DNA from: Achromobacter seleniivolatilans
GTDB lineage: Bacteria; Pseudomonadota; Gammaproteobacteria; Burkholderiales; Burkholderiaceae_B
Direction of reading: 5' to 3'
Length of the DNA stretch: 64,000 bases
Assembly (NCBI RefSeq): GCF_030864005.1
Contig: NZ_CP132976.1
Location: 3,038,001 to 3,102,000 of the forward strand
Position numbers and translations under genes: made by a program. Below the pieces are notes generated by a model. It had not been told where the DNA came from, did not search any database, and was given only the letters and a program-made list of their open reading frames with translations. Position 1 is the first letter of the stretch; every line of letters begins with the position of its first letter. Shown piece after piece: positions 1 through 64,000 of this stretch.

Positions 1-680
1 AGCTTGACCGTCACTTCCGTCACCACGCCCAGCATGCCTTCGGAGCCAATGAATATGGACAGCAAGTCCAGGCCCGGCGCATCAGGCGCCTCGGAACCCA
101 ATTCCACGATATCGCCGTCGATCGTGACGACACGCACGCGCAACACGTTGTGCACCGTGAGTCCGTATTTCAGACAATGCACGCCGCCGGAATTCTCGGC
201 GACGTTGCCGCCGATAGAGCAAGCGATTTGGCTGGAAGGATCGGGCGCGTAATACAGGCCATAAGGCGAGGCCGCTTCGGAGATAGCCAAGTTGCGCACA
301 CCGGGCTGAACGATGGCCGTGGCGCTGGCCAAGTCGATATGCTTGATGCGGTTGAACTTGGACAAGCCCAGCAATACGCCTTGGCTGTGCGGCATCGCGC
401 CGCCCGACAATCCTGTGCCCGCGCCGCGCGCAACGATCGGGGCATTCAGCCGCTTGCAGACGCGCATGATCGCCTGCACCTGCTCTTCGGTTTCAGGCAA
501 GGCCACGACCGCAGGCAGCGCGCGGTATAGCGACAAGCCGTCGCATTCGTAGGGACGGGTGTCTTCCTCGCGGAATAACACGCAGTGCGCGGGCAACGCG
601 GCCAACAACGCCTCGGTGAGCTGCTGCAATGAATAAGGCGCCTGCACTTGTGCCAGGCCGGTTTCGACCAGTGAATTCAT
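1..680 (-). CDS. glcD: Glycolate oxidase subunit GlcD, N-terminal part (cut by window edge)
   Basis: FAD-binding subunit of glycolate oxidase (glycolate to glyoxylate), normally working with GlcE and GlcF at the membrane. About 226 residues are visible and the gene runs off the left edge, so its C-terminal half is missing here. The reading contains the FAD_binding_4 landmarks RGAGTGLSGGA, QPGVRNLAISEAA, YYAPDPSSQIACSIGGN and GSEGMLGVVTEVTVKL in the order and spacing I remember for E. coli GlcD. The start MNSLVETGLAQ fits the family's N-terminus. It lies 136 nt downstream of the IclR gene on the same strand, so it may be the last member of that operon. The identification is firm; the exact substrate (glycolate versus another 2-hydroxyacid) is inferred. 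Confidence 0.88.
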   Translation of the reverse strand, partial: MNSLVETGLAQVQAPYSLQQLTEALLAALPAHCVLFREEDTRPYECDGLSLYRALPAVVALPETEEQVQAIMRVCKRLNAPIVARGAGTGLSGGAMPHSQGVLLGLSKFNRIKHIDLASATAIVQPGVRNLAISEAASPYGLYYAPDPSSQIACSIGGNVAENSGGVHCLKYGLTVHNVLRVRVVTIDGDIVELGSEAPDAPGLDLLSIFIGSEGMLGVVTEVTVK

Positions 681-816
681 GAGCGCAACAATAGCGCGAC
701 CAGTCCCTTAAAACAGGCCGGGATTTACCCGCATCCACGGGTTTTGCGGGCTACGCAGTCGTAACTACCGGTAATTGCACACCAGCTTTGTCGTCGAAAA
801 GCCGCAGTGCACGCGC

Positions 817-1656
817 TTAATTTGAAAAATCGACCAACGCCAATTGCCGCGAAATGGCCGCGCAGGTATCGATCAGCGGCTTGATATAGCTATCCGTATG
901 ATTCGGGCTCATACGAAAGGCTGGAATGCTCAGACTCACGCAGGCGACTGGCCTGCTCTGCTTGTCTGTAATGGCGCAACCGAAGCAAAAAATATCTTTC
1001 TCGTTCTCTTCGCGATCTTCGGCGTAGCCTTGACGCCGGATCTGCTCCAGTTCGCTTCTCAGCGCCTTGGGCGTGCGCAACGTCCTGTCGGTAAACACCT
1101 TGAAGTCCAACTGCGCGATCAGCGCCTCGCACGCGTCCGGGTCCAGCCGCGCAAGATACGCTTTGCCGACTGAACTGGAATACATCGTGACGCGGCTGCC
1201 CAGGCGCGAATTCATGCGCACGGCCTTGGGACTTTCCAGTTTGTCGATATAGGTCATTTCCGACCGGTCCGGCACGGCAAGGTGCACGGTTTCCTGAGTC
1301 AGTGTTTTCAGGTCGAACAGATGATCTTTGCAAAGTTGGCGGATGTCAGAGCTTTCAAGCGCGCGGCTGGCCAGGCTGATCAGCCGCGGCCCCAGCCCGA
1401 ACGTTTGCGTGTGGCGCTTTTGAACGATCATCTGCTCGGCCACCAGCGCTTCGACAATGCGATAAATGGTCGGACGCGGATACCCCAGCCTGGCGCTCAA
1501 TTCATGCACCGTCCAGGCGGTGTCGCCGCCCAGTGCAATCGTGTCAAGCACGCGCATGAACTTGGAGAACGATGCGGTGCCGGCAACTGGTTTTACGACC
1601 GGCGCCGGGCTTGACTCAGAAGTGGCGCGGGGGGCTTGCACGCGGGTGGCTTTCAT
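817..1656 (-). CDS. IclR-family transcriptional regulator
   Basis: A 279-residue regulator with an N-terminal winged helix (AWTVHELSARLGYPRPTIYRIVEAL, roughly residues 50-75) and a C-terminal IclR effector domain containing the typical SSVGKAYLA and CVSLSIPAFR stretches. I chose the ATG at 1656 (MKATRVQ). An upstream in-frame extension to 1812 would overlap the preceding SDR gene and looks non-coding. It is the fourth gene of a minus-strand run (receptor, cupin, SDR, IclR), only 44 nt after the SDR, so it is the likely local regulator of that catabolic operon. The 15-bp palindrome at 4059-4073 ahead of the first gene is its best candidate operator. The effector is unknown. Confidence 0.88.
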   Translation of the reverse strand: MKATRVQAPRATSESSPAPVVKPVAGTASFSKFMRVLDTIALGGDTAWTVHELSARLGYPRPTIYRIVEALVAEQMIVQKRHTQTFGLGPRLISLASRALESSDIRQLCKDHLFDLKTLTQETVHLAVPDRSEMTYIDKLESPKAVRMNSRLGSRVTMYSSSVGKAYLARLDPDACEALIAQLDFKVFTDRTLRTPKALRSELEQIRRQGYAEDREENEKDIFCFGCAITDKQSRPVACVSLSIPAFRMSPNHTDSYIKPLIDTCAAISRQLALVDFSN

Positions 1657-1700
1657 TGACGATATCCGTGACGATGCGCGCAGGCGGGCCTGAGCGCGGG

Positions 1701-2417
1701 TCAGGTTACCATGTAGCCGCCATCCACTGGCATCACCACGCCCGTCATGAAAGCTGCGGCGGGCGAACACAAAAACACCACTGCTTGCGCCACATCGGCC
1801 GGGGTGCCCCATCGCTTGAGCGGCGTGCGCTCCATGATGCGAGCGGCGCGCACCGGATCATCCTGCAAGGCTTGCGTGAGCGGTGTCGCGATCCAGCCTG
1901 GCGCCACGGCATTGACCCGGATGCCCGCTTCGGCATACGCGATGGCAAGCGACTTGGTCAGTTGCGCAACCCCTCCTTTGCTGGCGCTATAAGCCGGCAC
2001 CAGACCGCCCCCAAAGAAACTAAGCATGGACGCCGTGTTGACGATGCAGCCCTGAGCGCGCGCCAGCATCGGTTGCAAGGCCTCGCACACGCGCATGGTG
2101 CCGGTCAGATTGATGTCCAGCACACGCTCGAAGACCGGCAGCTTGAATTCTTCCTGGCGAAAAATAACACCCGCGCAATTCACCAGCACGTCCACGCGCT
2201 CTAGCGAGGCGGCGAATTGGGCGATGTCGCCGGCCTTTGTCACATCCAGCGCCCTGACCTCAACGCCCGCTGGCGGCGGCTCGGTTGATGGCAGTCCCAC
2301 CGCGATCACGTGCGCCCCCAATCGCGCCAACGCCTCGGCCACACCACGGCCGAGGCCCTGCGTGCCGCCCGTCACCACGGCCACCTTGCCTTTAAACAGC
2401 TCTGCTTGAAAACTCAT
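1701..2417 (-). CDS. SDR-family NAD(P)-dependent oxidoreductase
   Basis: A 238-residue classical short-chain dehydrogenase, expected to be cytosolic and to oxidise a hydroxyl or reduce a carbonyl. Visible motifs are the nucleotide-binding TGGTQGLG near residue 17, NCAG around residue 80, the catalytic Tyr/Lys pair in YSASKGG near residue 143, and the C-terminal GVVMPVDGGY. It sits between the IclR gene and the cupin gene on the same strand with short gaps, so it probably acts on an intermediate of the same pathway. SDR sequences do not reveal substrate; an assignment beyond the family would be guesswork. Confidence 0.88.
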   Translation of the reverse strand: MSFQAELFKGKVAVVTGGTQGLGRGVAEALARLGAHVIAVGLPSTEPPPAGVEVRALDVTKAGDIAQFAASLERVDVLVNCAGVIFRQEEFKLPVFERVLDINLTGTMRVCEALQPMLARAQGCIVNTASMLSFFGGGLVPAYSASKGGVAQLTKSLAIAYAEAGIRVNAVAPGWIATPLTQALQDDPVRAARIMERTPLKRWGTPADVAQAVVFLCSPAAAFMTGVVMPVDGGYMVT

Positions 2418-2446
2418 AACGATTCCCTTGCTCGGTGCGCCGCCGG

Positions 2447-2965
2447 TCAGCGGATGAACTGATCGACGTAGTCCGAACCCAAGCCCACGCTTTCATAGTG
2501 TTTGCGGCACATATCCAGCTTGGTGAACACATCTTCATAGCCGGTGTGGCGACCCTCGCTGTCGCAGTAATACATGACACCGTTGACCTGAAACATCGTG
2601 ATCATTTCCTCGACGTCTTCGGGCACATACAAAGTGTGCGTTTCGCCCGGCGGCTCAAACACATAGCTGCCTTCGCGCGCAATCCAGTCGTGTTCAAGAT
2701 AGCGCCACGATCCCTTGATCACATAACCGTGCACCGCCTGCGGATGCCGGTGGCAACTCAGCACACCTGATTTGCGCACTCTCAGCAGGTTCGTCCAATA
2801 GCCCTGCGACACGTTCAGACAGAGCGGACGGAACCAGACGTTTTCTGCCTGCGGGACCCACACGCGCTCGTCATCGGGAATGACTTGGGGCACGACGATT
2901 TCGGGCAAGGCCTCCTTGGGGTTTGGATAGCGGTAGGGAGTGGGCACGGCAGTGGAATGACTCAT
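2447..2965 (-). CDS. Cupin dioxygenase-like protein (2,4'-dihydroxyacetophenone dioxygenase family)
   Basis: A 172-residue single-domain cupin. The metal-binding motif is visible as CHRHPQAVHGYV followed by a Glu-Gly turn, and the second motif as PPGETHTLYV, which together supply the usual three-histidine iron site. The overall pattern resembles the 2,4'-dihydroxyacetophenone dioxygenase family that cleaves a C-C bond between a carbonyl and a hydroxymethyl carbon; that family call is from memory and not searched. I chose the ATG at 2965 (MSHSTAV), which has AGGA five bases upstream. The longer ORF to 3010 would overlap the upstream receptor gene. Gene neighbours (receptor, SDR, IclR) suggest uptake and oxidation of a small organic acid or aryl ketone. 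Confidence 0.72.
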   Translation of the reverse strand: MSHSTAVPTPYRYPNPKEALPEIVVPQVIPDDERVWVPQAENVWFRPLCLNVSQGYWTNLLRVRKSGVLSCHRHPQAVHGYVIKGSWRYLEHDWIAREGSYVFEPPGETHTLYVPEDVEEMITMFQVNGVMYYCDSEGRHTGYEDVFTKLDMCRKHYESVGLGSDYVDQFIR

Positions 2966-3006
2966 GGCAGTCCTGCGGTTTGAAGTGGAGGAAGAGGCGT
3001 GGGCAG

Positions 3007-3975
3007 TCACTTGATGTTCAAGGTCTTCAAGACTTGGGCGTAGTCAGCGGTTTCGGCCTCCATCGTCTTTTCAAAGGCCGCGCCATCGGCATAGACATAT
3101 CCCAGGTTCTGGGCCTTGATCGCCGAGATCAGCTGCGGATCTTGCGCTACCTTCTCGAAGACTTCCTTCAGTTTGGCGACGGTGGCGGGCGGCATCCCCT
3201 TGGGGCCGGCAATACCGCGCCAAGTGCCATAAGCCACGTCAACGCCCTTCTCTTTAGCTGTTGGTACATCCGGAAAATCAGCCACGCGCTTGTCGCTCAT
3301 CAAAACCAGCAAGCGCAGCTTGCCGGCGCGCACGTATTCAGAGGCTTCAGCGGGGCTGGTCGCCACCGCGTCCAACTGACCGCCCAGCAGATTCAACAAT
3401 GCCGGGCCTGAACCTGGAAATGGAATGTGCATGAACTTGGTGTCTGACTTGACCTCGAATGCGCTCAACGCCACGTCATAGATGGAGCCTGTGCCCGAGG
3501 TGCCGACGTTCAGCGTGGCGGGCGATTTCTTCGCGGCCGCCATGAACTCCTCGATGGTTTTGTAGGGCGAATTGACCGGCACCACGATGGCCGCCGGGTC
3601 CGCGTTCAATTGCACCAGCGGCGTGTAGTCCTTGTAGGTATGGTCGAACAGCCCCAGCAGCGGAAGAATGACGAACTCTGCTGTCACGACCGTCAAGGTG
3701 TGCCCATCGTTTTTGTTGTTCAACACATATTTCCAGCCCACTGCGCCGCCTGCTCCGGCCTTGTTCAAGACCACCATCCCTTTTGGAAAATACTGGGCGG
3801 ACACTTTGGCAAACGCGCGGGCCACGGCGTCCGTGCCCCCTCCCGGCTGGAACGGCACGACCAGGGTGACTGGCTGGTTCGGGTAGGCGTCTGCCGCTTG
3901 CGCGGGCGCCGGAAGCGCTGCTGTCCAACCGGCCGCGATCAGGCTGGCCGCCATCAAGCCTTGTCTCATCAACAT
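3007..3975 (-). CDS. Bug-type tripartite tricarboxylate transporter receptor
   Basis: A 322-residue periplasmic binding protein of the Bug (TctC) family, which is strongly expanded in Bordetella and Achromobacter. A signal peptide is visible (MRQGLMAASLIAAG, cleavage after AQA near residue 27), followed by YPNQPVTLVVPFQPGGGTDAVAR, the hallmark opening of the mature protein. Bug proteins bind carboxylates and amides and normally deliver to a TctAB permease; no tctAB gene is present in this window, so it is an orphan receptor or uses a permease elsewhere. It is the first gene of the cupin-SDR-IclR operon, 41 nt before the cupin start. Confidence 0.9.
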   Translation of the reverse strand: MLMRQGLMAASLIAAGWTAALPAPAQAADAYPNQPVTLVVPFQPGGGTDAVARAFAKVSAQYFPKGMVVLNKAGAGGAVGWKYVLNNKNDGHTLTVVTAEFVILPLLGLFDHTYKDYTPLVQLNADPAAIVVPVNSPYKTIEEFMAAAKKSPATLNVGTSGTGSIYDVALSAFEVKSDTKFMHIPFPGSGPALLNLLGGQLDAVATSPAEASEYVRAGKLRLLVLMSDKRVADFPDVPTAKEKGVDVAYGTWRGIAGPKGMPPATVAKLKEVFEKVAQDPQLISAIKAQNLGYVYADGAAFEKTMEAETADYAQVLKTLNIK

Positions 3976-4058
3976 CCTTGTCTCCGTTGTCTTGGACGCG
4001 GTTTTCTATCGAAACAGGGTCCGTTTTTTTAGGTTTCGCAGACGGCCTGATTCTTTTT

Positions 4059-4073
4059 GTCCATAATATGGAC
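4059..4073. promoter_or_regulatory. Perfect 15-bp palindrome, candidate IclR operator
   Basis: The bases gtccataatatggac form seven-base inverted arms around a central A. The site lies 84 bp upstream of the receptor gene start (minus strand), and its centre contains TATTAT, which could be the -10 of the promoter. IclR-family operators are typically palindromes of about 15 bp, and the operon carries its own IclR gene. Binding is inferred. Confidence 0.5.
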
Positions 4074-4151
4074 ATTTGTCTACGAAAAAATAGAGTAAAG
4101 GATTTGCCGCTGTGTGTCACTGAAAACAGGCGACACCCAAAATACGAAGAC

Positions 4152-4179
4152 AAAAAAAACCGACGGGCGATGCCGTCGG
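4152..4179 (-). terminator. Intrinsic terminator of the FAD-linked dehydrogenase gene
   Basis: Read on the minus strand, a 7-bp stem (ccgacgg with ccgtcgg, loop of six) is followed by eight T residues. It lies 35 nt past the stop of the dehydrogenase gene and separates it from the receptor operon downstream. Confidence 0.85.
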
Positions 4180-4213
4180 CTGGGGCTGCGCGCGGCTCGG
4201 CCGCCGCCGTCTT

Positions 4214-5623
4214 TTACCAGGACACAATCTTGCCCGGGTTCAGAATGTTGTTCGGATCAAACGCATGCTTCAAGCTGCGCATCAGATCCAGCGCGTCTTC
4301 ACCGTGCTCTTCAGCCATGAACTGCATCTTGTGCAGCCCCACGCCGTGTTCGCCAGTGCAGGTGCCGTCTGCGGCGATCGCGCGGCGCACCAGATTATGG
4401 TTGATCGTTTCCGACTCCTGCCACTCCTGCTGGCTATCGGCGTCCAGCAGCATCAACACGTGGAAATTGCCGTCGCCGACGTGGCCAACGATGGTGTACG
4501 GGAAGCTCGCGCGGTCCAGTTCCTCGACCGTGTCGCGCACGCAATCAGCCAGGCGTGAAATCGGCACGCAGACATCCGTAGTGCTGGCGCGGCAGCCAGG
4601 GCGCAATTGCAATCCGGCGAAGTAGGCATTGTGGCGAGCGGTCCACAGGCGGCTGCGGTCTTCGGGGCGCTCGGCCCACTCAAAATCCATACCGCCATGT
4701 TCGGCCGTAATGGCTTGCACCGTTTCGGCCTGCTCTTGCACACCAGCCGGACTGCCGTGAAATTCAAATACCAGCAGCGGCGTTTCGCGCAGGCTGAGTT
4801 TGCTGTAGAGATTCACTGAACGCACGCTGGCCGCGTCCATGAATTCAACGCGAGCGATCGGCACGCCCATCTGAATGATCTCGATCACGCTTTGCACGGC
4901 GGCATCCAGCGTGGGGAAGTTGCATACCGCGGCCGACACGGCTTCGGGCTGCGGGTACAGGCGCACCGTCACTTCCGTGATGATGCCCAGCGTGCCTTCG
5001 CTGCCGATGAAAATGCGCGTCAGGTCGTAACCCGCCGACGATTTGCGCGCACGGCCAGCCGTGCGAACGATACGTCCATCGGCTGTCACTACCGTCAGCG
5101 ACATGACGTTTTCACGCATGGTGCCGTAGCGCACGGCATTGGTGCCCGAAGCTCGCGTGGCGGCCATGCCGCCCAAGCTGGCGTCAGCGCCCGGATCGAT
5201 CGGAAAGAACAGGCCAGTGCTGCGAATTTCTTCGTTGAGTTGCTTGCGCAGCACGCCTGCCTGCACCGTGGCGGTCAAGTCTTCGGCATTGATGGCCAAG
5301 ACCTTGTTCATGTGGGACAGGTCCAGACTGATGCCACCTTGAATGGCCAGGATGTGGCCTTCCAGCGAAGAGCCGGCGCCATACGGAATCAGCGGAACGT
5401 GATGCTCATTGCACAGCTTGGCAACCTCGGCCACTTCTTCGGTGGTGTGCGCAAAGACCACGGCATCCGGCAGCATGGGCGGATACGGCGATTCGTCGCG
5501 GCCATGGTGCTCGCAGACGGCAGAGGATTCGGACAGGCGGTCGCCAAAGCGAGCCCGCAGGGCATCCAGACAGGCAGCCGGCACCGCGCGGCGCAACGTT
5601 TCAGCGTGCAAAGGAGCGTTCAT
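4214..5623 (-). CDS. FAD-binding oxidase, D-lactate dehydrogenase (cytochrome)-like
   Basis: A 469-residue flavoprotein of the FAD_binding_4 plus FAD-oxidase C-terminal family, which oxidises 2-hydroxyacids such as D-lactate. FAD-binding landmarks are PYGAGSSLEGH, DPGADASLGGMAATRASGTNAVRYG and GSEGTLGIITEVTVRLYP. The C-terminal half has GHVGDGNFHVLML with its metal/substrate histidines, and the ending TGEHGVGLHKMQFM...LNPGKIV. I chose the ATG at 5623 (MNAPLHAE); the 24-residue upstream extension looks non-coding. It is the second member of this flavoprotein family in the first 6 kb, after glcD. It has its own terminator at 4152-4179, so it is a separate transcription unit. D-lactate is the likeliest substrate, but D-2-hydroxyglutarate-type acids are possible. 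Confidence 0.85.
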   Translation of the reverse strand: MNAPLHAETLRRAVPAACLDALRARFGDRLSESSAVCEHHGRDESPYPPMLPDAVVFAHTTEEVAEVAKLCNEHHVPLIPYGAGSSLEGHILAIQGGISLDLSHMNKVLAINAEDLTATVQAGVLRKQLNEEIRSTGLFFPIDPGADASLGGMAATRASGTNAVRYGTMRENVMSLTVVTADGRIVRTAGRARKSSAGYDLTRIFIGSEGTLGIITEVTVRLYPQPEAVSAAVCNFPTLDAAVQSVIEIIQMGVPIARVEFMDAASVRSVNLYSKLSLRETPLLVFEFHGSPAGVQEQAETVQAITAEHGGMDFEWAERPEDRSRLWTARHNAYFAGLQLRPGCRASTTDVCVPISRLADCVRDTVEELDRASFPYTIVGHVGDGNFHVLMLLDADSQQEWQESETINHNLVRRAIAADGTCTGEHGVGLHKMQFMAEEHGEDALDLMRSLKHAFDPNNILNPGKIVSW

Positions 5624-5726
5624 GATCAGCGTATTCTCGGGGTTCGGTAATCCGAATATTCTACGCCGCCCTGCATGCTGCACCGCAAACCGCACTACCC
5701 AGGCGATTTGCGGTGCTTCCCGAGCC

Positions 5727-6800
5727 TTACTTGCCGGAGGTCAGCGCCACGCGGCGGCGTTCGCGCACTGCGTGCGCCAGACGGTCAAGCACGGCCACTG
5801 ACGCATCCCAATCGATGCAGCCGTCGGTAATGCTCTGGCCATAAACCAGCGGCTGACCAGGCACCATGTCCTGGCGGCCACCCAGCAGATGGCTTTCCAC
5901 CATAACGCCCACCAGACGGGTGTCGCCCGCTTCCATCTGGCGCGCTACGTCTTCGACCACAAGCGTCTGGTTTTCGGGTTTCTTGCTGCTATTGGCGTGG
6001 CTGGCGTCAACCATGATGCGCTGGGCCAGACCGGCTTTGGAGACGTCCTGGCAAGCCGCATCGACGCTGGCTGCGTCGTAGTTCGGCGTTTTCCCGCCAC
6101 GCAGAATGACGTGGCAGTCTTCGTTGCCAGCAGTCGACACGATGGCCGAATGGCCGCCTTTGGTAACCGACAGAAAATGATGCGGCTGCGACGCCGCTTT
6201 GATCGCGTCGACCGCGATCTTCACATTGCCGTCCGTACCGTTCTTGAACCCCACCGGGCACGACAGACCGGAAGCCAGTTCGCGATGCACCTGGCTTTCT
6301 GTCGTCCGAGCCCCGATCGCCCCCCAGGAGACCAGATCCGCGATGTACTGCGGCGTAATCATGTCCAAGAACTCGCAACCGGCTGGCAGGCCCAGGCTGT
6401 TGATATCCAGCAGCAGTTCCCGCGCCACGCGCACGCCCTTGTTGATGTCGAAGCTGCCGTTCAGGTCAGGATCATTGATCAGTCCCTTCCAGCCTACCGT
6501 GGTGCGCGGCTTTTCGAAGTACACGCGCATCACGATTTCCAGATCGGCGCTCAGGCGGTCACGCACGGGCTTCAGACGCTTTGCATATTCGATAGCAGCG
6601 CGCGTGTCGTGGATCGAACAAGGGCCGATCACGACAATCATGCGGTCATCCATGCCATGCAGGATGCGGTGCATGCCCTGGCGGGCGGCAAACACGGTGT
6701 CGGACGCCTCCTGGGTACACGCGAACTCCCGCATCACATGCGCGGGCGGATTCAGTTCCTTGATTTCTCGAATACGAAGGTCGTCGGTATTGTGTGACAC
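5727..6800 (-). CDS. aroG: 3-deoxy-7-phosphoheptulonate synthase (DAHP synthase, class I)
   Basis: First step of the shikimate pathway: phosphoenolpyruvate plus erythrose 4-phosphate to DAHP, in the cytosol. The 357 residues match the length of AroF/AroG/AroH. Visible motifs are VIGPCSIHD, FEKPRTTVGWKGLINDP, GARTTESQVHRELASGL, GFKNGTDGN, and VDASHANSSKKPENQ. Translation starts with GTG at 6800, with AGGAG eight bases upstream. The upstream leader (6945-7028) encodes a peptide rich in Phe and Tyr codons followed by an intrinsic terminator and a competing hairpin, so expression probably responds to charged tRNA-Phe/tRNA-Tyr supply. Whether the enzyme itself is inhibited by Phe or Tyr cannot be read directly. 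Confidence 0.95.
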   Translation of the reverse strand: MSHNTDDLRIREIKELNPPAHVMREFACTQEASDTVFAARQGMHRILHGMDDRMIVVIGPCSIHDTRAAIEYAKRLKPVRDRLSADLEIVMRVYFEKPRTTVGWKGLINDPDLNGSFDINKGVRVARELLLDINSLGLPAGCEFLDMITPQYIADLVSWGAIGARTTESQVHRELASGLSCPVGFKNGTDGNVKIAVDAIKAASQPHHFLSVTKGGHSAIVSTAGNEDCHVILRGGKTPNYDAASVDAACQDVSKAGLAQRIMVDASHANSSKKPENQTLVVEDVARQMEAGDTRLVGVMVESHLLGGRQDMVPGQPLVYGQSITDGCIDWDASVAVLDRLAHAVRERRRVALTSGK

Positions 6801-6890
6801 GGTACTGCTCCTGGGTTGCCCGCCATCGGGTTCAATTCCCTCGGTCTAGTCCGGGTTCTCTGGTCCGGGTCTAGTCCGATCCGGCGGCAC

Positions 6891-6977
6891 AAAAAAAGCC
6901 GCCAGTTCGCTGGCGGCTTTTTTGGGGGGGATTCTTTCCAAACTTCAGATTGAGCGCGTCCCTTCCTCCGCCAGCGG
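6891..6977 (-). promoter_or_regulatory. Predicted Phe/Tyr attenuator: terminator and competing antiterminator before aroG
   Basis: On the minus strand an 8-bp GC-rich stem (6898-6905 with 6910-6917, loop of four) is followed by seven T residues (6891-6897): an intrinsic terminator 91 nt before the aroG start. The nine bases at 6968-6976, which lie inside leader-peptide codons 18-21, are perfectly complementary to 6908-6916. Those bases include seven of the eight bases of the first terminator arm. A ribosome stalled on the Phe/Tyr codons would leave 6968-6976 free to form the antiterminator; a moving ribosome would cover it and let the terminator form. The hairpin may also end tldD transcripts. 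Confidence 0.8.
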
Positions 6978-7028
6978 CTTCAGAAAAGTATAAAAATAAA
7001 AATAAAAAGCGGGGGACGCGAATTTCAT
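6945..7028 (-). CDS. aroG leader peptide (Phe/Tyr-rich, 27 residues)
   Basis: Short ORF on the minus strand: ATG at 7026-7028, stop TGA at 6945-6947. Residues 8-15 read FYFYFYTF; in all, 5 Phe and 3 Tyr occur among 27 residues. The peptide lies upstream of aroG and immediately before the mutually exclusive hairpins at 6891-6977. This is the same logic as the E. coli pheA leader, but placed before DAHP synthase. A possible ribosome site AGAG lies nine bases before the ATG. The peptide itself is expected to have no function beyond being translated. On the plus strand the same bases look like a TAAAAA simple repeat. Confidence 0.82.
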   Translation of the reverse strand: MKFASPAFYFYFYTFLKPLAEEGTRSI

Positions 7029-7124
7029 GGGAATTGACTCTAGCACAGTTTTTTCAGGCCGTCACGGCAGTTTTATCTTGGAGCCAGCCCAAAATCGAAC
7101 CGGAGCGGCGGCCCGAAACTGGGA

Positions 7125-8585
7125 TCAGGCGGTTCCGCCCACGGTCAGACCTTCCATGCGAATCGTTGGCATACCCACACCAACCGGCACACTCTGGCCA
7201 TCCTTGCCGCACGTGCCCACGCCGGAATCCAGCTGCAGATCGTTGCCGATCATGGTGACGCGGGTCATCGCGTCGGGACCGTTGCCGATCAGCGTGGCGC
7301 CCTTGACGGGATACGTCACCTTGCCGTCTTCGATCATGTAGGCCTCAGACGCCGAGAACACGAATTTGCCGTTCGTGATGTCAACCTGGCCGCCGCCAAA
7401 GTTGACCGCGTACAGCCCGCGTTTGACCGACGACACGATTTCCTCGGGCGGCTTGTCACCAGCCAGCATGTAGGTGTTGGTCATACGCGGCATCGGCAGG
7501 TGCGCGAAAGATTCACGGCGGCCGTTGCCTGTAGCCGCCGTCTTCATCAGGCGGGCATTCAGCGTGTCTTGCATATAGCCGCGCAGGATGCCGTCTTCGA
7601 TCAGCACATTGCGCTGCGTGGCATTGCCTTCGTCGTCGATATTGAGCGAGCCGCGGCGGTCCGGCAGCGTGCCGTCATCCACCACCGTCACGCCCTTGGA
7701 CGCAACACGTTCACCGATACGGCCCGAGAACACGCTGGAACCCTTGCGGTTGAAGTCACCTTCCAACCCGTGGCCCACGGCCTCGTGCAGCAGAATGCCA
7801 GGCCAACCCGATCCCAGCACGACGGTCATTTCACCAGCCGGCGCGGGACGCGCCTCAAGGTTGACCATGGCTTCGTGTACCGCGCGTTCCACATAACCTT
7901 GCAGCATTTCGTCCGTGAAATACGCCAGTCCCAAGCGTCCGCCGCCACCGGCGTGACCCATTTCACGGCGGCCATTGCGCTCGGCGATCACGGTCAGCGA
8001 CAAACGCACCAGCGGGCGCACGTCGGCAGCCAGGCGGCCATCGCTACCGGCGACCAAAATCACGTCGTACTCGGCACCCAAACCGGCCATGACCTGAATC
8101 ACGTGCGGATCACGGGCACGTGCCATGCGCTCGATGCGCTCAAGGAGTGCCACTTTTTCGGGTGCGCTAAGTGTTGCGACCGGGTCGATGTCGGCATACA
8201 GACTGCGGCCCATCTCGGCCTCGACGTGCGCGGCCACTTTCACTTTGCCTGCGCCACGGCGCGCAATGCCGCGCACGGCGTGCGCCGACGACAACAGCGC
8301 GTCCGCCGACAAGGAATCGGAATACGCAAAAGCGGTTTTCTCGCCGCTCACAGCGCGTACGCCCACGCCTTGGCTGATCGAGAAACTACCGGTTTTGACA
8401 ATGCCCTCTTCCAGGCTCCACCCTTCGCTGCGCGTGTACTGAAAGTACAGATCGGCATAGTCGACCTTGTGGGTGAAGATCTCACCCAACGCGCGCGCCA
8501 TATCCGCCTCTGTCAGACCCCAGGGGTCCAGCAACAGCGATTTGGCGGTGGCGAGGGATGCAATAGCAGGATCGATAATTTTCAT
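7125..8585 (-). CDS. tldD: Metalloprotease TldD
   Basis: Cytosolic zinc metalloprotease subunit that works with TldE (PmbA) to degrade unfolded or modified peptides and is implicated in microcin maturation and antitoxin turnover. The 486 residues match TldD length. The zinc-binding HExxxH motif is seen as [13 protein letters not shown] near residue 260, and the C-terminal [27 protein letters not shown] is characteristic. No tldE gene is in this window. Its transcription could end at the hairpin at 6891-6917, which also lies in the aroG leader. Confidence 0.95.
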
Positions 8586-9419
8586 AGGGCTCTATTCAGG
8601 GGGCGCCGGCGCGGCACGGGCGCGCGCGCTTGCGTTGACGCTCAAGACCGTATCGTAACGCCGTCCAGGGTCCGGCGTCCCGGACACTCGCTAAAAGTTG
8701 CGGCTGGCGACCGCGGCGGCGAGTCGGCAAAATCGCCCGCATTATTCACTAGTGAATTAGATGGGGACGGAATATTAAGTATCAAGTTAAGCAATGAACA
8801 CCAAACTGTGCCGGTTCAATAACCGGTTCTGACGCGCTGGCTGTCCTAGGTGCCCGTGAGTTTTGGCCTTGGCGCACAAGCAGGTCAAATTCGGCAAATT
8901 CGTCATACAAGCTGACATAGGAACACGAATAGGCCGACAGCTTGCTGCTTTCTGCCCCATATCATTCTCAGAAAGCAAGAATGCCAAAATGCATGACAGC
9001 AACTAGAAAGCGGACAATTAGGGCGCGTTCGGTCATCTGACCTTGCATCTGAAATGCAGTTTTTCGCCTACGATCCTTATTGAATAACGCACCGCCAGCC
9101 GTCTCCAGGCCGCCTCTCGCGAGTGATCCGCTCGCACTCTGAAACAAAAAATGCTCTAACACGGGGCAATTGCACCCATTAGTCCGCCTTGTGAACCAAA
9201 GCCGGATATGTTTCCACTCGTCCCAAATTTGGGAATATCCTTCCCAATACTTGTTTGCAGCGGTCACCCGCAAGGCTAAAGGCTCTCAGGCGGTTTTGAT
9301 ACAAAGTAATTAGTCTGAAAATAGAGAAGTCAAGGCGCAACTTCTGTATTATGCGAAGCACAACAAATAAACATAACTTCGCCGGCGATTAAAAGCAGTT
9401 CCATAATCAGGAATAAACC
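8586..9419. other. Gene-free, relatively AT-rich region between tldD and the H-NS gene
   Basis: This 834-bp divergent region has no ORF with convincing coding character on either strand; the longest candidates (71 and 101 codons, minus strand) have unlikely composition and no ribosome site. It holds a perfect 14-bp palindrome attcactagtgaat at 8744-8757, the repeated block ccggttc at 8813-8819 and 8822-8828, and AT-rich stretches at about 8740-9000 and 9180-9420. It must contain the promoters for tldD and the H-NS-type gene. H-NS-family genes are often autoregulated through AT-rich DNA. Confidence 0.6.
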
Positions 9420-9809
9420 ATGGCCCGAGAAACATACGCAGCACTGCAAGCAAAGATCGAAAAGGAAATCAACAAGCTTCAAAAGAAGGCTGAAGTCCTT
9501 CAAACGAAGCGCCGCAAGCCCGTGATCAGCTCCATCGTCACGTCCATGCGCGAATACGACATCACGCCGGAAGAGATCATCGCCGCCTACGGCGCTGGCA
9601 AGCCCGCGCGCGGCGCAGCCGCGGCTCCCGGCCGACGCAAGGCTGGCGCGGCTGGCCGCCCCGCCACTGCAGCCAAGCGCGCCGTCGCCCCGAAGTATCG
9701 TCACCCCCAAACGGGTGATACTTGGAGCGGCCGTGGCAAAGCGCCTCGTTGGCTCGCCGCGGAAGAAGCCGCCGGCGCTACGCGCGACAGTTTTCTTATC
9801 AAAGAATAA
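9420..9809 (+). CDS. H-NS-family nucleoid protein (BpH3-like)
   Basis: A 129-residue DNA-binding protein of the H-NS/histone-like family. The first about 60 residues form the oligomerisation coiled coil (YAALQAKIEKEINKLQKKAE). A basic Ala/Gly/Arg linker follows (residues 60-90). The C-terminal DNA-binding core reads YRHPQTGDTWSGRGKAPRWL, the hallmark of the family's AT-hook-like loop. AGGA precedes the ATG. The short length and linker resemble Bordetella BpH3. Expected to bind and silence AT-rich DNA, consistent with the AT-rich upstream region it probably controls. Several paralogs usually occur per genome. Confidence 0.92.
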   Translation: MARETYAALQAKIEKEINKLQKKAEVLQTKRRKPVISSIVTSMREYDITPEEIIAAYGAGKPARGAAAAPGRRKAGAAGRPATAAKRAVAPKYRHPQTGDTWSGRGKAPRWLAAEEAAGATRDSFLIKE

Positions 9810-9832
9810 AACCTATTCTTCAGTAAGAAATA

Positions 9833-9869
9833 AATCGGCGCACCATTATGGTGCGCCGATTTTGTTTTA
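9833..9869 (+). terminator. Terminator between the convergent H-NS and DUF4136 genes
   Basis: A 12-bp perfect stem (aatcggcgcacc with ggtgcgccgatt, loop attat) followed by tttgtttt on the plus strand. AT-rich sequence on the other side could let it serve the minus-strand DUF4136 gene too. Confidence 0.85.
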
Positions 9870-9896
9870 TGTCTTAGGGCAAAAAGCCGATTGAAC

Positions 9897-10535
9897 TTAG
9901 CGAACTGGGAATTGAATCTCGCGCTCGGCCCCATTATTTCCGGGGAAATTGTCAAATATTGCGCGGACCAGATAGGGCATCGTGCGCATGAAATCATCCC
10001 CATCGCTCAAAATGAAAGCGGTGGAACGGTATACCTCGGCGCCGCCCCGTTGCGTATCGCGGATCTTCAGACTGAGCGTATTGCGCTGCACCGCCATCGG
10101 TACATCAACCCAGTCCGAGCCCCAGTAACCGTAGCCAGGCCCCCACGGACGCGGACCATAAAAGCCGCCGTAGCCATAACCACCGTAAAAGTACGGATCA
10201 TAGGGACGGCGGACCATGATCTGGGTCTGGCTGGCGCCATAGTTGAACGAGATATCAAACCGGCCCTTAGTGCCCGGAGGCGCTTCGATCAAACCCGTTG
10301 CGCCTATACCCGCGCGCACCATGTCCTGATAAGACTGGTATTCCAGATTATTGGCCTGCGTGGGGTCCGCCGGCACGAACTGATATGTCTGCCCTTCGAC
10401 GTTCGCCGGCCATTGCTGAAACGACGTAACCCGCGCGGATACCGTGGGTGCGGCGCAGCCCGTCAATGCCAGCACTCCCAACAAGGCCAATACACCGGCC
10501 CAACGGCCTACACTGAAGAAAGACGATCTGGACAT
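9897..10535 (-). CDS. DUF4136 domain lipoprotein
   Basis: A 212-residue predicted outer-membrane or periplasmic lipoprotein. The signal peptide ends in the lipobox LTGC (Cys near residue 27), and the body matches the DUF4136 pattern: a Tyr-rich N-terminal half, the central Gly/Tyr/Pro-rich loop DPYFYGGYGYGGFYG, and the C-terminal QRNTLSLKIRDTQ plus MPYLVRAIFDNFPG. GAGGAG precedes the ATG. DUF4136 proteins are common lipoproteins without an established role. It is transcribed convergently with the H-NS gene and divergently from pepN. Confidence 0.82.
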   Translation of the reverse strand: MSRSSFFSVGRWAGVLALLGVLALTGCAAPTVSARVTSFQQWPANVEGQTYQFVPADPTQANNLEYQSYQDMVRAGIGATGLIEAPPGTKGRFDISFNYGASQTQIMVRRPYDPYFYGGYGYGGFYGPRPWGPGYGYWGSDWVDVPMAVQRNTLSLKIRDTQRGGAEVYRSTAFILSDGDDFMRTMPYLVRAIFDNFPGNNGAEREIQFPVR

Positions 10536-10684
10536 TTTGCGACTCCTCTTGCGCGCGACGGCGCCATCATACTGACCTTTGACAGCGGCTATCGCAAAAA
10601 GTTTGTGCTAGCCCATAAGCTCCAGCCGGCGGCCAGCAGCCAGCTACTACAATAGACCTCTCGTTCATACAGGACTGCAATCCC

Positions 10685-13390
10685 ATGCGCACAGACACGC
10701 CCATTACCGTATTTCGCAAGGATTACCAGCCCTACCCCTACGACATTCCCGAAGTCTCCCTAGCCTTCGATCTGGCGCCCGAAGCCACCGAGGTGCGCTG
10801 CACGATGCGCGTGTTGCGCAAGCCCGGCGCCAGCACCGACGCGGCCTTGATACTGGATGGTGAAGACCTGGAACTCGTCTCGGTAGGCGTCAATGGCGCG
10901 CCCCTGGCCGCCGACGGTTACCACCTGTCCGAACAAAGCCTGGCGTTGTACGGCCTGCCCGCTGACGCCACGATTGAGATCGTCAGCCGTTGCAATCCGT
11001 CCGCCAACTCCACGTTGATGGGCTTGTATGTGTCGGGCGGGAATTTCTTCACCCAATGTGAAGCCGAGGGCTTTCGCCGCATTACCTGGTTCGCCGACCG
11101 TCCCGACGTGATGTCGCGGTACCGCGTCACCTTGCGCGCCCAGCCGCAATATCCCGTGCTGCTGTCCAACGGCAACCTGATCGCAACGCGCCAATTGCCT
11201 GATGGGCGCAATGAAGTCGAATGGGAAGATCCATTTCCCAAGCCCTGCTATCTGTTTGCGCTGGTCGCCGGTAATCTGACGCACCGTGAAACCACGGTCA
11301 AGACGGCAAGCGGCCGCGACGTCTTGCTACAGGTCTACAGTGACCCGGGTTCCGAAACCAAGACGGAATGGGCCTTGGATTCCCTGGTGCGCGCGCTGCG
11401 TTGGGATGAAACCCGCTTCGGCCTGGAGCTGGATCTGGACCGCTTCATGATTGTGGCGGTCCATGATTTCAACATGGGTGCGATGGAAAACAAGGGATTG
11501 AACATCTTCAATGCCGCGTATGTGCTGGCCGATCCCGACACCGCCACGGACGCCAATTATGAAGGCATCGAATCCGTCATCGGACACGAGTACTTCCATA
11601 ACTGGACCGGCAACCGGATTACCTGCCGCGACTGGTTCCAGTTAAGCCTGAAAGAAGGTCTGACCGTCTTCCGCGACCAGGAGTTCAGCGCTGACATGAT
11701 GGCGCATGACATGGACGCAGCCGCTGCAGCCAGCGCGCGCGCCGTCAAGCGTATCGATGACGTGGTGGCGCTGCGCGCAGCCCAGTTCCCGGAAGATGCA
11801 GGCCCCATGGCCCACCCCATCCGCCCCGAGAGCTACCAAGAGATCGGCAACTTCTACACCGCCACGGTGTACGAAAAAGGCGCCGAGGTCATCCGTATGC
11901 AGCACACCCTGCTGGGCGAGGAAGGCTTCCGTGCCGGCATGGACGAGTATTTTCGCCGCCATGACGGTCAGGCCGTAACCTGCGACGATTTTGTGGATGC
12001 CATGGAATCCGTCTACGTGCGCCAGCACCCAGGCCGCGACTTGTCCGTGTTTCGCCGCTGGTATCGCCAGGCAGGCACACCGCGTGTCACGGTCAAACTG
12101 GATCACGATGCCGCGACGCGCCGCTGCACGGTCACGCTTACCCAGGAATGCCAACCGGTTGGCGTAGAGAAAAAGGCAGGCGCCGACTACGTCAAGGCGC
12201 CGTATCACATCCCGTTTGCTTTGGGCCTGCTGGATCATGAAGGCCGCGCCCTGCCCCTGCGCCACGAAGGCACCGTGCAAGAAACCGCGCTGCTGGAACT
12301 GACAACGCACAGCCAGCAATGGGTATTCGAAGATATCGCCGATTACCCCGTGCCGTCTTTGCTGCGTGACTTTTCTGCGCCGGTCATTGTCGACTACGAC
12401 TGGACGGACGAAGAACTGGCGCTGCTATCCGCGCACGACAGCAATCCGTTTGCACGCTGGGAAGCCGGCCAGGAACTGGCTACGCGCCAGATTTTGGCGC
12501 TGGCGCAAGCTCGCCAGGCCGGCCGCACGCTGCATGCGGATGCCGCCTTCATCGACGCATGGCGCGCCCTGCTGACCGACCCGGCGATTGACGCCGCCTA
12601 TCGTGCGCGCGCCCTGGCCCTGCCGTCAGAAAAGACGCTGGCCGAACGCATGCACGCCGTAGATCCGCCCGCGCTGGCCGTTGCTCGTGATTTCCTGCGC
12701 GCTGAACTCGGCCGCCAACTGACCGCCGAATTCCGTCTGGCGTTCGACCAAAACCAGACGCCGGGCGAGTACAGCCCCGCGCCCGTGCCGGCTGGCATGC
12801 GCGCACTGAAGAATCTGGCGCTCAGCCACCTGCTGGCCGCTGGCGAACACGAAGCGCAGCGCCTGGCAGAACAGCAGTACGAAAAAGCGGGCAACATGAC
12901 AGACAGCATGGCCGCGCTGTCCGCGTTGATCAATTACGGTCAGGGTGAGTTCCCGCAAGAAGCGCTTGCCGCGTTCTACGACAAGTGGAGCGACAATCCG
13001 CTGGTGGTGGACAAGTGGTTTGCCCTGCAGGCGGCAGCCCGCTCAACCACCGTGCAGACGGCGCGTGATCTGATGACGCACCCCGCCTTCACCTTGCGCA
13101 ATCCAAATCGCGCTCGCGCCTTGATTTTCCAGTTTTGCCTGAACAACGCCCGCGGCATGCATCACCCGGATGGCACGGGTTATGCGTTCTGGGCGGAACA
13201 GGTGCTGGCGCTGGATGCGCTGAATCCGGAAATCGCAGCACGCCTGGCGCGTGCGCTGGACAACTGGTCGCGCTACGTGCCGGCCTTGCGCACGCCGATG
13301 CAGGCGGCCCTGCAACAGGTGCGCGCGCATGAAGGTTTGTCGCGCAACGTGCAGGAAATCGTATCCAAGGCTTTAGAATTCGCAGCATAG
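10685..13390 (+). CDS. pepN: Aminopeptidase N
   Basis: Zinc M1 aminopeptidase that removes N-terminal residues from peptides in the cytosol. The 901 residues match the proteobacterial PepN length (about 870-900). The exopeptidase motif [12 protein letters not shown] is near residue 265, and the zinc motif [11 protein letters not shown] begins near residue 301, with the third ligand Glu in [13 protein letters not shown]. The long C-terminal helical domain is complete to the stop. AGGACT precedes the ATG. fbp begins 10 nt after the stop, so the two genes are likely one operon. Confidence 0.97.
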
Positions 13391-13400
13391 GGAGACCCTT

Positions 13401-14420
13401 TTGAAACGTAAAACACTGACTCAATACCTGGTGGAGCAACAACGCTCCGCCCAAGCCCTTGCCCCGGAAGTGCGGCTGCTCATCGAAGTGGTGGCGCGCG
13501 CCTGCAAGGCCATCAGCCATGCCGTCAGCAAGGGCGCGCTGGGCGGCGTTCTGGGCAGCCTGGAAAGCGAGAACGTCCAAGGCGAAGTGCAGAAGAAGCT
13601 GGACGTGTTGTCCAACGAAATTCTGCTGGAAGCCAATGAATGGGGCGGCCACCTGGCGGCCATGGCATCGGAAGAAATGGAAACTATCCATCTGATCCCG
13701 AACCGCTACCCCAAGGGCGAATACCTGCTGCTGTTTGATCCCCTGGACGGCTCGTCGAACATTGACGTAAACGTCTCCATCGGCACGATCTTCTCCGTGC
13801 TGCAAGCGCCGCACAACGTGTCGGGCGCGCCCGTCTGCGAACAGGATTTCCTGCAACCGGGCAACAAGCAGGTCGTGGCCGGCTACGCTGTCTATGGCCC
13901 GCAGACCATGCTGGTCCTGACCATCGGCAACGGCGTGGTGGGCTTCACGCTGGATCGCGAAATGGGCTCGTGGGTACTCACGCACGAAGACATCAAGGTG
14001 CCGGAAGACACCAAGGAATTCGCGATCAATATGTCGAACATGCGTCACTGGGCTCCCCCGGTCAAACGCTATGTGGACGACTGCCTGGCTGGCACGACCG
14101 GCCCGTTGGGCAAGGACTACAACATGCGCTGGATCGCCTCGATGGTGGCGGACGTGCATCGCATCCTGACCCGCGGCGGCATCTTCATGTACCCCTGGGA
14201 TGCCCGCGAACCGGGCAAGGCAGGCAAGCTGCGCCTGATGTACGAAGCCAATCCCATGAGCTTCCTGATCGAACAGGCCGGCGGCGCGTCGATCAATGGC
14301 ACCCAGCGCATCATGGACATCCAGCCCGACACCCTGCACCAGCGCGTCAGCGTGATTCTGGGTTCGAAGAACGAAGTCGAGCGCGTGGGTCTGTACCATG
14401 CGCAAGAAGCGGCGAAGTAA
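13401..14420 (+). CDS. fbp: Fructose-1,6-bisphosphatase class I
   Basis: Gluconeogenic enzyme that hydrolyses fructose 1,6-bisphosphate to fructose 6-phosphate in the cytosol. The 339 residues contain the metal-binding signature [23 protein letters not shown] near residue 110, [11 protein letters not shown] in the middle, and GGIFMYPWD and LIEQAGGAS towards the C-terminus. The start codon is TTG at 13401, supported by GGAG at 13391-13394; no nearby ATG gives the conserved N-terminus. It follows pepN by 10 nt and ends in a strong terminator. Confidence 0.97.
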
Positions 14421-14438
14421 AACCTCGCTGCACTAAAA

Positions 14439-14474
14439 AGCCCCGGCTGAAATTTCAGTCCGGGGCTTTTTTTA
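14439..14474 (+). terminator. Terminator of pepN-fbp
   Basis: A stem built from agccccgg and ccggggct, with an inner ctgaaa/tttcag pairing, is followed by eight T residues on the plus strand, 18 nt after the fbp stop. Confidence 0.88.
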
Positions 14475-14497
14475 TCGCGCGTGTTAAGCAATACAGG

Positions 14498-14719
14498 TCA
14501 CTTGACCTCTTCAATGGACTTCACATCGTCCTTATTGATCTGGACCTTCTTGCCGTCCTTATCGTATTCATACATGCCGGACTTCTTGTCGTAAGTCGGC
14601 GTATCGGGGGTTACGGTCGAGGTCCCGTCCCGTTGCTGAATGACCGAGGGCGACGAGCATCCGGCCAGCACCCCAACTCCGGTCACCACCAGGGCCAACG
14701 TCATGGTCTTCAGGTTCAT
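14498..14719 (-). CDS. YgdI/YgdR-family small lipoprotein
   Basis: A 73-residue lipoprotein with signal sequence MNLKTMTLALVVTGVGVL and lipobox LAGC. The mature part resembles the YgdI/YgdR (DUF903) fold: an SH3-like segment with TYDKKSGMYEYDKDGKKVQINKDDV. The ATG at 14719 has GGAGA upstream; an extension to 14755 adds a non-signal-like stretch and is unlikely. Function is unknown in the family. It is convergent with pepN-fbp. Confidence 0.82.
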   Translation of the reverse strand: MNLKTMTLALVVTGVGVLAGCSSPSVIQQRDGTSTVTPDTPTYDKKSGMYEYDKDGKKVQINKDDVKSIEEVK

Positions 14720-14836
14720 GGGCGTGTTCTCCAAGTGTTGATTAGGTGAACCCACTGTATCGGCAACCTGGCCCCAAATACATGTCTGGTTGTGGTCAAA
14801 ATGCGTAAGAACGTAATCCCGCCCGTCCTACATCGT

Positions 14837-14873
14837 AAAAAACCCCTGGCAGAGCACGTCTGCCAGGGGTTTT
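14837..14873 (-). terminator. Terminator of the alaC-hom-thrC operon
   Basis: A 13-bp stem (aacccctggcaga with tctgccaggggtt) followed on the minus strand by a run of T residues (14837-14842), about 30 nt past the thrC stop. Confidence 0.9.
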
Positions 14874-14904
14874 GCTCTTACATAAACCGCAAGCAGTTAC
14901 ACCT

Positions 14905-16314
14905 TTACACCTTCGCGTTGGCCTCGATGAAACGGCGTACGGCGGCTTCGGTGCATTCCAGAACTTCCACACGCTGCGGCAAGGATTCCAGATTGGCCAG
15001 GTTGCCCGGCGGCGTGGCCGGACGGCCAAGCGCTTCTTCGATGGTTTCCGAGAACTTTGCCGGCAAGGCGGTTTCCAGAACCAGCATCGGCACGCCCGGT
15101 TCGACGAACTCACGCGCGACCTTCACGCCATCGGCGGTGTGCGGATCGATCAATACACCCGTGGTTTCGTAGACGGCGCGGATGGTCGCCAGACGATCCG
15201 CGTGCGAGCTTTGGCCGGACACGAAGCCATAGCGTTCCTCGAACTGGGGCTGAAGAGCGGACAGATCGAACGATCCATCGCGCGCCACGGATGCCCACAA
15301 GGCCTTCACGCGGTCGGCATCGCGGCCGACCAGGTCAAACACAAAGCGTTCGAAGTTCGACGCACGCGAGATGTCCATCGACGGACTGGACGTGGCGTAA
15401 GTTTGCTCGGCGGGGCGCGGACGATAAACGCCCGTGCGGAAGAATTCTTCCAGCACGTTGTTCTCGTTCGTGGCCAGCACCAGACGGCGCACCGGCAAAC
15501 CCATGCTGCGGGCAATGTGGCCCGACAGGATATTGCCGAAGTTGCCCGAGGGTACGGCGAACGACACCTGCTGTCCGGGCTTGTCGGTGGCGCGCAGCCA
15601 GCCATGGAAGTAATAGACCACCTGAGCGGCAATGCGCGCCCAGTTGATGGAGTTGACCGCGCCCAGACGGTACTTGGTCTTGAATTCCAGGTCGCCTGCC
15701 AGTGCCTTGACGATGTCCTGCGCTTCATCGAACACGCCGTGCACGGCGATGTTGTGGATGTTCTCGTCTTGCAGGGAATACATCTGCGCGCGCTGGAAGG
15801 CGCTCATGCGGCCATGCGGCGACAGCATGAACACCGCCACACCCGCTTTGCCGCGCAAGGCGTATTCCGCCGCCGAGCCCGTGTCGCCGGAGGTTGCGCC
15901 CAGGATATTCAGTGTGGTGCCGCGCTGGGCCAGCACGTATTCAAAGACTTGGCCCAGAAACTGCATGGCCATGTCCTTGAAAGCCAGCGTCGGCCCTTCG
16001 GACAGACCCAGCAGCGACAAGCCGCCTTCCAGCGGACGCAGCGGAACGATGTCTTCGCTGTTGAACGTCTCTGGCGTGTAGGCGGCGCGTGTCAGCCGGC
16101 GCAGGTCATCCGCAGGAATGTCGGTTGCGAATAGCGACAGCACCTCGAACGCCAGATCCGCGTAAGTCAGACCACGCCAGGACTCAAGCGTCTGTTCTGA
16201 TACCTGGGGCAGATGTTCCGGCACGGCCAGACCGCCGTCCGGCGCCAGGCCTTCCAGCAGGATGTCCGAGAACGGCTGGGCAGCCATGCCGCCACGGGTA
16301 GAGATGTATTTCAT
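14905..16314 (-). CDS. thrC: Threonine synthase
   Basis: PLP enzyme converting O-phosphohomoserine to threonine, the last step of threonine synthesis. The 469 residues fit the ThrC length of beta- and gammaproteobacteria. MKYISTRGG opens the protein, the PLP lysine is Lys113 in TLAFKDMAMQFLG, and GATSGDTGSAAEYALRGK binds the cofactor phosphate. Its ATG overlaps the hom stop by 4 nt (ATGA), so the two are translationally coupled. A strong terminator follows. Confidence 0.97.
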   Translation of the reverse strand: MKYISTRGGMAAQPFSDILLEGLAPDGGLAVPEHLPQVSEQTLESWRGLTYADLAFEVLSLFATDIPADDLRRLTRAAYTPETFNSEDIVPLRPLEGGLSLLGLSEGPTLAFKDMAMQFLGQVFEYVLAQRGTTLNILGATSGDTGSAAEYALRGKAGVAVFMLSPHGRMSAFQRAQMYSLQDENIHNIAVHGVFDEAQDIVKALAGDLEFKTKYRLGAVNSINWARIAAQVVYYFHGWLRATDKPGQQVSFAVPSGNFGNILSGHIARSMGLPVRRLVLATNENNVLEEFFRTGVYRPRPAEQTYATSSPSMDISRASNFERFVFDLVGRDADRVKALWASVARDGSFDLSALQPQFEERYGFVSGQSSHADRLATIRAVYETTGVLIDPHTADGVKVAREFVEPGVPMLVLETALPAKFSETIEEALGRPATPPGNLANLESLPQRVEVLECTEAAVRRFIEANAKV

Positions 16315-17615
16315 GTCAGGTTCTCCACGCGCAGGCGCGTCACCTTCGACCGCACGAACGGCATGGCTTCGATGCGCTCGATGGCTTGATTGACGTTGCC
16401 TTCCACCGCTTCATGCGTGAGGAAGATGATGTCTGCGCCGCCGATATGGGACGGCTGTTGGATCATCGACCCGATGGAGATGGAACGGTCGGCCAGAATG
16501 CGGGCGATATCCGCCAGCACGCCAGGCTGATCGTCCACGCGCAGACGCAGGTAGTACGAGGTGCTGACCAGCTCGATCGGCAGGATCGGCGTGTCCGACA
16601 TCGCGTCCGGCTGGAACGCCAGATGCGGCACTCGGTTGCCCGGGTCTGCCGTGTGCAAGCGGGTCACGTCGACCAGGTCGGCCACCACGGCCGAAGCGGT
16701 CGGCTCTTCACCCGCGCCTTGGCCGTAATACAGCGTCGGGCCGACGGCGTCGCCCTTGACCAGCACGGCGTTCATCGCGCCTTCGACGTTGGCCAGCAGG
16801 CGCTCGGACGGCACCAGTGCCGGATGCACGCGCAACTCGATCCCATCGGGACGGCGCTTCGTGATGCCCAGCAGCTTGATGCGATAACCCAGACGTTCGG
16901 CGTGCTCGATGTCTTCGGCGGCCAGTTGGGAAATACCTTCGATATAGGCGCGGTCGAACTGCACCGGAACGCCAAATGCCAGAGAGGCCAGCAAGGTCAG
17001 CTTGTGCGCGGCATCTACGCCTTCCACGTCGAACGTGGGATCGGCTTCCGCGTAGCCCAGCCGTTGCGCTTCAGCCAGCACTTCGGCAAAGGGCAGGCCG
17101 CGCGAACGCATTTCGGACAGGATGAAATTGGTGGTGCCGTTGATGATGCCGGCCACCCACTGGATGCGATTGGCCGTCAGGCCTTCACGAATGGCCTTGA
17201 TGATCGGGATGCCGCCGGCAACGGCAGCTTCAAACGTGACCATCACGCCACGCGCGTAGGCAGCGGCGAAAATTTCGTTGCCATGCTTGGCCAGCAGCGC
17301 TTTGTTGGCCGTCACAACGTGCTTGCCGTTGGCGATGGCTTCCATCACCAGTTCAAGCGCCAGCGTGTCGCCGCCGATCAGTTCGACGACGATATCGATT
17401 TCGGGATCACGCACCAAAGCGTGCACATCGGTGTCGACCAGAATCGAGTCGCCCACGCGGGCACGCGCTTTGGCCACATCGCGCACGGCGGCGCGGGTGA
17501 CTTCGATGCGGCGGCCGGCGCGGCGCGCGATTTCTTCGGCGTTGCGGGACAGCACGGTCCATGTGCCGCCGCCAACCACGCCAAGACCAAGCAGGCCCAC
17601 CTTCATGGGGTTCAT
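16311..17615 (-). CDS. hom: Homoserine dehydrogenase
   Basis: NAD(P)-dependent reduction of aspartate semialdehyde to homoserine. With the ATG at 17615 (MNPMKVGLLGLGVVGGG) the protein is 434 residues, the usual length, and GAGG lies upstream. An alternative ATG at 17666 adds 17 residues and overlaps the alaC stop as ATGA, so coupled initiation there is also possible. The nucleotide fold GLGVVGGG, the dehydrogenase core (ANKALLAKHG, GTTNFILSEM, GYAEADPTFDVEG) and a C-terminal ACT domain (LRVDDQPGVLADIARIL) are visible. The ACT domain usually gives threonine feedback inhibition. Confidence 0.95.
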   Translation of the reverse strand: MNPMKVGLLGLGVVGGGTWTVLSRNAEEIARRAGRRIEVTRAAVRDVAKARARVGDSILVDTDVHALVRDPEIDIVVELIGGDTLALELVMEAIANGKHVVTANKALLAKHGNEIFAAAYARGVMVTFEAAVAGGIPIIKAIREGLTANRIQWVAGIINGTTNFILSEMRSRGLPFAEVLAEAQRLGYAEADPTFDVEGVDAAHKLTLLASLAFGVPVQFDRAYIEGISQLAAEDIEHAERLGYRIKLLGITKRRPDGIELRVHPALVPSERLLANVEGAMNAVLVKGDAVGPTLYYGQGAGEEPTASAVVADLVDVTRLHTADPGNRVPHLAFQPDAMSDTPILPIELVSTSYYLRLRVDDQPGVLADIARILADRSISIGSMIQQPSHIGGADIIFLTHEAVEGNVNQAIERIEAMPFVRSKVTRLRVENLT

Positions 17616-17662
17616 GCCGCTGGCCTCAGAGCCTTGCGCGACAGGTGAGCGTTCAGGGGTAT

Positions 17663-18850
17663 TCATTTCAGCAATCCGTCCTTGCGGAACATATCTTTGA
17701 TGCCGCGCACCGCTTGCCGGGTGCGTTGCTCGTTTTCGATAAGAGCGAAGCGCACGTAGTCGTCGCCATACTCGCCGAAGCCGATCCCGGGGGACACGGC
17801 CACTTTCGCATCCGAAAGGACACGCTTGGCAAATTCCAAAGAGCCCATCGCCCGGTAGGGCTCGGGGATCTGCGCCCAGATATACATGGACGCCTTGGGA
17901 ATTTCCACATTCCAACCTGCTTCGTGCAGGCCGCGCACGAGCACATCGCGGCGGCTTTGATACTGCGCCACGATCTCGTTGACGCAGTCCTGCGGGCCGT
18001 CCAGCGCGGCAATCGCCGCCACCTGGATCGGCGTAAACGTACCGTAGTCGTGATAGCTCTTGATCCGCGCAAGCGCGTTGACCAGATCTTTGTTGCCGAC
18101 CATGTAGCCGATGCGCCAGCCGGCCATGTTGTAGCTTTTGCTCATCGTGAAGAACTCGACCGCGACATCGCGCGCGCCGGGCACTTGCATGATAGACGGC
18201 GCGACGTAGCCGTCGAAGGTGATATCGGCGTAGGCCAGGTCATGCACGACGAGGATGTCGTGTTCCTTGGCCAGCGCCACCACGCGCTCGAAGAACGACA
18301 GGTCCACGCACTGGGCGGTCGGGTTGCTGGGAAAACCCAGCACCATCATTTTGGGCTTAGGAATGGATTCGCGCACGGCGCGTTCCAGTTCCTCGAAGAA
18401 ATCCACGCCCGGCGTCATGCGCACGGAACGGATGTTGGCCCCTGCAATGACCGCGCCATAGATATGGATCGGGTAGCTCGGGTTCGGCACCAGCACGGTG
18501 TCGCCGCGGTCCAGCGTGGCCAGCATCAAGTGAGCCAGGCCTTCTTTGGAACCGATGGTGACGATTGCCTCGGAATCCGGATCGAATTCAACGGCATAGC
18601 GGCGCTGATACCAGTCGCAGATCGCCTTGCGCAGACGCGGGATGCCCTTGGACACCGAATACCCGTGGGTCGTCGGACGAGTCGTCGCTTCAACCATCTT
18701 ATCGACGATGTGCTTGGGTGTTGCGCCGTCCGGGTTGCCCATCGACATATCGATGATGTCTTCGCCACGCCTGCGCGCCGCCATCTTGAGTTCGGCCGTA
18801 ATGTTGAACACGTACGGTGGCAAACGCTCAATGCGAGAGAACTTCCTCAT
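17663..18850 (-). CDS. alaC: Alanine-forming aminotransferase AlaC
   Basis: Class I/II PLP aminotransferase of the AlaC type (pyruvate/glutamate to alanine). 395 residues from the ATG at 18850 ([21 protein letters not shown]), with AAGGA upstream. The protein matches E. coli AlaC closely from memory, including [42 protein letters not shown] and the PLP-lysine segment [14 protein letters not shown]. It heads an operon with hom and thrC, which ties alanine and threonine supply together. An extended ORF to 18988 lacks conserved sequence. A possible hairpin plus T-run lies in its leader at about 18880-18930. Confidence 0.92.
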
Positions 18851-19176
18851 GATGGGAATCCTTGGGGGGCGAAAAGACAAAAAAACCAGGGCGCGGTCGC
18901 GCGTAGGGGTTGAGATCAACGCCGCGCCAGCACACGTTTGCAGCGCAGCAAAACCCTGTAATCTAGCGCAAGGATGCCTGGGCGGCAAATGGAGTAAAAA
19001 CGGGGCCGTCTTCCCATTGAAAAGACAGGATTTTTTCCTTCGGGCCGCCCCGAGAAAAAAAGTCTGCTTTTTAAGGGTAGGAACGCGCCGGGCAAGACAA
19101 GCGTGAAGTCCCTTGCACAGTGCAACATCTGTACATCCTGATGCGCTATTATCAAGCCATAAAGCCGGAGTTTTTA

Positions 19177-19641
19177 TTGAAGCTGCATACCGACCCTGCG
19201 ACCGCCGCTCTGAACACCGTCACCGCCTACGGTGATGGCTACATCGAGGTCAATCAGATACGTTTTTCCTCTTCGGTCGCCTTTGGCCCCGAAGGCGAAG
19301 TCACCGAGTGGCCTGTTGCGTCGCCGGCTGACATTACATCCTCCCTATTGCATCAGGCGGCCGGTTTGACTGAGCCCGTCCGCGATCCCATGGCATTTCT
19401 GGACGAACCAGAAGCCGCCCCCGCCAGCCGCCCGGCCAATGCGCCAGAAGTGCTGCTGGTCGGAACGGGCGCCCGCCAACAGTTCTTGCGTCCTGAAGTG
19501 CTGCGTCCCCTGTTGGCAATGGGCATCGGCGTCGAGATCATGGATACCCATGCCGCCTCTCGCACCTACAACATCCTGATGGCCGAGGGGCGCCGCGTCG
19601 TCGTCGCCCTCATCCCTCCCAACGGAGAATCCCAGAAATGA
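19177..19641 (+). CDS. Mth938-like domain protein (DUF498)
   Basis: A 154-residue protein with the Mth938/DUF498 fold: [16 protein letters not shown] near the N-terminus, then [56 protein letters not shown]. The family is related to the mitochondrial complex I assembly factor NDUFAF3 and lacks a settled bacterial role. I chose the TTG at 19177 ([12 protein letters not shown]), which has CGGAG six bases upstream and matches where similarity begins; an ATG at 19120 would add 19 unlikely residues. Its stop overlaps the bcp start as ATGA, so the two are coupled. Confidence 0.8.
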
Positions 19642-20102
19642 CGCCGAACATAGGCAAGCCCGCACCGCTGTTCACCGCTGAAAGCACCATTGGTCCGATC
19701 AGTCTGGACCAATGCCAGGGCCGCGCCGTGATTCTGTATTTTTACCCCAAAGACAATACACCTGGTTGCACCACGGAAAGCCAGGACTTCCGCGACCTGA
19801 ATGCCGAATTCCTGGCAGCCAGCGCCGTGGTCATCGGGATCTCGCGCGATTCGCTGAAATCGCATGAGAATTTCAAGGCCAAGTACGAACTTCCTTTCCC
19901 GCTCATCTCCGACGCCGACGAAACCGTGTGCAATCTGTTCGGCGTCATCAAGCAGAAGAATATGTATGGCAAGCAGGTGCGCGGCATTGAGCGCAGCACC
20001 TTTTTGATTGATGCCTATGGCGTGCTGGTGCAGGAGTGGCGCGGGGTGAAGGTCCCGGGCCACGCCAAGGAAGTCCTGCAGGCCGCAAAAAGCATCGGTT
20101 AG
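19638..20102 (+). CDS. bcp: Thioredoxin-dependent peroxiredoxin (BCP/PrxQ)
   Basis: Reduces hydrogen peroxide and organic hydroperoxides using thioredoxin. 154 residues; the peroxidatic cysteine is Cys44 in YPKDNTPGCTTESQDF, with Thr and Arg of the active site in place. The resolving cysteine that E. coli BCP carries five residues later is replaced here (Gln49), so this enzyme should work as a 1-Cys type or use another partner. Overlaps the Mth938-domain gene by 4 nt and precedes phoH by 56 nt on the same strand. Confidence 0.94.
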   Translation: MTPNIGKPAPLFTAESTIGPISLDQCQGRAVILYFYPKDNTPGCTTESQDFRDLNAEFLAASAVVIGISRDSLKSHENFKAKYELPFPLISDADETVCNLFGVIKQKNMYGKQVRGIERSTFLIDAYGVLVQEWRGVKVPGHAKEVLQAAKSIG

Positions 20103-20158
20103 CCGTACAGGAATACCCGTCAGGCGCTATAGCCGGCCCACCCTGGAGAGTGACGCAT

Positions 20159-21865
20159 ATGCCGCTTCCGAAGTTGCCTACCCGCCCCGCAGCCATCCTG
20201 ACCTTCCCCTCGGGCGAATCCGCCCGGGCGCAGGCCCGCACGACCTCGACTGCCGCTGCGCGGTCCAATACCCAAGCCGCCCTCGCTGACGACACCGAAG
20301 ACGAGATGCTGGTTCAGCCTGAACTTGAGGGCATGGCCGCCCCGGCTCGCAAGGCGCAGATTCCCGCGCCAACGCGCCAAGTGGCCCCGCCCCCGCCCGC
20401 TGCCCCCGCCGCCCGCACGCAAACGAGGCCGGCCAAGACCACACCAACCGCCACAAAGCGCGCCAAGCCACGCGCCCAGAACGAGCCGCGCAAGCTGTTC
20501 GTGCTGGACACGAATGTGCTGCTGCACGATCCCAGCTCGCTGTTCCGGTTTGAAGAGCACGACATCTTCCTGCCGATGATGACGCTGGAAGAACTGGACC
20601 ACCAGAAAAAGGGCATGTCGGAAGTGGCGCGCAACGCGCGCCAGGTCAGCCGATCGCTGGATGCGCTGGTGCAAGACACCACGCAGCTCGATGAAGGGCT
20701 GGAGCTGGCCAAGCTGGGCAACAAGGATGCCACGGGCCGCCTGATGTTCCAGACGACCGCCATCCACAGCACCCTGCCGTCGGACCTGCCCATGGGCAAG
20801 GCCGACAACCAGATTCTGGGCGTGGTGCGGGCCTTGCAGGAAAAGTACGCGCAACGTGAAGTCGTGCTGGTGTCCAAAGACATCAACATGCGCTTGAAAG
20901 CACGCGCGCTGGGCATGGCTGCCGAGGATTACTTCAACGATCACGTCCTGGAAGACTCGGACCTGATGTACTCGGGCGTAATGCAGTTGCCTGAAGACTT
21001 CTGGAACAAGCATGGCAAGGACGTTGAATCGTGGCAGCAAGGCGGCACAACCTTCTACCGCATTCATGGCCCGCTGTGCTCGCAGTTTGTCGTCAACCAG
21101 TTCGTCTACTTTGAAGGCCAGATGCCGCTGTACGCGCAAGTGCGCGAGGTCAGCGGCAAGATGGCGGTGCTGGCTACGCTGCGCGACTACACCCACGGCA
21201 AGAACAATGTCTGGGGCATTACCGCGCGCAACCGCGAACAGAACTTCGCCATGAACCTGCTGATGAATCCCGAATGCGACTTCGTGTCGCTGCTGGGCCA
21301 GGCAGGCACGGGCAAGACGCTGCTGGCGCTGGCTGCGGGTATCACGCAGGTGCTGGAAACCAAGCGCTACACCGAAATCATCATGACCCGCGTCACGGTG
21401 CCCGTCGGTGAGGACATTGGTTTCCTGCCCGGTACGGAAGAAGAAAAGATGCTGCCCTGGATGGGTGCGCTGGAAGACAACCTGGATGTGCTCAATATGG
21501 GCGAAGGCGAAGGCAACGGGGACTGGGGGCGCGCCGCCACCATGGACCTGATCCGTTCGCGCATCAAGGTCAAGTCGCTGAACTTCATGCGCGGCCGCAC
21601 TTTCCTGAACAAGTATCTGATCATCGACGAAGCCCAGAACCTGACGCCCAAGCAGATGAAGACGCTGGTGACCCGCGCGGGCCCCGGCACCAAGGTGATC
21701 TGCCTGGGCAACGTCGCCCAGATCGATACGCCGTATCTGACCGAAGGCAGCTCCGGCCTGACGTTCGTTGTCGACCGGTTCAAAGGCTGGCCGCACTCCG
21801 GGCACGTCACCCTGCAACGCGGCGAACGCTCACGCTTGGCCGACTACGCCGGGGATGTGCTGTAG
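20159..21865 (+). CDS. PIN-PhoH fusion protein (PhoH2-like RNase/ATPase)
   Basis: 568 residues in three parts. Residues 1-110 are a Pro/Ala/Arg-rich, probably disordered extension. Residues 111-250 are a PIN nuclease domain (RKLFVLDTNVLLHDP with Asp117, then TLEELD and the distal acidic cluster NQILGVVRALQEK...SKDINMRLKA). The C-terminal half is a PhoH ATPase with Walker A GQAGTGKTLLAL near residue 380 and Walker B LIIDEAQNLTP near residue 487. Characterised PhoH2 proteins unwind and cleave RNA. The ATG at 20159 follows GGAG; the longer ORF from 20036 overlaps bcp. A strong terminator follows. Confidence 0.92.
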   Translation: MPLPKLPTRPAAILTFPSGESARAQARTTSTAAARSNTQAALADDTEDEMLVQPELEGMAAPARKAQIPAPTRQVAPPPPAAPAARTQTRPAKTTPTATKRAKPRAQNEPRKLFVLDTNVLLHDPSSLFRFEEHDIFLPMMTLEELDHQKKGMSEVARNARQVSRSLDALVQDTTQLDEGLELAKLGNKDATGRLMFQTTAIHSTLPSDLPMGKADNQILGVVRALQEKYAQREVVLVSKDINMRLKARALGMAAEDYFNDHVLEDSDLMYSGVMQLPEDFWNKHGKDVESWQQGGTTFYRIHGPLCSQFVVNQFVYFEGQMPLYAQVREVSGKMAVLATLRDYTHGKNNVWGITARNREQNFAMNLLMNPECDFVSLLGQAGTGKTLLALAAGITQVLETKRYTEIIMTRVTVPVGEDIGFLPGTEEEKMLPWMGALEDNLDVLNMGEGEGNGDWGRAATMDLIRSRIKVKSLNFMRGRTFLNKYLIIDEAQNLTPKQMKTLVTRAGPGTKVICLGNVAQIDTPYLTEGSSGLTFVVDRFKGWPHSGHVTLQRGERSRLADYAGDVL

Positions 21866-21888
21866 ACATCCACGCGGCACAAAAAAAG

Positions 21889-21921
21889 GCGCCTGGCTCA
21901 TAACAAGCCAGGCGCTTTTTT
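21889..21921 (+). terminator. Terminator after the PIN-PhoH gene
   Basis: Perfect 10-bp stem (gcgcctggct with agccaggcgc, loop of seven) followed by six T residues. Confidence 0.92.
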
Positions 21922-22017
21922 CTATCTGAACATGGTGGGCTACACGCGTTTGATTTCCGGGTTCTGCTTCAGAAAATCTCGCGCTACCCCCCTGCTACAC
22001 AACAAACACACCAACAA

Positions 22018-22149
22018 TTACTTGTCGGCGGCGTTGGAAATGGCATTGCCGGCCCGGGACATATCCTTGCCCATGCCCGCGACGGTATTGCAACCGGCGA
22101 GCACGAATCCGAATACGACAAAGGCGGTCAGCACGATCTTGCCGCGCAT
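22018..22149 (-). CDS. Entericidin A/B-family lipoprotein (43 residues)
   Basis: Short ORF with signal MRGKIVLTAFVVFGFVLAGC and lipobox LAGC, followed by NTVAGMGKDMSRAGNAIS, the typical entericidin tail. Entericidins are small membrane-anchored lipoproteins; in E. coli the A/B pair is an antidote/toxin module, but single copies are common in Burkholderiales with unclear role. The window contains a second family member at 61206-61343. Convergent with the PIN-PhoH gene. Confidence 0.85.
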   Translation of the reverse strand: MRGKIVLTAFVVFGFVLAGCNTVAGMGKDMSRAGNAISNAADK

Positions 22150-22188
22150 GCTGTCACTCCGTTAAGAAAAAAGAAACCGTTACCGGAC

Positions 22189-22884
22189 TCAGACGATCTG
22201 CACACGCAGTTCGCCCAGGCCTTCGACGCCGCCCGTGATCACATCGCCTTGCACCACAGCGCCGACGCCTTCCGGGGTGCCGCTGAAGATGATGTCGCCG
22301 GGTTGCAGCTCAAACAAGCCCGACAGATAGGAAATGCTCTCGGGGATATTCCAGAGCATTTGCGAGATGTCGCTGGATTGCTTGCGCTGGCCGTTCACAT
22401 CCAGCCAGATCGCGCCCTTATCCAGAGTGCCGACGACGCTGCGCGGGTGGATAGGACCCAAGGGTGCGGACTGGTCGAACGCCTTGCCGATTTCCCAGGG
22501 ACGGCCCTGCTTCTTCATTTCGCCTTGCAGGTCACGGCGGGTCATGTCCAGACCCAGCGCATAACCCCACACGCATTCATTGGCCTCTTCGACCGGAATA
22601 TTGCGTCCGCCCTTGCCCAGCACCACAACCAGCTCCATCTCGTAGTGCAGGTTGGAGGTTTTGGGCGGGTACGCCATCTTGCCGGTTTCACCGTCGGCGA
22701 CGCTCAACACGGCGTCGGCGGGCTTGCAGAAGAAGAACGGGTCTTCACGGCCGGTGAAACCCATTTCCTTGGCATGCTCGGCGTAGTTGCGGCCCACGCA
22801 ATAAACGCGGCGAACCGGAAACAGCGCAGCGCTGCCGGTAACGGGAACCGCGACGGGCGGCTGGGGAGGCAATACGTAGTCCAT
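22189..22884 (-). CDS. Fumarylacetoacetate hydrolase (FAH) family protein
   Basis: A 231-residue single-domain FAH-fold hydrolase or isomerase, the family that cleaves C-C bonds in fumarylacetoacetate, fumarylpyruvate and acylpyruvates or decarboxylates oxaloacetate. Visible motifs are YCVGRNYAEHAKEMG, PFFFCKPADAVL, EMELVVVLGKGG (metal-binding acids), VWGYALGLDMTRRDLQ and FSGTPEGVGAV. The N-terminal half resembles bacterial fumarylpyruvate hydrolases. It lies 175 nt past the Dabb gene of the ABC-transporter cluster on the same strand, so it may belong to that pathway, but the gap leaves room for its own promoter. Confidence 0.88.
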   Translation of the reverse strand: MDYVLPPQPPVAVPVTGSAALFPVRRVYCVGRNYAEHAKEMGFTGREDPFFFCKPADAVLSVADGETGKMAYPPKTSNLHYEMELVVVLGKGGRNIPVEEANECVWGYALGLDMTRRDLQGEMKKQGRPWEIGKAFDQSAPLGPIHPRSVVGTLDKGAIWLDVNGQRKQSSDISQMLWNIPESISYLSGLFELQPGDIIFSGTPEGVGAVVQGDVITGGVEGLGELRVQIV

Positions 22885-22928
22885 GATCTCTTAACCTATG
22901 ACGAATACGCGACCAGAAATAAAAAGGC

Positions 22929-22992
22929 TCCCGCGCCGCGCTCGCTGGGCGATACCAGCCCCCGAGGGGACGCGGCTTGTCTTGGGACGGCC
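22929..22992. repeat. GC-rich intergenic repeat, copy 1
   Basis: The block containing cccccgagggg, then gcttg, then cttgggacggcc resembles the stretch at 55431-55496 (ccccccgaggggg, ctt, ccttggggcggcc). Both copies are intergenic. Elements of this kind are common between genes in Bordetella and Achromobacter; that statement is from memory. Confidence 0.4.
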
Positions 22993-23059
22993 TGACAATG
23001 TGGAAAAACCAGCAGCGAGTTTATCCCTTTCCAGAGAGCAAAGCGCAGCTCTGATGCGT

Positions 23060-23362
23060 TCAGGAAAATGTAGGGATATCCCCATCAAACACCACCAGGC
23101 GCTCGATGAAGTCCGCCATATAGGCCTTCATCTCTTGATGCGCCGGGCAAACCTGATAGCGGTCGTGCGCCGCGCTGTCAGCAAAAGCCGCCACCACCGC
23201 GTGCGTCAGACCGTCTGCGCGGCTCGCCTGATTTGGCCGGAAGGCGTACCCCGCCACGCCCGCGCATTCCGCCAGTATCCGGTCGCAATAGGCCTGGACC
23301 CGTTCATGAAATCGCGCATCGGCGGCCTCGGATAGTTGCAGCATCACAACATGCAAGAACAT
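23060..23362 (-). CDS. Dabb-domain (stress-responsive alpha/beta barrel) protein
   Basis: A 100-residue Dabb/dimeric ferredoxin-like protein: opens FLHVVMLQLSEAADARFHERV, with a central GLTHAVVAAFADSAAHDRYQVCPAHQEM that is the family signature (histidine-rich YxxHPxH-like segment) and ends DGDIP. Some Dabb proteins are cyclases or decarboxylating enzymes for polyketide- or olivetolic-acid-like substrates, others are of unknown role. Its ATG overlaps the permease stop by one base (TGATG), so it is co-translated with an ABC importer and probably acts on the imported compound. Confidence 0.82.
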   Translation of the reverse strand: MFLHVVMLQLSEAADARFHERVQAYCDRILAECAGVAGYAFRPNQASRADGLTHAVVAAFADSAAHDRYQVCPAHQEMKAYMADFIERLVVFDGDIPTFS

Positions 23363-25239
23363 CAGGATTCCTTTTTAACGCGAGCGAGCGCCAGCCAGGC
23401 CCGGGACACCAGGCCCATGATGCCGTCACGCAGCAACAATACGCACAACACAAAGATGGCGCCTTGAACGATCAACACCCATGACCCTAGCGGCGCCAGA
23501 TAATTCTGCAAGGACACAAAGGCAAAGGCGCCGGCCAGGGGGCCGAACACCGTGCCAATACCACCCAAAAGCGCCATCAGCACCACTTCGCCGTTTGCGT
23601 GCCAGTGCACGTCAGTCAACGAGGCCACGCCAAACACCAGCACCTTCAGGCCACCGGCCAGCCCCGCCACCGATGCAGACAAGGTGAATGCGATCAGCTT
23701 GTAGCGCGACGTGGAATAACCCAAGGACCGCGCGCGCTGCTCGTTGTCGCGCACCGAACGGATCACTTCGCCAAAGGGTGAATTCAGCACGCGCAGCACA
23801 AAGGCATAACCCAGCGCAAAGACCACAAGCGTGAAGTAATACATGGGCATCACGCCGTCCAGATCAATCAATCCGAACAATTTGCCGCGCGGCACGCTCT
23901 GCAAGCCGTCCTCGCCCCCCGTGAAGCCCGCCTGGACCGCCACGAAGTACACCAGTTGCGACAAAGCCAGCGTGATCATCGCAAAGTAGATGCCTTGACG
24001 CCGGATAGCGATCGCGCCAAACGCCAGCCCCAGCAGCCCGCCTGTCAACGCCCCGGCCAGCAGCCCCAATTCTGGCGTTGCGCCCAGCAGCTTCATGACG
24101 ATGCCGGTGGCATAGGCCGCCGCGCCAAAAAACGCCGCGTGGCCGAACGACAGTAAACCCACGTAACCCACCAGCAGGTTGAAGGCCGCCGCAAACAGCG
24201 CAAAGCACAATACCTTCATGAGAAAAGTCGGGTATACGAACCACGGCGCAATCAACATCACCACGGCCAGCACCGACATCACAATGCGCATCGTACGGCG
24301 GCTGAGCTGCACCGGCTGCCGGGAGGCTTCCGCCGCCAGCACGTTCTGCACTTGCAAAGGTTTGCCGAACAGGCCGGCAGGTTTGCACAACAGCACCAGC
24401 ACCATGATGACGAAGATCGCCAGATTGGCGGCTTCCGGGTAGAAGACTTTGGTCAGCCCTTCAATGATGCCCAGGCCAAACCCGCTGACGATGGCGCCCA
24501 TGATGGAGCCCATCCCGCCAATGACCACGACGGCAAACACCACGACCACCAGGTTTGAACCCATCATGGGACTGACCTGATAGATGGGCGCCGCGATCAC
24601 GCCGGCCACTGAAGCCAGCGCCACACCCAGGGCGTAGGTCAACGTGATCAGCAGCGGCACATTGATGCCAAAGGAACGCACGATCGTCGGATTTTCGGTC
24701 GCCGCGCGCAGCATCGCGCCCACACGCGTTTTCTCGATCAGCACCCACACGGCCAGACACAGCACCAGCGACACCGCGACCGCCCAGCCGCGATACCACG
24801 GCAGGAACATGAACCCCAGATTGACGCCCCCGCTCAACGCTTTCGGAATCGTATAGGGCAAGCCCGACACGCCATAGGCCTGCCGCAACCCGCCCTCGAT
24901 CAGCAAGGCAATGCCGAACGTCAGTAACAGCCCGTACAGATGATCCATCCGATAGGTACGCGAAATCAGCAGGCGTTCGGTCACGATGGCAAACACCGCC
25001 ATGATCAGCGGCACCAGTACCAGCGCGGCCCAATAGTTCACGCCCGCATAGTTCAGCAGCATCCACGCCAGGAAAGCGCCCGCCGTGTATTGCGCGCCAT
25101 GGGCAAAGTTAATGATGTTCAACAGGCCGAATATCACCGCCAGCCCGATCGAGAGCAAGGCGTAGAAGGAACCGTTGATCAGGCCGAGCAAGAGCTGGCC
25201 GAATAGTGCCGTCGACGGCACACCGAATATTTCGAACAC
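23362..25239 (-). CDS. Fused LivH-LivM branched-chain-type ABC permease
   Basis: 625 residues holding both inner-membrane permeases of a HAAT-family importer in one chain. Residues about 1-290 are LivH-like (LLLGLINGSFYALLSIGLAVIFGLLNIINFAHG; GMGSIMGAIVSGFGLGIIEGL) and about 320-620 are LivM-like (LVGYVGLLSFGHAAFFGAAAYATG; SRYKLIAFTLSASVAGLAGGL; ALLGGIGTVFGPLAGAF). Most systems encode these as two proteins. The start is GTG at 25239 with GGGGGAGA six bases upstream and 13 nt after livF; an in-frame extension to 25371 would run back into livF. Partner ATPases precede it and the binding protein is encoded divergently at 28165. Confidence 0.9.
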   Translation of the reverse strand: MFEIFGVPSTALFGQLLLGLINGSFYALLSIGLAVIFGLLNIINFAHGAQYTAGAFLAWMLLNYAGVNYWAALVLVPLIMAVFAIVTERLLISRTYRMDHLYGLLLTFGIALLIEGGLRQAYGVSGLPYTIPKALSGGVNLGFMFLPWYRGWAVAVSLVLCLAVWVLIEKTRVGAMLRAATENPTIVRSFGINVPLLITLTYALGVALASVAGVIAAPIYQVSPMMGSNLVVVVFAVVVIGGMGSIMGAIVSGFGLGIIEGLTKVFYPEAANLAIFVIMVLVLLCKPAGLFGKPLQVQNVLAAEASRQPVQLSRRTMRIVMSVLAVVMLIAPWFVYPTFLMKVLCFALFAAAFNLLVGYVGLLSFGHAAFFGAAAYATGIVMKLLGATPELGLLAGALTGGLLGLAFGAIAIRRQGIYFAMITLALSQLVYFVAVQAGFTGGEDGLQSVPRGKLFGLIDLDGVMPMYYFTLVVFALGYAFVLRVLNSPFGEVIRSVRDNEQRARSLGYSTSRYKLIAFTLSASVAGLAGGLKVLVFGVASLTDVHWHANGEVVLMALLGGIGTVFGPLAGAFAFVSLQNYLAPLGSWVLIVQGAIFVLCVLLLRDGIMGLVSRAWLALARVKKES

Positions 25240-25252
25240 TGGAATCTCCCCC

Positions 25253-25945
25253 TCAAACGCCCAGGCGGCGCGCGATCCGGGCAGGATCAAGACGCGCCTC
25301 GTCCGCCGACAATTGGTCGACCACGCAGCCATGCTCCATGACGTAGTGGCGGTCAGCCACCTTGGTCGCAAAGCGGAAGTTCTGCTCGACCAGCACGATG
25401 GTGAAGCCGCGCTCCTTTAACGTGCGGATGGCCTGCCCGATCTGCTGCACGATGACGGGCGCCAGACCTTCGGTGGGTTCGTCCAGCAAGATCAGTTGAG
25501 CGCCGGTACGCAGGATGCGCGCAATCGCCAGCATCTGCTGTTCACCGCCCGAGAGGTTGCCGCCCGAACTGGCGCTGCGTTCGCGCAGGTTCGGAAACAG
25601 CGTGTAGATCTCGTCCAGCGACATTCCCCCTTGCGCCAGCTTGGGCGGCAGCATCAGGTTCTCGGTCACGCTCAGGCTGCGAAACACCGCCCGTTCTTCG
25701 GGGCAATACACCACGCCCAGCCGCGGAATGCGGTGCGGCGCCATGCCCACGGTCTCTTGGTCATTCAGGCGGATAGAGCCGCTGCGCTTATCCATGATGC
25801 CCATGATGGCGCGCAAGGTTGTTGTCTTGCCTGCGCCGTTGCGGCCCAGAATGGTGACCAGTTCACCGCGCTTTACGTCCAGGTTCACGCCATGCAGCAC
25901 ATGGGACTCGCCATACCAGGCGTTGAGGTTCTTGATCGACAGCAT
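25253..25945 (-). CDS. LivF-type ABC transporter ATPase
   Basis: 230-residue ATPase of a branched-chain amino-acid-type importer. Walker A is GRNGAGKTTTLRAIMG near residue 37, the signature is LSGGEQQMLAIARIL, and Walker B is LILLDEPTEGL. MLSIKNLNAWYGESHVLHGV is the typical LivF start. It begins 1 nt after the livG stop. The cluster's gene set (SDR, cupin, Dabb, FAH) suggests the cargo is an organic acid or aromatic compound rather than an amino acid, since HAAT importers transport many such compounds. Confidence 0.92.
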   Translation of the reverse strand: MLSIKNLNAWYGESHVLHGVNLDVKRGELVTILGRNGAGKTTTLRAIMGIMDKRSGSIRLNDQETVGMAPHRIPRLGVVYCPEERAVFRSLSVTENLMLPPKLAQGGMSLDEIYTLFPNLRERSASSGGNLSGGEQQMLAIARILRTGAQLILLDEPTEGLAPVIVQQIGQAIRTLKERGFTIVLVEQNFRFATKVADRHYVMEHGCVVDQLSADEARLDPARIARRLGV

Positions 25946-25946
25946 C

Positions 25947-26720
25947 TCAGTGCGCCTCCTCGTCCGAACCCATGTAGGCCGTAATGACGCGCTCATCGCG
26001 CGACACAGCGGCATAGTCACCCTGCGCCAGCACTGCGCCGCGCGCAAGAACCGTGATGGTGTCGGACAGGTCAGCCACCACCGACAGGTTGTGCTCAACC
26101 ATCAGAATGCTGCGATTCACGGACACGCGCCGGATCAAGGCGGCGATGCGGACCACGTCCTCTTGGCCCAAACCCGCCATGGGTTCGTCCAGCAGCATGA
26201 TTTCCGGGTCCAGCGCCAGAGTCATGGCGATTTCCAACGCCCGCTTGCGGCCGTAAGGCAGCAAAGCGGCGGTAGTGTCCGCCAGATTCGCCAGGCCCAC
26301 CGCATCCAGCAGCTCCAGCGCGCGCCCGTTCAGGCGATCGACACTGCGGCGGCTGCGCCAAAAACGCAGACCGTCGCCGTGCTGGCGCATGAGGGCGACG
26401 CGCATGTTCTGCAACACAGTCAGCCCCAGAAACACCGCAGATATCTGGAAGGAACGGACGATGCCCAGCCGTGCGATGCTTTCCGGCGAAAGCGCCGTGA
26501 TATCGCGGCCGCGATAATGGATGACGCCCGCGTCAGGCGTGAGGAACTTCGTCAGCAGGTTGAAGCAGGTGGTTTTGCCGGCGCCGTTAGGGCCGATCAA
26601 GGCATGGATGGACCCTTCTTGCAAAGAGAGCGTCACGCCATCGACGGCATTGAAACCGCCGAATCGCTTGACCAGCCCTTCTGCAGAGAGAACCGCGTTA
26701 GGAAGCGCTTTGGTGCTCAT
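25947..26720 (-). CDS. LivG-type ABC transporter ATPase
   Basis: 257-residue ATPase paired with the LivF-type protein. Walker A GPNGAGKTTCFNLLTKFL near residue 39, the LivG hallmark HYRGRDITALSPESIARLGIVRSFQ, Walker B IMLLDEPMAGL. The usual signature LSYGQ is replaced by LPYGRKRALEIAMTLAL, as in many LivG proteins with variant signature. Start ATG at 26720 (MSTKALPNAV), 10 nt after the upstream SDR. Confidence 0.92.
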   Translation of the reverse strand: MSTKALPNAVLSAEGLVKRFGGFNAVDGVTLSLQEGSIHALIGPNGAGKTTCFNLLTKFLTPDAGVIHYRGRDITALSPESIARLGIVRSFQISAVFLGLTVLQNMRVALMRQHGDGLRFWRSRRSVDRLNGRALELLDAVGLANLADTTAALLPYGRKRALEIAMTLALDPEIMLLDEPMAGLGQEDVVRIAALIRRVSVNRSILMVEHNLSVVADLSDTITVLARGAVLAQGDYAAVSRDERVITAYMGSDEEAH

Positions 26721-26730
26721 GGCCGTCGTC

Positions 26731-27510
26731 CTACATGCGGGCCAAAAGGCCGCCGTCGATCGCCAGGACGTGCCCGTTGACGAACGACGCGCCCGGCGAT
26801 GCCAGGTACACCACGGCCGGCGCAATATCTTCCGGCGTGGCCCAGCGCCCGGTGGGAACGGCCGTAGCCAAGAAGGATTGGAACTGTGGATTGTCTTGCA
26901 GTCCCTGCGTGAAATCGGTGCGCACGAAACCCGGCGCCAGGGCATTGCAAGTGATGCCGCTTGCGCCGTACTCCACTGCCAGCGCACGCGCGAAGGCAGC
27001 AATTGCGCCTTTGGCGGTGGCATAAGCAGCAATGTTCGGCATCGTGGCCTGACCGGCCACCGACGACATCAAAACGATGCGGCCAAAACCGCGTTTGCTC
27101 ATCGCGGGCAGCACGGCGCGTGCGCAATGAAAAGCGCCATTGACGTGCACATTTTGCAGAGTCTGCCATTCGGCTGGCGACATCTCGACGACCGGCTTGC
27201 GGTTCTGATTGCCAGCATTGCTGACCAGCACATCAATGGCAACGCCAGCGTCTTCCAGACTAGCCACGGCATCCGCTACTGCCGCGCCGTCCGCCACATC
27301 AAACGGCGCGATGTGGGCCTGGATGCCGTCAGCTGCCAGCCGCTCGCGGGCGGCTTCGCAAGCATCCTGCGACAGGTCGTTTACCACCACCTGCGCACCG
27401 GCTTTTCCCAAGCCGTGCGCGATCGCAAACCCCAGCCCCCGTGCTGCGCCCGTCACCAGCGCGACGCGCCCCGCCAGACCGAACGTCTGGTTCAGATAGT
27501 CGTTCTTCAA
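26731..27510 (-). CDS. SDR-family oxidoreductase
   Basis: 259-residue short-chain dehydrogenase with TGAARGLG near residue 21, SNAG near residue 98, catalytic YATAKGA near residue 165 and the C-terminal GHVLAIDGGL. The start is TTG at 27510 with an excellent ribosome site AAGGAGA six bases upstream; the conserved N-terminus begins right there. First gene of the minus-strand arm (SDR, livG, livF, livHM, Dabb). A second SDR is encoded in the plus-strand arm, so the pathway seems to have two redox steps. Confidence 0.88.
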   Translation of the reverse strand: MKNDYLNQTFGLAGRVALVTGAARGLGFAIAHGLGKAGAQVVVNDLSQDACEAARERLAADGIQAHIAPFDVADGAAVADAVASLEDAGVAIDVLVSNAGNQNRKPVVEMSPAEWQTLQNVHVNGAFHCARAVLPAMSKRGFGRIVLMSSVAGQATMPNIAAYATAKGAIAAFARALAVEYGASGITCNALAPGFVRTDFTQGLQDNPQFQSFLATAVPTGRWATPEDIAPAVVYLASPGASFVNGHVLAIDGGLLARM

Positions 27511-27588
27511 GCTTGTCTCCTTGTCTTATATGCACCAGATCTCTAGGTCCGGCCTGTGCCTATCTGTGTTCGTCTTTGCGAAATCACG

Positions 27589-27606
27589 ATTGACATTAAT
27601 CTCAAT
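27589..27606. promoter_or_regulatory. Palindrome in the divergent promoter region, candidate IclR operator
   Basis: attgac-attaat-ctcaat: an 18-bp inverted repeat in which all pairs match except the pair at positions 6 and 13. It overlaps ttgaca (27590-27595), a possible plus-strand -35 for the cupin operon. The cluster's IclR gene at 30153 is the natural candidate ligand. Binding is inferred. Confidence 0.45.
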
Positions 27607-27684
27607 ATACGCGACTATTTTTAAACACTCAATAACAAGATTCTTCCTTAATCTCTAATAACGAGTTCTGGCTAGGAGACAACC

Positions 27685-28083
27685 ATGGCCCTCGAAACCC
27701 CCGGCTGCCCGGCAGCCAACGCGCTGCCGCCGCTGGCCTCGCGCTTCCTGAAAGTCGCTGATCTGCCCTGGAAACCAACGCAGGTAGAAGGCATCGACAT
27801 GAAGGTGCTGATGCAGGACAAAGAGTCCGGTCTGCTTACCGCCCTGTTCCGCTGGCAGCCCGGCACCGAACTGCCGCTGCATGAACACGTTGAAGTCGAA
27901 CAGACCTACGTGCTGGAAGGCTCGATCGTGGACGCCGAAGGTGAAGTTTGCGCAGGCGACTACGTATGGCGCCCGCGCGGCAACCAGCACGTGGCGCGCG
28001 CGCCCAACGGCGCGCTGGTACTCAGCTTTTTTCTGAAACCCAATCTGTTCATTGACGCCTACGCCGGACAAACACTGGAATAG
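27685..28083 (+). CDS. Cupin-domain protein (ChrR-like)
   Basis: A 132-residue single cupin with the metal-binding motif LPLHEHVEVEQTYVLEGSI and second motif DYVWRPRGNQHVARAPNG. The pattern resembles acetylacetone-cleaving or ChrR-like cupins; acting as a small dioxygenase, isomerase or sensor are all possible. AGGAGA precedes the ATG. First gene of the plus-strand arm of the catabolic cluster, divergent from the SDR-importer arm across 174 bp. Confidence 0.82.
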   Translation: MALETPGCPAANALPPLASRFLKVADLPWKPTQVEGIDMKVLMQDKESGLLTALFRWQPGTELPLHEHVEVEQTYVLEGSIVDAEGEVCAGDYVWRPRGNQHVARAPNGALVLSFFLKPNLFIDAYAGQTLE

Positions 28084-28164
28084 GCCGCTGCGCAGTCATG
28101 ACCCCGCTAGACCGCCCGGCACAGGGCGGCATGCAGAGAACCAAGCCCCCAAGGGAGACAACCC

Positions 28165-29376
28165 ATGAAGACCCGTTTCAAGAACACCCTGGCCGCCTGC
28201 GTGTTGGGCGCCTTGTCCGTATCCGCTCACGCGCAAGTGTCCGATGATGTCGTGAAGATCGGCGTACTGGGCGACCAGTCCGGCATGATGGCCGACCTGT
28301 CCGGCAAGTTCGGCGTAGAGGCCGTGAAGATGGCGGTCGAAGATTTTGGCGGCTCCGTGCTGGGCAAACCCATCGAAGTCATTTCCGCCGACCACCAGAA
28401 CAAGGTGGACATCGGCGTGTCGATTGCGCGCCGCTGGTACGAGAACGACAAGGTCGATCTGATTTTGGATGTGCCGAATTCCGCTATCGCGCTGGCCGTG
28501 CAGGATTTGACGCGCCAGATGAAACGCGTGGTGATCTTCACCAGCGCGGGCTCGGCTGATCTGACAGGAAAAGCCTGCTCGCCCAACGGCATGCACTGGA
28601 CTTACGACACCTATGCCTATGCCACTGGTGTAGCCAACGGCGTGATGGAAGACGGCGGCAAAAGCTGGTATTTCATTACCTCTGACTACGCCTTTGGCCA
28701 TTCGCTGGAGCGTGACGCAATGGCCGTAGTGAAAGCCAAGGGCGGACAAGTGGTGGGTAGCGTGCGCCACCCCATCGCCAGTTCGGATTTTTCATCCTTC
28801 CTGCTCCAGGCGCAGGCTTCCAAGGCTCAGGTCATCGGGCTGGCGAACGGCAGCGGCGACACCATCAACAGCATCAAGCAGGCGTTTGAATTCGGCATCA
28901 TGGGCAGCAAGCAACGTGTGGCGGCGCTCTTCATGAGCATCGTGGACGTGCGCAGCGTGGGGCTGGAATACGCGCAAGGGCTGAACCTGGTCGAGCCCTT
29001 CTACTGGGATCAGGACGACAAGGCGCGGCAATGGTCTGAACGCTATTTCAAACGCACTGGCCGGATGCCGTCCATGGTGCAGGCCAGCAACTACAGCGCC
29101 ACCATGCACTATTTGAATGCGGTCAAGGCTGCCGGTACCGACGCGTCCGAAGCGGTCATCAAGAAGATGCACGACACGCCCATTAACGACTTCATGACCG
29201 AAAACGGCCGCATCCGTGAAGATGGGCGCGTGATGCGCGACCTGTATCTGTTCCAGGTGAAAAAGCCGTCGGAATCCAAGCGTGATTGGGACTACTACAA
29301 CCTGGTGCGCAAGATTCCTGCTGAACAGGCATTCCGTCCGCTGAAGGATGGCGGCTGCTCGCTGGTGAAGTCGTAA
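28165..29376 (+). CDS. Periplasmic substrate-binding protein of the LivHM-type importer
   Basis: 403 residues with a cleavable signal peptide ending SAHA (near residue 26) and mature start QVSDDVVKIGVLGDQSGMMADLSG, typical of HAAT-family receptors (Peripla_BP_6). IEVISADHQNKVDIGVSIARRWYE is the characteristic second segment. It should capture the cargo for the fused permease encoded at 23362-25239. This receptor group commonly binds aromatic acids or amides as well as amino acids; the ligand is not readable. The next gene's ATG overlaps its stop. Confidence 0.9.
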   Translation: MKTRFKNTLAACVLGALSVSAHAQVSDDVVKIGVLGDQSGMMADLSGKFGVEAVKMAVEDFGGSVLGKPIEVISADHQNKVDIGVSIARRWYENDKVDLILDVPNSAIALAVQDLTRQMKRVVIFTSAGSADLTGKACSPNGMHWTYDTYAYATGVANGVMEDGGKSWYFITSDYAFGHSLERDAMAVVKAKGGQVVGSVRHPIASSDFSSFLLQAQASKAQVIGLANGSGDTINSIKQAFEFGIMGSKQRVAALFMSIVDVRSVGLEYAQGLNLVEPFYWDQDDKARQWSERYFKRTGRMPSMVQASNYSATMHYLNAVKAAGTDASEAVIKKMHDTPINDFMTENGRIREDGRVMRDLYLFQVKKPSESKRDWDYYNLVRKIPAEQAFRPLKDGGCSLVKS

Positions 29377-30137
29377 TGGATGGCGCCCCGCAACTACTGG
29401 CCGGCAAACGCGCCGTTGTCACGGGGGGCGCCAACCCCCGGGGCATCGGCGCCGCGATTGTCGAGCTGTTCCTGGCACAGGGCGCGACGGTCGCTGTGCT
29501 GGACCAGGCTTACCCCGACGGCGAAGACGCCGCGCTTGTGCAAGGCCGAGTCAACCTGCACTGCGACGTCTCACGCGGCGCTTCATGCGAAGCCGCGCTG
29601 GCGCAAGCGAACGCGGCGCTAGGAGGCATCGACGTATTGGTGAACAACGCCGGCATCGTCGCCGCCACCCGCATCTGGGATCTGCCGGAAGACGAATTCC
29701 GCCGCATGATTGAGGTCAACCTGACGGGCACCTACAACGTCACACATGCCGCGCTGCCAGCGCTCCTGGAAAGCACGCGGCGTCCCGCCATCGTCAATCT
29801 GGGGTCCACCGCCGCCTTGCGGGGCGGCGGGCTGCTGGGCGGTTCGCATTACGCGGCGTCCAAGGGCGGCGTCATCAGTTTCACCAAGGCGTTGGCCCGG
29901 GAATTGGGGCCGCGCGGCATTCGGGCCAACTGCGTGGCGCCAGGCATTATTGAAACCGACATGACGCTGGGGAAATTCGGCGAAAATTGGGAACAAGAAC
30001 TCAAACAGGGCATTCCGCTACAGCGTTTCGGCTCGCCCGTCGAAGTCGCACAAGCCATCCTTTTTCTGGCATCGGACCTGTCCTCTTATTCAACCGGCAT
30101 CGTGGTCGACGTCAATGGCGGCTTCCACATTCATTAG
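29376..30137 (+). CDS. SDR-family oxidoreductase
   Basis: 253-residue short-chain dehydrogenase: nucleotide-binding TGGANPRGIG near residue 17 (an insertion relative to the usual TGxxxGIG), NNAG near residue 90, catalytic YAASKGG near residue 160, and C-terminal GIVVDVNGG. Its ATG shares one base with the stop of the binding-protein gene (TAATG), so the two are translationally linked. Confidence 0.88.
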   Translation: MDGAPQLLAGKRAVVTGGANPRGIGAAIVELFLAQGATVAVLDQAYPDGEDAALVQGRVNLHCDVSRGASCEAALAQANAALGGIDVLVNNAGIVAATRIWDLPEDEFRRMIEVNLTGTYNVTHAALPALLESTRRPAIVNLGSTAALRGGGLLGGSHYAASKGGVISFTKALARELGPRGIRANCVAPGIIETDMTLGKFGENWEQELKQGIPLQRFGSPVEVAQAILFLASDLSSYSTGIVVDVNGGFHIH

Positions 30138-30152
30138 GCGCGCCTTTTCGCA

Positions 30153-30989
30153 ATGAGCACTCCCGACCGCATGTTGTCCATCCTAGACCTCTTTCGCGAC
30201 GACACGACCGCCGCGTTCCAGGAGGATGTCATGGCGCATCTGGAGTGCTCACGCGCCACTGCTTATCGCTATCTGAAGTCGCTGACCGAAAGCGGGTTAC
30301 TGGCGCCCACTGCGGGCGGCGCCTACGTGCTGGGCTCGCGCATCATCGAACTGGACCGCCATCTGCGCCAGCACGATCCGCTGATGCGGGCCGCACGCGA
30401 CGTCATGCGAGCCACGGGCGATGAACTGCACGCCAACCTGATGCTGTGCAGCTATTACGGCGACAAGGTCATGTGCGTGGACCGCTACTGGACGGATCAA
30501 TCCATTGAATCCAGCTACGCGCGCGGGCGGCCTTTCCCGATGTTCCGGGGCGCGACGGCCAAACCCATTCTTGCCAACCTGCCCCCCTACCAGTTGCGCA
30601 ACCTGATGCTGTGGCACGCCGCGGAAATACGCGAGGCCGGGCTGGGAGACGACTGGGATGAATTTCGCGCAAACCTGAAGCAATTGCGCAGCGCAGGCGT
30701 GTGCGTGTCCCATGGGGAAGTTGACCGCGGGCTGATGGGGATAGGCTCGGCCATCTTCAGTCCGGATCAGAAGGTGGTTGGCAGCCTGGTCTTCATTGCA
30801 GCCCAGGCGCGCACTTCTGCTGAACGGCTGGAGGTATTGCAGGCGCGCATACAGATTGCGGCTGCGCAGGTATCGCAGAATCTGCAAGCTCCGCAAAGCA
30901 ACGGCGCGGCGGCGATCGGCATCATGCCGTCGCGGCCGCGCCGCCTCAGAGCGCCGGCCGGTGCAACACCGGCGCGGCCCAAAGCCTGA
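30153..30989 (+). CDS. IclR-type transcriptional regulator
   Basis: 278 residues with an N-terminal winged helix (FQEDVMAHLECSRATAYRYLKSLTESGLL) and an IclR effector domain (RGATAKPILANLP, GVCVSHGEVDRGLMGIGSAIF). The C-terminus ends in a basic Pro/Arg/Ala tail of about 30 residues. It closes the plus-strand arm of the cluster and is the likely local regulator. Its stop directly abuts the ppa stop (30989/30990): the convergent genes have no spacer and no hairpin between them. Confidence 0.88.
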   Translation: MSTPDRMLSILDLFRDDTTAAFQEDVMAHLECSRATAYRYLKSLTESGLLAPTAGGAYVLGSRIIELDRHLRQHDPLMRAARDVMRATGDELHANLMLCSYYGDKVMCVDRYWTDQSIESSYARGRPFPMFRGATAKPILANLPPYQLRNLMLWHAAEIREAGLGDDWDEFRANLKQLRSAGVCVSHGEVDRGLMGIGSAIFSPDQKVVGSLVFIAAQARTSAERLEVLQARIQIAAAQVSQNLQAPQSNGAAAIGIMPSRPRRLRAPAGATPARPKA

Positions 30990-31520
30990 TCAGGCCTTGT
31001 TGTAGCGCTCTACGCTATTCACGATTTCTTCGTGAGCAGCGTCGACGCCCTTCCAGCCCTTGACCTTGACCCACTTGCCCTTTTCCAGGTCCTTGTAGTG
31101 CTCGAAGAAGTGCTGAATACGAGCGACGTCTTCAGTCGGCAGATCTTCGTAGGACTTGATGTTGCGGTACGGGGGGTACAGCTTTTCAATCGGCACGGCC
31201 AGCAGCTTGGCGTCGCCACCCGACTCATCGTCCATTTCCAGCACGCCAATGGCGCGGCAGCGCACGACGGCGCCGATCTGGATCGGGAACGGGGTCAGCA
31301 CCAGCACGTCGGCGGGGTCGCCATCGTCCGACAGAGTTTGCGGGATGTAGCCGTAGTTGCACGGGTAGTGCATGGCCGTCAGCATAAAACGGTCAACGAA
31401 AATCGCGCCCGAGTCTTTGTCGACCTCGTACTTTACCGGGTCGGCGTTCATGGGGATTTCGATGATGACGTTGAAGTCTTCCGGCAGATTCTTGCCAGGG
31501 GAGACGCGATCAAGACTCAT
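30990..31520 (-). CDS. ppa: Inorganic pyrophosphatase (family I)
   Basis: Hydrolyses pyrophosphate to phosphate and drives biosynthesis; cytosolic hexamer. 176 residues with the family signature [10 protein letters not shown] near residue 70, [20 protein letters not shown] at the N-terminus and [12 protein letters not shown] at the C-terminus. The stop abuts the stop of the convergent IclR gene. Confidence 0.97.
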
Positions 31521-31550
31521 GATTCAACCTTGTGTTTGTCTGAAGAATGA

Positions 31551-33164
31551 TTAGAGCGAGCCGTCGTTCTTGAACGGCGGCTTGGTGGCCGGCACGGGCA
31601 CCACGGCAGGCGCGGGCTTCGGGCTGGCGGGCGGCGCCGGCGAATACGTAGGCACGGGTTCATCAAAAGCTGCCGCCGGTATGGGGGCGCTGTCGAAGTA
31701 CTCGTCGATGTCGGACGTGCCGCCAGCCAGCGGAGCATCTTCCGGCGCCAGCGCACGGTCGCGCTGTTCGCGGCTGACACGAGCGTCCGGGTCCAACACA
31801 TAGTCGGCAGCCGAGGCTGCCACGGCAGGCGGAAGCGCCGGGTAGTCGCCACCCAAATCGGTGTCGCTATCCGTATCCGACAAGCCCACCGCATAGCCGC
31901 CTTCGGCGTCTACGCGATACGGGTCCAAGCCCGTGTCTGCGGCCGGCAAAATTGCGTCAACCGCCAGCACCGGCAAAGCCATGCTGGCTGCTGTCGCCAA
32001 ACGCCAGTGGCGCACGGCATCGGCAGGACGGTCCAGGCGGTCGTACAAGCTGCCCAGCAGTGCGTGAGTCTGCGCATCGCTGCGGCGGCTGAGGCTGCGC
32101 AGCAGATAACGTTCAGCCTGCCCCCACAGTTGGCCGTTCAGGCAGAGCATGCCCAGCGCGGTCAACAAATCGGGATCGGTGGGGCGCTGCTGCAACCAGG
32201 TTTCTGCCTTGGCCAGACGGCGCGAGACCTGTTCGGCTTCGCAGCGAGCATACGCGGCAACCAACGCGGGATTGAACTTTACGGCAACGGCGGCTTCCAG
32301 CACGCGGGCGGCTTCGTTGGGTTCGCCGGCGGCGTCAAAGGCCGCTGCGCCTGCCAGCGCCACATCCGGCAGCAGACGTTCTTCGGCTTTCAGATCTTTC
32401 CAGATAGCGCGCCAGGCATCGCTGTTGGCGCCTGCACGCAGACGCGCCGCGCCAGAGGCGTCGATCAGCAGATCGGCTTCGCCGCGCGCCAGAGCATTAC
32501 GGCGCACCAGACCGCGAGCCAGCGTGAAAACCTGTTCGTCATGGTGCAGGGCCGTGTGGGCGCGCAACAGCAAACGCATCGTGTGCAGATGACGCGCGCC
32601 ACCATCAGCCAACGGCGCCAGCACAGCCAAAGCGCGCTCGGCGTGGCCTTGATCCAGCAGCATGTCGGCGGACACCGTAGCCGTGGCTTCAACCAGGCCG
32701 GGGTCCGTACCCGCGTGTTCCTGCGCGGTCGCCAACAGACGGTCGCGCCGGTCGAACTCGCCCAAGCCGTGGGCAGCGCGTGCGGCTGACAGCGCCGCCA
32801 GCACGCGGCGGGTCTGCACTTTGGTCTGATCCAGCAGTTTGGTCAGATCCTTTTCGGCGTGCGCATAACGGCCTTCAAGCAGGCCAATCCAGCCGCGTTC
32901 CAGCAATTCGTGATCGCGCGCCTGCGCGCGTTTGCCACGCCACACACGGACGCGATCAGGAATGGCCAGCAGCCATGCCAGCAATCGCAAGCCCACATAG
33001 AGCACGATAAAAGCCGCCACGATCAGCAAGACGGCAAGCGTCAGCGACATCCCGATGCGCCACGGCCAGACCAGCAACAGCACGTTGCCGGAATGCGAGC
33101 GCAGCACCACCGCCAGAGCGACGGCTATGACGGCGAGCAGCAGTGTCCAGAACCAGGTACGCAT
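31551..33164 (-). CDS. hemY: HemY-family TPR membrane protein
   Basis: Inner-membrane protein of the gammaproteobacterial-type HemY family (not the protoporphyrinogen oxidase of the same name), always encoded after hemCDX and linked to heme synthesis with unclear role. 537 residues: two N-terminal membrane helices (WFWTLLLAVIAVALAVVL and SLTLAVLLIVAAFIVLYVGL), the HemY_N segment, TPR-like helical repeats, and a Pro/Ala-rich acidic tail of about 130 residues that is longer than in E. coli. Starts 5 nt after the hemX stop with AAGG upstream. Confidence 0.88.
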   Translation of the reverse strand: MRTWFWTLLLAVIAVALAVVLRSHSGNVLLLVWPWRIGMSLTLAVLLIVAAFIVLYVGLRLLAWLLAIPDRVRVWRGKRAQARDHELLERGWIGLLEGRYAHAEKDLTKLLDQTKVQTRRVLAALSAARAAHGLGEFDRRDRLLATAQEHAGTDPGLVEATATVSADMLLDQGHAERALAVLAPLADGGARHLHTMRLLLRAHTALHHDEQVFTLARGLVRRNALARGEADLLIDASGAARLRAGANSDAWRAIWKDLKAEERLLPDVALAGAAAFDAAGEPNEAARVLEAAVAVKFNPALVAAYARCEAEQVSRRLAKAETWLQQRPTDPDLLTALGMLCLNGQLWGQAERYLLRSLSRRSDAQTHALLGSLYDRLDRPADAVRHWRLATAASMALPVLAVDAILPAADTGLDPYRVDAEGGYAVGLSDTDSDTDLGGDYPALPPAVAASAADYVLDPDARVSREQRDRALAPEDAPLAGGTSDIDEYFDSAPIPAAAFDEPVPTYSPAPPASPKPAPAVVPVPATKPPFKNDGSL

Positions 33165-33169
33165 ATGCC

Positions 33170-34363
33170 TTAGTCCTGATCGCTAGTCTTGAAACCCGCA
33201 GCCCGCAAAGCGGCGACGGCGTTCAGGCTGTCTGCCACTTCCGGCATGCGCACGGCGATGTCGGTCTGTGCAAGTTCACGCGCCAGCGTTTGGGCGGCGA
33301 CCGTATCGGGCGAACGATTATCGAAATACTTGGCAAGCGTCACACCGACATTGTCGAGCTCGCTCTTCCAGATAGCGGGCTGGCGCATCAGCATGGCCAG
33401 TTGCACCGTCAGCAGACGCTGACGCAGCGTGCCGCGCACCTGGTCAGCCTGCTCGGGCGACAACAGCAGCGCGGCCGGCTCATCCACGCGTTGAATCGTG
33501 ATCAGGCCGCCCAGCTCATGCGCCAGAGCAGTCCCCGCACGGCCTGGCCAGGAAGCCACTTCGGCGCGCCAACGCTGCCACCAGGGCGCGTCGGCAGGCA
33601 GGCCGGCTTGCGGGTCCACGGCAGGCGCAGGCGCCACGGCGGGACGGATTTCACCAGCGGGCGCAATACCCGGGGCAACGGAATCCGGCACCAGCAAGGG
33701 GGCCTTCCCAACCAGCGCCACCAGACGTTCGATGCGCGAGGATTGGGCAGGAATGTCTACGGTAGATACGGCACGCAGGCGATCCAGGTCGCCGTTGATC
33801 GATTGTTGCAGGCTGGCGAAACGCGGACGGTCGGCGCGCGCCAGACGCGATTGCGCGGTTTCCAGCGCCACGATGGCGTTGGAAACATTGCCGGCCAGAC
33901 GCAGTTGCTGGTTGGCGATGGTCAGAAGGCGTTCCACGTCATTGGCCAGCAGTTCGTCGCTGGCGCTGTCGTTGAAGTTCTGCCAGGCCAGTTGCAAGGC
34001 GTTGTACTGGCTTTGCGTTTCACGGACGGATTCTTCAAGTTCGCCTACGCGGCCAGCCTGCGCCTGCGCCAGCGCCAACGCTTCGCGCGTGTCCTTGCGG
34101 GCCTGCGCAACGTCAGCGCTCAGCGTATCGATGCGCGAAGCGACTTCGCGCCCGGCGGACACGAATTGCGTGCGCTGCTTCCAAAGGGCGTAACCCAAGC
34201 CCACGGCAAGCAGAATGACGATTATCAGGGCGGTGACCAGCGGGCCACTGCCGCGCTTGGCCGGACGGGCCTTGACGGAATCGGCCGGGGCCGATGCGGG
34301 CGAGCTTGCGCCCGGGGCGGCCGATTGAACGACCGGATCGGTAGCGGGAGTCTTGTCTGTCAT
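33170..34363 (-). CDS. hemX: HemX-family protein
   Basis: 397 residues: an N-terminal Ala/Pro-rich cytosolic stretch, one membrane helix (PLVTALIIVILLAVGLGYALW near residue 43), then a coiled-coil and helical periplasmic domain (SRIDTLSADVAQARKDTREALALAQ). Members are often labelled uroporphyrinogen-III C-methyltransferase, but they lack the methyltransferase domain; the role is uncharacterised. I chose the ATG at 34363 (MTDKTPATD); a TTG at 34414 overlapping hemD is the alternative. Confidence 0.85.
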   Translation of the reverse strand: MTDKTPATDPVVQSAAPGASSPASAPADSVKARPAKRGSGPLVTALIIVILLAVGLGYALWKQRTQFVSAGREVASRIDTLSADVAQARKDTREALALAQAQAGRVGELEESVRETQSQYNALQLAWQNFNDSASDELLANDVERLLTIANQQLRLAGNVSNAIVALETAQSRLARADRPRFASLQQSINGDLDRLRAVSTVDIPAQSSRIERLVALVGKAPLLVPDSVAPGIAPAGEIRPAVAPAPAVDPQAGLPADAPWWQRWRAEVASWPGRAGTALAHELGGLITIQRVDEPAALLLSPEQADQVRGTLRQRLLTVQLAMLMRQPAIWKSELDNVGVTLAKYFDNRSPDTVAAQTLARELAQTDIAVRMPEVADSLNAVAALRAAGFKTSDQD

Positions 34364-34400
34364 GACGCGATTGTATTCGGTGTCAGTCCGATGCAACGAA

Positions 34401-35219
34401 TCAGTCAGCAACAAAAGCCTGGAATATCGACTCGTCGTTGGGCAAGCAGATTTTTACCACTGCTGACGATGTGGCGCCATGACAGGGCTGCGGCACACGG
34501 CGCGTCAATGAGGGGTGGGTCAATACAAAGCCGCATTGCTCCCACCAACTGGCAAGCCCTGCTGCGTCCAGGGAGGCCCGCACGGCATCGGCGCCCTCTC
34601 CGCTGGTAATCAGCCATGTCGCGCCAGCTCCGGTATCCGCCCAACGGCGCAATGACGCCAGTTGTCCGGCATCCCAGGCGGCTGGCCGCCGCATGTACGC
34701 CGCATGACGTGTCACCGCCACGCCATGCGCCGCTAGTTTGTCGCCGAGCCAGTCCCTGCCCTGCGTGCCGCGCACAAGCAACACGCGGCGGGGCAACTGC
34801 GGCAAGCCGCAAAGCACTTCCCACAGGGCTTCGGAATCGTGGCTGAGTGCATTGCCATCAGGATGCAGAACTGTTGTATTCGCGCCAAAACCCGCCAATT
34901 CGCGCAGTCCTTGCGCGCTGGCCGGGCCGACTGTTGCGACGGTCGTCTGCGTGGGCCAAGGGGTCTGGCCATCAACGCTGGCGAGCTGATCCAAATATTG
35001 CCGGGCGGCGTTGCCGCTCACAAAGACCGCCATGTCGAAATCGGCCGGGCGCGGCAAGTCTGCGGCGGCAACCGGCAAGGGATGGATTTCCAGCGCGGGC
35101 AGGATGCAGGTCGACCAGCCGGCGTCTTGAAGACGGCCGGCCAGCGCCTCGTTGCGGCCCGCAGGCCGCGTCAGGACGGCGACTCGCGGCGTTTCGGCGG
35201 CTGCGGGCGCCTTGTCCAT
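34401..35219 (-). CDS. hemD: Uroporphyrinogen-III synthase
   Basis: Closes hydroxymethylbilane to uroporphyrinogen III in heme and siroheme synthesis. 272 residues with the usual weakly conserved two-lobe pattern: VLTRPAGRNEALAGRLQDAG at the start, DMAVFVSGNAARQYL, and TWLITSGEGADAVRASL in the second lobe. Assignment rests mainly on context: its ATG at 35219 overlaps the hemC stop by one base. A longer ORF to 35522 runs antisense to nothing useful and overlaps hemC. Confidence 0.9.
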   Translation of the reverse strand: MDKAPAAAETPRVAVLTRPAGRNEALAGRLQDAGWSTCILPALEIHPLPVAAADLPRPADFDMAVFVSGNAARQYLDQLASVDGQTPWPTQTTVATVGPASAQGLRELAGFGANTTVLHPDGNALSHDSEALWEVLCGLPQLPRRVLLVRGTQGRDWLGDKLAAHGVAVTRHAAYMRRPAAWDAGQLASLRRWADTGAGATWLITSGEGADAVRASLDAAGLASWWEQCGFVLTHPSLTRRVPQPCHGATSSAVVKICLPNDESIFQAFVAD

Positions 35220-36166
35220 CAGTCTTCGGACCGGGGTTCTTGCAGCAGTTCCTGCAGGATGGCCTGAGCTCCGGAATCCAGTAGCTCTTGCGCAGCGGCT
35301 TCGCCAATGGCATTGGCCTCGGCCACAGGACCGCTGCGGGTCGTATGAACCATACGCAGGCCATCCGGAGACGCGACCAGCGCACGCAAGGACAAGGTGC
35401 CGCCAGAGATTTCGGCGAATGCCGCCAACGGCACCTGACAGGAGCCGCCCAGCCGGCGCGACACCGCGCGTTCGGCCACCACGCAGGACGTCGTGCCAGC
35501 GCTGATCAGCGGCGCGAGCCACCCGCGCATATCGTCGCGGTCATCACGGATTTCGATGCCCAAAGCGCCCTGCCCTGCGGCCGGCAAGCTGTCGGACGGG
35601 TCCAGCAGGCTGCTGATTCGCGCCCCCAGGCCCAAACGTTCCAGACCGGCAGCGGCCAGCACAATGGCGTCGTATTCGCCTTTATCGAGCTTGCCCAGGC
35701 GAGTGTCCAGATTACCGCGCAGCGGCTTGACCACAAGTTCGGGATAGCGTGCGCGAATCTGGGATTCACGGCGCAGGCTGGACGTGCCCACGACTGCGCC
35801 AGCCGGCAAATCGGCAAGCGTAGCGTAGTGGTTGGACACGAAGGCATCGCGCGGGTCCGCGCGATCAAGAACGGCGCAAAGCTCGAACGGGGCTTGCAGA
35901 TCGACCGGCACGTCCTTTAAGGAGTGCACGGCCAGATCGGCGCGCCCATCGAGCAACGCATTTTCGAGTTCTTTGACGAACAGTCCTTTGCCACCCACTT
36001 TTGACAGTGTGCGGTCAAGGATCTGATCACCTCGGGTCGTCAGGGTAAGAAGCTCAACCGCGCACGCTGGGTACAGCGTGCGCAGCCGGTCGCGCACATG
36101 CTCGGCTTGCCACAGGGCAAGCCGGCTGGCGCGGGTCGCGATGACCAGGCGTTGCGGAAGAGACAC
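35219..36166 (-). CDS. hemC: Porphobilinogen deaminase (hydroxymethylbilane synthase)
   Basis: Polymerises four porphobilinogens to hydroxymethylbilane. 315 residues with [46 protein letters not shown] and the cofactor-attaching cysteine in [14 protein letters not shown]. First gene of hemCDXY on the minus strand. A 40-codon ORF ends 9 nt upstream and may be co-transcribed. Confidence 0.97.
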
Positions 36167-36175
36167 GTGAGGTCA

Positions 36176-36298
36176 TCAAACAAAATTGGAGACGATGACC
36201 GTCGCGACTACCCCGAGGATGGCCAGCACGAAAAGGCCCTGAAGGAGGCTCAGGCCCGATTCGGATTGCTGGGGATCGACGGATCTACGCAGACTCAT
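36176..36298 (-). CDS. Small single-helix membrane protein (40 residues)
   Basis: Short ORF starting ATG at 36298 with a good AAGGAA eight bases upstream, overlapping the last codons of the TerC-family gene. The N-terminus is hydrophilic (MSLRRSVDPQQSES), followed by GLSLLQ and one membrane helix (GLFVLAILGVVATVIVS). The G-x-S-L-L-Q plus helix pattern superficially resembles a type IV prepilin cleavage site, but the glutamate at +5 is absent and the protein ends right after the helix, so a pilin role is unlikely. It lies between the TerC genes and hemC on the same strand. No known family recognised. Confidence 0.6.
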   Translation of the reverse strand: MSLRRSVDPQQSESGLSLLQGLFVLAILGVVATVIVSNFV

Positions 36299-37004
36299 GT
36301 GCTGATTCCTTGGAAGCGGTTTTGCGGCTTGCCAGCCACCGTCCAAGGACAACAACGAGCAAGGCGCCAATAATTTCTGCACCGATTTTAACCGCAGTCG
36401 GCTGAACACCGAATTGACGTTCGACAACAACATCGGTAATCAGCATGCCGCCAGCGATCCAGCCCAGCAGCGCGGCACCCAGCGTAATGACGAGCGGATA
36501 CTTGTCGATCAGCTTGAGAACCAGCGTGCTGCCCCAGATGATGATCGGCACACTGACGATCAGGCCGAAGGCCACCAGACCGATCTGGTGGTCGGCATGG
36601 GCGTTCTGGGCCGCGCCGGCAATGGCGATCACGTTGTCCAGGCTCATCACGAAGTCAGCAATGATGATGGTCTTGATGGCTGCGGCAATGGATGTCCCGC
36701 CCTTCACGTTGCCATGGGCATCGTCTTCGGGAATCAAGAGCTTGACGCCGATCCAGACCAGCAGCAGGCCGCCGACGACCTTCAGGAACGGAATCGACAG
36801 CAGCGTCAGCGCGAAAGCGATCAGCACGACACGCAGGATGATGGCGCCCGCGGTGCCCCACAGAATGCCCTGCATGCGTTGTTTGGGCGCCAGGTTTCGA
36901 CAAGCCAGCGCGATCACGACGGCGTTATCGCCGCCGAGAAGAATATCGATGAGGATGATCTGAAATACCGCTGCCCAACTCAGCGTCTGGAAAAACTCAA
37001 GCAC
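36285..37004 (-). CDS. TerC-family membrane protein, copy 1 (YjbE-like)
   Basis: 239-residue polytopic inner-membrane protein of the TerC/YjbE group, several members of which export manganese or metallate enzymes during secretion. Seven helices are predictable; the conserved acidic helix motifs are ILLGGDNAVVIALACRNL and ADFVMSLDNVIAIAGAAQ. Start is GTG at 37004 with GGGGG upstream, because the similarity to copy 2 begins at LEFFQTLSWAAVFQI; the ORF to 37085 runs back into the preceding terminator. Tandem paralog of the gene at 37116-37814. Confidence 0.88.
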   Translation of the reverse strand: MLEFFQTLSWAAVFQIILIDILLGGDNAVVIALACRNLAPKQRMQGILWGTAGAIILRVVLIAFALTLLSIPFLKVVGGLLLVWIGVKLLIPEDDAHGNVKGGTSIAAAIKTIIIADFVMSLDNVIAIAGAAQNAHADHQIGLVAFGLIVSVPIIIWGSTLVLKLIDKYPLVITLGAALLGWIAGGMLITDVVVERQFGVQPTAVKIGAEIIGALLVVVLGRWLASRKTASKESAHESA

Positions 37005-37030
37005 TATAGAACCCCCGAAGGCATTTATGA

Positions 37031-37081
37031 AAAGAAGGCCGGTCCCGAGCCGGCCACCTTGCCGCGTTTTACGCGGCAAGG
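37031..37081 (-). terminator. Double-hairpin terminator between the two TerC-family genes
   Basis: Two adjacent perfect hairpins: a 10-bp stem at 37057-37081 (loop tttta) and a 6-bp ggccgg/ccggcc stem at 37037-37055, followed on the minus strand by TTCTTTT. Copy 1 must therefore have its own promoter or depend on read-through. Confidence 0.8.
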
Positions 37082-37115
37082 TCATTCAAAACAACTAATT
37101 ATTGTAATTCAGCTT

Positions 37116-37814
37116 TCAGTCAGCTTTCTGGCGCATCAGCAAAACTTTACCAATTGCCAGCACCAGCACTGCGCCAAGCACGCCCGTCATCAATTCGAAA
37201 CTGTGCTGTGTAACGCCCAATGCCGCGTCGATGCGCGCCACCGGTTCCTGCAAGGCGGGGTCACCCACCAACAACTCACCAGCAATGAAGCCCAGCAACG
37301 CTGCACCCACCCACACAATAAGGGGAAACCGCTCGATGACCTTCAAAAGCAGCGTGCTGCCAAAGATAACCAAGGGGATGCTGATCGCCAAGCCCAGAAC
37401 CAGCAAGGTCGTGTCGCCCATCGCCGCAGCGGCAACCGCCACCACGTTGTCCAGACTCATGACCAGATCGGCAATCATGATAGTGCGAATTGCCGTCAAC
37501 AAATTGCCCTGCTTCTTGCCCGCACTGTCTTCTTCGCCTTCCGGCAACAGCAGCGTCACGCCAATGTAGACCAGAAGCAGCGCGCCGATCAGCTTTAGCC
37601 ATGGCAACAGCAACAACTTGGCCGCCACCAGGGTCAGCACGATACGCATGATGATCGCGGCGGCGGAGCCGATCGTGATCGCTTTCTTCTGTTGAGCCGG
37701 AGGCAACGAACGCGCCGCCAGCGCAATAACCACGGCGTTGTCGCCTGATAGCAGAATGTTGACCCAAATAATCTGGAGCAACGCTATCCAGAATGCCGCT
37801 GAACTGAGTTCCAT
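37116..37814 (-). CDS. TerC-family membrane protein, copy 2 (YjbE-like)
   Basis: 232-residue paralog of copy 1 with the same helix motifs: ILLSGDNAVVIALAARSL and IADLVMSLDNVVAVAAAAMGD, and the matching ending (GELLVGDPALQ, GAVLVLAIGKVLL). Loops differ, for example EGEEDSAGKK versus EDDAHGN, so this is an old duplication. AAAGAGAGG precedes the ATG. The promoter TATAAT lies at 37944-37949, giving a leader of about 120 nt with hairpins and an eight-T run, which suggests leader-based control. Probable metal (Mn) export or metal handling, inferred from the family. Confidence 0.88.
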   Translation of the reverse strand: MELSSAAFWIALLQIIWVNILLSGDNAVVIALAARSLPPAQQKKAITIGSAAAIIMRIVLTLVAAKLLLLPWLKLIGALLLVYIGVTLLLPEGEEDSAGKKQGNLLTAIRTIMIADLVMSLDNVVAVAAAAMGDTTLLVLGLAISIPLVIFGSTLLLKVIERFPLIVWVGAALLGFIAGELLVGDPALQEPVARIDAALGVTQHSFELMTGVLGAVLVLAIGKVLLMRQKAD

Positions 37815-37949
37815 GCCTCTCTTTCCTAGGTGTGATCCCCCTAGGACAAACCAAATTAATGGACGAAAAAAAATGAAAGCCGTACTGACCGTCTTGGTGC
37901 GAGCCCGACGGCATTCTTGCAGGGTACGTGCGAAATTTCTTTCATTATA
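37815..37949 (-). promoter_or_regulatory. Promoter and structured leader of TerC copy 2
   Basis: On the minus strand a perfect TATAAT (37944-37949) is followed by a leader containing GCCGTC...GACGG and GCCGT...ACGGC alternative stems (about 37878-37916), an eight-T run (37866-37873) and a cctagg...cctagg hairpin next to the ribosome site. The alternative stems ahead of the T-run could form a conditional terminator. TerC-family genes often sit behind yybP-ykoY manganese riboswitches, but the conserved loop bases of that class are not recognisable here. Confidence 0.45.
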
Positions 37950-38028
37950 GTTTCGTTCAGCTTTCCGTATGCTGGGGCGACCGCGATATGGACACGGGAT
38001 TTCCCTAGTGCCTCAGACGGCCAGACAA

Positions 38029-38055
38029 CAAAAAGCCCGCCGAAGCGGGCTTTTT
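38029..38055 (-). terminator. Terminator of sucCD
   Basis: 7-bp stem agcccgc/gcgggct with loop cgaa, followed on the minus strand by five T residues, 20 nt past the sucD stop. Confidence 0.88.
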
Positions 38056-38074
38056 GAACGCGAACGCTGAAGAC

Positions 38075-38956
38075 TTACAGCACCGACTTGAGCAGCTTGC
38101 CCATTTCGGAGGGGTTGCGCGTCGTGCGGATGCCGCAAGCTTCCATGACTTCCAGCTTGGCATCAGCCGTATCGGCGCCACCGGAGATCAGGGCGCCAGC
38201 GTGGCCCATACGCTTGCCGGCAGGAGCCGTGACACCAGCGATGAAGCCGACGACCGGCTTCTTCATGTTGTCCTTGGCCCACTCAGCAGCGTTGACTTCG
38301 TCCGGACCGCCGATTTCGCCGATCATGATGACGGCGTCGGTGTCGGGATCGTCATTGAACAGCTTCAGCACGTCAACGTGCTTCAGGCCGTTGATGGGAT
38401 CGCCACCGATACCGACGGCGCTGGATTGACCCAGGCCCAGTTCGGTGACTTGCGCCACGGCTTCGTACGTCAGGGTGCCGGAGCGGCTGACGATGCCGAT
38501 GCGGCCCTTGCGGTGGATGTGACCGGGCATGATGCCGATCTTGATTTCGTCGGGCGTGATCAGGCCGGGGCAGTTCGGGCCCAGCAGCAGCGTCTTGCTG
38601 CCCTTGGCCTTCATGCGGTTCTTGAGTTCCAGCATGTCACGGACCGGGATGCCTTCGGTGATGCAGATCACCAGTTCCAGTTCGGCCTCAACGGCTTCCC
38701 AGATGGCGGCAGCAGCACCGGCGGGCGGCACGTAAATGACGGACACGGTCGCACCGGTGTCAGCCTTGGCGTCTTTCACCGAAGCAAAAATCGGCACGCC
38801 TTCAAAGTCTTCACCCGCCTTTTTGGGGTTAACGCCGGCCACGAAGGCGGCTTTACCATTGGCGTACTCACGGCACATACGGGTGTGGAACTGGCCCGTC
38901 TTGCCCGTGATGCCCTGGGTGATGACTTTGGTGTCCTTGTTGATCAGAATCGACAT
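38075..38956 (-). CDS. sucD: Succinyl-CoA synthetase alpha subunit
   Basis: TCA-cycle enzyme subunit (succinyl-CoA to succinate with nucleotide triphosphate formation). 293 residues with CoA-binding GITGKTGQFHTRMCREYANGK, GPNCPGLITPDEIKIGIMPG, and the phosphorylated histidine in GKRMGHAGALISGG. Follows sucC by 20 nt and ends in a terminator. Confidence 0.97.
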   Translation of the reverse strand: MSILINKDTKVITQGITGKTGQFHTRMCREYANGKAAFVAGVNPKKAGEDFEGVPIFASVKDAKADTGATVSVIYVPPAGAAAAIWEAVEAELELVICITEGIPVRDMLELKNRMKAKGSKTLLLGPNCPGLITPDEIKIGIMPGHIHRKGRIGIVSRSGTLTYEAVAQVTELGLGQSSAVGIGGDPINGLKHVDVLKLFNDDPDTDAVIMIGEIGGPDEVNAAEWAKDNMKKPVVGFIAGVTAPAGKRMGHAGALISGGADTADAKLEVMEACGIRTTRNPSEMGKLLKSVL

Positions 38957-38976
38957 TGTGAATCCTTAGCTTTTTT

Positions 38977-40137
<1,161 letters not shown>

Positions 40138-40147
40138 GTGTTACCTG

Positions 40148-40750
40148 TCAGGACGTATGAGAAAAAGAAGGTGAATCGGAGGACGAATCGGCCGATGCCT
40201 CAGTGCTACCCCCGGTGTACCACTTGGGATAGTGCTCAGCCACCACCGGGCCATCAGTGCTCAGCGCATGACAGCCATCCAATTGGAATGGACGCCGGTT
40301 CGGGTTGGTTTCCTGCCGCCGGCGGTTGGCCATGGTCTGGACCGCCGCGGTGGGAAGCACCTGCGACAGCTCGGTCATGTGCGTACAGCCGTCCACATGC
40401 CCGAACCGCTCCTTGACTTGGCGGCGAAAACCCTTGAGCAGGTTCATGCCGATCAAATCAGTGTAAGCCGGCTCGATTGCCATGCAATGACCGCCATAAG
40501 GGGCCGCGTCATAGACAGCCTGCGCCGCCACGATCAAGAAATTCTCGTCGATGGTGATGCGCAAGTGCATATGGTGGATGGGTTGCCCGGCCTTGAACAT
40601 CTTGCCGTCGCTTTTGGGAAAATCGTACGCCTTGGCGTCGATCAGCTCGGCTTCCAGATCCCAATGCCCGTCATCGCGCGCATACGACTGCACACGTATG
40701 GAACGTGTGTGCAGCGGTTGGCGAGGATATTCGGGAGGGGGCAAGGGCAT
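40148..40750 (-). CDS. DUF2889 family protein
   Basis: 200 residues from the ATG at 40750 (MPLPPPEYPRQPLHTRSIRVQSYARDDG). The DUF2889 pattern is visible: WDLEAELIDAKAYDF, GQPIHHMHLRITIDENFLIVAAQAVYDAAPY, and CTHMTELSQVLPTAAVQTMA. The His and Cys residues (HHMHLR, GHCMAIEP, GCTHM) could bind a metal. No function is established for the family. An in-frame start at 40852 with AGGGG would add 34 residues. It lies between the PPTase-like gene and sucC. Confidence 0.8.
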   Translation of the reverse strand: MPLPPPEYPRQPLHTRSIRVQSYARDDGHWDLEAELIDAKAYDFPKSDGKMFKAGQPIHHMHLRITIDENFLIVAAQAVYDAAPYGGHCMAIEPAYTDLIGMNLLKGFRRQVKERFGHVDGCTHMTELSQVLPTAAVQTMANRRRQETNPNRRPFQLDGCHALSTDGPVVAEHYPKWYTGGSTEASADSSSDSPSFSHTS

Positions 40751-40832
40751 GCTAGGGGCCTGCGGGGCGAAGATGGCCTGCGCATGGTGCGCGGCAACAA
40801 AACCTTCAAAGTATAGCGCAGGCGGCTCCAGA

Positions 40833-41399
40833 TCAAGCGCCTTGTTGGGCATTTCCCCTATCAGGACACAGGGCGGACGATGCCCAAAGCCTGCCATGCC
40901 TGACCTGGCAGGTCAGGCCGGCGGCGGCCAGATGCAGGTCGCGCTGGGGCGAATATTCCTCCAGGCCCCGCCGGCAAGCCTTCAGACGAGCCTCCAAAGC
41001 GCCCCACATCTGAGCAAAGATGTCCGCCCGGCAGGAGGGCGGGCTGCCAGCCACCATCTTGGCCGCTTCCGGTCCGCCATAGAGCCGGGCCACGTCGTCG
41101 GCCCCTTCCCAGGTATCTGCGGTGGTGAGGTCCACGCCTGGCATGCCCGACTGGGACAAACCGCAAAGAATATAGGGGCCACAGTAAGAAAAGGAACTGT
41201 TCCATCGCGCACCCGGCGGCCGTGCGGGCCCTTTGGACGTTTCTACCCATGCGGGCAGGCTCGGTTCGCGCCGTTGCAACTCTGCGGCCAGCCACTCGCG
41301 GGCAGCCTGACGCTGGGCGCCACGGGCGGCCGCCAGGCGCATCAGCCACAACTCGACGGGAGCACCCTCCCCGGTCAGCCTCAATATCTGGCCAGTCAT
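40833..41399 (-). CDS. 4'-phosphopantetheinyl transferase-like protein
   Basis: 188 residues. The middle and C-terminal parts carry the two landmarks of Sfp-type PPTases in degenerate form: FSYCGPYILCGLSQSGMPGVDLTTADTWEG (substrate and magnesium region, normally GVDLE) and FAQMWGALEARLKACRRGLEEY (normally WxxKEAxxKA). The second catalytic acid is shifted or missing, so activity needs testing. Start ATG at 41399 overlaps the stop of the large synthetase (ATGA), so the two are translationally coupled. This is the natural enzyme to arm the synthetase's carrier domain at Ser547. A longer GTG start at 41408 is possible. Confidence 0.62.
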   Translation of the reverse strand: MTGQILRLTGEGAPVELWLMRLAAARGAQRQAAREWLAAELQRREPSLPAWVETSKGPARPPGARWNSSFSYCGPYILCGLSQSGMPGVDLTTADTWEGADDVARLYGGPEAAKMVAGSPPSCRADIFAQMWGALEARLKACRRGLEEYSPQRDLHLAAAGLTCQVRHGRLWASSALCPDRGNAQQGA

Positions 41400-44300
41400 T
41401 CTGTCCACGGTGTGGCCGGACTCCCCATCCAGGCCTGGCCGGCCGGAATCGTCTCGCCCTTGAGCACCAGGGTCAGCGGCCCAAGCCGCGCATGGTCCTC
41501 GACATGGGTGTCGTACAAGATCGTGGTGCGCGGTCCTACGTTGACGCCGCGCCCGATACTGACCCGGCCGATTTTCATGACTCGATCCTCGAACAGATGG
41601 GTTTGCGGGCCGGACCAGGCATGCAGCACGGCATCATCGCCCACCGAAACGCAGTCGTATTCGGTCAAATCAGTGGTGTCCATAAAGACGCGCTTGCCAA
41701 TCTTGGCGCCCATGCAGCGCATCGCCAGCGGCAGCCAGGGTGTTGCGCGCAGAAAATTGAAAAAATTGGGCACCGCAATGGATTCGTACAGGCTCGTCAC
41801 CGCTTCACTCTTCCAGACGAAAGGCGTCCACATCGGTTCCGCGCGGGGCTTGTAGCGGCCGATCAGCACCCATTTCAGCAAGACCAGGAACAGGAAGGTG
41901 CCGATGCCGTACAGCACGCCTGCCAGCATCAGTTCATCGAAGGCGGCCAGAAAACCTTCGGCCGCCGCGATAGGTATGACTTTCATCACGGTCAGGTAAC
42001 CCACCGCAATCACCACCGCCAGCGGCAGAATCATGCGCATGCCTTCCACCGCGCCACGCGCAATCTTGCGGCCCAAGCTGGGGCGGAAAGTCAGGTGCGC
42101 CGCGAAGCCGGCCGTTTGCTCGCGCGCTGGCAGCGCCAGCGGCGGATTGCCCAGCCAGGTCTGTCCGCTGGCCATACGGCCGTTGGCCGGCGCGCGGCTC
42201 TGCACGCCGATCAGCACATCGTCCGGCAGCACGGACCCGTCGGGCACATAAGCTCCGTTGCCCACGAAACTGCGGTTGCCGATGATGGTCGGGCGCATGG
42301 TCATCCAACCGCGGTCTATTTCTTCGTCGCCCAGCATGACGCCATCGGCGATAAAGCTGTCGCGGCCCAGCGTCAGCATGTCGGGCACGATACCCATGGC
42401 CGTTGAGATCTCGGTGCCGCGCCCCACCTTTGCGCCCAATAAGCGATACCACGTGCCGGCATAGATCGACGCATAGAGGCCGTGCAACACGCTCAAGCTG
42501 GATTCCTGGATTTGATTGGTCAGCCAGCGACGCAGATAGATTTGTCCATAAACGGGCCAGCGCCCGCCGGACAGCCTGGGCAATAGCGCCCAGCGCAACA
42601 TGGCGGAAACCAGCACCGTCAGAAACAACAGCAAGGCACTGGCCGGCAAGGCCAGCAGCAGATAGCACAGGAAGGCGTAGGGCCAGGACGCGCGCGAGCT
42701 CATCAAGTCCAGCCAGCGCGCGTCGATCCAGTCGATCAGCACAAAGCTGGGAAACACCGGCATGAAGAAGAGCGCGGCGATCAGCGTGCCGCCGGCGGCG
42801 TACGCCAGCACATCAAGCCGGCTCCAGACGCCTTCGCGTACGGGGCGCGGCGGCAATTCAGGCGTGCGCGCCTGGGGATCATGGCGCGCTGGCGCGCCAG
42901 TCCAGATCTGCCCCGCCGGAACACGAGAGCCCGAGGCCAATGACGACAAGCCTTCGAGCCGGGCGCCTACACCCAACGCCACGTCGCCCTGCAATACTGC
43001 ATAGGATGCGACGTAGGCATCGTTGGCCAGCGTGATGGGCGCCACTTCCCAGATGCCGCCGCGCACCGCGAAGTTCTCCAGGTTTACCGCAGCGCCGATG
43101 CTCACTCCGTCGCCCACCGACAGCAGGTCCGGCGCACGCACCGATATGCGGCTGATGGCGGCATCGCGGCCAATGCGCGCACCCAGAGCGCGCAGATACC
43201 AGACTTGCAACGGTGATCCGGCAAGCAAGTGAGCAGGCGGAATATCCATCACGCGGTCCACCAGCCACCAGCGGTAAAACAACCAGCCGTAAAGCGGATA
43301 GCGGCCGGGTTTCAGCCGCCCCAGAATGCCCCACTTACAGGCCACCGCCACGCCGAAGCTCAACAAATTGCAGGCCAGATAGCTGGCAATGGACAAGGCC
43401 ACGGCGCGCCAGACCGAATCGCCTTCGTCACCCGTCCAGTAGTGATAGGTAAAGAATGGCGTCAGCCAGATCAACATGCGCACGCCGATCAACAGCGGCA
43501 GCGCGGTCAATTGGGCCAGACCGCAAGTCCAGCGGCGCCATTCGGGCGCCGCCGCCGGGACTGCCGTTGCGTCCCGTTCTTGGCCTGGCCGCGCAGCCGC
43601 GCTGGCGGCCGCTGCAACATCTGCCTGCGCCAGCGCGTCCAGCCGCGCCGCGAGCGAACCCAACCCGGGATGCTGATAAAGCTCATGCATCGTCAGCGCC
43701 GAGAAATGCGGATGTTTCCGCAGAGACGACACCAGGCGCGCGGCCAACAGGGAATGGCCGCCAAGATCACGAAAGAAATCGCTGGCCAGCCGCAACGGTT
43801 GCCCGGGAAACAGTGGCCGCAGCGCTTCAAACAGCGCCACCTCTCCTGCCGTCACGGGCTCGTCGTCTTCACCGCTAGGTTCAGAGACGGTTTCAAGTTC
43901 TCGCGCTTTGAGCGTCTTGCGGTCGATCTTGCCCGACGTCAGTCTCGGCACATCGGCCACCAGTTCAAAGCGCGCCGGAATCATGTAGGCGGGCAATTCC
44001 GCGCCCAGCGCCACGCGCAAAGCGTGCGGGTCCAATCTGCATTCGCCTTCCGGCTTCAGAAAGGCCACCAATTGTTCGATGCCAGCCAAGTCACGCAGCA
44101 CGACGGCCGCAGCGCCCACGCCAGCCTGCCGGTATAGCGCCGCCTCGATTTCACCCAGCTCAACCCGAAAGCCTCGAACTTTGACCTGATCGTCGCTGCG
44201 GCCCAGACACTGAATCTGCCCATGCTCATCGATGCGCGCCAGATCGCCGCTGCGGTACATCCGGGTATCGTGGTCGCCGCTGGGCCGGGGATTGGCCAGA

Positions 44301-45391
44301 AATTTCTCGGCCGTCAGTTCGGCGCGGCCCAGATACCCGCCCGCCACACCCGGCCCGGTAATGCACAGTTCGCCCACCTGCCCCTGCGGCAGCACCGCGC
44401 CATCTTCGCCGCGGATCAGCATGCCGTAGTTCGGCAAGGGCGTGCCGATCGTTACCGGCTGCCCGGGCAGAAGCTCTGCCAAACTGGCGGACACGGTGGT
44501 TTCGGTCGGGCCATAAGTATTGAACAAGCGCCTGCCGGGCGTGGCCCAGCGCGGCACCAGGAAGTCCGGACACACCTCGCCACCCAGATTCACGATGCGC
44601 AAGCCGGGTACATCACGAGCAAACAAAGCCAGCAACGTCGGCACGGCATGCAGCACCGTGACGCCTTCGCGCACGAGAGCATCTGGCAGTCCTTCCGGGT
44701 CGGTCGTCAACATCTTGGGCGCGACCCACAAGGTCGCGCCGACCAGGTAGCTGATCCAGATTTCTTCGAACGACATGTCGAAGGCGACCGAGAATCCCTG
44801 GTAGACCTTGTCTCCATGGCGGACGCCCAGCACCTCGTTTTCACTGCGCAAGAAATGACAGATGCTGGCCTGGCTGATCGGCACGCCCTTGGGCTTGCCG
44901 GTGGAGCCGGACGTGTAGATCACGTAGGCGGGATGCTCGGGCATCAGCCCTTCCCGCTTGCGCAACGCCCCGTCCGCAGGCTCGGACAAGGCCCAGGTGG
45001 TCCACGTTGTCATGCCTTCCAGACTCACATCCGCACCCGCGATCAGCCCATTGGCGCCCGCGTCTTGCAGACAGACCAACATACGGTCGGGTGGCGTGTC
45101 GGATTCAAATGGAAGCCAGGCGGCGCCCGCTTTGGCGATGGCCGCCTGCATCACCAGCAGGTCCGCGCCACGCGGCAGGCACAGACCCACAATATGGCCA
45201 GGCCGCACACCGGCTTCGATCAGATGATGCGCCGCCAGATCAGCGCGCTGACCCAGTGTCTCGTAGTTCAGAGTTTGATCCAGCCATTGAATGGCGGCGG
45301 CGGCGGGAAACCGCTGGATCGTGGCTTCCAGAATATCGGGCAACGTTTCCGCAAGAAGCAGATCGGACCGATAAGGGCCTTGAAGAATCAT
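41396..45391 (-). CDS. Pls-type NRPS: adenylation - carrier - membrane C-terminal domains
   Basis: 1331 residues. Adenylation domain about 15-500 with VIYTSGSTGKPKGVP (157-171), FDMSFEEIW (204-212), NTYGPTETT (291-299), YRSGDLARID (379-388) and the A10 lysine Lys488. Carrier domain about 515-590 with the phosphopantetheine serine Ser547 in DLGGHSLL. Then three tandem units, each with paired membrane helices followed by hexapeptide-like segments (GARIGRD at 737, GAKVGRG at 986, GAKIGKR at 1228) and each ending GQxWxGxP (827, 1076, 1318). There is no condensation or thioesterase domain. This is the layout of poly-epsilon-lysine synthetase, which polymerises one cationic amino acid. Pocket residues read as D205, M206, E209, H248, V267, L269, T292, V300, S301, K488; the acidic E209 would suit a basic side chain. 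Start ATG 45391 is chosen over an upstream TTG inside the metE terminator. Confidence 0.86.
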   Translation of the reverse strand: MILQGPYRSDLLLAETLPDILEATIQRFPAAAAIQWLDQTLNYETLGQRADLAAHHLIEAGVRPGHIVGLCLPRGADLLVMQAAIAKAGAAWLPFESDTPPDRMLVCLQDAGANGLIAGADVSLEGMTTWTTWALSEPADGALRKREGLMPEHPAYVIYTSGSTGKPKGVPISQASICHFLRSENEVLGVRHGDKVYQGFSVAFDMSFEEIWISYLVGATLWVAPKMLTTDPEGLPDALVREGVTVLHAVPTLLALFARDVPGLRIVNLGGEVCPDFLVPRWATPGRRLFNTYGPTETTVSASLAELLPGQPVTIGTPLPNYGMLIRGEDGAVLPQGQVGELCITGPGVAGGYLGRAELTAEKFLANPRPSGDHDTRMYRSGDLARIDEHGQIQCLGRSDDQVKVRGFRVELGEIEAALYRQAGVGAAAVVLRDLAGIEQLVAFLKPEGECRLDPHALRVALGAELPAYMIPARFELVADVPRLTSGKIDRKTLKARELETVSEPSGEDDEPVTAGEVALFEALRPLFPGQPLRLASDFFRDLGGHSLLAARLVSSLRKHPHFSALTMHELYQHPGLGSLAARLDALAQADVAAAASAAARPGQERDATAVPAAAPEWRRWTCGLAQLTALPLLIGVRMLIWLTPFFTYHYWTGDEGDSVWRAVALSIASYLACNLLSFGVAVACKWGILGRLKPGRYPLYGWLFYRWWLVDRVMDIPPAHLLAGSPLQVWYLRALGARIGRDAAISRISVRAPDLLSVGDGVSIGAAVNLENFAVRGGIWEVAPITLANDAYVASYAVLQGDVALGVGARLEGLSSLASGSRVPAGQIWTGAPARHDPQARTPELPPRPVREGVWSRLDVLAYAAGGTLIAALFFMPVFPSFVLIDWIDARWLDLMSSRASWPYAFLCYLLLALPASALLLFLTVLVSAMLRWALLPRLSGGRWPVYGQIYLRRWLTNQIQESSLSVLHGLYASIYAGTWYRLLGAKVGRGTEISTAMGIVPDMLTLGRDSFIADGVMLGDEEIDRGWMTMRPTIIGNRSFVGNGAYVPDGSVLPDDVLIGVQSRAPANGRMASGQTWLGNPPLALPAREQTAGFAAHLTFRPSLGRKIARGAVEGMRMILPLAVVIAVGYLTVMKVIPIAAAEGFLAAFDELMLAGVLYGIGTFLFLVLLKWVLIGRYKPRAEPMWTPFVWKSEAVTSLYESIAVPNFFNFLRATPWLPLAMRCMGAKIGKRVFMDTTDLTEYDCVSVGDDAVLHAWSGPQTHLFEDRVMKIGRVSIGRGVNVGPRTTILYDTHVEDHARLGPLTLVLKGETIPAGQAWMGSPATPWTE

Positions 45392-45467
45392 AGGAACGGC
45401 AACAATCCGGCTGTGAGGATTTTTGTTTATTGACCCACGCCGCAGGATTTCGTTCAAGCCCGAATGC

Positions 45468-45515
45468 AAAAAACCTCGGGTTTGTGCACGAACGCCACAA
45501 ACCCGAGGTTTTCCG
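45468..45515 (-). terminator. Terminator of metE
   Basis: 15-bp perfect stem (45472-45486 with 45496-45510, loop of nine) with a run of six T residues on the minus strand. The T-run reaches the start of the following synthetase transcription unit. Confidence 0.93.
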
Positions 45516-45553
45516 CAACCCCGGAAGATACTTTCCGGGAACCGCTGTGCTGT

Positions 45554-47851
45554 TTAAGCCGATTTGCGCAGGGCGCGGGCAGCTTGCACCATCCCGATCA
45601 GCGCGGCCTCAGTTTCCGGCCAGGCACGCGTCTTCAGACCGCAATCCGGGTTCACCCAGAGGCGCTCCTTGGGCAGACGAGCTGCCGCCTTTTCCATCAG
45701 GCCGACCATCCAGTCCACTTCGGGCACGTTGGGCGAGTGAATGTCGTACACACCGGGGCCGATGTCGTTCGGGTAGTCGAAGTCTTCAAACGCCTTGAGC
45801 AGATCCATGTTGGAGCGCGACGTTTCGATCGTGATCACGTCCGCATCCATGGCGGCGATCGATTCGATGATGTCGTTGAACTCCGAATAGCACATGTGAG
45901 TGTGAATCTGGGTTTCATCACGCACACCGGCGGTCGACAGACGGAAGCAGTCCACGGCCCAGTCCAAGTACGCCTTCCAGTCGGCGCGGCGCAGCGGCAA
46001 GCCTTCGCGAATCGCCGGCTCGTCAATCTGAATCACGCTGATGCCGGCGGTTTCCAGATCCACCACTTCGTCGCGCAGGGCCAGCGCCAGTTGGCGGCAG
46101 GTCTGTTCACGCGGCTGATCGTCACGCACGAACGACCATTGCAGGATGGTGACCGGACCAGTCAGCATGCCCTTGACCGGCTTGTCGGTCAGCGATTGAG
46201 CAAACGACGACCAGCCCACGGTCATCGGCGCGGGACGGGCCACGTCACCAAAGATGATCGGCGGCTTGACGCAACGCGAACCGTAGCTTTGCACCCAGCC
46301 GTTCTTGGTGAAGGCAAAACCGGCCAGCAGTTCGCCAAAGTATTCCACCATGTCATTGCGCTCGGGTTCGCCGTGCACCAGCACGTCCAGACCCACCTTT
46401 TCCTGGAAGCGGATGACTTCTTCGATTTCCTTGCGGATGGCGGTCTCGTAGCCCGAATCCGTCAGCGCGCCTGACTTCCAATCGCGGCGCAGTGCGCGAA
46501 TTTCGGCGGTCTGCGGGAACGAACCGATCGTGGTCGTCGGGTAGGCGGGCAGGCCCAGTTGTTCTTGCTGGCGTGCGATACGGCCGGCGAACGGCGCACG
46601 GTCACGCGACACAGCGGCGGCAGTCGCCATACGCTGACCCACCACCGGGTTGTGAATACGCGGCGACGAACGGCGCGCGGCTAGAGCGGCGCGCTGCTTG
46701 ATCAGTCCGTCCTGCACCGAGGGTTCCGTTGCGTTATCCAGCGCACGGCCCAGCAGGCTGAGTTCTTCCAGCTTTTGCGCGGCAAACGACAGCCAGCTCT
46801 TGAGTTCAGCGTCCAGTTCGGTTTCGTTGGTCAGATCCACCGGCACGTGCAACAGCGAGCACGAAGGGGCCAGCCACAGGCGGTCACCCAATTGCTGCTT
46901 GACCGGAGCCAATGTGGCAATGGCGGCGTCCAGATCGGTACGCCAGATATTGCGGCCGTTGATAACGCCAGCGGACAACACTTGCTGGGCGCCCAGACCG
47001 GCCACGACATCAGCCAATTGTTCCGGCGCGCGGACCAGATCCACGTGCAAACCGGCAACGGGCAGCGCTTGAACGGTGGACAGATTGTCCTTCAGGCCAT
47101 CAAAGTAAGTGGCGATCAGCAGCTTGACGGGGCTGGCGGACAGCGTGCCGTAGACCTGCTTATAGGCATCGCGCCAGGCTTGCGGCAGATCCAGCACCAG
47201 AATCGGTTCATCGATCTGCACCCATTCCACGCCCAGCTTGGCAAAGCGAGCCAGCACTTCTTCGTAAACGGGCACGAGCGATGCCAGCAATTGCAGCTTG
47301 CCTGCATCGGCGGCGCCGCCAGCAAAGGCATCACCCTTGCCTTGATACAGCCAGGTCAGCGGGCCCGGAATCACAGGCTTGACGGCGTGGCCCAGCGCCT
47401 GCGCTTCCTGGATTTGCTCGAACAGCGATTCACGCGCAATGCGGAAAGTCTGGTTGGGCGCGAGTTCCGGCACGATGTAGTGATAGTTCGTGTCGAACCA
47501 CTTGGTCATTTCGCAAGCAGCGGCCGGCTTGCCGGTCGGCGCGCGGCCACGGCCCATACGGAACAGCGTGTCCAGCGAGACCGCTTCTTTGTCGTTCTGG
47601 CCGAAGCGCGCGGGAACGGCGCCCAGCAGCGTGGTCCATTCCAAAATCTGGTCGTACCAGGCAAAGTCGCCCACGGGCACGAACTTCAGGCCCGCGGCAG
47701 CTTGCAGCTTCCAGTGCTTGGCGCGCAGTTGGCGGCCAGTTTCTTGCAACGAGCCGGCAGTTTCCTTGCCTGCCCAATACGCTTCAACAGCGCGCTTCAA
47801 TTCGCGCTGGGCACCAATGCGGGGGAACCCCAAATTATGAATAGTAGTCAT
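45554..47851 (-). CDS. metE: Cobalamin-independent methionine synthase
   Basis: Transfers a methyl group from 5-methyltetrahydropteroyl-triglutamate to homocysteine; cytosolic zinc enzyme. 765 residues from the ATG at 47851 ([26 protein letters not shown]), the usual length. Zinc ligands are seen in [12 protein letters not shown] (His and Cys) and in NPDCGLKTR (Cys). The second half opens with [21 protein letters not shown]. Divergently transcribed from metR over 195 bp holding two MetR-like boxes; no cobalamin riboswitch is recognisable. Confidence 0.97.
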
Positions 47852-47912
47852 GAGAACACCGCCGTTAGACAAATTTTGTTCAAGTGACGACTATTCTGAC
47901 GGCAAACCAAAA

Positions 47913-47956
47913 TGAATCAAAATCAATGTCTACATCCATAAGATGAATAACTCTCA
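47913..47956. promoter_or_regulatory. Two MetR-box-like sites between metE and metR
   Basis: The MetR consensus is TGAA-N5-TTCA. Sites tgaa-tcaaa-atca (47913-47925) and tgaa-taact-ctca (47944-47956) each match seven of eight defined bases, and their centres lie 31 bp apart, three helical turns. This suits MetR activation of metE with autoregulation of metR. Confidence 0.6.
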
Positions 47957-48046
47957 TACAATATAAGCTCATTCCCGCCCCAAGGGTCCGGAGCCGGAAA
48001 CCGCAGCCATTCCAGTTGCGGTGTCCTCACGTCATCGCCACGCCAC

Positions 48047-48964
48047 ATGTTAGAAATCCGCCATCTTGAAACGCTGACCGCCATCCGCGAGGGCGGCAGC
48101 CTGCAAGAAGCCGCAGAACGCCTGCACCTGACCCAGTCTGCCCTGTCGCACCAATTGCGCGATCTGGAAACCCGGCTGGGCACGCCACTGCTCAATCGGC
48201 GCACCCGGCCAGCGCGGCTGACAACCGCCGGCTTGCGCGTGCTGGCGCTGGCCGACGAAGTGCTGCCCCGCATCCGGGCCACCGAACGCGAATTGCAGCG
48301 CCTGGCGGCTGGCCGTACGGGCAGGCTGCATCTGGCCATTGACTGCCACTCCTGCTTCCAGTGGCTGATGCCGGCCTTGGATGCCTTCCGGGTCCAATGG
48401 CCAGACGTGGCGCTGGATTTGTCAGCGGCTTTCTCGTTCGCCCCTCTGCCAGCCTTGGTGCGCGGCGATCTGGACCTGGTCATCACGTCTGACCCGCAAC
48501 CGCTGGAAGCGGTCGAGTATTTGCCGTTGTTCAAGTACGAGTTGGTGTTGGCCGTGTCGGAATCGAACCCGCTGGCCAGCTGCAAATTCATCATGCCGGA
48601 CCAGTTGGCCGATCAGACCCTGATCACCTATCCGGTAGACAAGCAGCGTCTGGACATCTTTACCGCCTTTCTTGACCCTGCCGACGTGGAACCGGCCGCC
48701 ATTCGCAAAGCGGAACTCACACCCATCATTGCGCAGTTGGTTGCCAGCAACCGGGGCGTGGCGGCGTTGCCCAATTGGGCGCTGACCGAATATATGAATC
48801 AGGGCTGGTTGCGCTTATGCCGTTTGGGTCCGCAAGGGGTCTGGCGCACCTTGTACGCTACCGTGCGCAGCGAAGATACGGACACCTCGTATATCGACGA
48901 ATTTCTGACCATTACGCGCGACGTGTGCTTCAAGACGTTGTCGGGTATCAAGTCGGCAAAGTGA
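48047..48964 (+). CDS. metR: LysR-family regulator of methionine synthesis, MetR
   Basis: 305 residues. N-terminal winged helix LEIRHLETLTAIREGGSLQEAAERLHLTQSALSHQLRDLETRLG is that of MetR; the effector domain continues with LHLAIDCHSCFQWLMPALDAFR and PLASCKFIMPDQLADQTLITYPVDKQRLDIF, matching MetR, which uses homocysteine as co-activator. Divergent from metE. Confidence 0.93.
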   Translation: MLEIRHLETLTAIREGGSLQEAAERLHLTQSALSHQLRDLETRLGTPLLNRRTRPARLTTAGLRVLALADEVLPRIRATERELQRLAAGRTGRLHLAIDCHSCFQWLMPALDAFRVQWPDVALDLSAAFSFAPLPALVRGDLDLVITSDPQPLEAVEYLPLFKYELVLAVSESNPLASCKFIMPDQLADQTLITYPVDKQRLDIFTAFLDPADVEPAAIRKAELTPIIAQLVASNRGVAALPNWALTEYMNQGWLRLCRLGPQGVWRTLYATVRSEDTDTSYIDEFLTITRDVCFKTLSGIKSAK

Positions 48965-49000
48965 ACTAGCGCGCCCCTGCATTTGGGGCCCTGAGACATG

Positions 49001-49025
49001 AAAAAAAAACCGCCCTACGGGGCGG
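49001..49025 (-). terminator. Terminator of recA-recX
   Basis: 6-bp stem ccgccc/gggcgg with loop tacg followed on the minus strand by nine T residues. It lies 30 nt past the recX stop and between the convergent recX and metR genes. Confidence 0.92.
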
Positions 49026-49055
49026 TTGGTGTTTGGCGGCAGACAGACGCAGCGC

Positions 49056-49742
49056 TCAGTCTTCATCACTGTCGCCCACGATACGGCGGATCACATCATG
49101 CGCAAAACCACGGCTGGCCAGGAAACGCGCCTGCTTGGCATAGGCCGCGCGATCAGCTGGCTTGGCGTCAAAGCGCTTCTTCCAGACTTCCAGCGCACGG
49201 TCATATTCCGTGGCGCGAAGTTGCTCGCGGAATTCGGCGACCTGGGTATCGTCCACACCGTGTTGGCGCAGCTCTTGCACAATGCGCGCTGCCCCCTGAC
49301 GCGAGGCGCGCCGGTGTACCAGACTTTGGGCAAAGCGCTCCGTAGATAACCAGCCTTCTTTTTCCAGCGCGTCCAGCGTGGCTTCGACCTCGCCGGCGTC
49401 TTCGGCATAGGGCGCGAGCTTACGCGACAACTCTTCGCGCGCATGTTCGCGCCGCGATAGATAACCCACGGCGCGCATTTTCAGCGACGGGCCCTTACGC
49501 GCTTGCTTGCCGCCCTCTGCGGAAGACGCTTCGCCAGCGGCGGCTCGGCGTTCGCGTTCGGCGCTACGTTGCTCCGAACTGCGTTGCCACTGATCAGGTT
49601 CGCCTGCGGACGCTGCGGCTTCTTGTTCGCGGCGCGCATCCGAACTCCGCCGCAAGCCTTGCGGCTTGGCGACGGTTTCAAATTCGTCATCCAACTTGGC
49701 GCGAAGACGGTCGGCTGACGCGGGGGTCGATTTCCAGCTCAT
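49056..49742 (-). CDS. recX: Recombination regulator RecX
   Basis: Binds and modulates RecA filaments. 228 residues; the C-terminal 150 residues show the three-helix RecX repeats (AVGYLSRREHAREELSRKLAPYAEDAGEVEATLDALEKEGWLSTERFAQSLVHRR). The first 75 residues are an Ala/Arg/Glu-rich extension not typical of the family. Located 124 nt after recA on the same strand. Confidence 0.9.
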   Translation of the reverse strand: MSWKSTPASADRLRAKLDDEFETVAKPQGLRRSSDARREQEAAASAGEPDQWQRSSEQRSAERERRAAAGEASSAEGGKQARKGPSLKMRAVGYLSRREHAREELSRKLAPYAEDAGEVEATLDALEKEGWLSTERFAQSLVHRRASRQGAARIVQELRQHGVDDTQVAEFREQLRATEYDRALEVWKKRFDAKPADRAAYAKQARFLASRGFAHDVIRRIVGDSDED

Positions 49743-49866
49743 GCGCTTCCTGCGTGCTATGCATTACGGCAGGCCCGTCATGGCGCCTGCCGCAAGTCAT
49801 CGGGCCAGGCCCGATCGCAATGGGCTGCCGCCTGCAACGCTATGCAAGCGGCAACGGGACCAAAGC

Positions 49867-50928
49867 TTACTCGGCGGTGTCTTCCACCGTGGGCACGAAT
49901 TCTGCGGCGCGGCTGACGATGCCCTGGTTCTCGCGAACGCGGTTCTCGATTTCAATCGCGATTTCCTTGTGCTCTTTCAGGTATTCGCGGACATTGTCCT
50001 TGCCCTGGCCGATACGGTTGCCGTTGTAGCTGTACCACGCGCCGGCCTTGTCCACCACATTGGCGGCAACGCCCAGATCAATGATTTCGCCTTCGCGCGA
50101 GATGCCAGTGCCGTACATGATGTCGAACTCGGCCTGCTTGAACGGAGGCGCGACCTTGTTCTTCACGACCTTGACGCGAGTTTCGTTACCGACAACCTCG
50201 TCGCCCTTCTTGATGGAACCGATGCGGCGGATGTCCAGACGCACCGAGGCGTAGAACTTCAGCGCGTTACCGCCGGTGGTGGTTTCGGGGTTGCCGAACA
50301 TCACACCGATCTTCATGCGAATCTGGTTGATGAAGATGACCATGCAGTTCGTGCGCTTGATCGTGGCGGTCAGCTTGCGCAGCGCCTGGCTCATCAGGCG
50401 AGCCTGCAGACCGGGCAGCGAATCGCCCATTTCACCTTCGATTTCAGCCTTGGGGACCAGGGCCGCGACCGAGTCGATGACGATCAGGTCGACGGAACCC
50501 GAACGCACGAGCGCGTCAGTGATTTCCAGCGCTTGTTCGCCCGTGTCCGGCTGCGAGATCAGAAGGTCGGTCAGGTTGACGCCCAGCTTGCTGGCGTACT
50601 GCACGTCCAGCGCATGTTCCGCGTCGACGAAAGCGCAGGTGCCGCCAATTTTTTGCATTTCAGCAATGACTTGCAGCGTCAGCGTGGTCTTACCCGACGA
50701 TTCCGGGCCGTAGACTTCGACCACACGGCCGCGCGGCAGGCCGCCAACGCCCAGTGCGATATCCAGCCCCAGGGAGCCCGTGGAAACCACCTGGATGTCG
50801 TGCGAGACCTCGTTGTCGCCGTAGCGCATGATCGAGCCCTTGCCGAACTGCTTTTCGATCTGCGAAAGCGCGGCGGCAAGCGCCTTAGCCTTTTCCGATG
50901 CGGCGGCCTTGGTGGTTTTGTCGTCCAT
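49867..50928 (-). CDS. recA: Recombinase RecA
   Basis: Strand-exchange protein and LexA co-protease. 353 residues with Walker [13 protein letters not shown] near residue 74, [35 protein letters not shown], and [35 protein letters not shown]. The acidic tail is short. A LexA box lies at 51071-51090 in its promoter, and three tandem short repeats lie in its untranslated leader. Confidence 0.98.
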
Positions 50929-50994
50929 GTAGAGTCCTGTCTGTAACGTATCTGGTGTCTTAGGGAGTGCCGCAGGGTCTAGCGGGTGTCTGTA

Positions 50995-51032
50995 TTTGAT
51001 CAGCTACTTTTGATCGGCTACTTTGATCAGCC
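50995..51032. repeat. Three tandem 13-14 bp repeats in the recA leader
   Basis: tttgatcagctac (50995-51007), tttgatcggctac (51009-51021) and tttgatcagcc (51022-51032) are adjacent near-identical copies. They lie between the recA promoter and its start codon, so they are probably in the 5' untranslated region. Confidence 0.7.
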
Positions 51033-51070
51033 GAGCTTTTAGCTACGGATCAGATTATGGCATCGGATTG

Positions 51071-51090
51071 TACTGTATATAAAAACAGTG
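51071..51090. promoter_or_regulatory. LexA (SOS) box in the recA promoter
   Basis: tactgtatataaaaacagtg matches the CTGT-N8-ACAG LexA consensus exactly in its arms. On the minus strand it overlaps the promoter spacer (ctggca, 18 bp, tacaat), so bound LexA would block recA. The divergent response-regulator gene at 51276 is 185 bp away and need not be affected. Confidence 0.9.
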
Positions 51091-51275
51091 TGCCAGTATT
51101 TTGCACGTATACCCTGGGTGGGCAAGCTTGTCGCCGTATGACAGAATCCCAAACGAAACCGGCGTTTCGTCCCCTGACCGCCGCCGGGCCACTCACAAGG
51201 TGGAAAGCCTCCCAAAGAGGGGTAGCAAGCGTGCAAAGCGCTGGCGGCACAGGGGTCCTATTCCTTAGCAAACCA

Positions 51276-51965
51276 ATGCGTATTCTGATCGCCGAAGACG
51301 ACAGCATTCTTGCCGACGGCCTGTCACGTTCATTGCGCCACAACGGCTATGCCGTCGATGCCGTGCGGGATGGCCTGGCCGCCGATTCCGCATTGGCCGC
51401 TCAAGCATTCGACCTGCTCATCCTGGACCTTGGCCTGCCGCAGTTGGCGGGCCTTGAGGTGCTGCGCCGGCTGCGCGCCCGCAATTCCGCCCTGCCCGTC
51501 CTGATCCTGACTGCCGCAGACAGCATCGAGCAGCGGGTCAAGGGCCTGGATCTGGGCGCCGACGATTACATGGCCAAGCCCTTTGCTCTGTCCGAGCTAG
51601 AGGCGCGCGTGCGGGCGCTGACCCGGCGCGGCGCGGGCGGCGGCGCGACGATGATCAAGCACGGCCGGCTGCTGTTCGACCAGACCGGCCGCGTCGCCAT
51701 CGTGGACGATCAAACCCTGGACCTGTCCGCGCGTGAAGTCAGCTTGCTGGAAATTCTGCTGACGCGCAGCGGCCGTATGGTCAGCAAAACCCAATTGGTT
51801 GACCACCTGTGTGAATGGGGTGAAGAAGTCAGCACCAACGCCATCGAGGTCTACGTGCATCGCCTGCGCAAGAAACTTGAGCCCAGCGGCGTGAAGATCG
51901 TGACGGTGCGTGGCCTGGGCTATTGCTTGGAGCGTGACCAGGGTGCCGCGTACCTCGCAAGCTGA
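51276..51965 (+). CDS. OmpR-family response regulator (TctD-like)
   Basis: 229 residues. Receiver domain with acidic pair EDD near residue 7-9, phospho-acceptor Asp51 in [14 protein letters not shown] and Lys in YMAKPF; C-terminal winged helix with [27 protein letters not shown] and the HRLRKKL recognition helix. The ATG at 51276 gives the standard N-terminus MRILIAEDD; the upstream in-frame extension crosses the recA operator and is non-coding. The kinase gene starts within its last codons. It resembles TctD, regulator of tricarboxylate uptake. Confidence 0.92.
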
Positions 51966-53457
51966 GCCGGCGTCTCCAGAGCCGCTCAACCAGGAAGCGC
52001 TGGATGTCATGCAAGCCGGGTCCAAAGGCCCGAGCTTTGCGCCGCCCCAGCGTTCGTTGCTGGGCGAGATCCTGGATTGGATGCTAGCCCCGCTGTTCCT
52101 GCTGTGGCCCATGAGCGTTGCCATCACCTATGTGGTCGCGCAAAACATCGCCAACGTGCCCTACGACCGCGCGCTTGCCAATAATCTGCACGTCCTGACG
52201 CGGCAGGTTCACGCGCAAGACGGCCGCGCCGTGCTGAAGATGACAGACCCCGCGCGCGATGTGCTGCGCGCCGACGAAACCGACAGTGTGTTCTGGCTGG
52301 CGCTCGGCAGCCGTGGTGAATACCTGGGCGGCGACCGCGCCCTGCCGCTGCCCGCCACTGTGGGTCAACCTCGACCCGGCGAGGTTCAGTACGAAGACGA
52401 CACGATGCGCGGCTTCGGCATCCGGCTGGCATACACCTGGGTCGATCTGAACCTGCCCAATACGCAGCCCGCGCTGCTGATCGTGGCCGAGACGGGCGAA
52501 AAGCGCACGCAGTTGGCCAACGACATCATCAAGGGCGTGATCATTCCGCAATTTGTCGTGCTGCCCATCGCGGTGCTGCTGGTGTGGTTCGGGCTGTCGC
52601 GCGGCGTAGCTCCGCTCAATGCCTTGCAGCAGCGCTTGCGCGCCCGCCGGCCGGACGATCTTTCCCCCATCGATGAGCGCGCGGCGCCGTCAGAAATCGC
52701 GCCGCTGGTCGCAGCCATGAACGACTTGCTGGACCGTTTGTCTGCCAACGTGCAGGCGCAGCGAAGGTTCGTGGCCGACGCCGCGCATCAACTAAAGACG
52801 CCGCTGGCCGGGCTGCGCACCCAGGCAGAGCTGGCCCTGCGCGACGCCAGCCCCGAGGAAATGCAGTCCAGCCTGCGCCAACTTGTGACGGGTTCTGAAC
52901 GGGCAACACGTCTGGTCAACCAGTTGTTGCTGCTGGCCCGCGCCGAGAATCCAAGCGCCATCGGCCTGACACGCACCGACATCAACACCATCGCGTACGA
53001 ACAGGCCATGCATTGGGTGCCCCATGCGCTGTCGCTCAACACAGATCTGGGCTTCGAAGGCTCGGACGAACCCGTCGAAATCAGCGGCAATCCGCTGTTG
53101 TTGGCGGAACTGCTGAACAACCTGGTGGATAACGCGCTGCGCTATACCCCACGTAGTGGCCACATCACCGTGCGAGTCCTGCGCGACGGCGATCAAGGCG
53201 TGCTCGAAGTGGAAGACTCCGGGCCGGGCATCCCGCCCGAAGAGCGCGAACGCGTCTTTGACCGCTTCTATCGAGTGCTAGGCACGACGTCAGACGGCAG
53301 CGGCCTGGGCCTGGCGATCGTTCGCGAGATCGCACAGAAACATCAGGCCACCGTCGTAATCAGCGATCACCCCACGGCGCACTCCGATCTGCCGGGCACG
53401 CGCATCCGTGTTGTGTTTCCGCTTTACGCAGAGCATTCGGACCCGCTGGACAGCTAG
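51943..53457 (+). CDS. Sensor histidine kinase (TctE-like)
   Basis: 504 residues from a GTG at 51943, overlapping the regulator gene by 23 nt; an ATG at 52009 is the alternative. Two membrane helices ([18 protein letters not shown] near residue 48 and [15 protein letters not shown] near residue 207) flank a periplasmic 2CSK_N-type sensor, then HAMP, the phospho-histidine in [17 protein letters not shown]-box [14 protein letters not shown] and G-boxes [10 protein letters not shown] and GSGLGLAIV. TctE-type kinases sense carboxylates. The MHS transporter gene downstream is a plausible target. Confidence 0.9.
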
Positions 53458-53661
53458 GCGGCGCCCTCTTGCCGCGTAAGGACTATCCCTAGCTCCCCAC
53501 GCAATACTTACTTTTTGTTTCAATTTTAAGATTCGGGTAAGGGTCCCGTCAGAACCTCGTCAGCCTCACGGCCCAATGTTGCGTCTAGCTCGATGTCGGT
53601 CTCGCCGGCGTAGGGCCAAAGCACGGCGGACAACCGCTGGCCAAAAAAACGAGGAGACATC

Positions 53662-55338
53662 ATGAGCACAACTACCATGGCAGGCCGCGGTCCATCCGCG
53701 GACCGTCGCCCAATGACCAAGGATGAGCGCCGCGTCATCTTCGCGTCTTCGCTGGGCACGGTGTTTGAGTGGTACGACTTTTACCTCTACGGCTCCCTTG
53801 CCGCCATCATCGCGCAGCACTTTTTCTCGGGCGTGAACCCCACAGCCGGCTTCATCTTCGCGCTGCTGGCGTTTGCCGCCGGTTTCGCCGTGCGTCCGTT
53901 CGGCGCCTTGGTGTTTGGCCGGTTGGGCGATCTGGTCGGACGCAAATACACCTTCCTGGTCACCATTGTGATCATGGGCCTGTCGACGTTCCTGGTCGGC
54001 GTGCTGCCCAGCTACGCCAGCATCGGCATGGCCGCTCCGGCCATCCTGATCATCCTGCGCTTGCTGCAAGGCTTGGCGCTGGGTGGCGAGTACGGCGGCG
54101 CTGCGACCTATGTGGCCGAACACGCGCCCCATGGCCGCCGCGGCTTCTACACATCGTGGATTCAGACGACTGCAACGCTGGGCCTGTTCCTGTCGCTGCT
54201 GGTCATCCTGGGCATCCGCACGGTCATGGGCGAAGACGACTTCAAAGCCTGGGGCTGGCGCATTCCGTTCCTGATCTCGGTCGTGCTGCTGGGCATCTCG
54301 GTGTGGATCCGTCTGCAACTGAGCGAATCGCCCACCTTCAAGCGCATGAAGGAAGAAGGCAAGGGTTCGAAGGCTCCCATCGCTGAATCGTTCGGCCAGT
54401 GGAAGAACCTGAAGGTCGTGATTCTGGCGCTGCTGGGCCTGACCGCTGGCCAAGCCGTGGTCTGGTACACCGGCCAGTTCTACGCCCTGTTCTTCCTGAC
54501 GCAGACGTTGAAGGTCGATCCCAACACCGCCAACATCATGATCGCGATCGCGCTCTTGGTCGGCACCCCGTTCTTTGTCGTCTTCGGCGCCCTGTCAGAC
54601 AAGATTGGCCGCAAGCCCATCATCATGGCCGGTTGCCTGATCGCGGCGGCCACGTACTTCCCGATCTTCCAAGGCATCACCCACTTCGCCAACCCGGCGC
54701 TGGAAAAGGCCCAGGCCACCGCCCCGGTCACGGTGATTGCAGACCCGGGCACCTGCTCGTTCCAGTTCAACCCGGTGGGCACATCCGCGTTCACCAGCTC
54801 TTGCGACGTTGTGAAGTCCTTCATGGCTCGCAACTCGGTGAACTACAAGAACGAGGCCGCCCCGGCTGGCTCGGTCGCCAAGGTCAAGATCGGCAACGAC
54901 GAGTTCGTCTCCTTCGACGGCAAGGCGATGGCCCCGGCTGATTTCAAGGCCAAGGCAGCCGAGCTGGACAAGGCGCTGACCACCGCAATCCGCAGCCACG
55001 GCTACCCCGCCAAGGCAGATCCGGCGCAAAGCAATAACGTCATGGTTGTCGTGCTGCTGGCGATCCTGGTGCTCTACGTGACCATGGTTTACGGTCCGAT
55101 CGCCGCCATGCTGGTGGAAATGTTCCCGACCCGCATCCGCTACACCTCGATGAGCTTGCCCTATCACATCGGCAACGGCTGGTTCGGCGGCTTCCTGCCC
55201 CCGGTCGCCTTCGCTGTGGTGGCTGCCACTGGCAACATCTACGACGGTCTGTGGTACCCGATCATCATCGCAGTCATGACCCTGGTCATCGGCACGCTGT
55301 TCGTGCGCGAATCCAAGGACAACGACATCAACGCATAA
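53662..55338 (+). CDS. MFS transporter of the metabolite:H+ symporter (MHS) family with large loop insert
   Basis: 558 residues. MHS hallmarks: SSLGTVFEWYDFYLYGSLAA, GRLGDLVGRKYTFL, LQGLALGGEYGGAATYVAEHAP, GRRGFYTSWIQTTA, LSDKIGRKPII. Normal MHS proteins have about 430 residues; here about 113 extra residues (343-456) sit between the helices before and after VVVLLAILVLYVTMVYGP. That insert contains two cysteines (CSF and SCD) and a KVKIGNDEFVSFDGKAMAP stretch, and would be exposed in the periplasm. Substrates of the family are dicarboxylates, citrate, proline-betaine and shikimate. GAGGAGA precedes the ATG. Confidence 0.9.
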   Translation: MSTTTMAGRGPSADRRPMTKDERRVIFASSLGTVFEWYDFYLYGSLAAIIAQHFFSGVNPTAGFIFALLAFAAGFAVRPFGALVFGRLGDLVGRKYTFLVTIVIMGLSTFLVGVLPSYASIGMAAPAILIILRLLQGLALGGEYGGAATYVAEHAPHGRRGFYTSWIQTTATLGLFLSLLVILGIRTVMGEDDFKAWGWRIPFLISVVLLGISVWIRLQLSESPTFKRMKEEGKGSKAPIAESFGQWKNLKVVILALLGLTAGQAVVWYTGQFYALFFLTQTLKVDPNTANIMIAIALLVGTPFFVVFGALSDKIGRKPIIMAGCLIAAATYFPIFQGITHFANPALEKAQATAPVTVIADPGTCSFQFNPVGTSAFTSSCDVVKSFMARNSVNYKNEAAPAGSVAKVKIGNDEFVSFDGKAMAPADFKAKAAELDKALTTAIRSHGYPAKADPAQSNNVMVVVLLAILVLYVTMVYGPIAAMLVEMFPTRIRYTSMSLPYHIGNGWFGGFLPPVAFAVVAATGNIYDGLWYPIIIAVMTLVIGTLFVRESKDNDINA

Positions 55339-55388
55339 CCGGCCATCCCCCGCCGGGTGGGACTGCTGCGCCTGCCCGGCCTTTCAAA

Positions 55389-55412
55389 AGCTCCTTAGGG
55401 AGCTTTTTTTTT
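55389..55412 (+). terminator. Terminator after the MHS transporter gene
   Basis: 6-bp stem agctcc/ggagct with loop ttag, followed by a run of T residues (55404-55412), 50 nt past the stop. Confidence 0.88.
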
Positions 55413-55430
55413 GCAAGGTGATGCCCCCAC

Positions 55431-55496
55431 GCCGCGCGCTTCGCGCTTGCTGCCCCCCGAGGGGGCGCTTTCCCCTTGGGGCGGCCCGGCGGGGAA
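55431..55496. repeat. GC-rich intergenic repeat, copy 2
   Basis: gccccccgagggggcgc followed by ttccccttggggcggcc: two overlapping inverted repeats that resemble the degenerate copy at 22929-22992. Both copies are non-coding. Confidence 0.45.
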
Positions 55497-55762
55497 AGGG
55501 CTATTTTTTTGACGATTGAGGCTGCATTGACGATGCCGCACAGGCTCCAAATTTGTTGCGTGCATGAAGTCTTTGCTGAACGCGGCGCTGCTTTCAGGAC
55601 GATGTCAGACCCTCCCGCTTAGACTGGCGCCTCAGATTACGGCCTTGCGCCAGATCGGCTGACGATTGATCCCCCTGTCAGACGATTGCAGGGCTAGTGT
55701 TCTGACACCGATACCGCGTTCCCCGCGAGCCTTTTAAGACGCGGTATTGTGTGCTCCCGTAC
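55497..55762 (+). ncRNA. Possible small RNA ending at an orphan terminator
   Basis: No ORF is supported between 55413 and 55910 on either strand, yet a strong plus-strand terminator ends at 55798. The preceding bases include an inverted repeat ataccgcgt...acgcggtat at about 55709-55747 that would fold as a hairpin just before the terminator. A transcript of roughly 100-200 nt starting in this interval is suggested; no clear promoter or RNA family is recognised, so the 5' end is unknown. Confidence 0.35.
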
Positions 55763-55798
55763 CGGCCCGGCCTTTATTGAGCCGGGCCGCTTTTTTTT
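55763..55798 (+). terminator. Orphan intrinsic terminator
   Basis: 9-bp perfect stem cggcccggc/gccgggccg, loop of nine, followed by eight T residues. The nearest upstream plus-strand gene (MHS transporter) already has its own terminator 370 bp earlier. Confidence 0.88.
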
Positions 55799-55836
55799 GT
55801 GCGGGCGTTTATTTGCATCACGCACTACCCGAATAC

Positions 55837-55870
55837 AAAAAAAGACGGCCGCAATTCACATGCGGCCGTC
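55837..55870 (-). terminator. Terminator of the DUF3185 gene
   Basis: 10-bp perfect stem gacggccgca/tgcggccgtc (55844-55853 with 55861-55870) followed on the minus strand by seven T residues. Confidence 0.92.
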
Positions 55871-55910
55871 CTTCATTGCGGTCAACGCCGGCCACTAGGG
55901 CCAGCCGTAA

Positions 55911-56120
55911 TCAACGACGCATGCCTGCACCGATCGCAAGCACACCCGCCACGATGGCGGCAATGCCGGCCCAAGCCGGGATAGGTACGGACTTTTCGGT
56001 TTCGGCCGTAGCCTTCACCGAGCCGACCTGCAATACGGTTTCTTCAGACTTGTAGTTAAAGCCCTTATAAGCCAAGGCAGCGATGCCCAGGACGATCAGG
56101 ATGGCGCCAATGATTTTCAT
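55911..56120 (-). CDS. DUF3185 family small membrane protein
   Basis: 69 residues with two membrane helices: IIGAILIVLGIAALAYKGF at the N-terminus and WAGIAAIVAGVLAIGAGM at the C-terminus, joined by a polar loop (YKSEETVLQVGSVKATAETEK). This is the DUF3185 pattern; the role is unknown. AGAGGAA precedes the ATG. Followed by a strong terminator. Confidence 0.85.
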   Translation of the reverse strand: MKIIGAILIVLGIAALAYKGFNYKSEETVLQVGSVKATAETEKSVPIPAWAGIAAIVAGVLAIGAGMRR

Positions 56121-56271
56121 ATGTTCCTCTCCGATTCCATGTTGCTGCGCGAAAGTTACCGCAACGCCCTGAACGTGTCAGTGACAGAACGTGTCGCCTG
56201 TCACACCCGTATTGCAATGCTTTAGGCAAAGGGCCTGCGTCGTATAGAATCAACCCTTTTGGCCGACGCTC

Positions 56272-57171
56272 ATGTGGTTCAAAAACCTCAAGATTTACCG
56301 CCTCTCCTCGCCGTGGACCCTCATTGGCGATCAGCTTGAAGAAACGCTTGCGCGGCACGCCTATCAAGCGGGCAACAACCTCGAAATGCAAAGCCTGGGC
56401 TGGGTTCCCCCGCGCGAGAACGGCGGGCTTGCGCACGTCGTGAACGGTCAGATCCTGCTGTCCCTGCGCGCCGAGAAAAAGCTTTTGCCCGGCACCGTCG
56501 TGAACCAGGTCGCCAAAGCGCGCGCCCAGGAGATCGAAGAGCAGCAAGGCTACAAGCCGGGCCGCAAGCAGATGAAGGAAATCAAAGAGCGCGTCACCGA
56601 CGAGCTCCTGCCGCGCGCCTTCAGCGTGTATCGCGACACCCGCGTCTGGATTGACCCGCAGAACCACTGGCTGGTCATCGACGCCGCTGCATCGGCCAAG
56701 GCGGACGAAGTCATCGGCTTGCTGGCCAAGTGCGTTGATCCGTTCCCGCTGGAAAATCTGTATGTGACGCAATCGCCCGCGTCCGCAATGACCGGCTGGC
56801 TGGCTGAAGACGAAGCTCCCGCCAACTTCAGCATCGATCAGGACACCGAGCTGCGTTCCTCCGGCGAAAGCGGCGCCGCGATCCGCTACGTCAAGCACTC
56901 CATCGACGCCGACGACGTGCGCCGCCACATTCAGTCGGGCAAGCAGTGCACCCGTCTGGCCATGACCTGGGCCGACCGCATTTCGTTCGTGCTGACCGAA
57001 GGCCTGGACGTGAAGCGCGTTTCCCCGCTGGATGTGCTGAAGGAAGGCAACGAGGGCGTCGCCACCAACGACGACGAAAAGTTCGATTCCGACATGATGC
57101 TGATGACGGGCGAATTGGCCAAGATGATGGCCGAACTGGTCGACGCTCTGGGCGGCGAAAAGAAGATCTAA
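56272..57171 (+). CDS. rdgC: Recombination-associated protein RdgC
   Basis: Ring-shaped double-stranded-DNA-binding protein that restrains RecA. 299 residues, standard length, opening [17 protein letters not shown], with [57 protein letters not shown] and [22 protein letters not shown]. Single gene with its own terminator. Present with recA and recX in the same 10 kb, though not in one operon. Confidence 0.96.
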
Positions 57172-57201
57172 GCCGCGCCTGCCGCAGCGCTTGGAACCAT
57201 C

Positions 57202-57229
57202 AGGCCGCCCATCACCGGGCGGCCTTTTT
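57202..57229 (+). terminator. Terminator of rdgC
   Basis: 9-bp perfect stem aggccgccc/gggcggcct with loop atcacc, followed by five T residues; 30 nt past the rdgC stop. Confidence 0.9.
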
Positions 57230-57242
57230 CATGCTGTGGCCA

Positions 57243-58664
57243 TTACGCCGCAACACTGCGATCACGGCCGGCCTGCTTGGCACGGTACAAGGCCTTGTCG
57301 GCGCGGTCGATCAGATACGCGTAGTCCGGGTGGCCATCGAAGGTCGCCACGCCGATGCTCGCCGTGATGTGCTTGACGCCGGCTTCGGGAATGTTGAAAT
57401 CGTGGCGGCGAATCTCGGCCCCCAGCTTTTCGGCAGCGGCCAGCGCGGCGTCTTGCGCCGTATCCACCAGCACGACCAGGAATTCCTCGCCGCCATAACG
57501 GAACACGAAATCGCTGGACCGGCAGGCTTGATGCACCACCTCGGCAAACTGGCGCAACACCTGATCGCCCCCCGAATGGCCGTGCTCGTCGTTAATCGCC
57601 TTGAAGTGATCGATATCCAGCAAAAGGACGGAAAACCGGCTGTTCTGGCGGGTGGAGATCGAGATCTCGCGCCCGATCACTGACGGCAAAAAACGCCGGT
57701 TGAGCACGTTGGTCAGGGGATCGCTGCCGCTTTCTATTTCGGCCACCATGTCGAACAGGCCGTTGAGCAAATGCTTGATGCGTGCGACCAATTCCTGCAA
57801 CTCGCGCACCTGATCCGGCAGCGAACGCTGCCCTTCCCGCTCGCCCTGCATCAGCTGCGGCAACACCACATCATCCAAACGACAGACGGCCTCGGTGATC
57901 TGCCGCAGCGCCGGTGCGCTTTCAAACATGACGCCGCCCTTGTGCTGCAACCACAGGCCGAACTCGGATGCGGCCAGACGCGGCAACGCCTGCTCCGGCG
58001 CCCGGTAATGCAAACCGATGAGCACCGCCTGGCTCCATTCCAGCAAGGCAGCGCGCTGACGTTCGCGTTCCGTGGAAATGTTCTGCCCCAGGGCGAACAA
58101 ACGGTAGGCCTCGTCATTGCGGGCGCCACGATTGATATCCCGCATGAAGGCGCGGCTCATCTGCTCAATGGCGAGATCAAACAGATTGCATACGTACTGA
58201 GTCGCGACGGATGCGGCGTCGCCATCCAGATCGCTTGCGCGCAACCGCTGCGCAATTTCATTCTTCAGAATGCGCGCGCCCGCCATCACCAAATGGATCG
58301 GGATGTGGACGCGGGCATGGACTTCGCCCACTTTTTTCTGTGTGGCCATCAGCGCGGCGACATCGCCTTGATCGCGCACACAGAGCAAGCCCTTGAGCCA
58401 ATGCTTCATCCCGCTATGCAGACGGGTCGAGACGATTTCGTGGGAGAGGCGCGGCCCTGCCTCGGCATCGGAAAGCAAGGTGGAGTAGAACGCATCCACC
58501 AGTTCTTTGGCGCTATCGGCCACCACGGCGGCAACCTGGCCACGCGTATACGCGTCCACCGATTGATACACCGCTTCCCAGGCCTGCGCATTCGATGCGC
58601 TCAGGTAGCACGCCTGCCCGGCGGCGCCGGAAGAAGACGCAGCCGCGCTAAGACTTGAAGACAT
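57243..58664 (-). CDS. Globin-coupled diguanylate cyclase (BpeGReg/DosC-like)
   Basis: 473 residues: an N-terminal sensor globin (about 20-175) with the probable proximal haem histidine His116 in VGEVHARVHIP, a middle helical domain (about 180-300), and a C-terminal GGDEF domain with active site RYGGEEF and the product-inhibition motif RSSD (RxxD) five residues before it. Matches from memory the architecture and length of Bordetella BpeGReg, an oxygen-regulated c-di-GMP synthase that promotes biofilm. Cytosolic. The substrate-binding D-x-D-H-F-K-x-I-N-D segment (DIDHFKAIND) is intact, so it should be active. Confidence 0.93.
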   Translation of the reverse strand: MSSSLSAAASSSGAAGQACYLSASNAQAWEAVYQSVDAYTRGQVAAVVADSAKELVDAFYSTLLSDAEAGPRLSHEIVSTRLHSGMKHWLKGLLCVRDQGDVAALMATQKKVGEVHARVHIPIHLVMAGARILKNEIAQRLRASDLDGDAASVATQYVCNLFDLAIEQMSRAFMRDINRGARNDEAYRLFALGQNISTERERQRAALLEWSQAVLIGLHYRAPEQALPRLAASEFGLWLQHKGGVMFESAPALRQITEAVCRLDDVVLPQLMQGEREGQRSLPDQVRELQELVARIKHLLNGLFDMVAEIESGSDPLTNVLNRRFLPSVIGREISISTRQNSRFSVLLLDIDHFKAINDEHGHSGGDQVLRQFAEVVHQACRSSDFVFRYGGEEFLVVLVDTAQDAALAAAEKLGAEIRRHDFNIPEAGVKHITASIGVATFDGHPDYAYLIDRADKALYRAKQAGRDRSVAA

Positions 58665-58835
58665 AAGATCATCCGCCCAAAGACTCTGCGCGTGTCTCGG
58701 AACGACACGCGACAGAAAAAACTAGCGCGGATTATGCTTGAAATCGCCTGCGGAGCCGCAGCAGCGGCTTCGCATTGGATGATGTGGCCCCGCAAGCAGC
58801 TCTGTCACCCGCCTGGCGGCAGGGCCAGCCCAGGC

Positions 58836-60128
58836 TTACTCCAGACCGTGGAAGACAGAATCGTCAGGTCCGACGTGCGACGGATGCTGCCACGTGACAT
58901 CGCGCAGCGAATGCTGCACCAGGCCTTCCACGCCCAGCAGGACCGCAAAAATCGCCATGCGGATGGGAATGCCGTTGTCCGTCTGGCGGAAGATGGCCAG
59001 GCGCGGGTCGTGGTTCAGGTCCACGCTCAGGTCATTGGCGCCCGGACGGCTGTCGCGCGGCAGCGGGTGCATCACGATGGTTTCGGGGCTGCAATACGCG
59101 TCGATGATGGCGCGGCTGATCTGGAAGTCCGGCGTGTAGCCTTCATTTTCTTCGTTGGCGAAACGCTCTTTCTGCACGCGCGTTGCGTAGATGACGTCAG
59201 CGCCGGCCAGGCCTTCAGCCAGCGACGTCTTCTGCTCGATCACATTGCCGTTGCGGCTGGCCTGCTCGATGATGTAGCTGGGCATTTCCAGCCCCTTGGG
59301 CGACACCAGCGAGAACTTCACGTTCTTGTACAGCGCCATCAGCTTGATCAACGAGTGCACGGTCCGGCCGTACTTCAAGTCGCCAACCATGGCGATATGG
59401 GCGCCATCCAGCAATTTGCCCAGGCGCGAGAACTCGGTCAGGATCGTATACAGGTCCAGCAACGCCTGGCTGGGGTGTTCGCCAGGGCCGTCGCCGCCGT
59501 TGACGACCGGGATGTTCGTGGCCCGCGCAAATTCGGCAACCGATCCCTGATCCGGGTGGCGGATCACCATGGCATCCACATAGCCGCTCATGACGCGGCT
59601 GGTGTCATAGATGGATTCGCCCTTGGCCATGGACGAAAAAGTGAAACCCGTGGTGTCGCACACCGAACCGCCCAGGCGGCAAAATGCGGAACCGAAGCTG
59701 ACGCGTGTGCGGGTGCTGGCCTCGAAAAACAGGTTGCCCAGGACAGCGCCTTCCAGCACGCGAGACACTTTCTGGCGGCGGGCGATGGGCTGCATCATGT
59801 CGGCCACGCGGAACAGGTCTTCGACAGATTCACGGGTGAACTGATCAACCGACAGCAGTTGATGCTTGCCTTCCACGGCAATACGCTCGCGCAGCGGCCC
59901 CTCTTGTACGCTTTGCGTATACTTTTCCAGCAAGACCCCGTTTTGAACGATTTCGCTGACAAAACGCTGCACTACTTCCGGCATCGCCCGAAATTCCTGC
60001 GATCCCTCGGGTAGCAACCAGGTGTCTAACGCACGGCGTTTGACGCCGATCCGGGTGGCGAACACGTCGCGCGTGAGGTTCAGGCGACGCATGGCGTCAC
60101 GCAGGAAAGCTTGCTGGGAGATGGTCAT
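58836..60128 (-). CDS. pyrB: Aspartate carbamoyltransferase with N-terminal HTH-like extension
   Basis: 430 residues against about 310 for E. coli PyrB. Residues about 90-405 are the transcarbamylase: FFEASTRTRVSFGSAFCRLGG (carbamoyl-phosphate site STRTR), GDGPGEHPSQALLDLYTI, ATRVQKERF and HPLPR. Catalytic residues look intact. Residues 1-60 form an added helical domain (LRDAMRRLNLTRDVFATRIGVKRRALDTWLLPEGS) resembling an XRE/Cro-like helix-turn-helix, also known from other Burkholderiales PyrB proteins by memory. No pyrI regulatory-chain gene follows. Control of the pathway may therefore be through this extension. Confidence 0.93.
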   Translation of the reverse strand: MTISQQAFLRDAMRRLNLTRDVFATRIGVKRRALDTWLLPEGSQEFRAMPEVVQRFVSEIVQNGVLLEKYTQSVQEGPLRERIAVEGKHQLLSVDQFTRESVEDLFRVADMMQPIARRQKVSRVLEGAVLGNLFFEASTRTRVSFGSAFCRLGGSVCDTTGFTFSSMAKGESIYDTSRVMSGYVDAMVIRHPDQGSVAEFARATNIPVVNGGDGPGEHPSQALLDLYTILTEFSRLGKLLDGAHIAMVGDLKYGRTVHSLIKLMALYKNVKFSLVSPKGLEMPSYIIEQASRNGNVIEQKTSLAEGLAGADVIYATRVQKERFANEENEGYTPDFQISRAIIDAYCSPETIVMHPLPRDSRPGANDLSVDLNHDPRLAIFRQTDNGIPIRMAIFAVLLGVEGLVQHSLRDVTWQHPSHVGPDDSVFHGLE

Positions 60129-60152
60129 GACAGGCCCCGAGAAAGAGGATTT

Positions 60153-60171
60153 ATATACGCACTGCGCATAT
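60153..60171. promoter_or_regulatory. 19-bp palindrome in the pyrB promoter
   Basis: atatacgca-c-tgcgcatat: eight of nine pairs match around a central C. On the minus strand it overlaps the likely -10 (tatata/tataaa) of pyrB, with ttggga as a possible -35 at 17 bp. A repressor bound here would block transcription. The HTH-like domain of PyrB itself is a candidate ligand. Confidence 0.5.
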
Positions 60172-60227
60172 TATTCCCAACGCAAATTCAAGTCCAACTT
60201 TTTTGCGCACAGGGGTTTACCCTGAAT

Positions 60228-60641
60228 TCACGAGCGAATTGCGTAGGATGTCATCTGCTGAGTGTCTGGCACAGCCTGTCCCAGAGAGAACCAGCACGCC
60301 GCACAGAACGCCATGGCACTGAGCAGATAACAAACCATCGCCAGTAACTGCGTTGGCCAGTGCCCCCGTGTCAGATGGCCCGTGTAGCCTTGGCGCAACA
60401 AACTGACCTGCGCCAGATACGCAAACAACAGCCCCAGGCATGAGGCCAGCAGGCCGGCCAAAAACAGGGCGAGGGGCAGTTGGAGGTCGGGTGCGGCGAT
60501 ATCCCCGCCCACGATGCCCAGTGAAAAACCCACCAGGAGCAAAGCCGCGCCCCCATTTAGCCATCCCGTCAGGCGCGTTGCGCCCGCGAACAACGCAAAC
60601 GACACGCCAGAGGAACGGATCTGCTGCGTGCGCGGGTCCAT
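60228..60641 (-). CDS. Four-helix membrane protein, unknown function
   Basis: 137 residues with four predictable helices: AALLLVGFSLGIVGG, LPLALFLAGLLASCLGLLFAYLA, QLLAMVCYLLSAMAFCAACWF and a weaker N-terminal one. No family recognised. It starts 3 nt after the stop of the lipoprotein gene on the same strand, so the two are one operon. Confidence 0.7.
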   Translation of the reverse strand: MDPRTQQIRSSGVSFALFAGATRLTGWLNGGAALLLVGFSLGIVGGDIAAPDLQLPLALFLAGLLASCLGLLFAYLAQVSLLRQGYTGHLTRGHWPTQLLAMVCYLLSAMAFCAACWFSLGQAVPDTQQMTSYAIRS

Positions 60642-60644
60642 GTG

Positions 60645-61079
60645 TTAGCCGCCGGTGGCGCTACGGCAGGCCGGAGTGGCGCTCTGGATGGAGGCGCGAA
60701 CAGCCGCTATCTCGGCCGCGTCCCAGCGGCCAGTGCCCAACACCGTCACGGTCACCTTGGACTTGGCCGGGCCGTCGGATTCAGCGGAAATCAGCTCCAG
60801 CACGGTAGCCGGCTCGCCAACTTTGTAGAGCTGGATCTCGTCGGGAGCGCCCTTCTCGCCCAGCGAGTGGCGCCACGCATAGGCAGCGCCATAGGGATGC
60901 GGCACATTGACATGGCAGGCACGCACATATTCGCCCGCCCGTCGGAAGGCCGCCTGATAGTTGGTATCAACGCTAAATGTTTCCTTCTGCACGGAGTCGG
61001 ACTCATAGACCCCTTTGCTCGCGCAGCCGGCTAACAACGCCGCCACCAAGGTGACACCTACCCATACTGACTTGCGCAT
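60645..61079 (-). CDS. Lipoprotein of unknown function
   Basis: 144 residues with signal MRKSVWVGVTLVAALLAGC (lipobox LAGC, Cys19). The mature part contains NYQAAFRRAGEYVRACHV, KVTVTVLGTGRWDAAEIAAVRASI and two further cysteines (near residues 55 and 138) that could form a disulfide. Alternating strand and helix pattern suggests a small periplasmic fold. Co-transcribed with the membrane protein that follows. Confidence 0.8.
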   Translation of the reverse strand: MRKSVWVGVTLVAALLAGCASKGVYESDSVQKETFSVDTNYQAAFRRAGEYVRACHVNVPHPYGAAYAWRHSLGEKGAPDEIQLYKVGEPATVLELISAESDGPAKSKVTVTVLGTGRWDAAEIAAVRASIQSATPACRSATGG

Positions 61080-61128
61080 GATTCTTCCCGCATTGAAATT
61101 CGGACTTCCGCGATTATGCCAGCGGCAA

Positions 61129-61172
61129 CAAAAAGGCCACGCCTGAAATGCCGAAACATTTCTTGCGTGGCC
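61129..61172 (-). terminator. Terminator of the entericidin-like gene
   Basis: Stem ggccacgc (61135-61142) with gcgtggcc (61165-61172), extended by an inner gaaatg/catttc pairing, followed on the minus strand by five T residues. Confidence 0.85.
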
Positions 61173-61205
61173 TCGGGCCGAGCGAGCGGCAGCGGTACCA
61201 CCCTG

Positions 61206-61343
61206 CTACTTTTTGCTCTCCGCAGCGCCCTCGATCTTTTCTCCGCCTCGTTGGATGTCCTTGCCGGCGCCTGATACGGTATTGCATCCCGCCGAAAGTG
61301 CGGCGATCGAAAGCAACATGACGAGAAAGACTTTGTTCTTCAT
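61206..61343 (-). CDS. Entericidin A/B-family lipoprotein (45 residues)
   Basis: Signal MKNKVFLVMLLSIAALSAGC with lipobox SAGC, then NTVSGAGKDIQRGGEKIEGAAESKK, a typical entericidin B. AGGAGA lies six bases before the ATG at 61343. Second member of the family in the window (first at 22018-22149); the two are not adjacent, unlike the E. coli ecnAB pair. Confidence 0.9.
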   Translation of the reverse strand: MKNKVFLVMLLSIAALSAGCNTVSGAGKDIQRGGEKIEGAAESKK

Positions 61344-61764
61344 AGATATCTCCTGTCTGGGCGTGGAAACCGAAACCAGCATACTCCAAAGGCCCTAATT
61401 TGCGCATGACCGGCTGTGACAATGCGCCGGCGCACTGCCGCTCTGGCTTGGCGGCGTATCGGATCAGGGAATCCTGCCCAATCCAAGCCGCAACCTCATC
61501 CCGGAAAACGAAGCCCTACAATGCAGCCCCCAGCGAAAACGGGTTGCGGTTGAAGGACCGAATGAGTCCGCTCGCGCCCGTTTGGGGACACATGAACTTC
61601 AGCGGTGGGGGCTTGCAAGCGCTGTGACGCAGCCTCTCGCACGCCCATCGTTAAAATGGTTGTTACAACTTCGACGAAACCCCGTAACCGCCCTTACTTG
61701 ACGGTCACACACCGGCTCACGTGCGCCTGTCGCGTAATTGCCGGCAATGGATTAGGATGCGCAA
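61344..61764. other. Gene-free region upstream of two hypothetical genes
   Basis: 421 bp without a supported ORF; short candidates lack ribosome sites and convincing composition. Notable are ttgacg near 61698, which could be a -35 for the downstream gene, and a perfect 12-bp palindrome attgccggcaat at about 61738-61749, just before the ribosome site of the gene at 61765. Confidence 0.5.
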
Positions 61765-62124
61765 ATGAACTCGAAACATGTATCGCAGAACGCCGGTTCC
61801 GCCCACCAGGGTTGGGGCTGGGAGCAGCCTCAGTGCCGCGGACAAGCAGCTTTGGCGCTGTTTATCGACGATCTGCACCGTATTCTGCAAGCCCATGCCG
61901 CGGGCAAGCTCGCAGACAGCAGCACACTGGCTGACGCGCAAGCGCAAGTTGATGAGTTGCTGGCGCGCTATAACGAAATCAATGCAGCACCGGATATTTT
62001 TCTTGGGCAATCGGTCGAACTAAAAGAAGGCACGGATCGCAACGGCGTGTCTCATACCGTACCTATTTTTTCCGCACGTCTGAAGCAATCGCTCGTATCG
62101 ATGCTGGGACAAGCCCCCCGCTGA
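61765..62124 (+). CDS. Hypothetical protein
   Basis: 119 residues, no family recognised. Predicted helical: CRGQAALALFIDDLHRILQAHAAGKLADSSTLADAQAQVDELLARYNEI, then a short strand region VPIFSARLKQSLVSML. AGGA lies before the ATG. Same strand as the next gene, 65 nt apart; both have good ribosome sites, so a two-gene unit is likely. Confidence 0.7.
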   Translation: MNSKHVSQNAGSAHQGWGWEQPQCRGQAALALFIDDLHRILQAHAAGKLADSSTLADAQAQVDELLARYNEINAAPDIFLGQSVELKEGTDRNGVSHTVPIFSARLKQSLVSMLGQAPR

Positions 62125-62189
62125 CACACTTGCGTTTGGCCGCAACGCCGCCAATCCTGGACCAGAACAGCCCGAAAGGAGATCCCATA

Positions 62190-62594
62190 ATGAATACTGA
62201 CAATGTCGTAGAGTTTCTCCGCTTGCTGTCGCTGGATGTGTCGCTGGGCGCTGCCGCCCAACACGCCGCGAGCCAAGCGGATGCGCCTCTAGCGCTGGCC
62301 CGGTTGGCCACCGCGCACGGCTTGCCTTGTAATGCTTCAGACTGGTCCTTTTTTGCTCGCAGCTGCCTGGACACTCCGGAAGACACCGATACTGATGCCA
62401 GCCCCACCGGCGCCATCATCTGGCAACTGGTGCAAGATCCCGCGCACGGCACGGCCATTCCCGCCAGCGCCATAACTCGCGTCATTGGCATCATTACTCA
62501 GCCAGATGGCGGTCCGCCAGTGGTGGGCCATGTGGTAGGCGACCTTGCGCCGCGTACGCCTTTGGGTATGGCGCCTTACCCGTCGGGTTCCTGA
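62190..62594 (+). CDS. Hypothetical protein with Nif11-like N-terminus
   Basis: 134 residues from the ATG at 62190 with AAAGGAG nine bases upstream. The first 55 residues (VVEFLRLLSLDVSLGAAAQHAASQADAPLALARLATAHGLPCNASDW) follow the Nif11/NHLP-leader helical pattern: an N-terminal helix ending F-L, a middle Asp-rich helix, then LAtxxG and a short C-terminal helix. The remaining 75 residues are Pro/Gly/Thr-rich with DTPEDTDTDASPTG. No GG cleavage motif and no modification enzymes nearby, so it may be a stand-alone Nif11-type protein rather than a peptide precursor. Confidence 0.6.
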   Translation: MNTDNVVEFLRLLSLDVSLGAAAQHAASQADAPLALARLATAHGLPCNASDWSFFARSCLDTPEDTDTDASPTGAIIWQLVQDPAHGTAIPASAITRVIGIITQPDGGPPVVGHVVGDLAPRTPLGMAPYPSGS

Positions 62595-62631
62595 CCCGCC
62601 ACTGAGGCCTGACGCCGCCAGGGCCTCGGCC

Positions 62632-63885
62632 CTAGGCCGGCTGGCCCAGATACTCGACGACTCCAGATGCGGCGGCCGCCCCGCTGGCCATGCAGGCGGT
62701 CAGCAAGTACCCGCCCGTCGGCGCTTCCCAATCCAGCATTTCACCCACGCAGAACACACCCGGCGCGGCGCGTAGCATCAGGCTCGGGCTCAAGGCATCA
62801 AACGACACGCCCCCCGCCGTACTGATTGCCTCGTCGATCGGACGCGCGCGAGCGAGCGTCAACGGCAAGGCCTTGATTCTCAGACTCAAGCGGTCCTCGT
62901 CGCGGAAATCCTCGGCCGACGCACATTCGCGCAACAACCCAGCCTTGACGCCCGTCAGCCCCAGCCGGCTTTGCAAATGACTGGACATGGATCGCGCCCC
63001 GCGTGGATGGTTTACTGCGGCCATCACTTTCTCTAGTGTCCAGCCGGGCGCCAGATCCAGCAGCGCAACCGCTTTGCCTTCAACATCGATACGATCACGC
63101 AACGGGGCGGAAAGCGCGTAGACCAGGCTGCCCTCGATTCCCGTTTCGGACACCACGAACTCGCCCTGCCGCGCAAGCGTCTCGCCCGAATCCAATGTGC
63201 AGGCCATGGCCACTGACTTGACGGGCTGCCCCGCGTAACGCTCGCGAAAATGATCCGACCAGGCCACATCAAAACCGCAGTTGGCAGGACGCAGCGGCGC
63301 CACGGCAATGCCGTGGGCCTGCAAGCCCGCCGCCCACGCGCCGTCCGATCCCAGCTTGGCCCAGCTGCCGCCACCCAACGCCAGCACCACAGCATCCGCC
63401 GCACAAGCCTGCTCGCCATCAGGCGTCTCAAACCGAAGGGCGCTCGCAGCCGGCGGCGTGCCCGGAGGCCACCCCAGCCAGCGGTGCCGCATATGAAAGC
63501 GCACGCCGCTCGCACGCAAGCGCGCAAGCCAGGCTCGCAGCAAGGGCGCTGCCTTCATTTCCTGCGGGAACACGCGCCCCGACGATCCTACGAACGTTTG
63601 AATACCCAGCTGATGCGCCCAGTCACGCAACGCGGCTGCATCCATCGTTTGAAGCCAAGGCGCTATCTCAGCCGCACGAGCGCCATAGCGCGCCAGAAAA
63701 GGCGCTGCTGGCTCGCTGTGCGTCAGATTCAGCCCGCCCCTGCCCGCCATGAGAAATTTGCGCCCGACCGAAGGCATCGCATCGTACACATCGACCGCTA
63801 CGCCACGCGCGCTCAAGCCTTCGGCAGCCATCAACCCGGCCGGACCGCCGCCAATCACGGCAACACGCTTCGCGGATGCGTTCAC
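62632..63885 (-). CDS. HI0933/BaiN-type FAD-dependent oxidoreductase (TIGR03862-like)
   Basis: 417 residues. FAD fold VAVIGGGPAGLMAAEGLS at the N-terminus, the family marker KFLMAGRGGLNLTHSE near residue 50, VLALGGGSWAKLGSDGAW, and the C-terminal FAD segment VFCVGEMLDWEAPTGGYLLTACMASG. Related proteins reduce or oxidise unknown substrates, and BaiN is implicated in bile-acid dehydroxylation; this subgroup has no known role. Start is GTG at 63885. Convergent with the hypothetical gene at 62190. Confidence 0.88.
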   Translation of the reverse strand: MNASAKRVAVIGGGPAGLMAAEGLSARGVAVDVYDAMPSVGRKFLMAGRGGLNLTHSEPAAPFLARYGARAAEIAPWLQTMDAAALRDWAHQLGIQTFVGSSGRVFPQEMKAAPLLRAWLARLRASGVRFHMRHRWLGWPPGTPPAASALRFETPDGEQACAADAVVLALGGGSWAKLGSDGAWAAGLQAHGIAVAPLRPANCGFDVAWSDHFRERYAGQPVKSVAMACTLDSGETLARQGEFVVSETGIEGSLVYALSAPLRDRIDVEGKAVALLDLAPGWTLEKVMAAVNHPRGARSMSSHLQSRLGLTGVKAGLLRECASAEDFRDEDRLSLRIKALPLTLARARPIDEAISTAGGVSFDALSPSLMLRAAPGVFCVGEMLDWEAPTGGYLLTACMASGAAAASGVVEYLGQPA

Positions 63886-64000
63886 GACGCCAGCGCCATG
63901 CGGGCGTTAACAGGTAGGGAGATCAGGCAATGCATGGAAGACAAATCAGAGAGAGGACAAGCACAGCGCAAGCGACATGGCTCGGCGCCAGGGGGAAAGA
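63886..64000. other. Right-edge flank, no gene seen
   Basis: Upstream region of the flavoprotein gene to the window end. No ORF, terminator or repeat is supported in these 115 bases; a promoter for the flavoprotein is expected here. Confidence 0.5.

Follow-up and report, generated by a model that had tools for sequence, protein, structure and literature searches.

A widely conserved and apparently uncatalogued aromatic leader peptide and predicted attenuator upstream of aroG

Entry into aromatic amino acid synthesis in Escherichia coli is governed by the textbook protein repressors TyrR and TrpR. A short reading frame crowded with Phe and Tyr codons, followed by a terminator-like hairpin in front of aroG, raises the question of how the first shikimate step is controlled in Achromobacter seleniivolatilans. 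The window, meaning the entire 64,000-nucleotide stretch of DNA analyzed here, carries on its minus strand, in this order, a tldD/pmbA-type gene, the leader ORF, the terminator, and aroG (Table 1). The AroG product scores 584.7 bits and passes the NCBIfam AroG cut-off of 568. The original prediction had listed a 27-codon ORF with FYFYFYTF at residues 8–15, a terminator stem with seven T residues before aroG, and a nine-base competing complement within codons 18–21, and all three are found in the sequence as described. A run of six Phe/Tyr codons appears a single time in the window and in no shuffle out of 100, and the 6.86-Mb genome contains only one further six-codon Phe/Tyr run, which is a TTC repeat. 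The same genome encodes a second aroG-like gene (G000:C1:1425765-1429649) that is 58% identical, and no aromatic leader was found upstream of it.

Table 1. Positions of the predicted leader, its RNA elements, and the neighboring genes in the window
Feature	Position	Strand	Basis or remark
TldD/PmbA-type metallopeptidase gene, upstream context, outside the switch	7125..8585	minus	
-35-like hexamer GTGACG, 17 nt before the -10	7060..7065	minus	weaker: the script favored spacers near 17
Extended -10, TG-C-TAGAGT, ending 8 nt before the leader ATG	7037..7045	minus	motif
Leader peptide ORF MKFASPAFYFYFYTFLKPLAEEGTRSI-stop, 27 codons	6945..7028	minus	sequence; kept in relatives
Region 1, 5' strand of the 1:2 protector stem	7008..7020	minus	fold; not general in relatives
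Regulatory codons FYFYFYTF, residues 8–15	6984..7007	minus	sequence, chance controls
Region 2, 5' strand of the antiterminator, CGCTGGCGG, inside codons 18–21	6968..6976	minus	fold, covariation
3' strand of the 1:2 stem, GGGACGCG	6955..6962	minus	fold
Region 3, common to terminator and antiterminator, CCGCCAGCG	6908..6916	minus	fold, covariation
Intrinsic terminator: 14-pair stem 6923-6910/6905-6892, loop CGAA, seven T 6897-6891	6891..6923	minus	
Shine-Dalgarno AGGAG of aroG	6808..6812	minus	sequence
aroG, class I DAHP synthase, 357 aa, GTG start at 6800	5727..6800	minus	

The RNA elements of the window were examined by folding. Folded alone, the terminator has an energy of -22.2 kcal/mol. The nine bases 6976-6968 (region 2) are the exact complement of 6916-6908 (region 3), which belong to the 5' arm of the terminator, and the predicted antiterminator (2:3) and terminator (3:4) are therefore mutually exclusive. 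In the antiterminator, part of GGGACGCG is also able to pair with the C-tract at about 6931-6924. A 1:2 stem, which adds to the original prediction, is clear in the window fold; it pairs 7020-7008 with 6972-6968 and 6962-6955 and hides region 2. A simple scan of the window reported neither a promoter-like site nor the terminator of the aroG leader, and we read this as the consequence of a stricter -35 rule and of the U-tail being counted into the stem. The locus thus contains a short ORF, whose translation is predicted, with a run of end-product codons, an intrinsic terminator between leader and gene, and an antiterminator that excludes the terminator and starts inside the leader ORF. At the level of sequence this is the complete parts list of a classic attenuator.

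The distribution of the element was determined with upstream regions and covariance models. AroG was found in 146 of the 151 genomes of the window's GTDB family. Ninety aroG upstream regions were sampled (the 30 best matches plus 60 picked for spread over genera), and 81 have an aromatic leader and a terminator. The nine family members without the leader include two genomes of 0.8 Mb, the others being 2.0–3.3 Mb. One of the nine retains the usual terminator behind a longer, degenerate frame with few aromatic codons, which by eye is a remnant and perhaps a decaying attenuator. A model built from 79 family leaders (R1) finds one full copy in its own genome (E = 2e-20), and the next-best match there (E = 0.48) is the opposite strand of the same terminator. 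When 300 genomes of the order were searched with R1, 51 gave a match at E ≤ 0.001. We read 44 of these 51 matches (those left out include G414 and G052); all 44 lie upstream of a DAHP synthase, and they span 13 families including the window's own. A further model, R2, matches 120 of the 300 genomes at E ≤ 0.01, many of them at the terminator end only; full-length matches with E below 2e-6 occur in 74 genomes by a hand count that includes the training genomes. One genome with a leader before aroG also has a weak second full-length R2 match (E = 5e-4; G712:C136:88462-88590). The class-level search covered 321 genomes and gave matches at E ≤ 0.01 in 35, of which 32 lie outside the order. Ten of the matches outside the order were read, and five are an aromatic leader before a DAHP synthase (three in family f63, one each in f68 and f92). 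At the other five a DAHP synthase was absent, and these were discarded as chance matches. The leader at the f92 locus is of another type, having FFYFSFF close to its end and a C/G-rich terminator of its own; it precedes a distant DAHP synthase (34% identical) and is perhaps an independent attenuator of the same kind.

Named genomes were searched with a DNA pattern, which returned at least 119 loci. Among the matches listed, 113 of 119 have the leader; aroG is directly behind it in 111, and two lie at the edge of the available stretch. These leader loci come from genera including Achromobacter, Bordetella, Pusillimonas, and Pollutimonas, and also Xanthomonas, Stenotrophomonas, Pseudoxanthomonas, and Phenylobacterium. 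Six pattern matches from Roseomonas, Pseudoroseomonas, and Rhodospirillales MAGs have neither the leader nor aroG and were set aside. The family, order, and named-pattern sets overlap, and their counts are not additive. No such leader was found in any of 20 aroG upstream regions picked from 19 other families of the order; the picks were mostly from families without a clear model match, and the result describes patchiness rather than a rate. One of the 20 has an aromatic-rich TTG frame that was not counted as a leader. In four others aroG seems, by eye, to lie directly behind the end of a tldD-like gene, and loss or gain of the leader may have occurred within a conserved tldD-aroG gene order.

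The databases were searched for a known family corresponding to the element. An Rfam scan of the window gave no family at threshold, T-box and riboswitches included. The Phe_leader model (RF01859) scores 23.9 bits against a threshold of 55, and the match, 6889-6954, does not contain the aromatic codons. Four leader peptides compared with Pfam and NCBIfam gave no family each, short peptides offering HMMs little to match. These data identify the predicted attenuator as a widely conserved and apparently uncatalogued element.

Alignment across relatives, including Achromobacter and Bordetella, shows that the Phe/Tyr codons are kept while the rest of the leader drifts, as the original prediction had anticipated. 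The collection comprises 125 leaders from 63 genera; 35 contain Phe, Tyr, and Trp, 88 contain Phe and Tyr without Trp, and two contain Phe only. Their aromatic stretches hold 593 Phe, 250 Tyr, and 36 Trp codons, with a median of eight aromatic residues per leader. Leader L149 was analyzed with a start position upstream of its probable GTG. The claim that the device reads Phe and Tyr is supported by the kept codons, with the qualification that 35 of 125 leaders add Trp. A leader of mixed composition could still answer to one regulatory amino acid, probably Phe, with the Tyr and Trp codons as passengers. Two leaders are indeed Phe only, and transcription of Corynebacterium glutamicum aroF, whose leader reads Phe-Tyr-Phe, rises under Phe but not Tyr limitation according to a review (PMC11802643). 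Against this reading, Tyr is present in 123 of the 125 aromatic runs and Trp in 32, and the peptides at the Xanthomonadaceae loci checked keep FWYY in 27 of 27 cases and FYFWYY in 25. We regard control by a single amino acid as unlikely, at roughly one chance in four. Codon choice sets the leaders apart from the gene that they precede. At the same 54 loci, TTT accounts for 206 of 266 Phe codons in the leaders compared to 73 of 369 in the aroG genes, and TAT for 81 of 131 Tyr codons compared to 104 of 330. Leaders are mostly TTT/TAT, whereas the aroG genes are mostly TTC/TAC. This preference may serve slow decoding or may keep the region unfolded.

The competing pairings were then compared among the leaders. 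The 2:3 pairing is better than with a base-shuffled region 2 (p ≤ 0.05) in 101 of 125 leaders. A significant 1:2 stem was found in 43 of 121 leaders (40 in f1 and three in f31), and a general 1:2 protector stem was not found across the leaders. The bases flanking the core were evaluated with 100 distinct region 2/3/4 triples from 123 of the 125 leaders; two leaders have no region-2 word and were omitted from the flank, frame, and second-helix tests. At position 1 next to the core, 2:3 is paired in 82 of 100 triples compared to a maximum of 76 in 2000 shuffles, and 4:3 is paired in 76 compared to a maximum of 65. Position 3 of 2:3 is paired in 74 triples compared to a shuffle maximum of 66. Positions 2, 4, and 5 of 2:3 and positions 2–5 of 4:3 do not exceed all shuffles, and position 1 of 2:3 is unpaired in 18 of the 100 triples. 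Position 1 swaps U-A and C-G in both 2:3 and 4:3, and regions 2, 3, and 4 therefore change as a set. The C-G form recurs in families f3, f9, f11, f19, f39, and f49.

Double changes were counted in an alignment of 65 sequences (A2), which was also used for a slide test. Cells changed on both sides number 40 in 3:4 and 23 in 2:3, values reached by none of 500 shuffles. The number of base pairs with a double change is three in each helix, and 313 (3:4) and 296 (2:3) of 500 shuffles reach that. Sliding the partner strand lowers paired cells from 95.5% to at most 61.5% in 3:4 and from 88.1% to at most 52.5% in 2:3. At slides of +1 to +3 the 2:3 pairing still has 16–21 double-changed cells, with far fewer paired cells. 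The shuffle and slide controls retain the shared ancestry of the sequences. These data indicate that the predicted terminator (3:4) and antiterminator (2:3) pairings covary in relatives. A second antiterminator helix would pair the stretch of purines that follows GGCGG with pyrimidines ahead of the terminator. When partners are swapped between families, the mean energy goes from -8.6 to -7.5 kcal/mol; with one leader per family, permuted pairs are equally good in 77 of 1000 trials, and f31, f19, and f11 run contrary. The evidence for this second helix is suggestive.

In region 2, the word GG(N)GG occurs in each of the three reading frames of the leader (109, 8, and 6 of 123), and it is therefore the RNA word rather than the peptide that is kept. 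This bears on the proposal that the nascent leader peptide detects an aromatic amino acid in free form, or brings about ribosome arrest in the manner of TnaC, with no role for codon starvation. PLAEEG-like residues are common after the aromatic run within the family, as such a peptide might require, but in 14 of 123 leaders a different frame turns GG(N)GG into different residues while the aromatic codons stay. We consider a peptide sensor very improbable. The terminated leader RNA or the peptide might also act in trans, for which the trp leader of Sinorhizobium provides precedent only (available part of PMC7298713). Outside its aromatic run the peptide differs from family to family, and we give an additional action in trans a slim chance.

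The sequence between tldD and the leader contains a promoter-like motif. An extended -10 of the form TGnTAnnnT ends 6–9 nt before the leader ATG in 75 of the 81 family leaders, and just three more matches to it occur elsewhere in the 50 gaps scanned. The best -35-like hexamer lies 17–18 nt from the -10 in 64 of 81, with a script that favored 17. An SD-like 4-mer precedes the aroG start in all 62 loci tested; one precedes the leader ATG in 19 of 62, and all 19 vanish once the TAGGAT hexamer is masked. Leaders in other families lack an SD-like 4-mer in 41 of 42 cases. The leader in the window and in its GTDB family is probably leaderless, because the extended -10 lies 6–9 nt before the ATG and an SD site is missing. 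This would not hold in all lineages: families f22, f43, f49, and f39 have the same -10 distance as the window's family, and that distance was not seen in f31, f7, f10, f3, and f19. The motif also bears on the idea that the hairpin is the end of the tldD transcription unit, the ORF a by-product, and aroG read from another promoter. The hairpin does sit in the gap after tldD, and some relatives without the leader show by eye the same tldD-aroG order. A conserved promoter-like motif between tldD and the leader, Phe/Tyr codons conserved across 125 leaders from 63 genera (Phe only in two leaders), and a region 2 that covaries with the terminator arm from inside the ORF all speak against it, and we judge this explanation to be extremely improbable.

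An attenuator acting on the first shikimate step, as originally proposed, is thus supported by conserved codons and covarying pairings, and we hold it very probable that the element is a ribosome-mediated transcription attenuator of aroG. From the ORF, its codons, the promoter motif, and the exclusive pairings with their conservation we infer a start point, stalling, read-through, and the counting of Tyr beside Phe. Transcription from a sigma-70-type promoter would begin at the leader AUG or no more than a few bases from it, and the ribosome would load on the leader without a Shine-Dalgarno site. With charged tRNA-Phe or tRNA-Tyr in short supply, the ribosome would stall on codons 8–13, cover region 1, and leave region 2 free, and 2:3 would pair as region 3 emerges, block the terminator, and allow aroG to be transcribed. 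With both tRNAs charged, the ribosome would run over region 2 to the stop codon, 2:3 would be blocked while region 4 is made, and the 3:4 terminator would form and end transcription before aroG.

Constrained folding was used to model these states. With the ribosome on codon 11 and region 1 covered, 2:3 forms once region 3 is out, and with the ribosome on region 2 there is no 2:3. The minimum-energy fold of the full-length RNA has the terminator in every state tried, so switching would have to be kinetic, a matter of timing. The outcome in the trp attenuator likewise depends on timing. As long as region 4 has yet to be made, 2:3 is also obtained for the free RNA and for a ribosome resting at the stop codon, the latter because region 2 ends 20 or 23 nt upstream of the stop, a spacing found in 64 of the 81 family leaders. 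In the fed state, termination would therefore have to depend on the moving ribosome or on the 1:2 stem, one of which is assumed to block 2:3. We advance tentatively, at somewhat less than even chances, the broader reading that a leaderless attenuator uses a single RNA to add up the charging of two, or of all three, of the aromatic tRNAs at the common first shikimate step, is kept in at least 13 families of the order, occurs together with its gene in Xanthomonadaceae and Phenylobacterium as well, and is the main transcriptional control of DAHP synthase there.

Entry into aromatic synthesis in many members of the order and in Xanthomonadaceae may be set by an RNA switch instead of a repressor. 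Leaders in which Phe, Tyr, and Trp codons stand side by side make it possible to study the weight that a single stalled-ribosome sensor gives to each of several amino acids. The element also yields ready covariance models and annotation for more than 100 genomes, including Bordetella and Xanthomonas.

E. coli pheA (pheL) and pheST are preceded by a Phe-rich leader, competing hairpins, and a terminator. The aroG leader shares these parts, but pheA and pheST control concerns later, Phe-specific genes, whereas aroG encodes the first step. The Sinorhizobium meliloti trpL mRNA is leaderless and begins at or near its AUG. The aroG leader would resemble it in the predicted start of its leader-peptide mRNA at or near the AUG; trpL has Trp codons and precedes the trp operon, and here Phe/Tyr codons precede aroG.

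DAHP synthase genes themselves have been linked to attenuation. Neshat 2014 reportedly dealt with the AroR leader of C. glutamicum aroF. For aroF of E. coli and Shewanella, the available text of PMC2659441 lists an 'attenuator sensing tyr-tRNA' and cites E. coli work; this is a DAHP synthase too, and no Phe/Tyr leader is displayed in that text. The uORFC-13-1 motif before Acholeplasma aroF combines a terminator with a predicted uORF in which one or more codons specify Phe (PMC8632094, available part). Like the element described here it places a uORF and a terminator before DAHP synthase, but it comes from another phylum and is a prediction only. A term search of the main text of PMC2965389 returned neither aroG nor aroF, and the available parts of PMC12125101 and PMC4176332 hold nothing to the point. 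No description of a leader before aroG of Betaproteobacteria or Xanthomonas was found in the open-access literature, subscription literature being outside the search. The closest precedent is C. glutamicum, where the AroR leader before aroF, a DAHP synthase gene, carries Phe-Tyr-Phe and acts by ribosome-stalling attenuation (PMC11802643, PMC4046766, PMC3890552, as described in their available parts). Attenuation of a DAHP synthase itself is thus already known, with the same logic at the first shikimate step. The two systems belong to different phyla, and the Phe-Tyr-Phe of AroR compares to a median of eight aromatic residues here. What the aroG element adds to this known kind, judged from its sequence, is probably a leaderless leader and, in some lineages, codons for all three aromatic amino acids.
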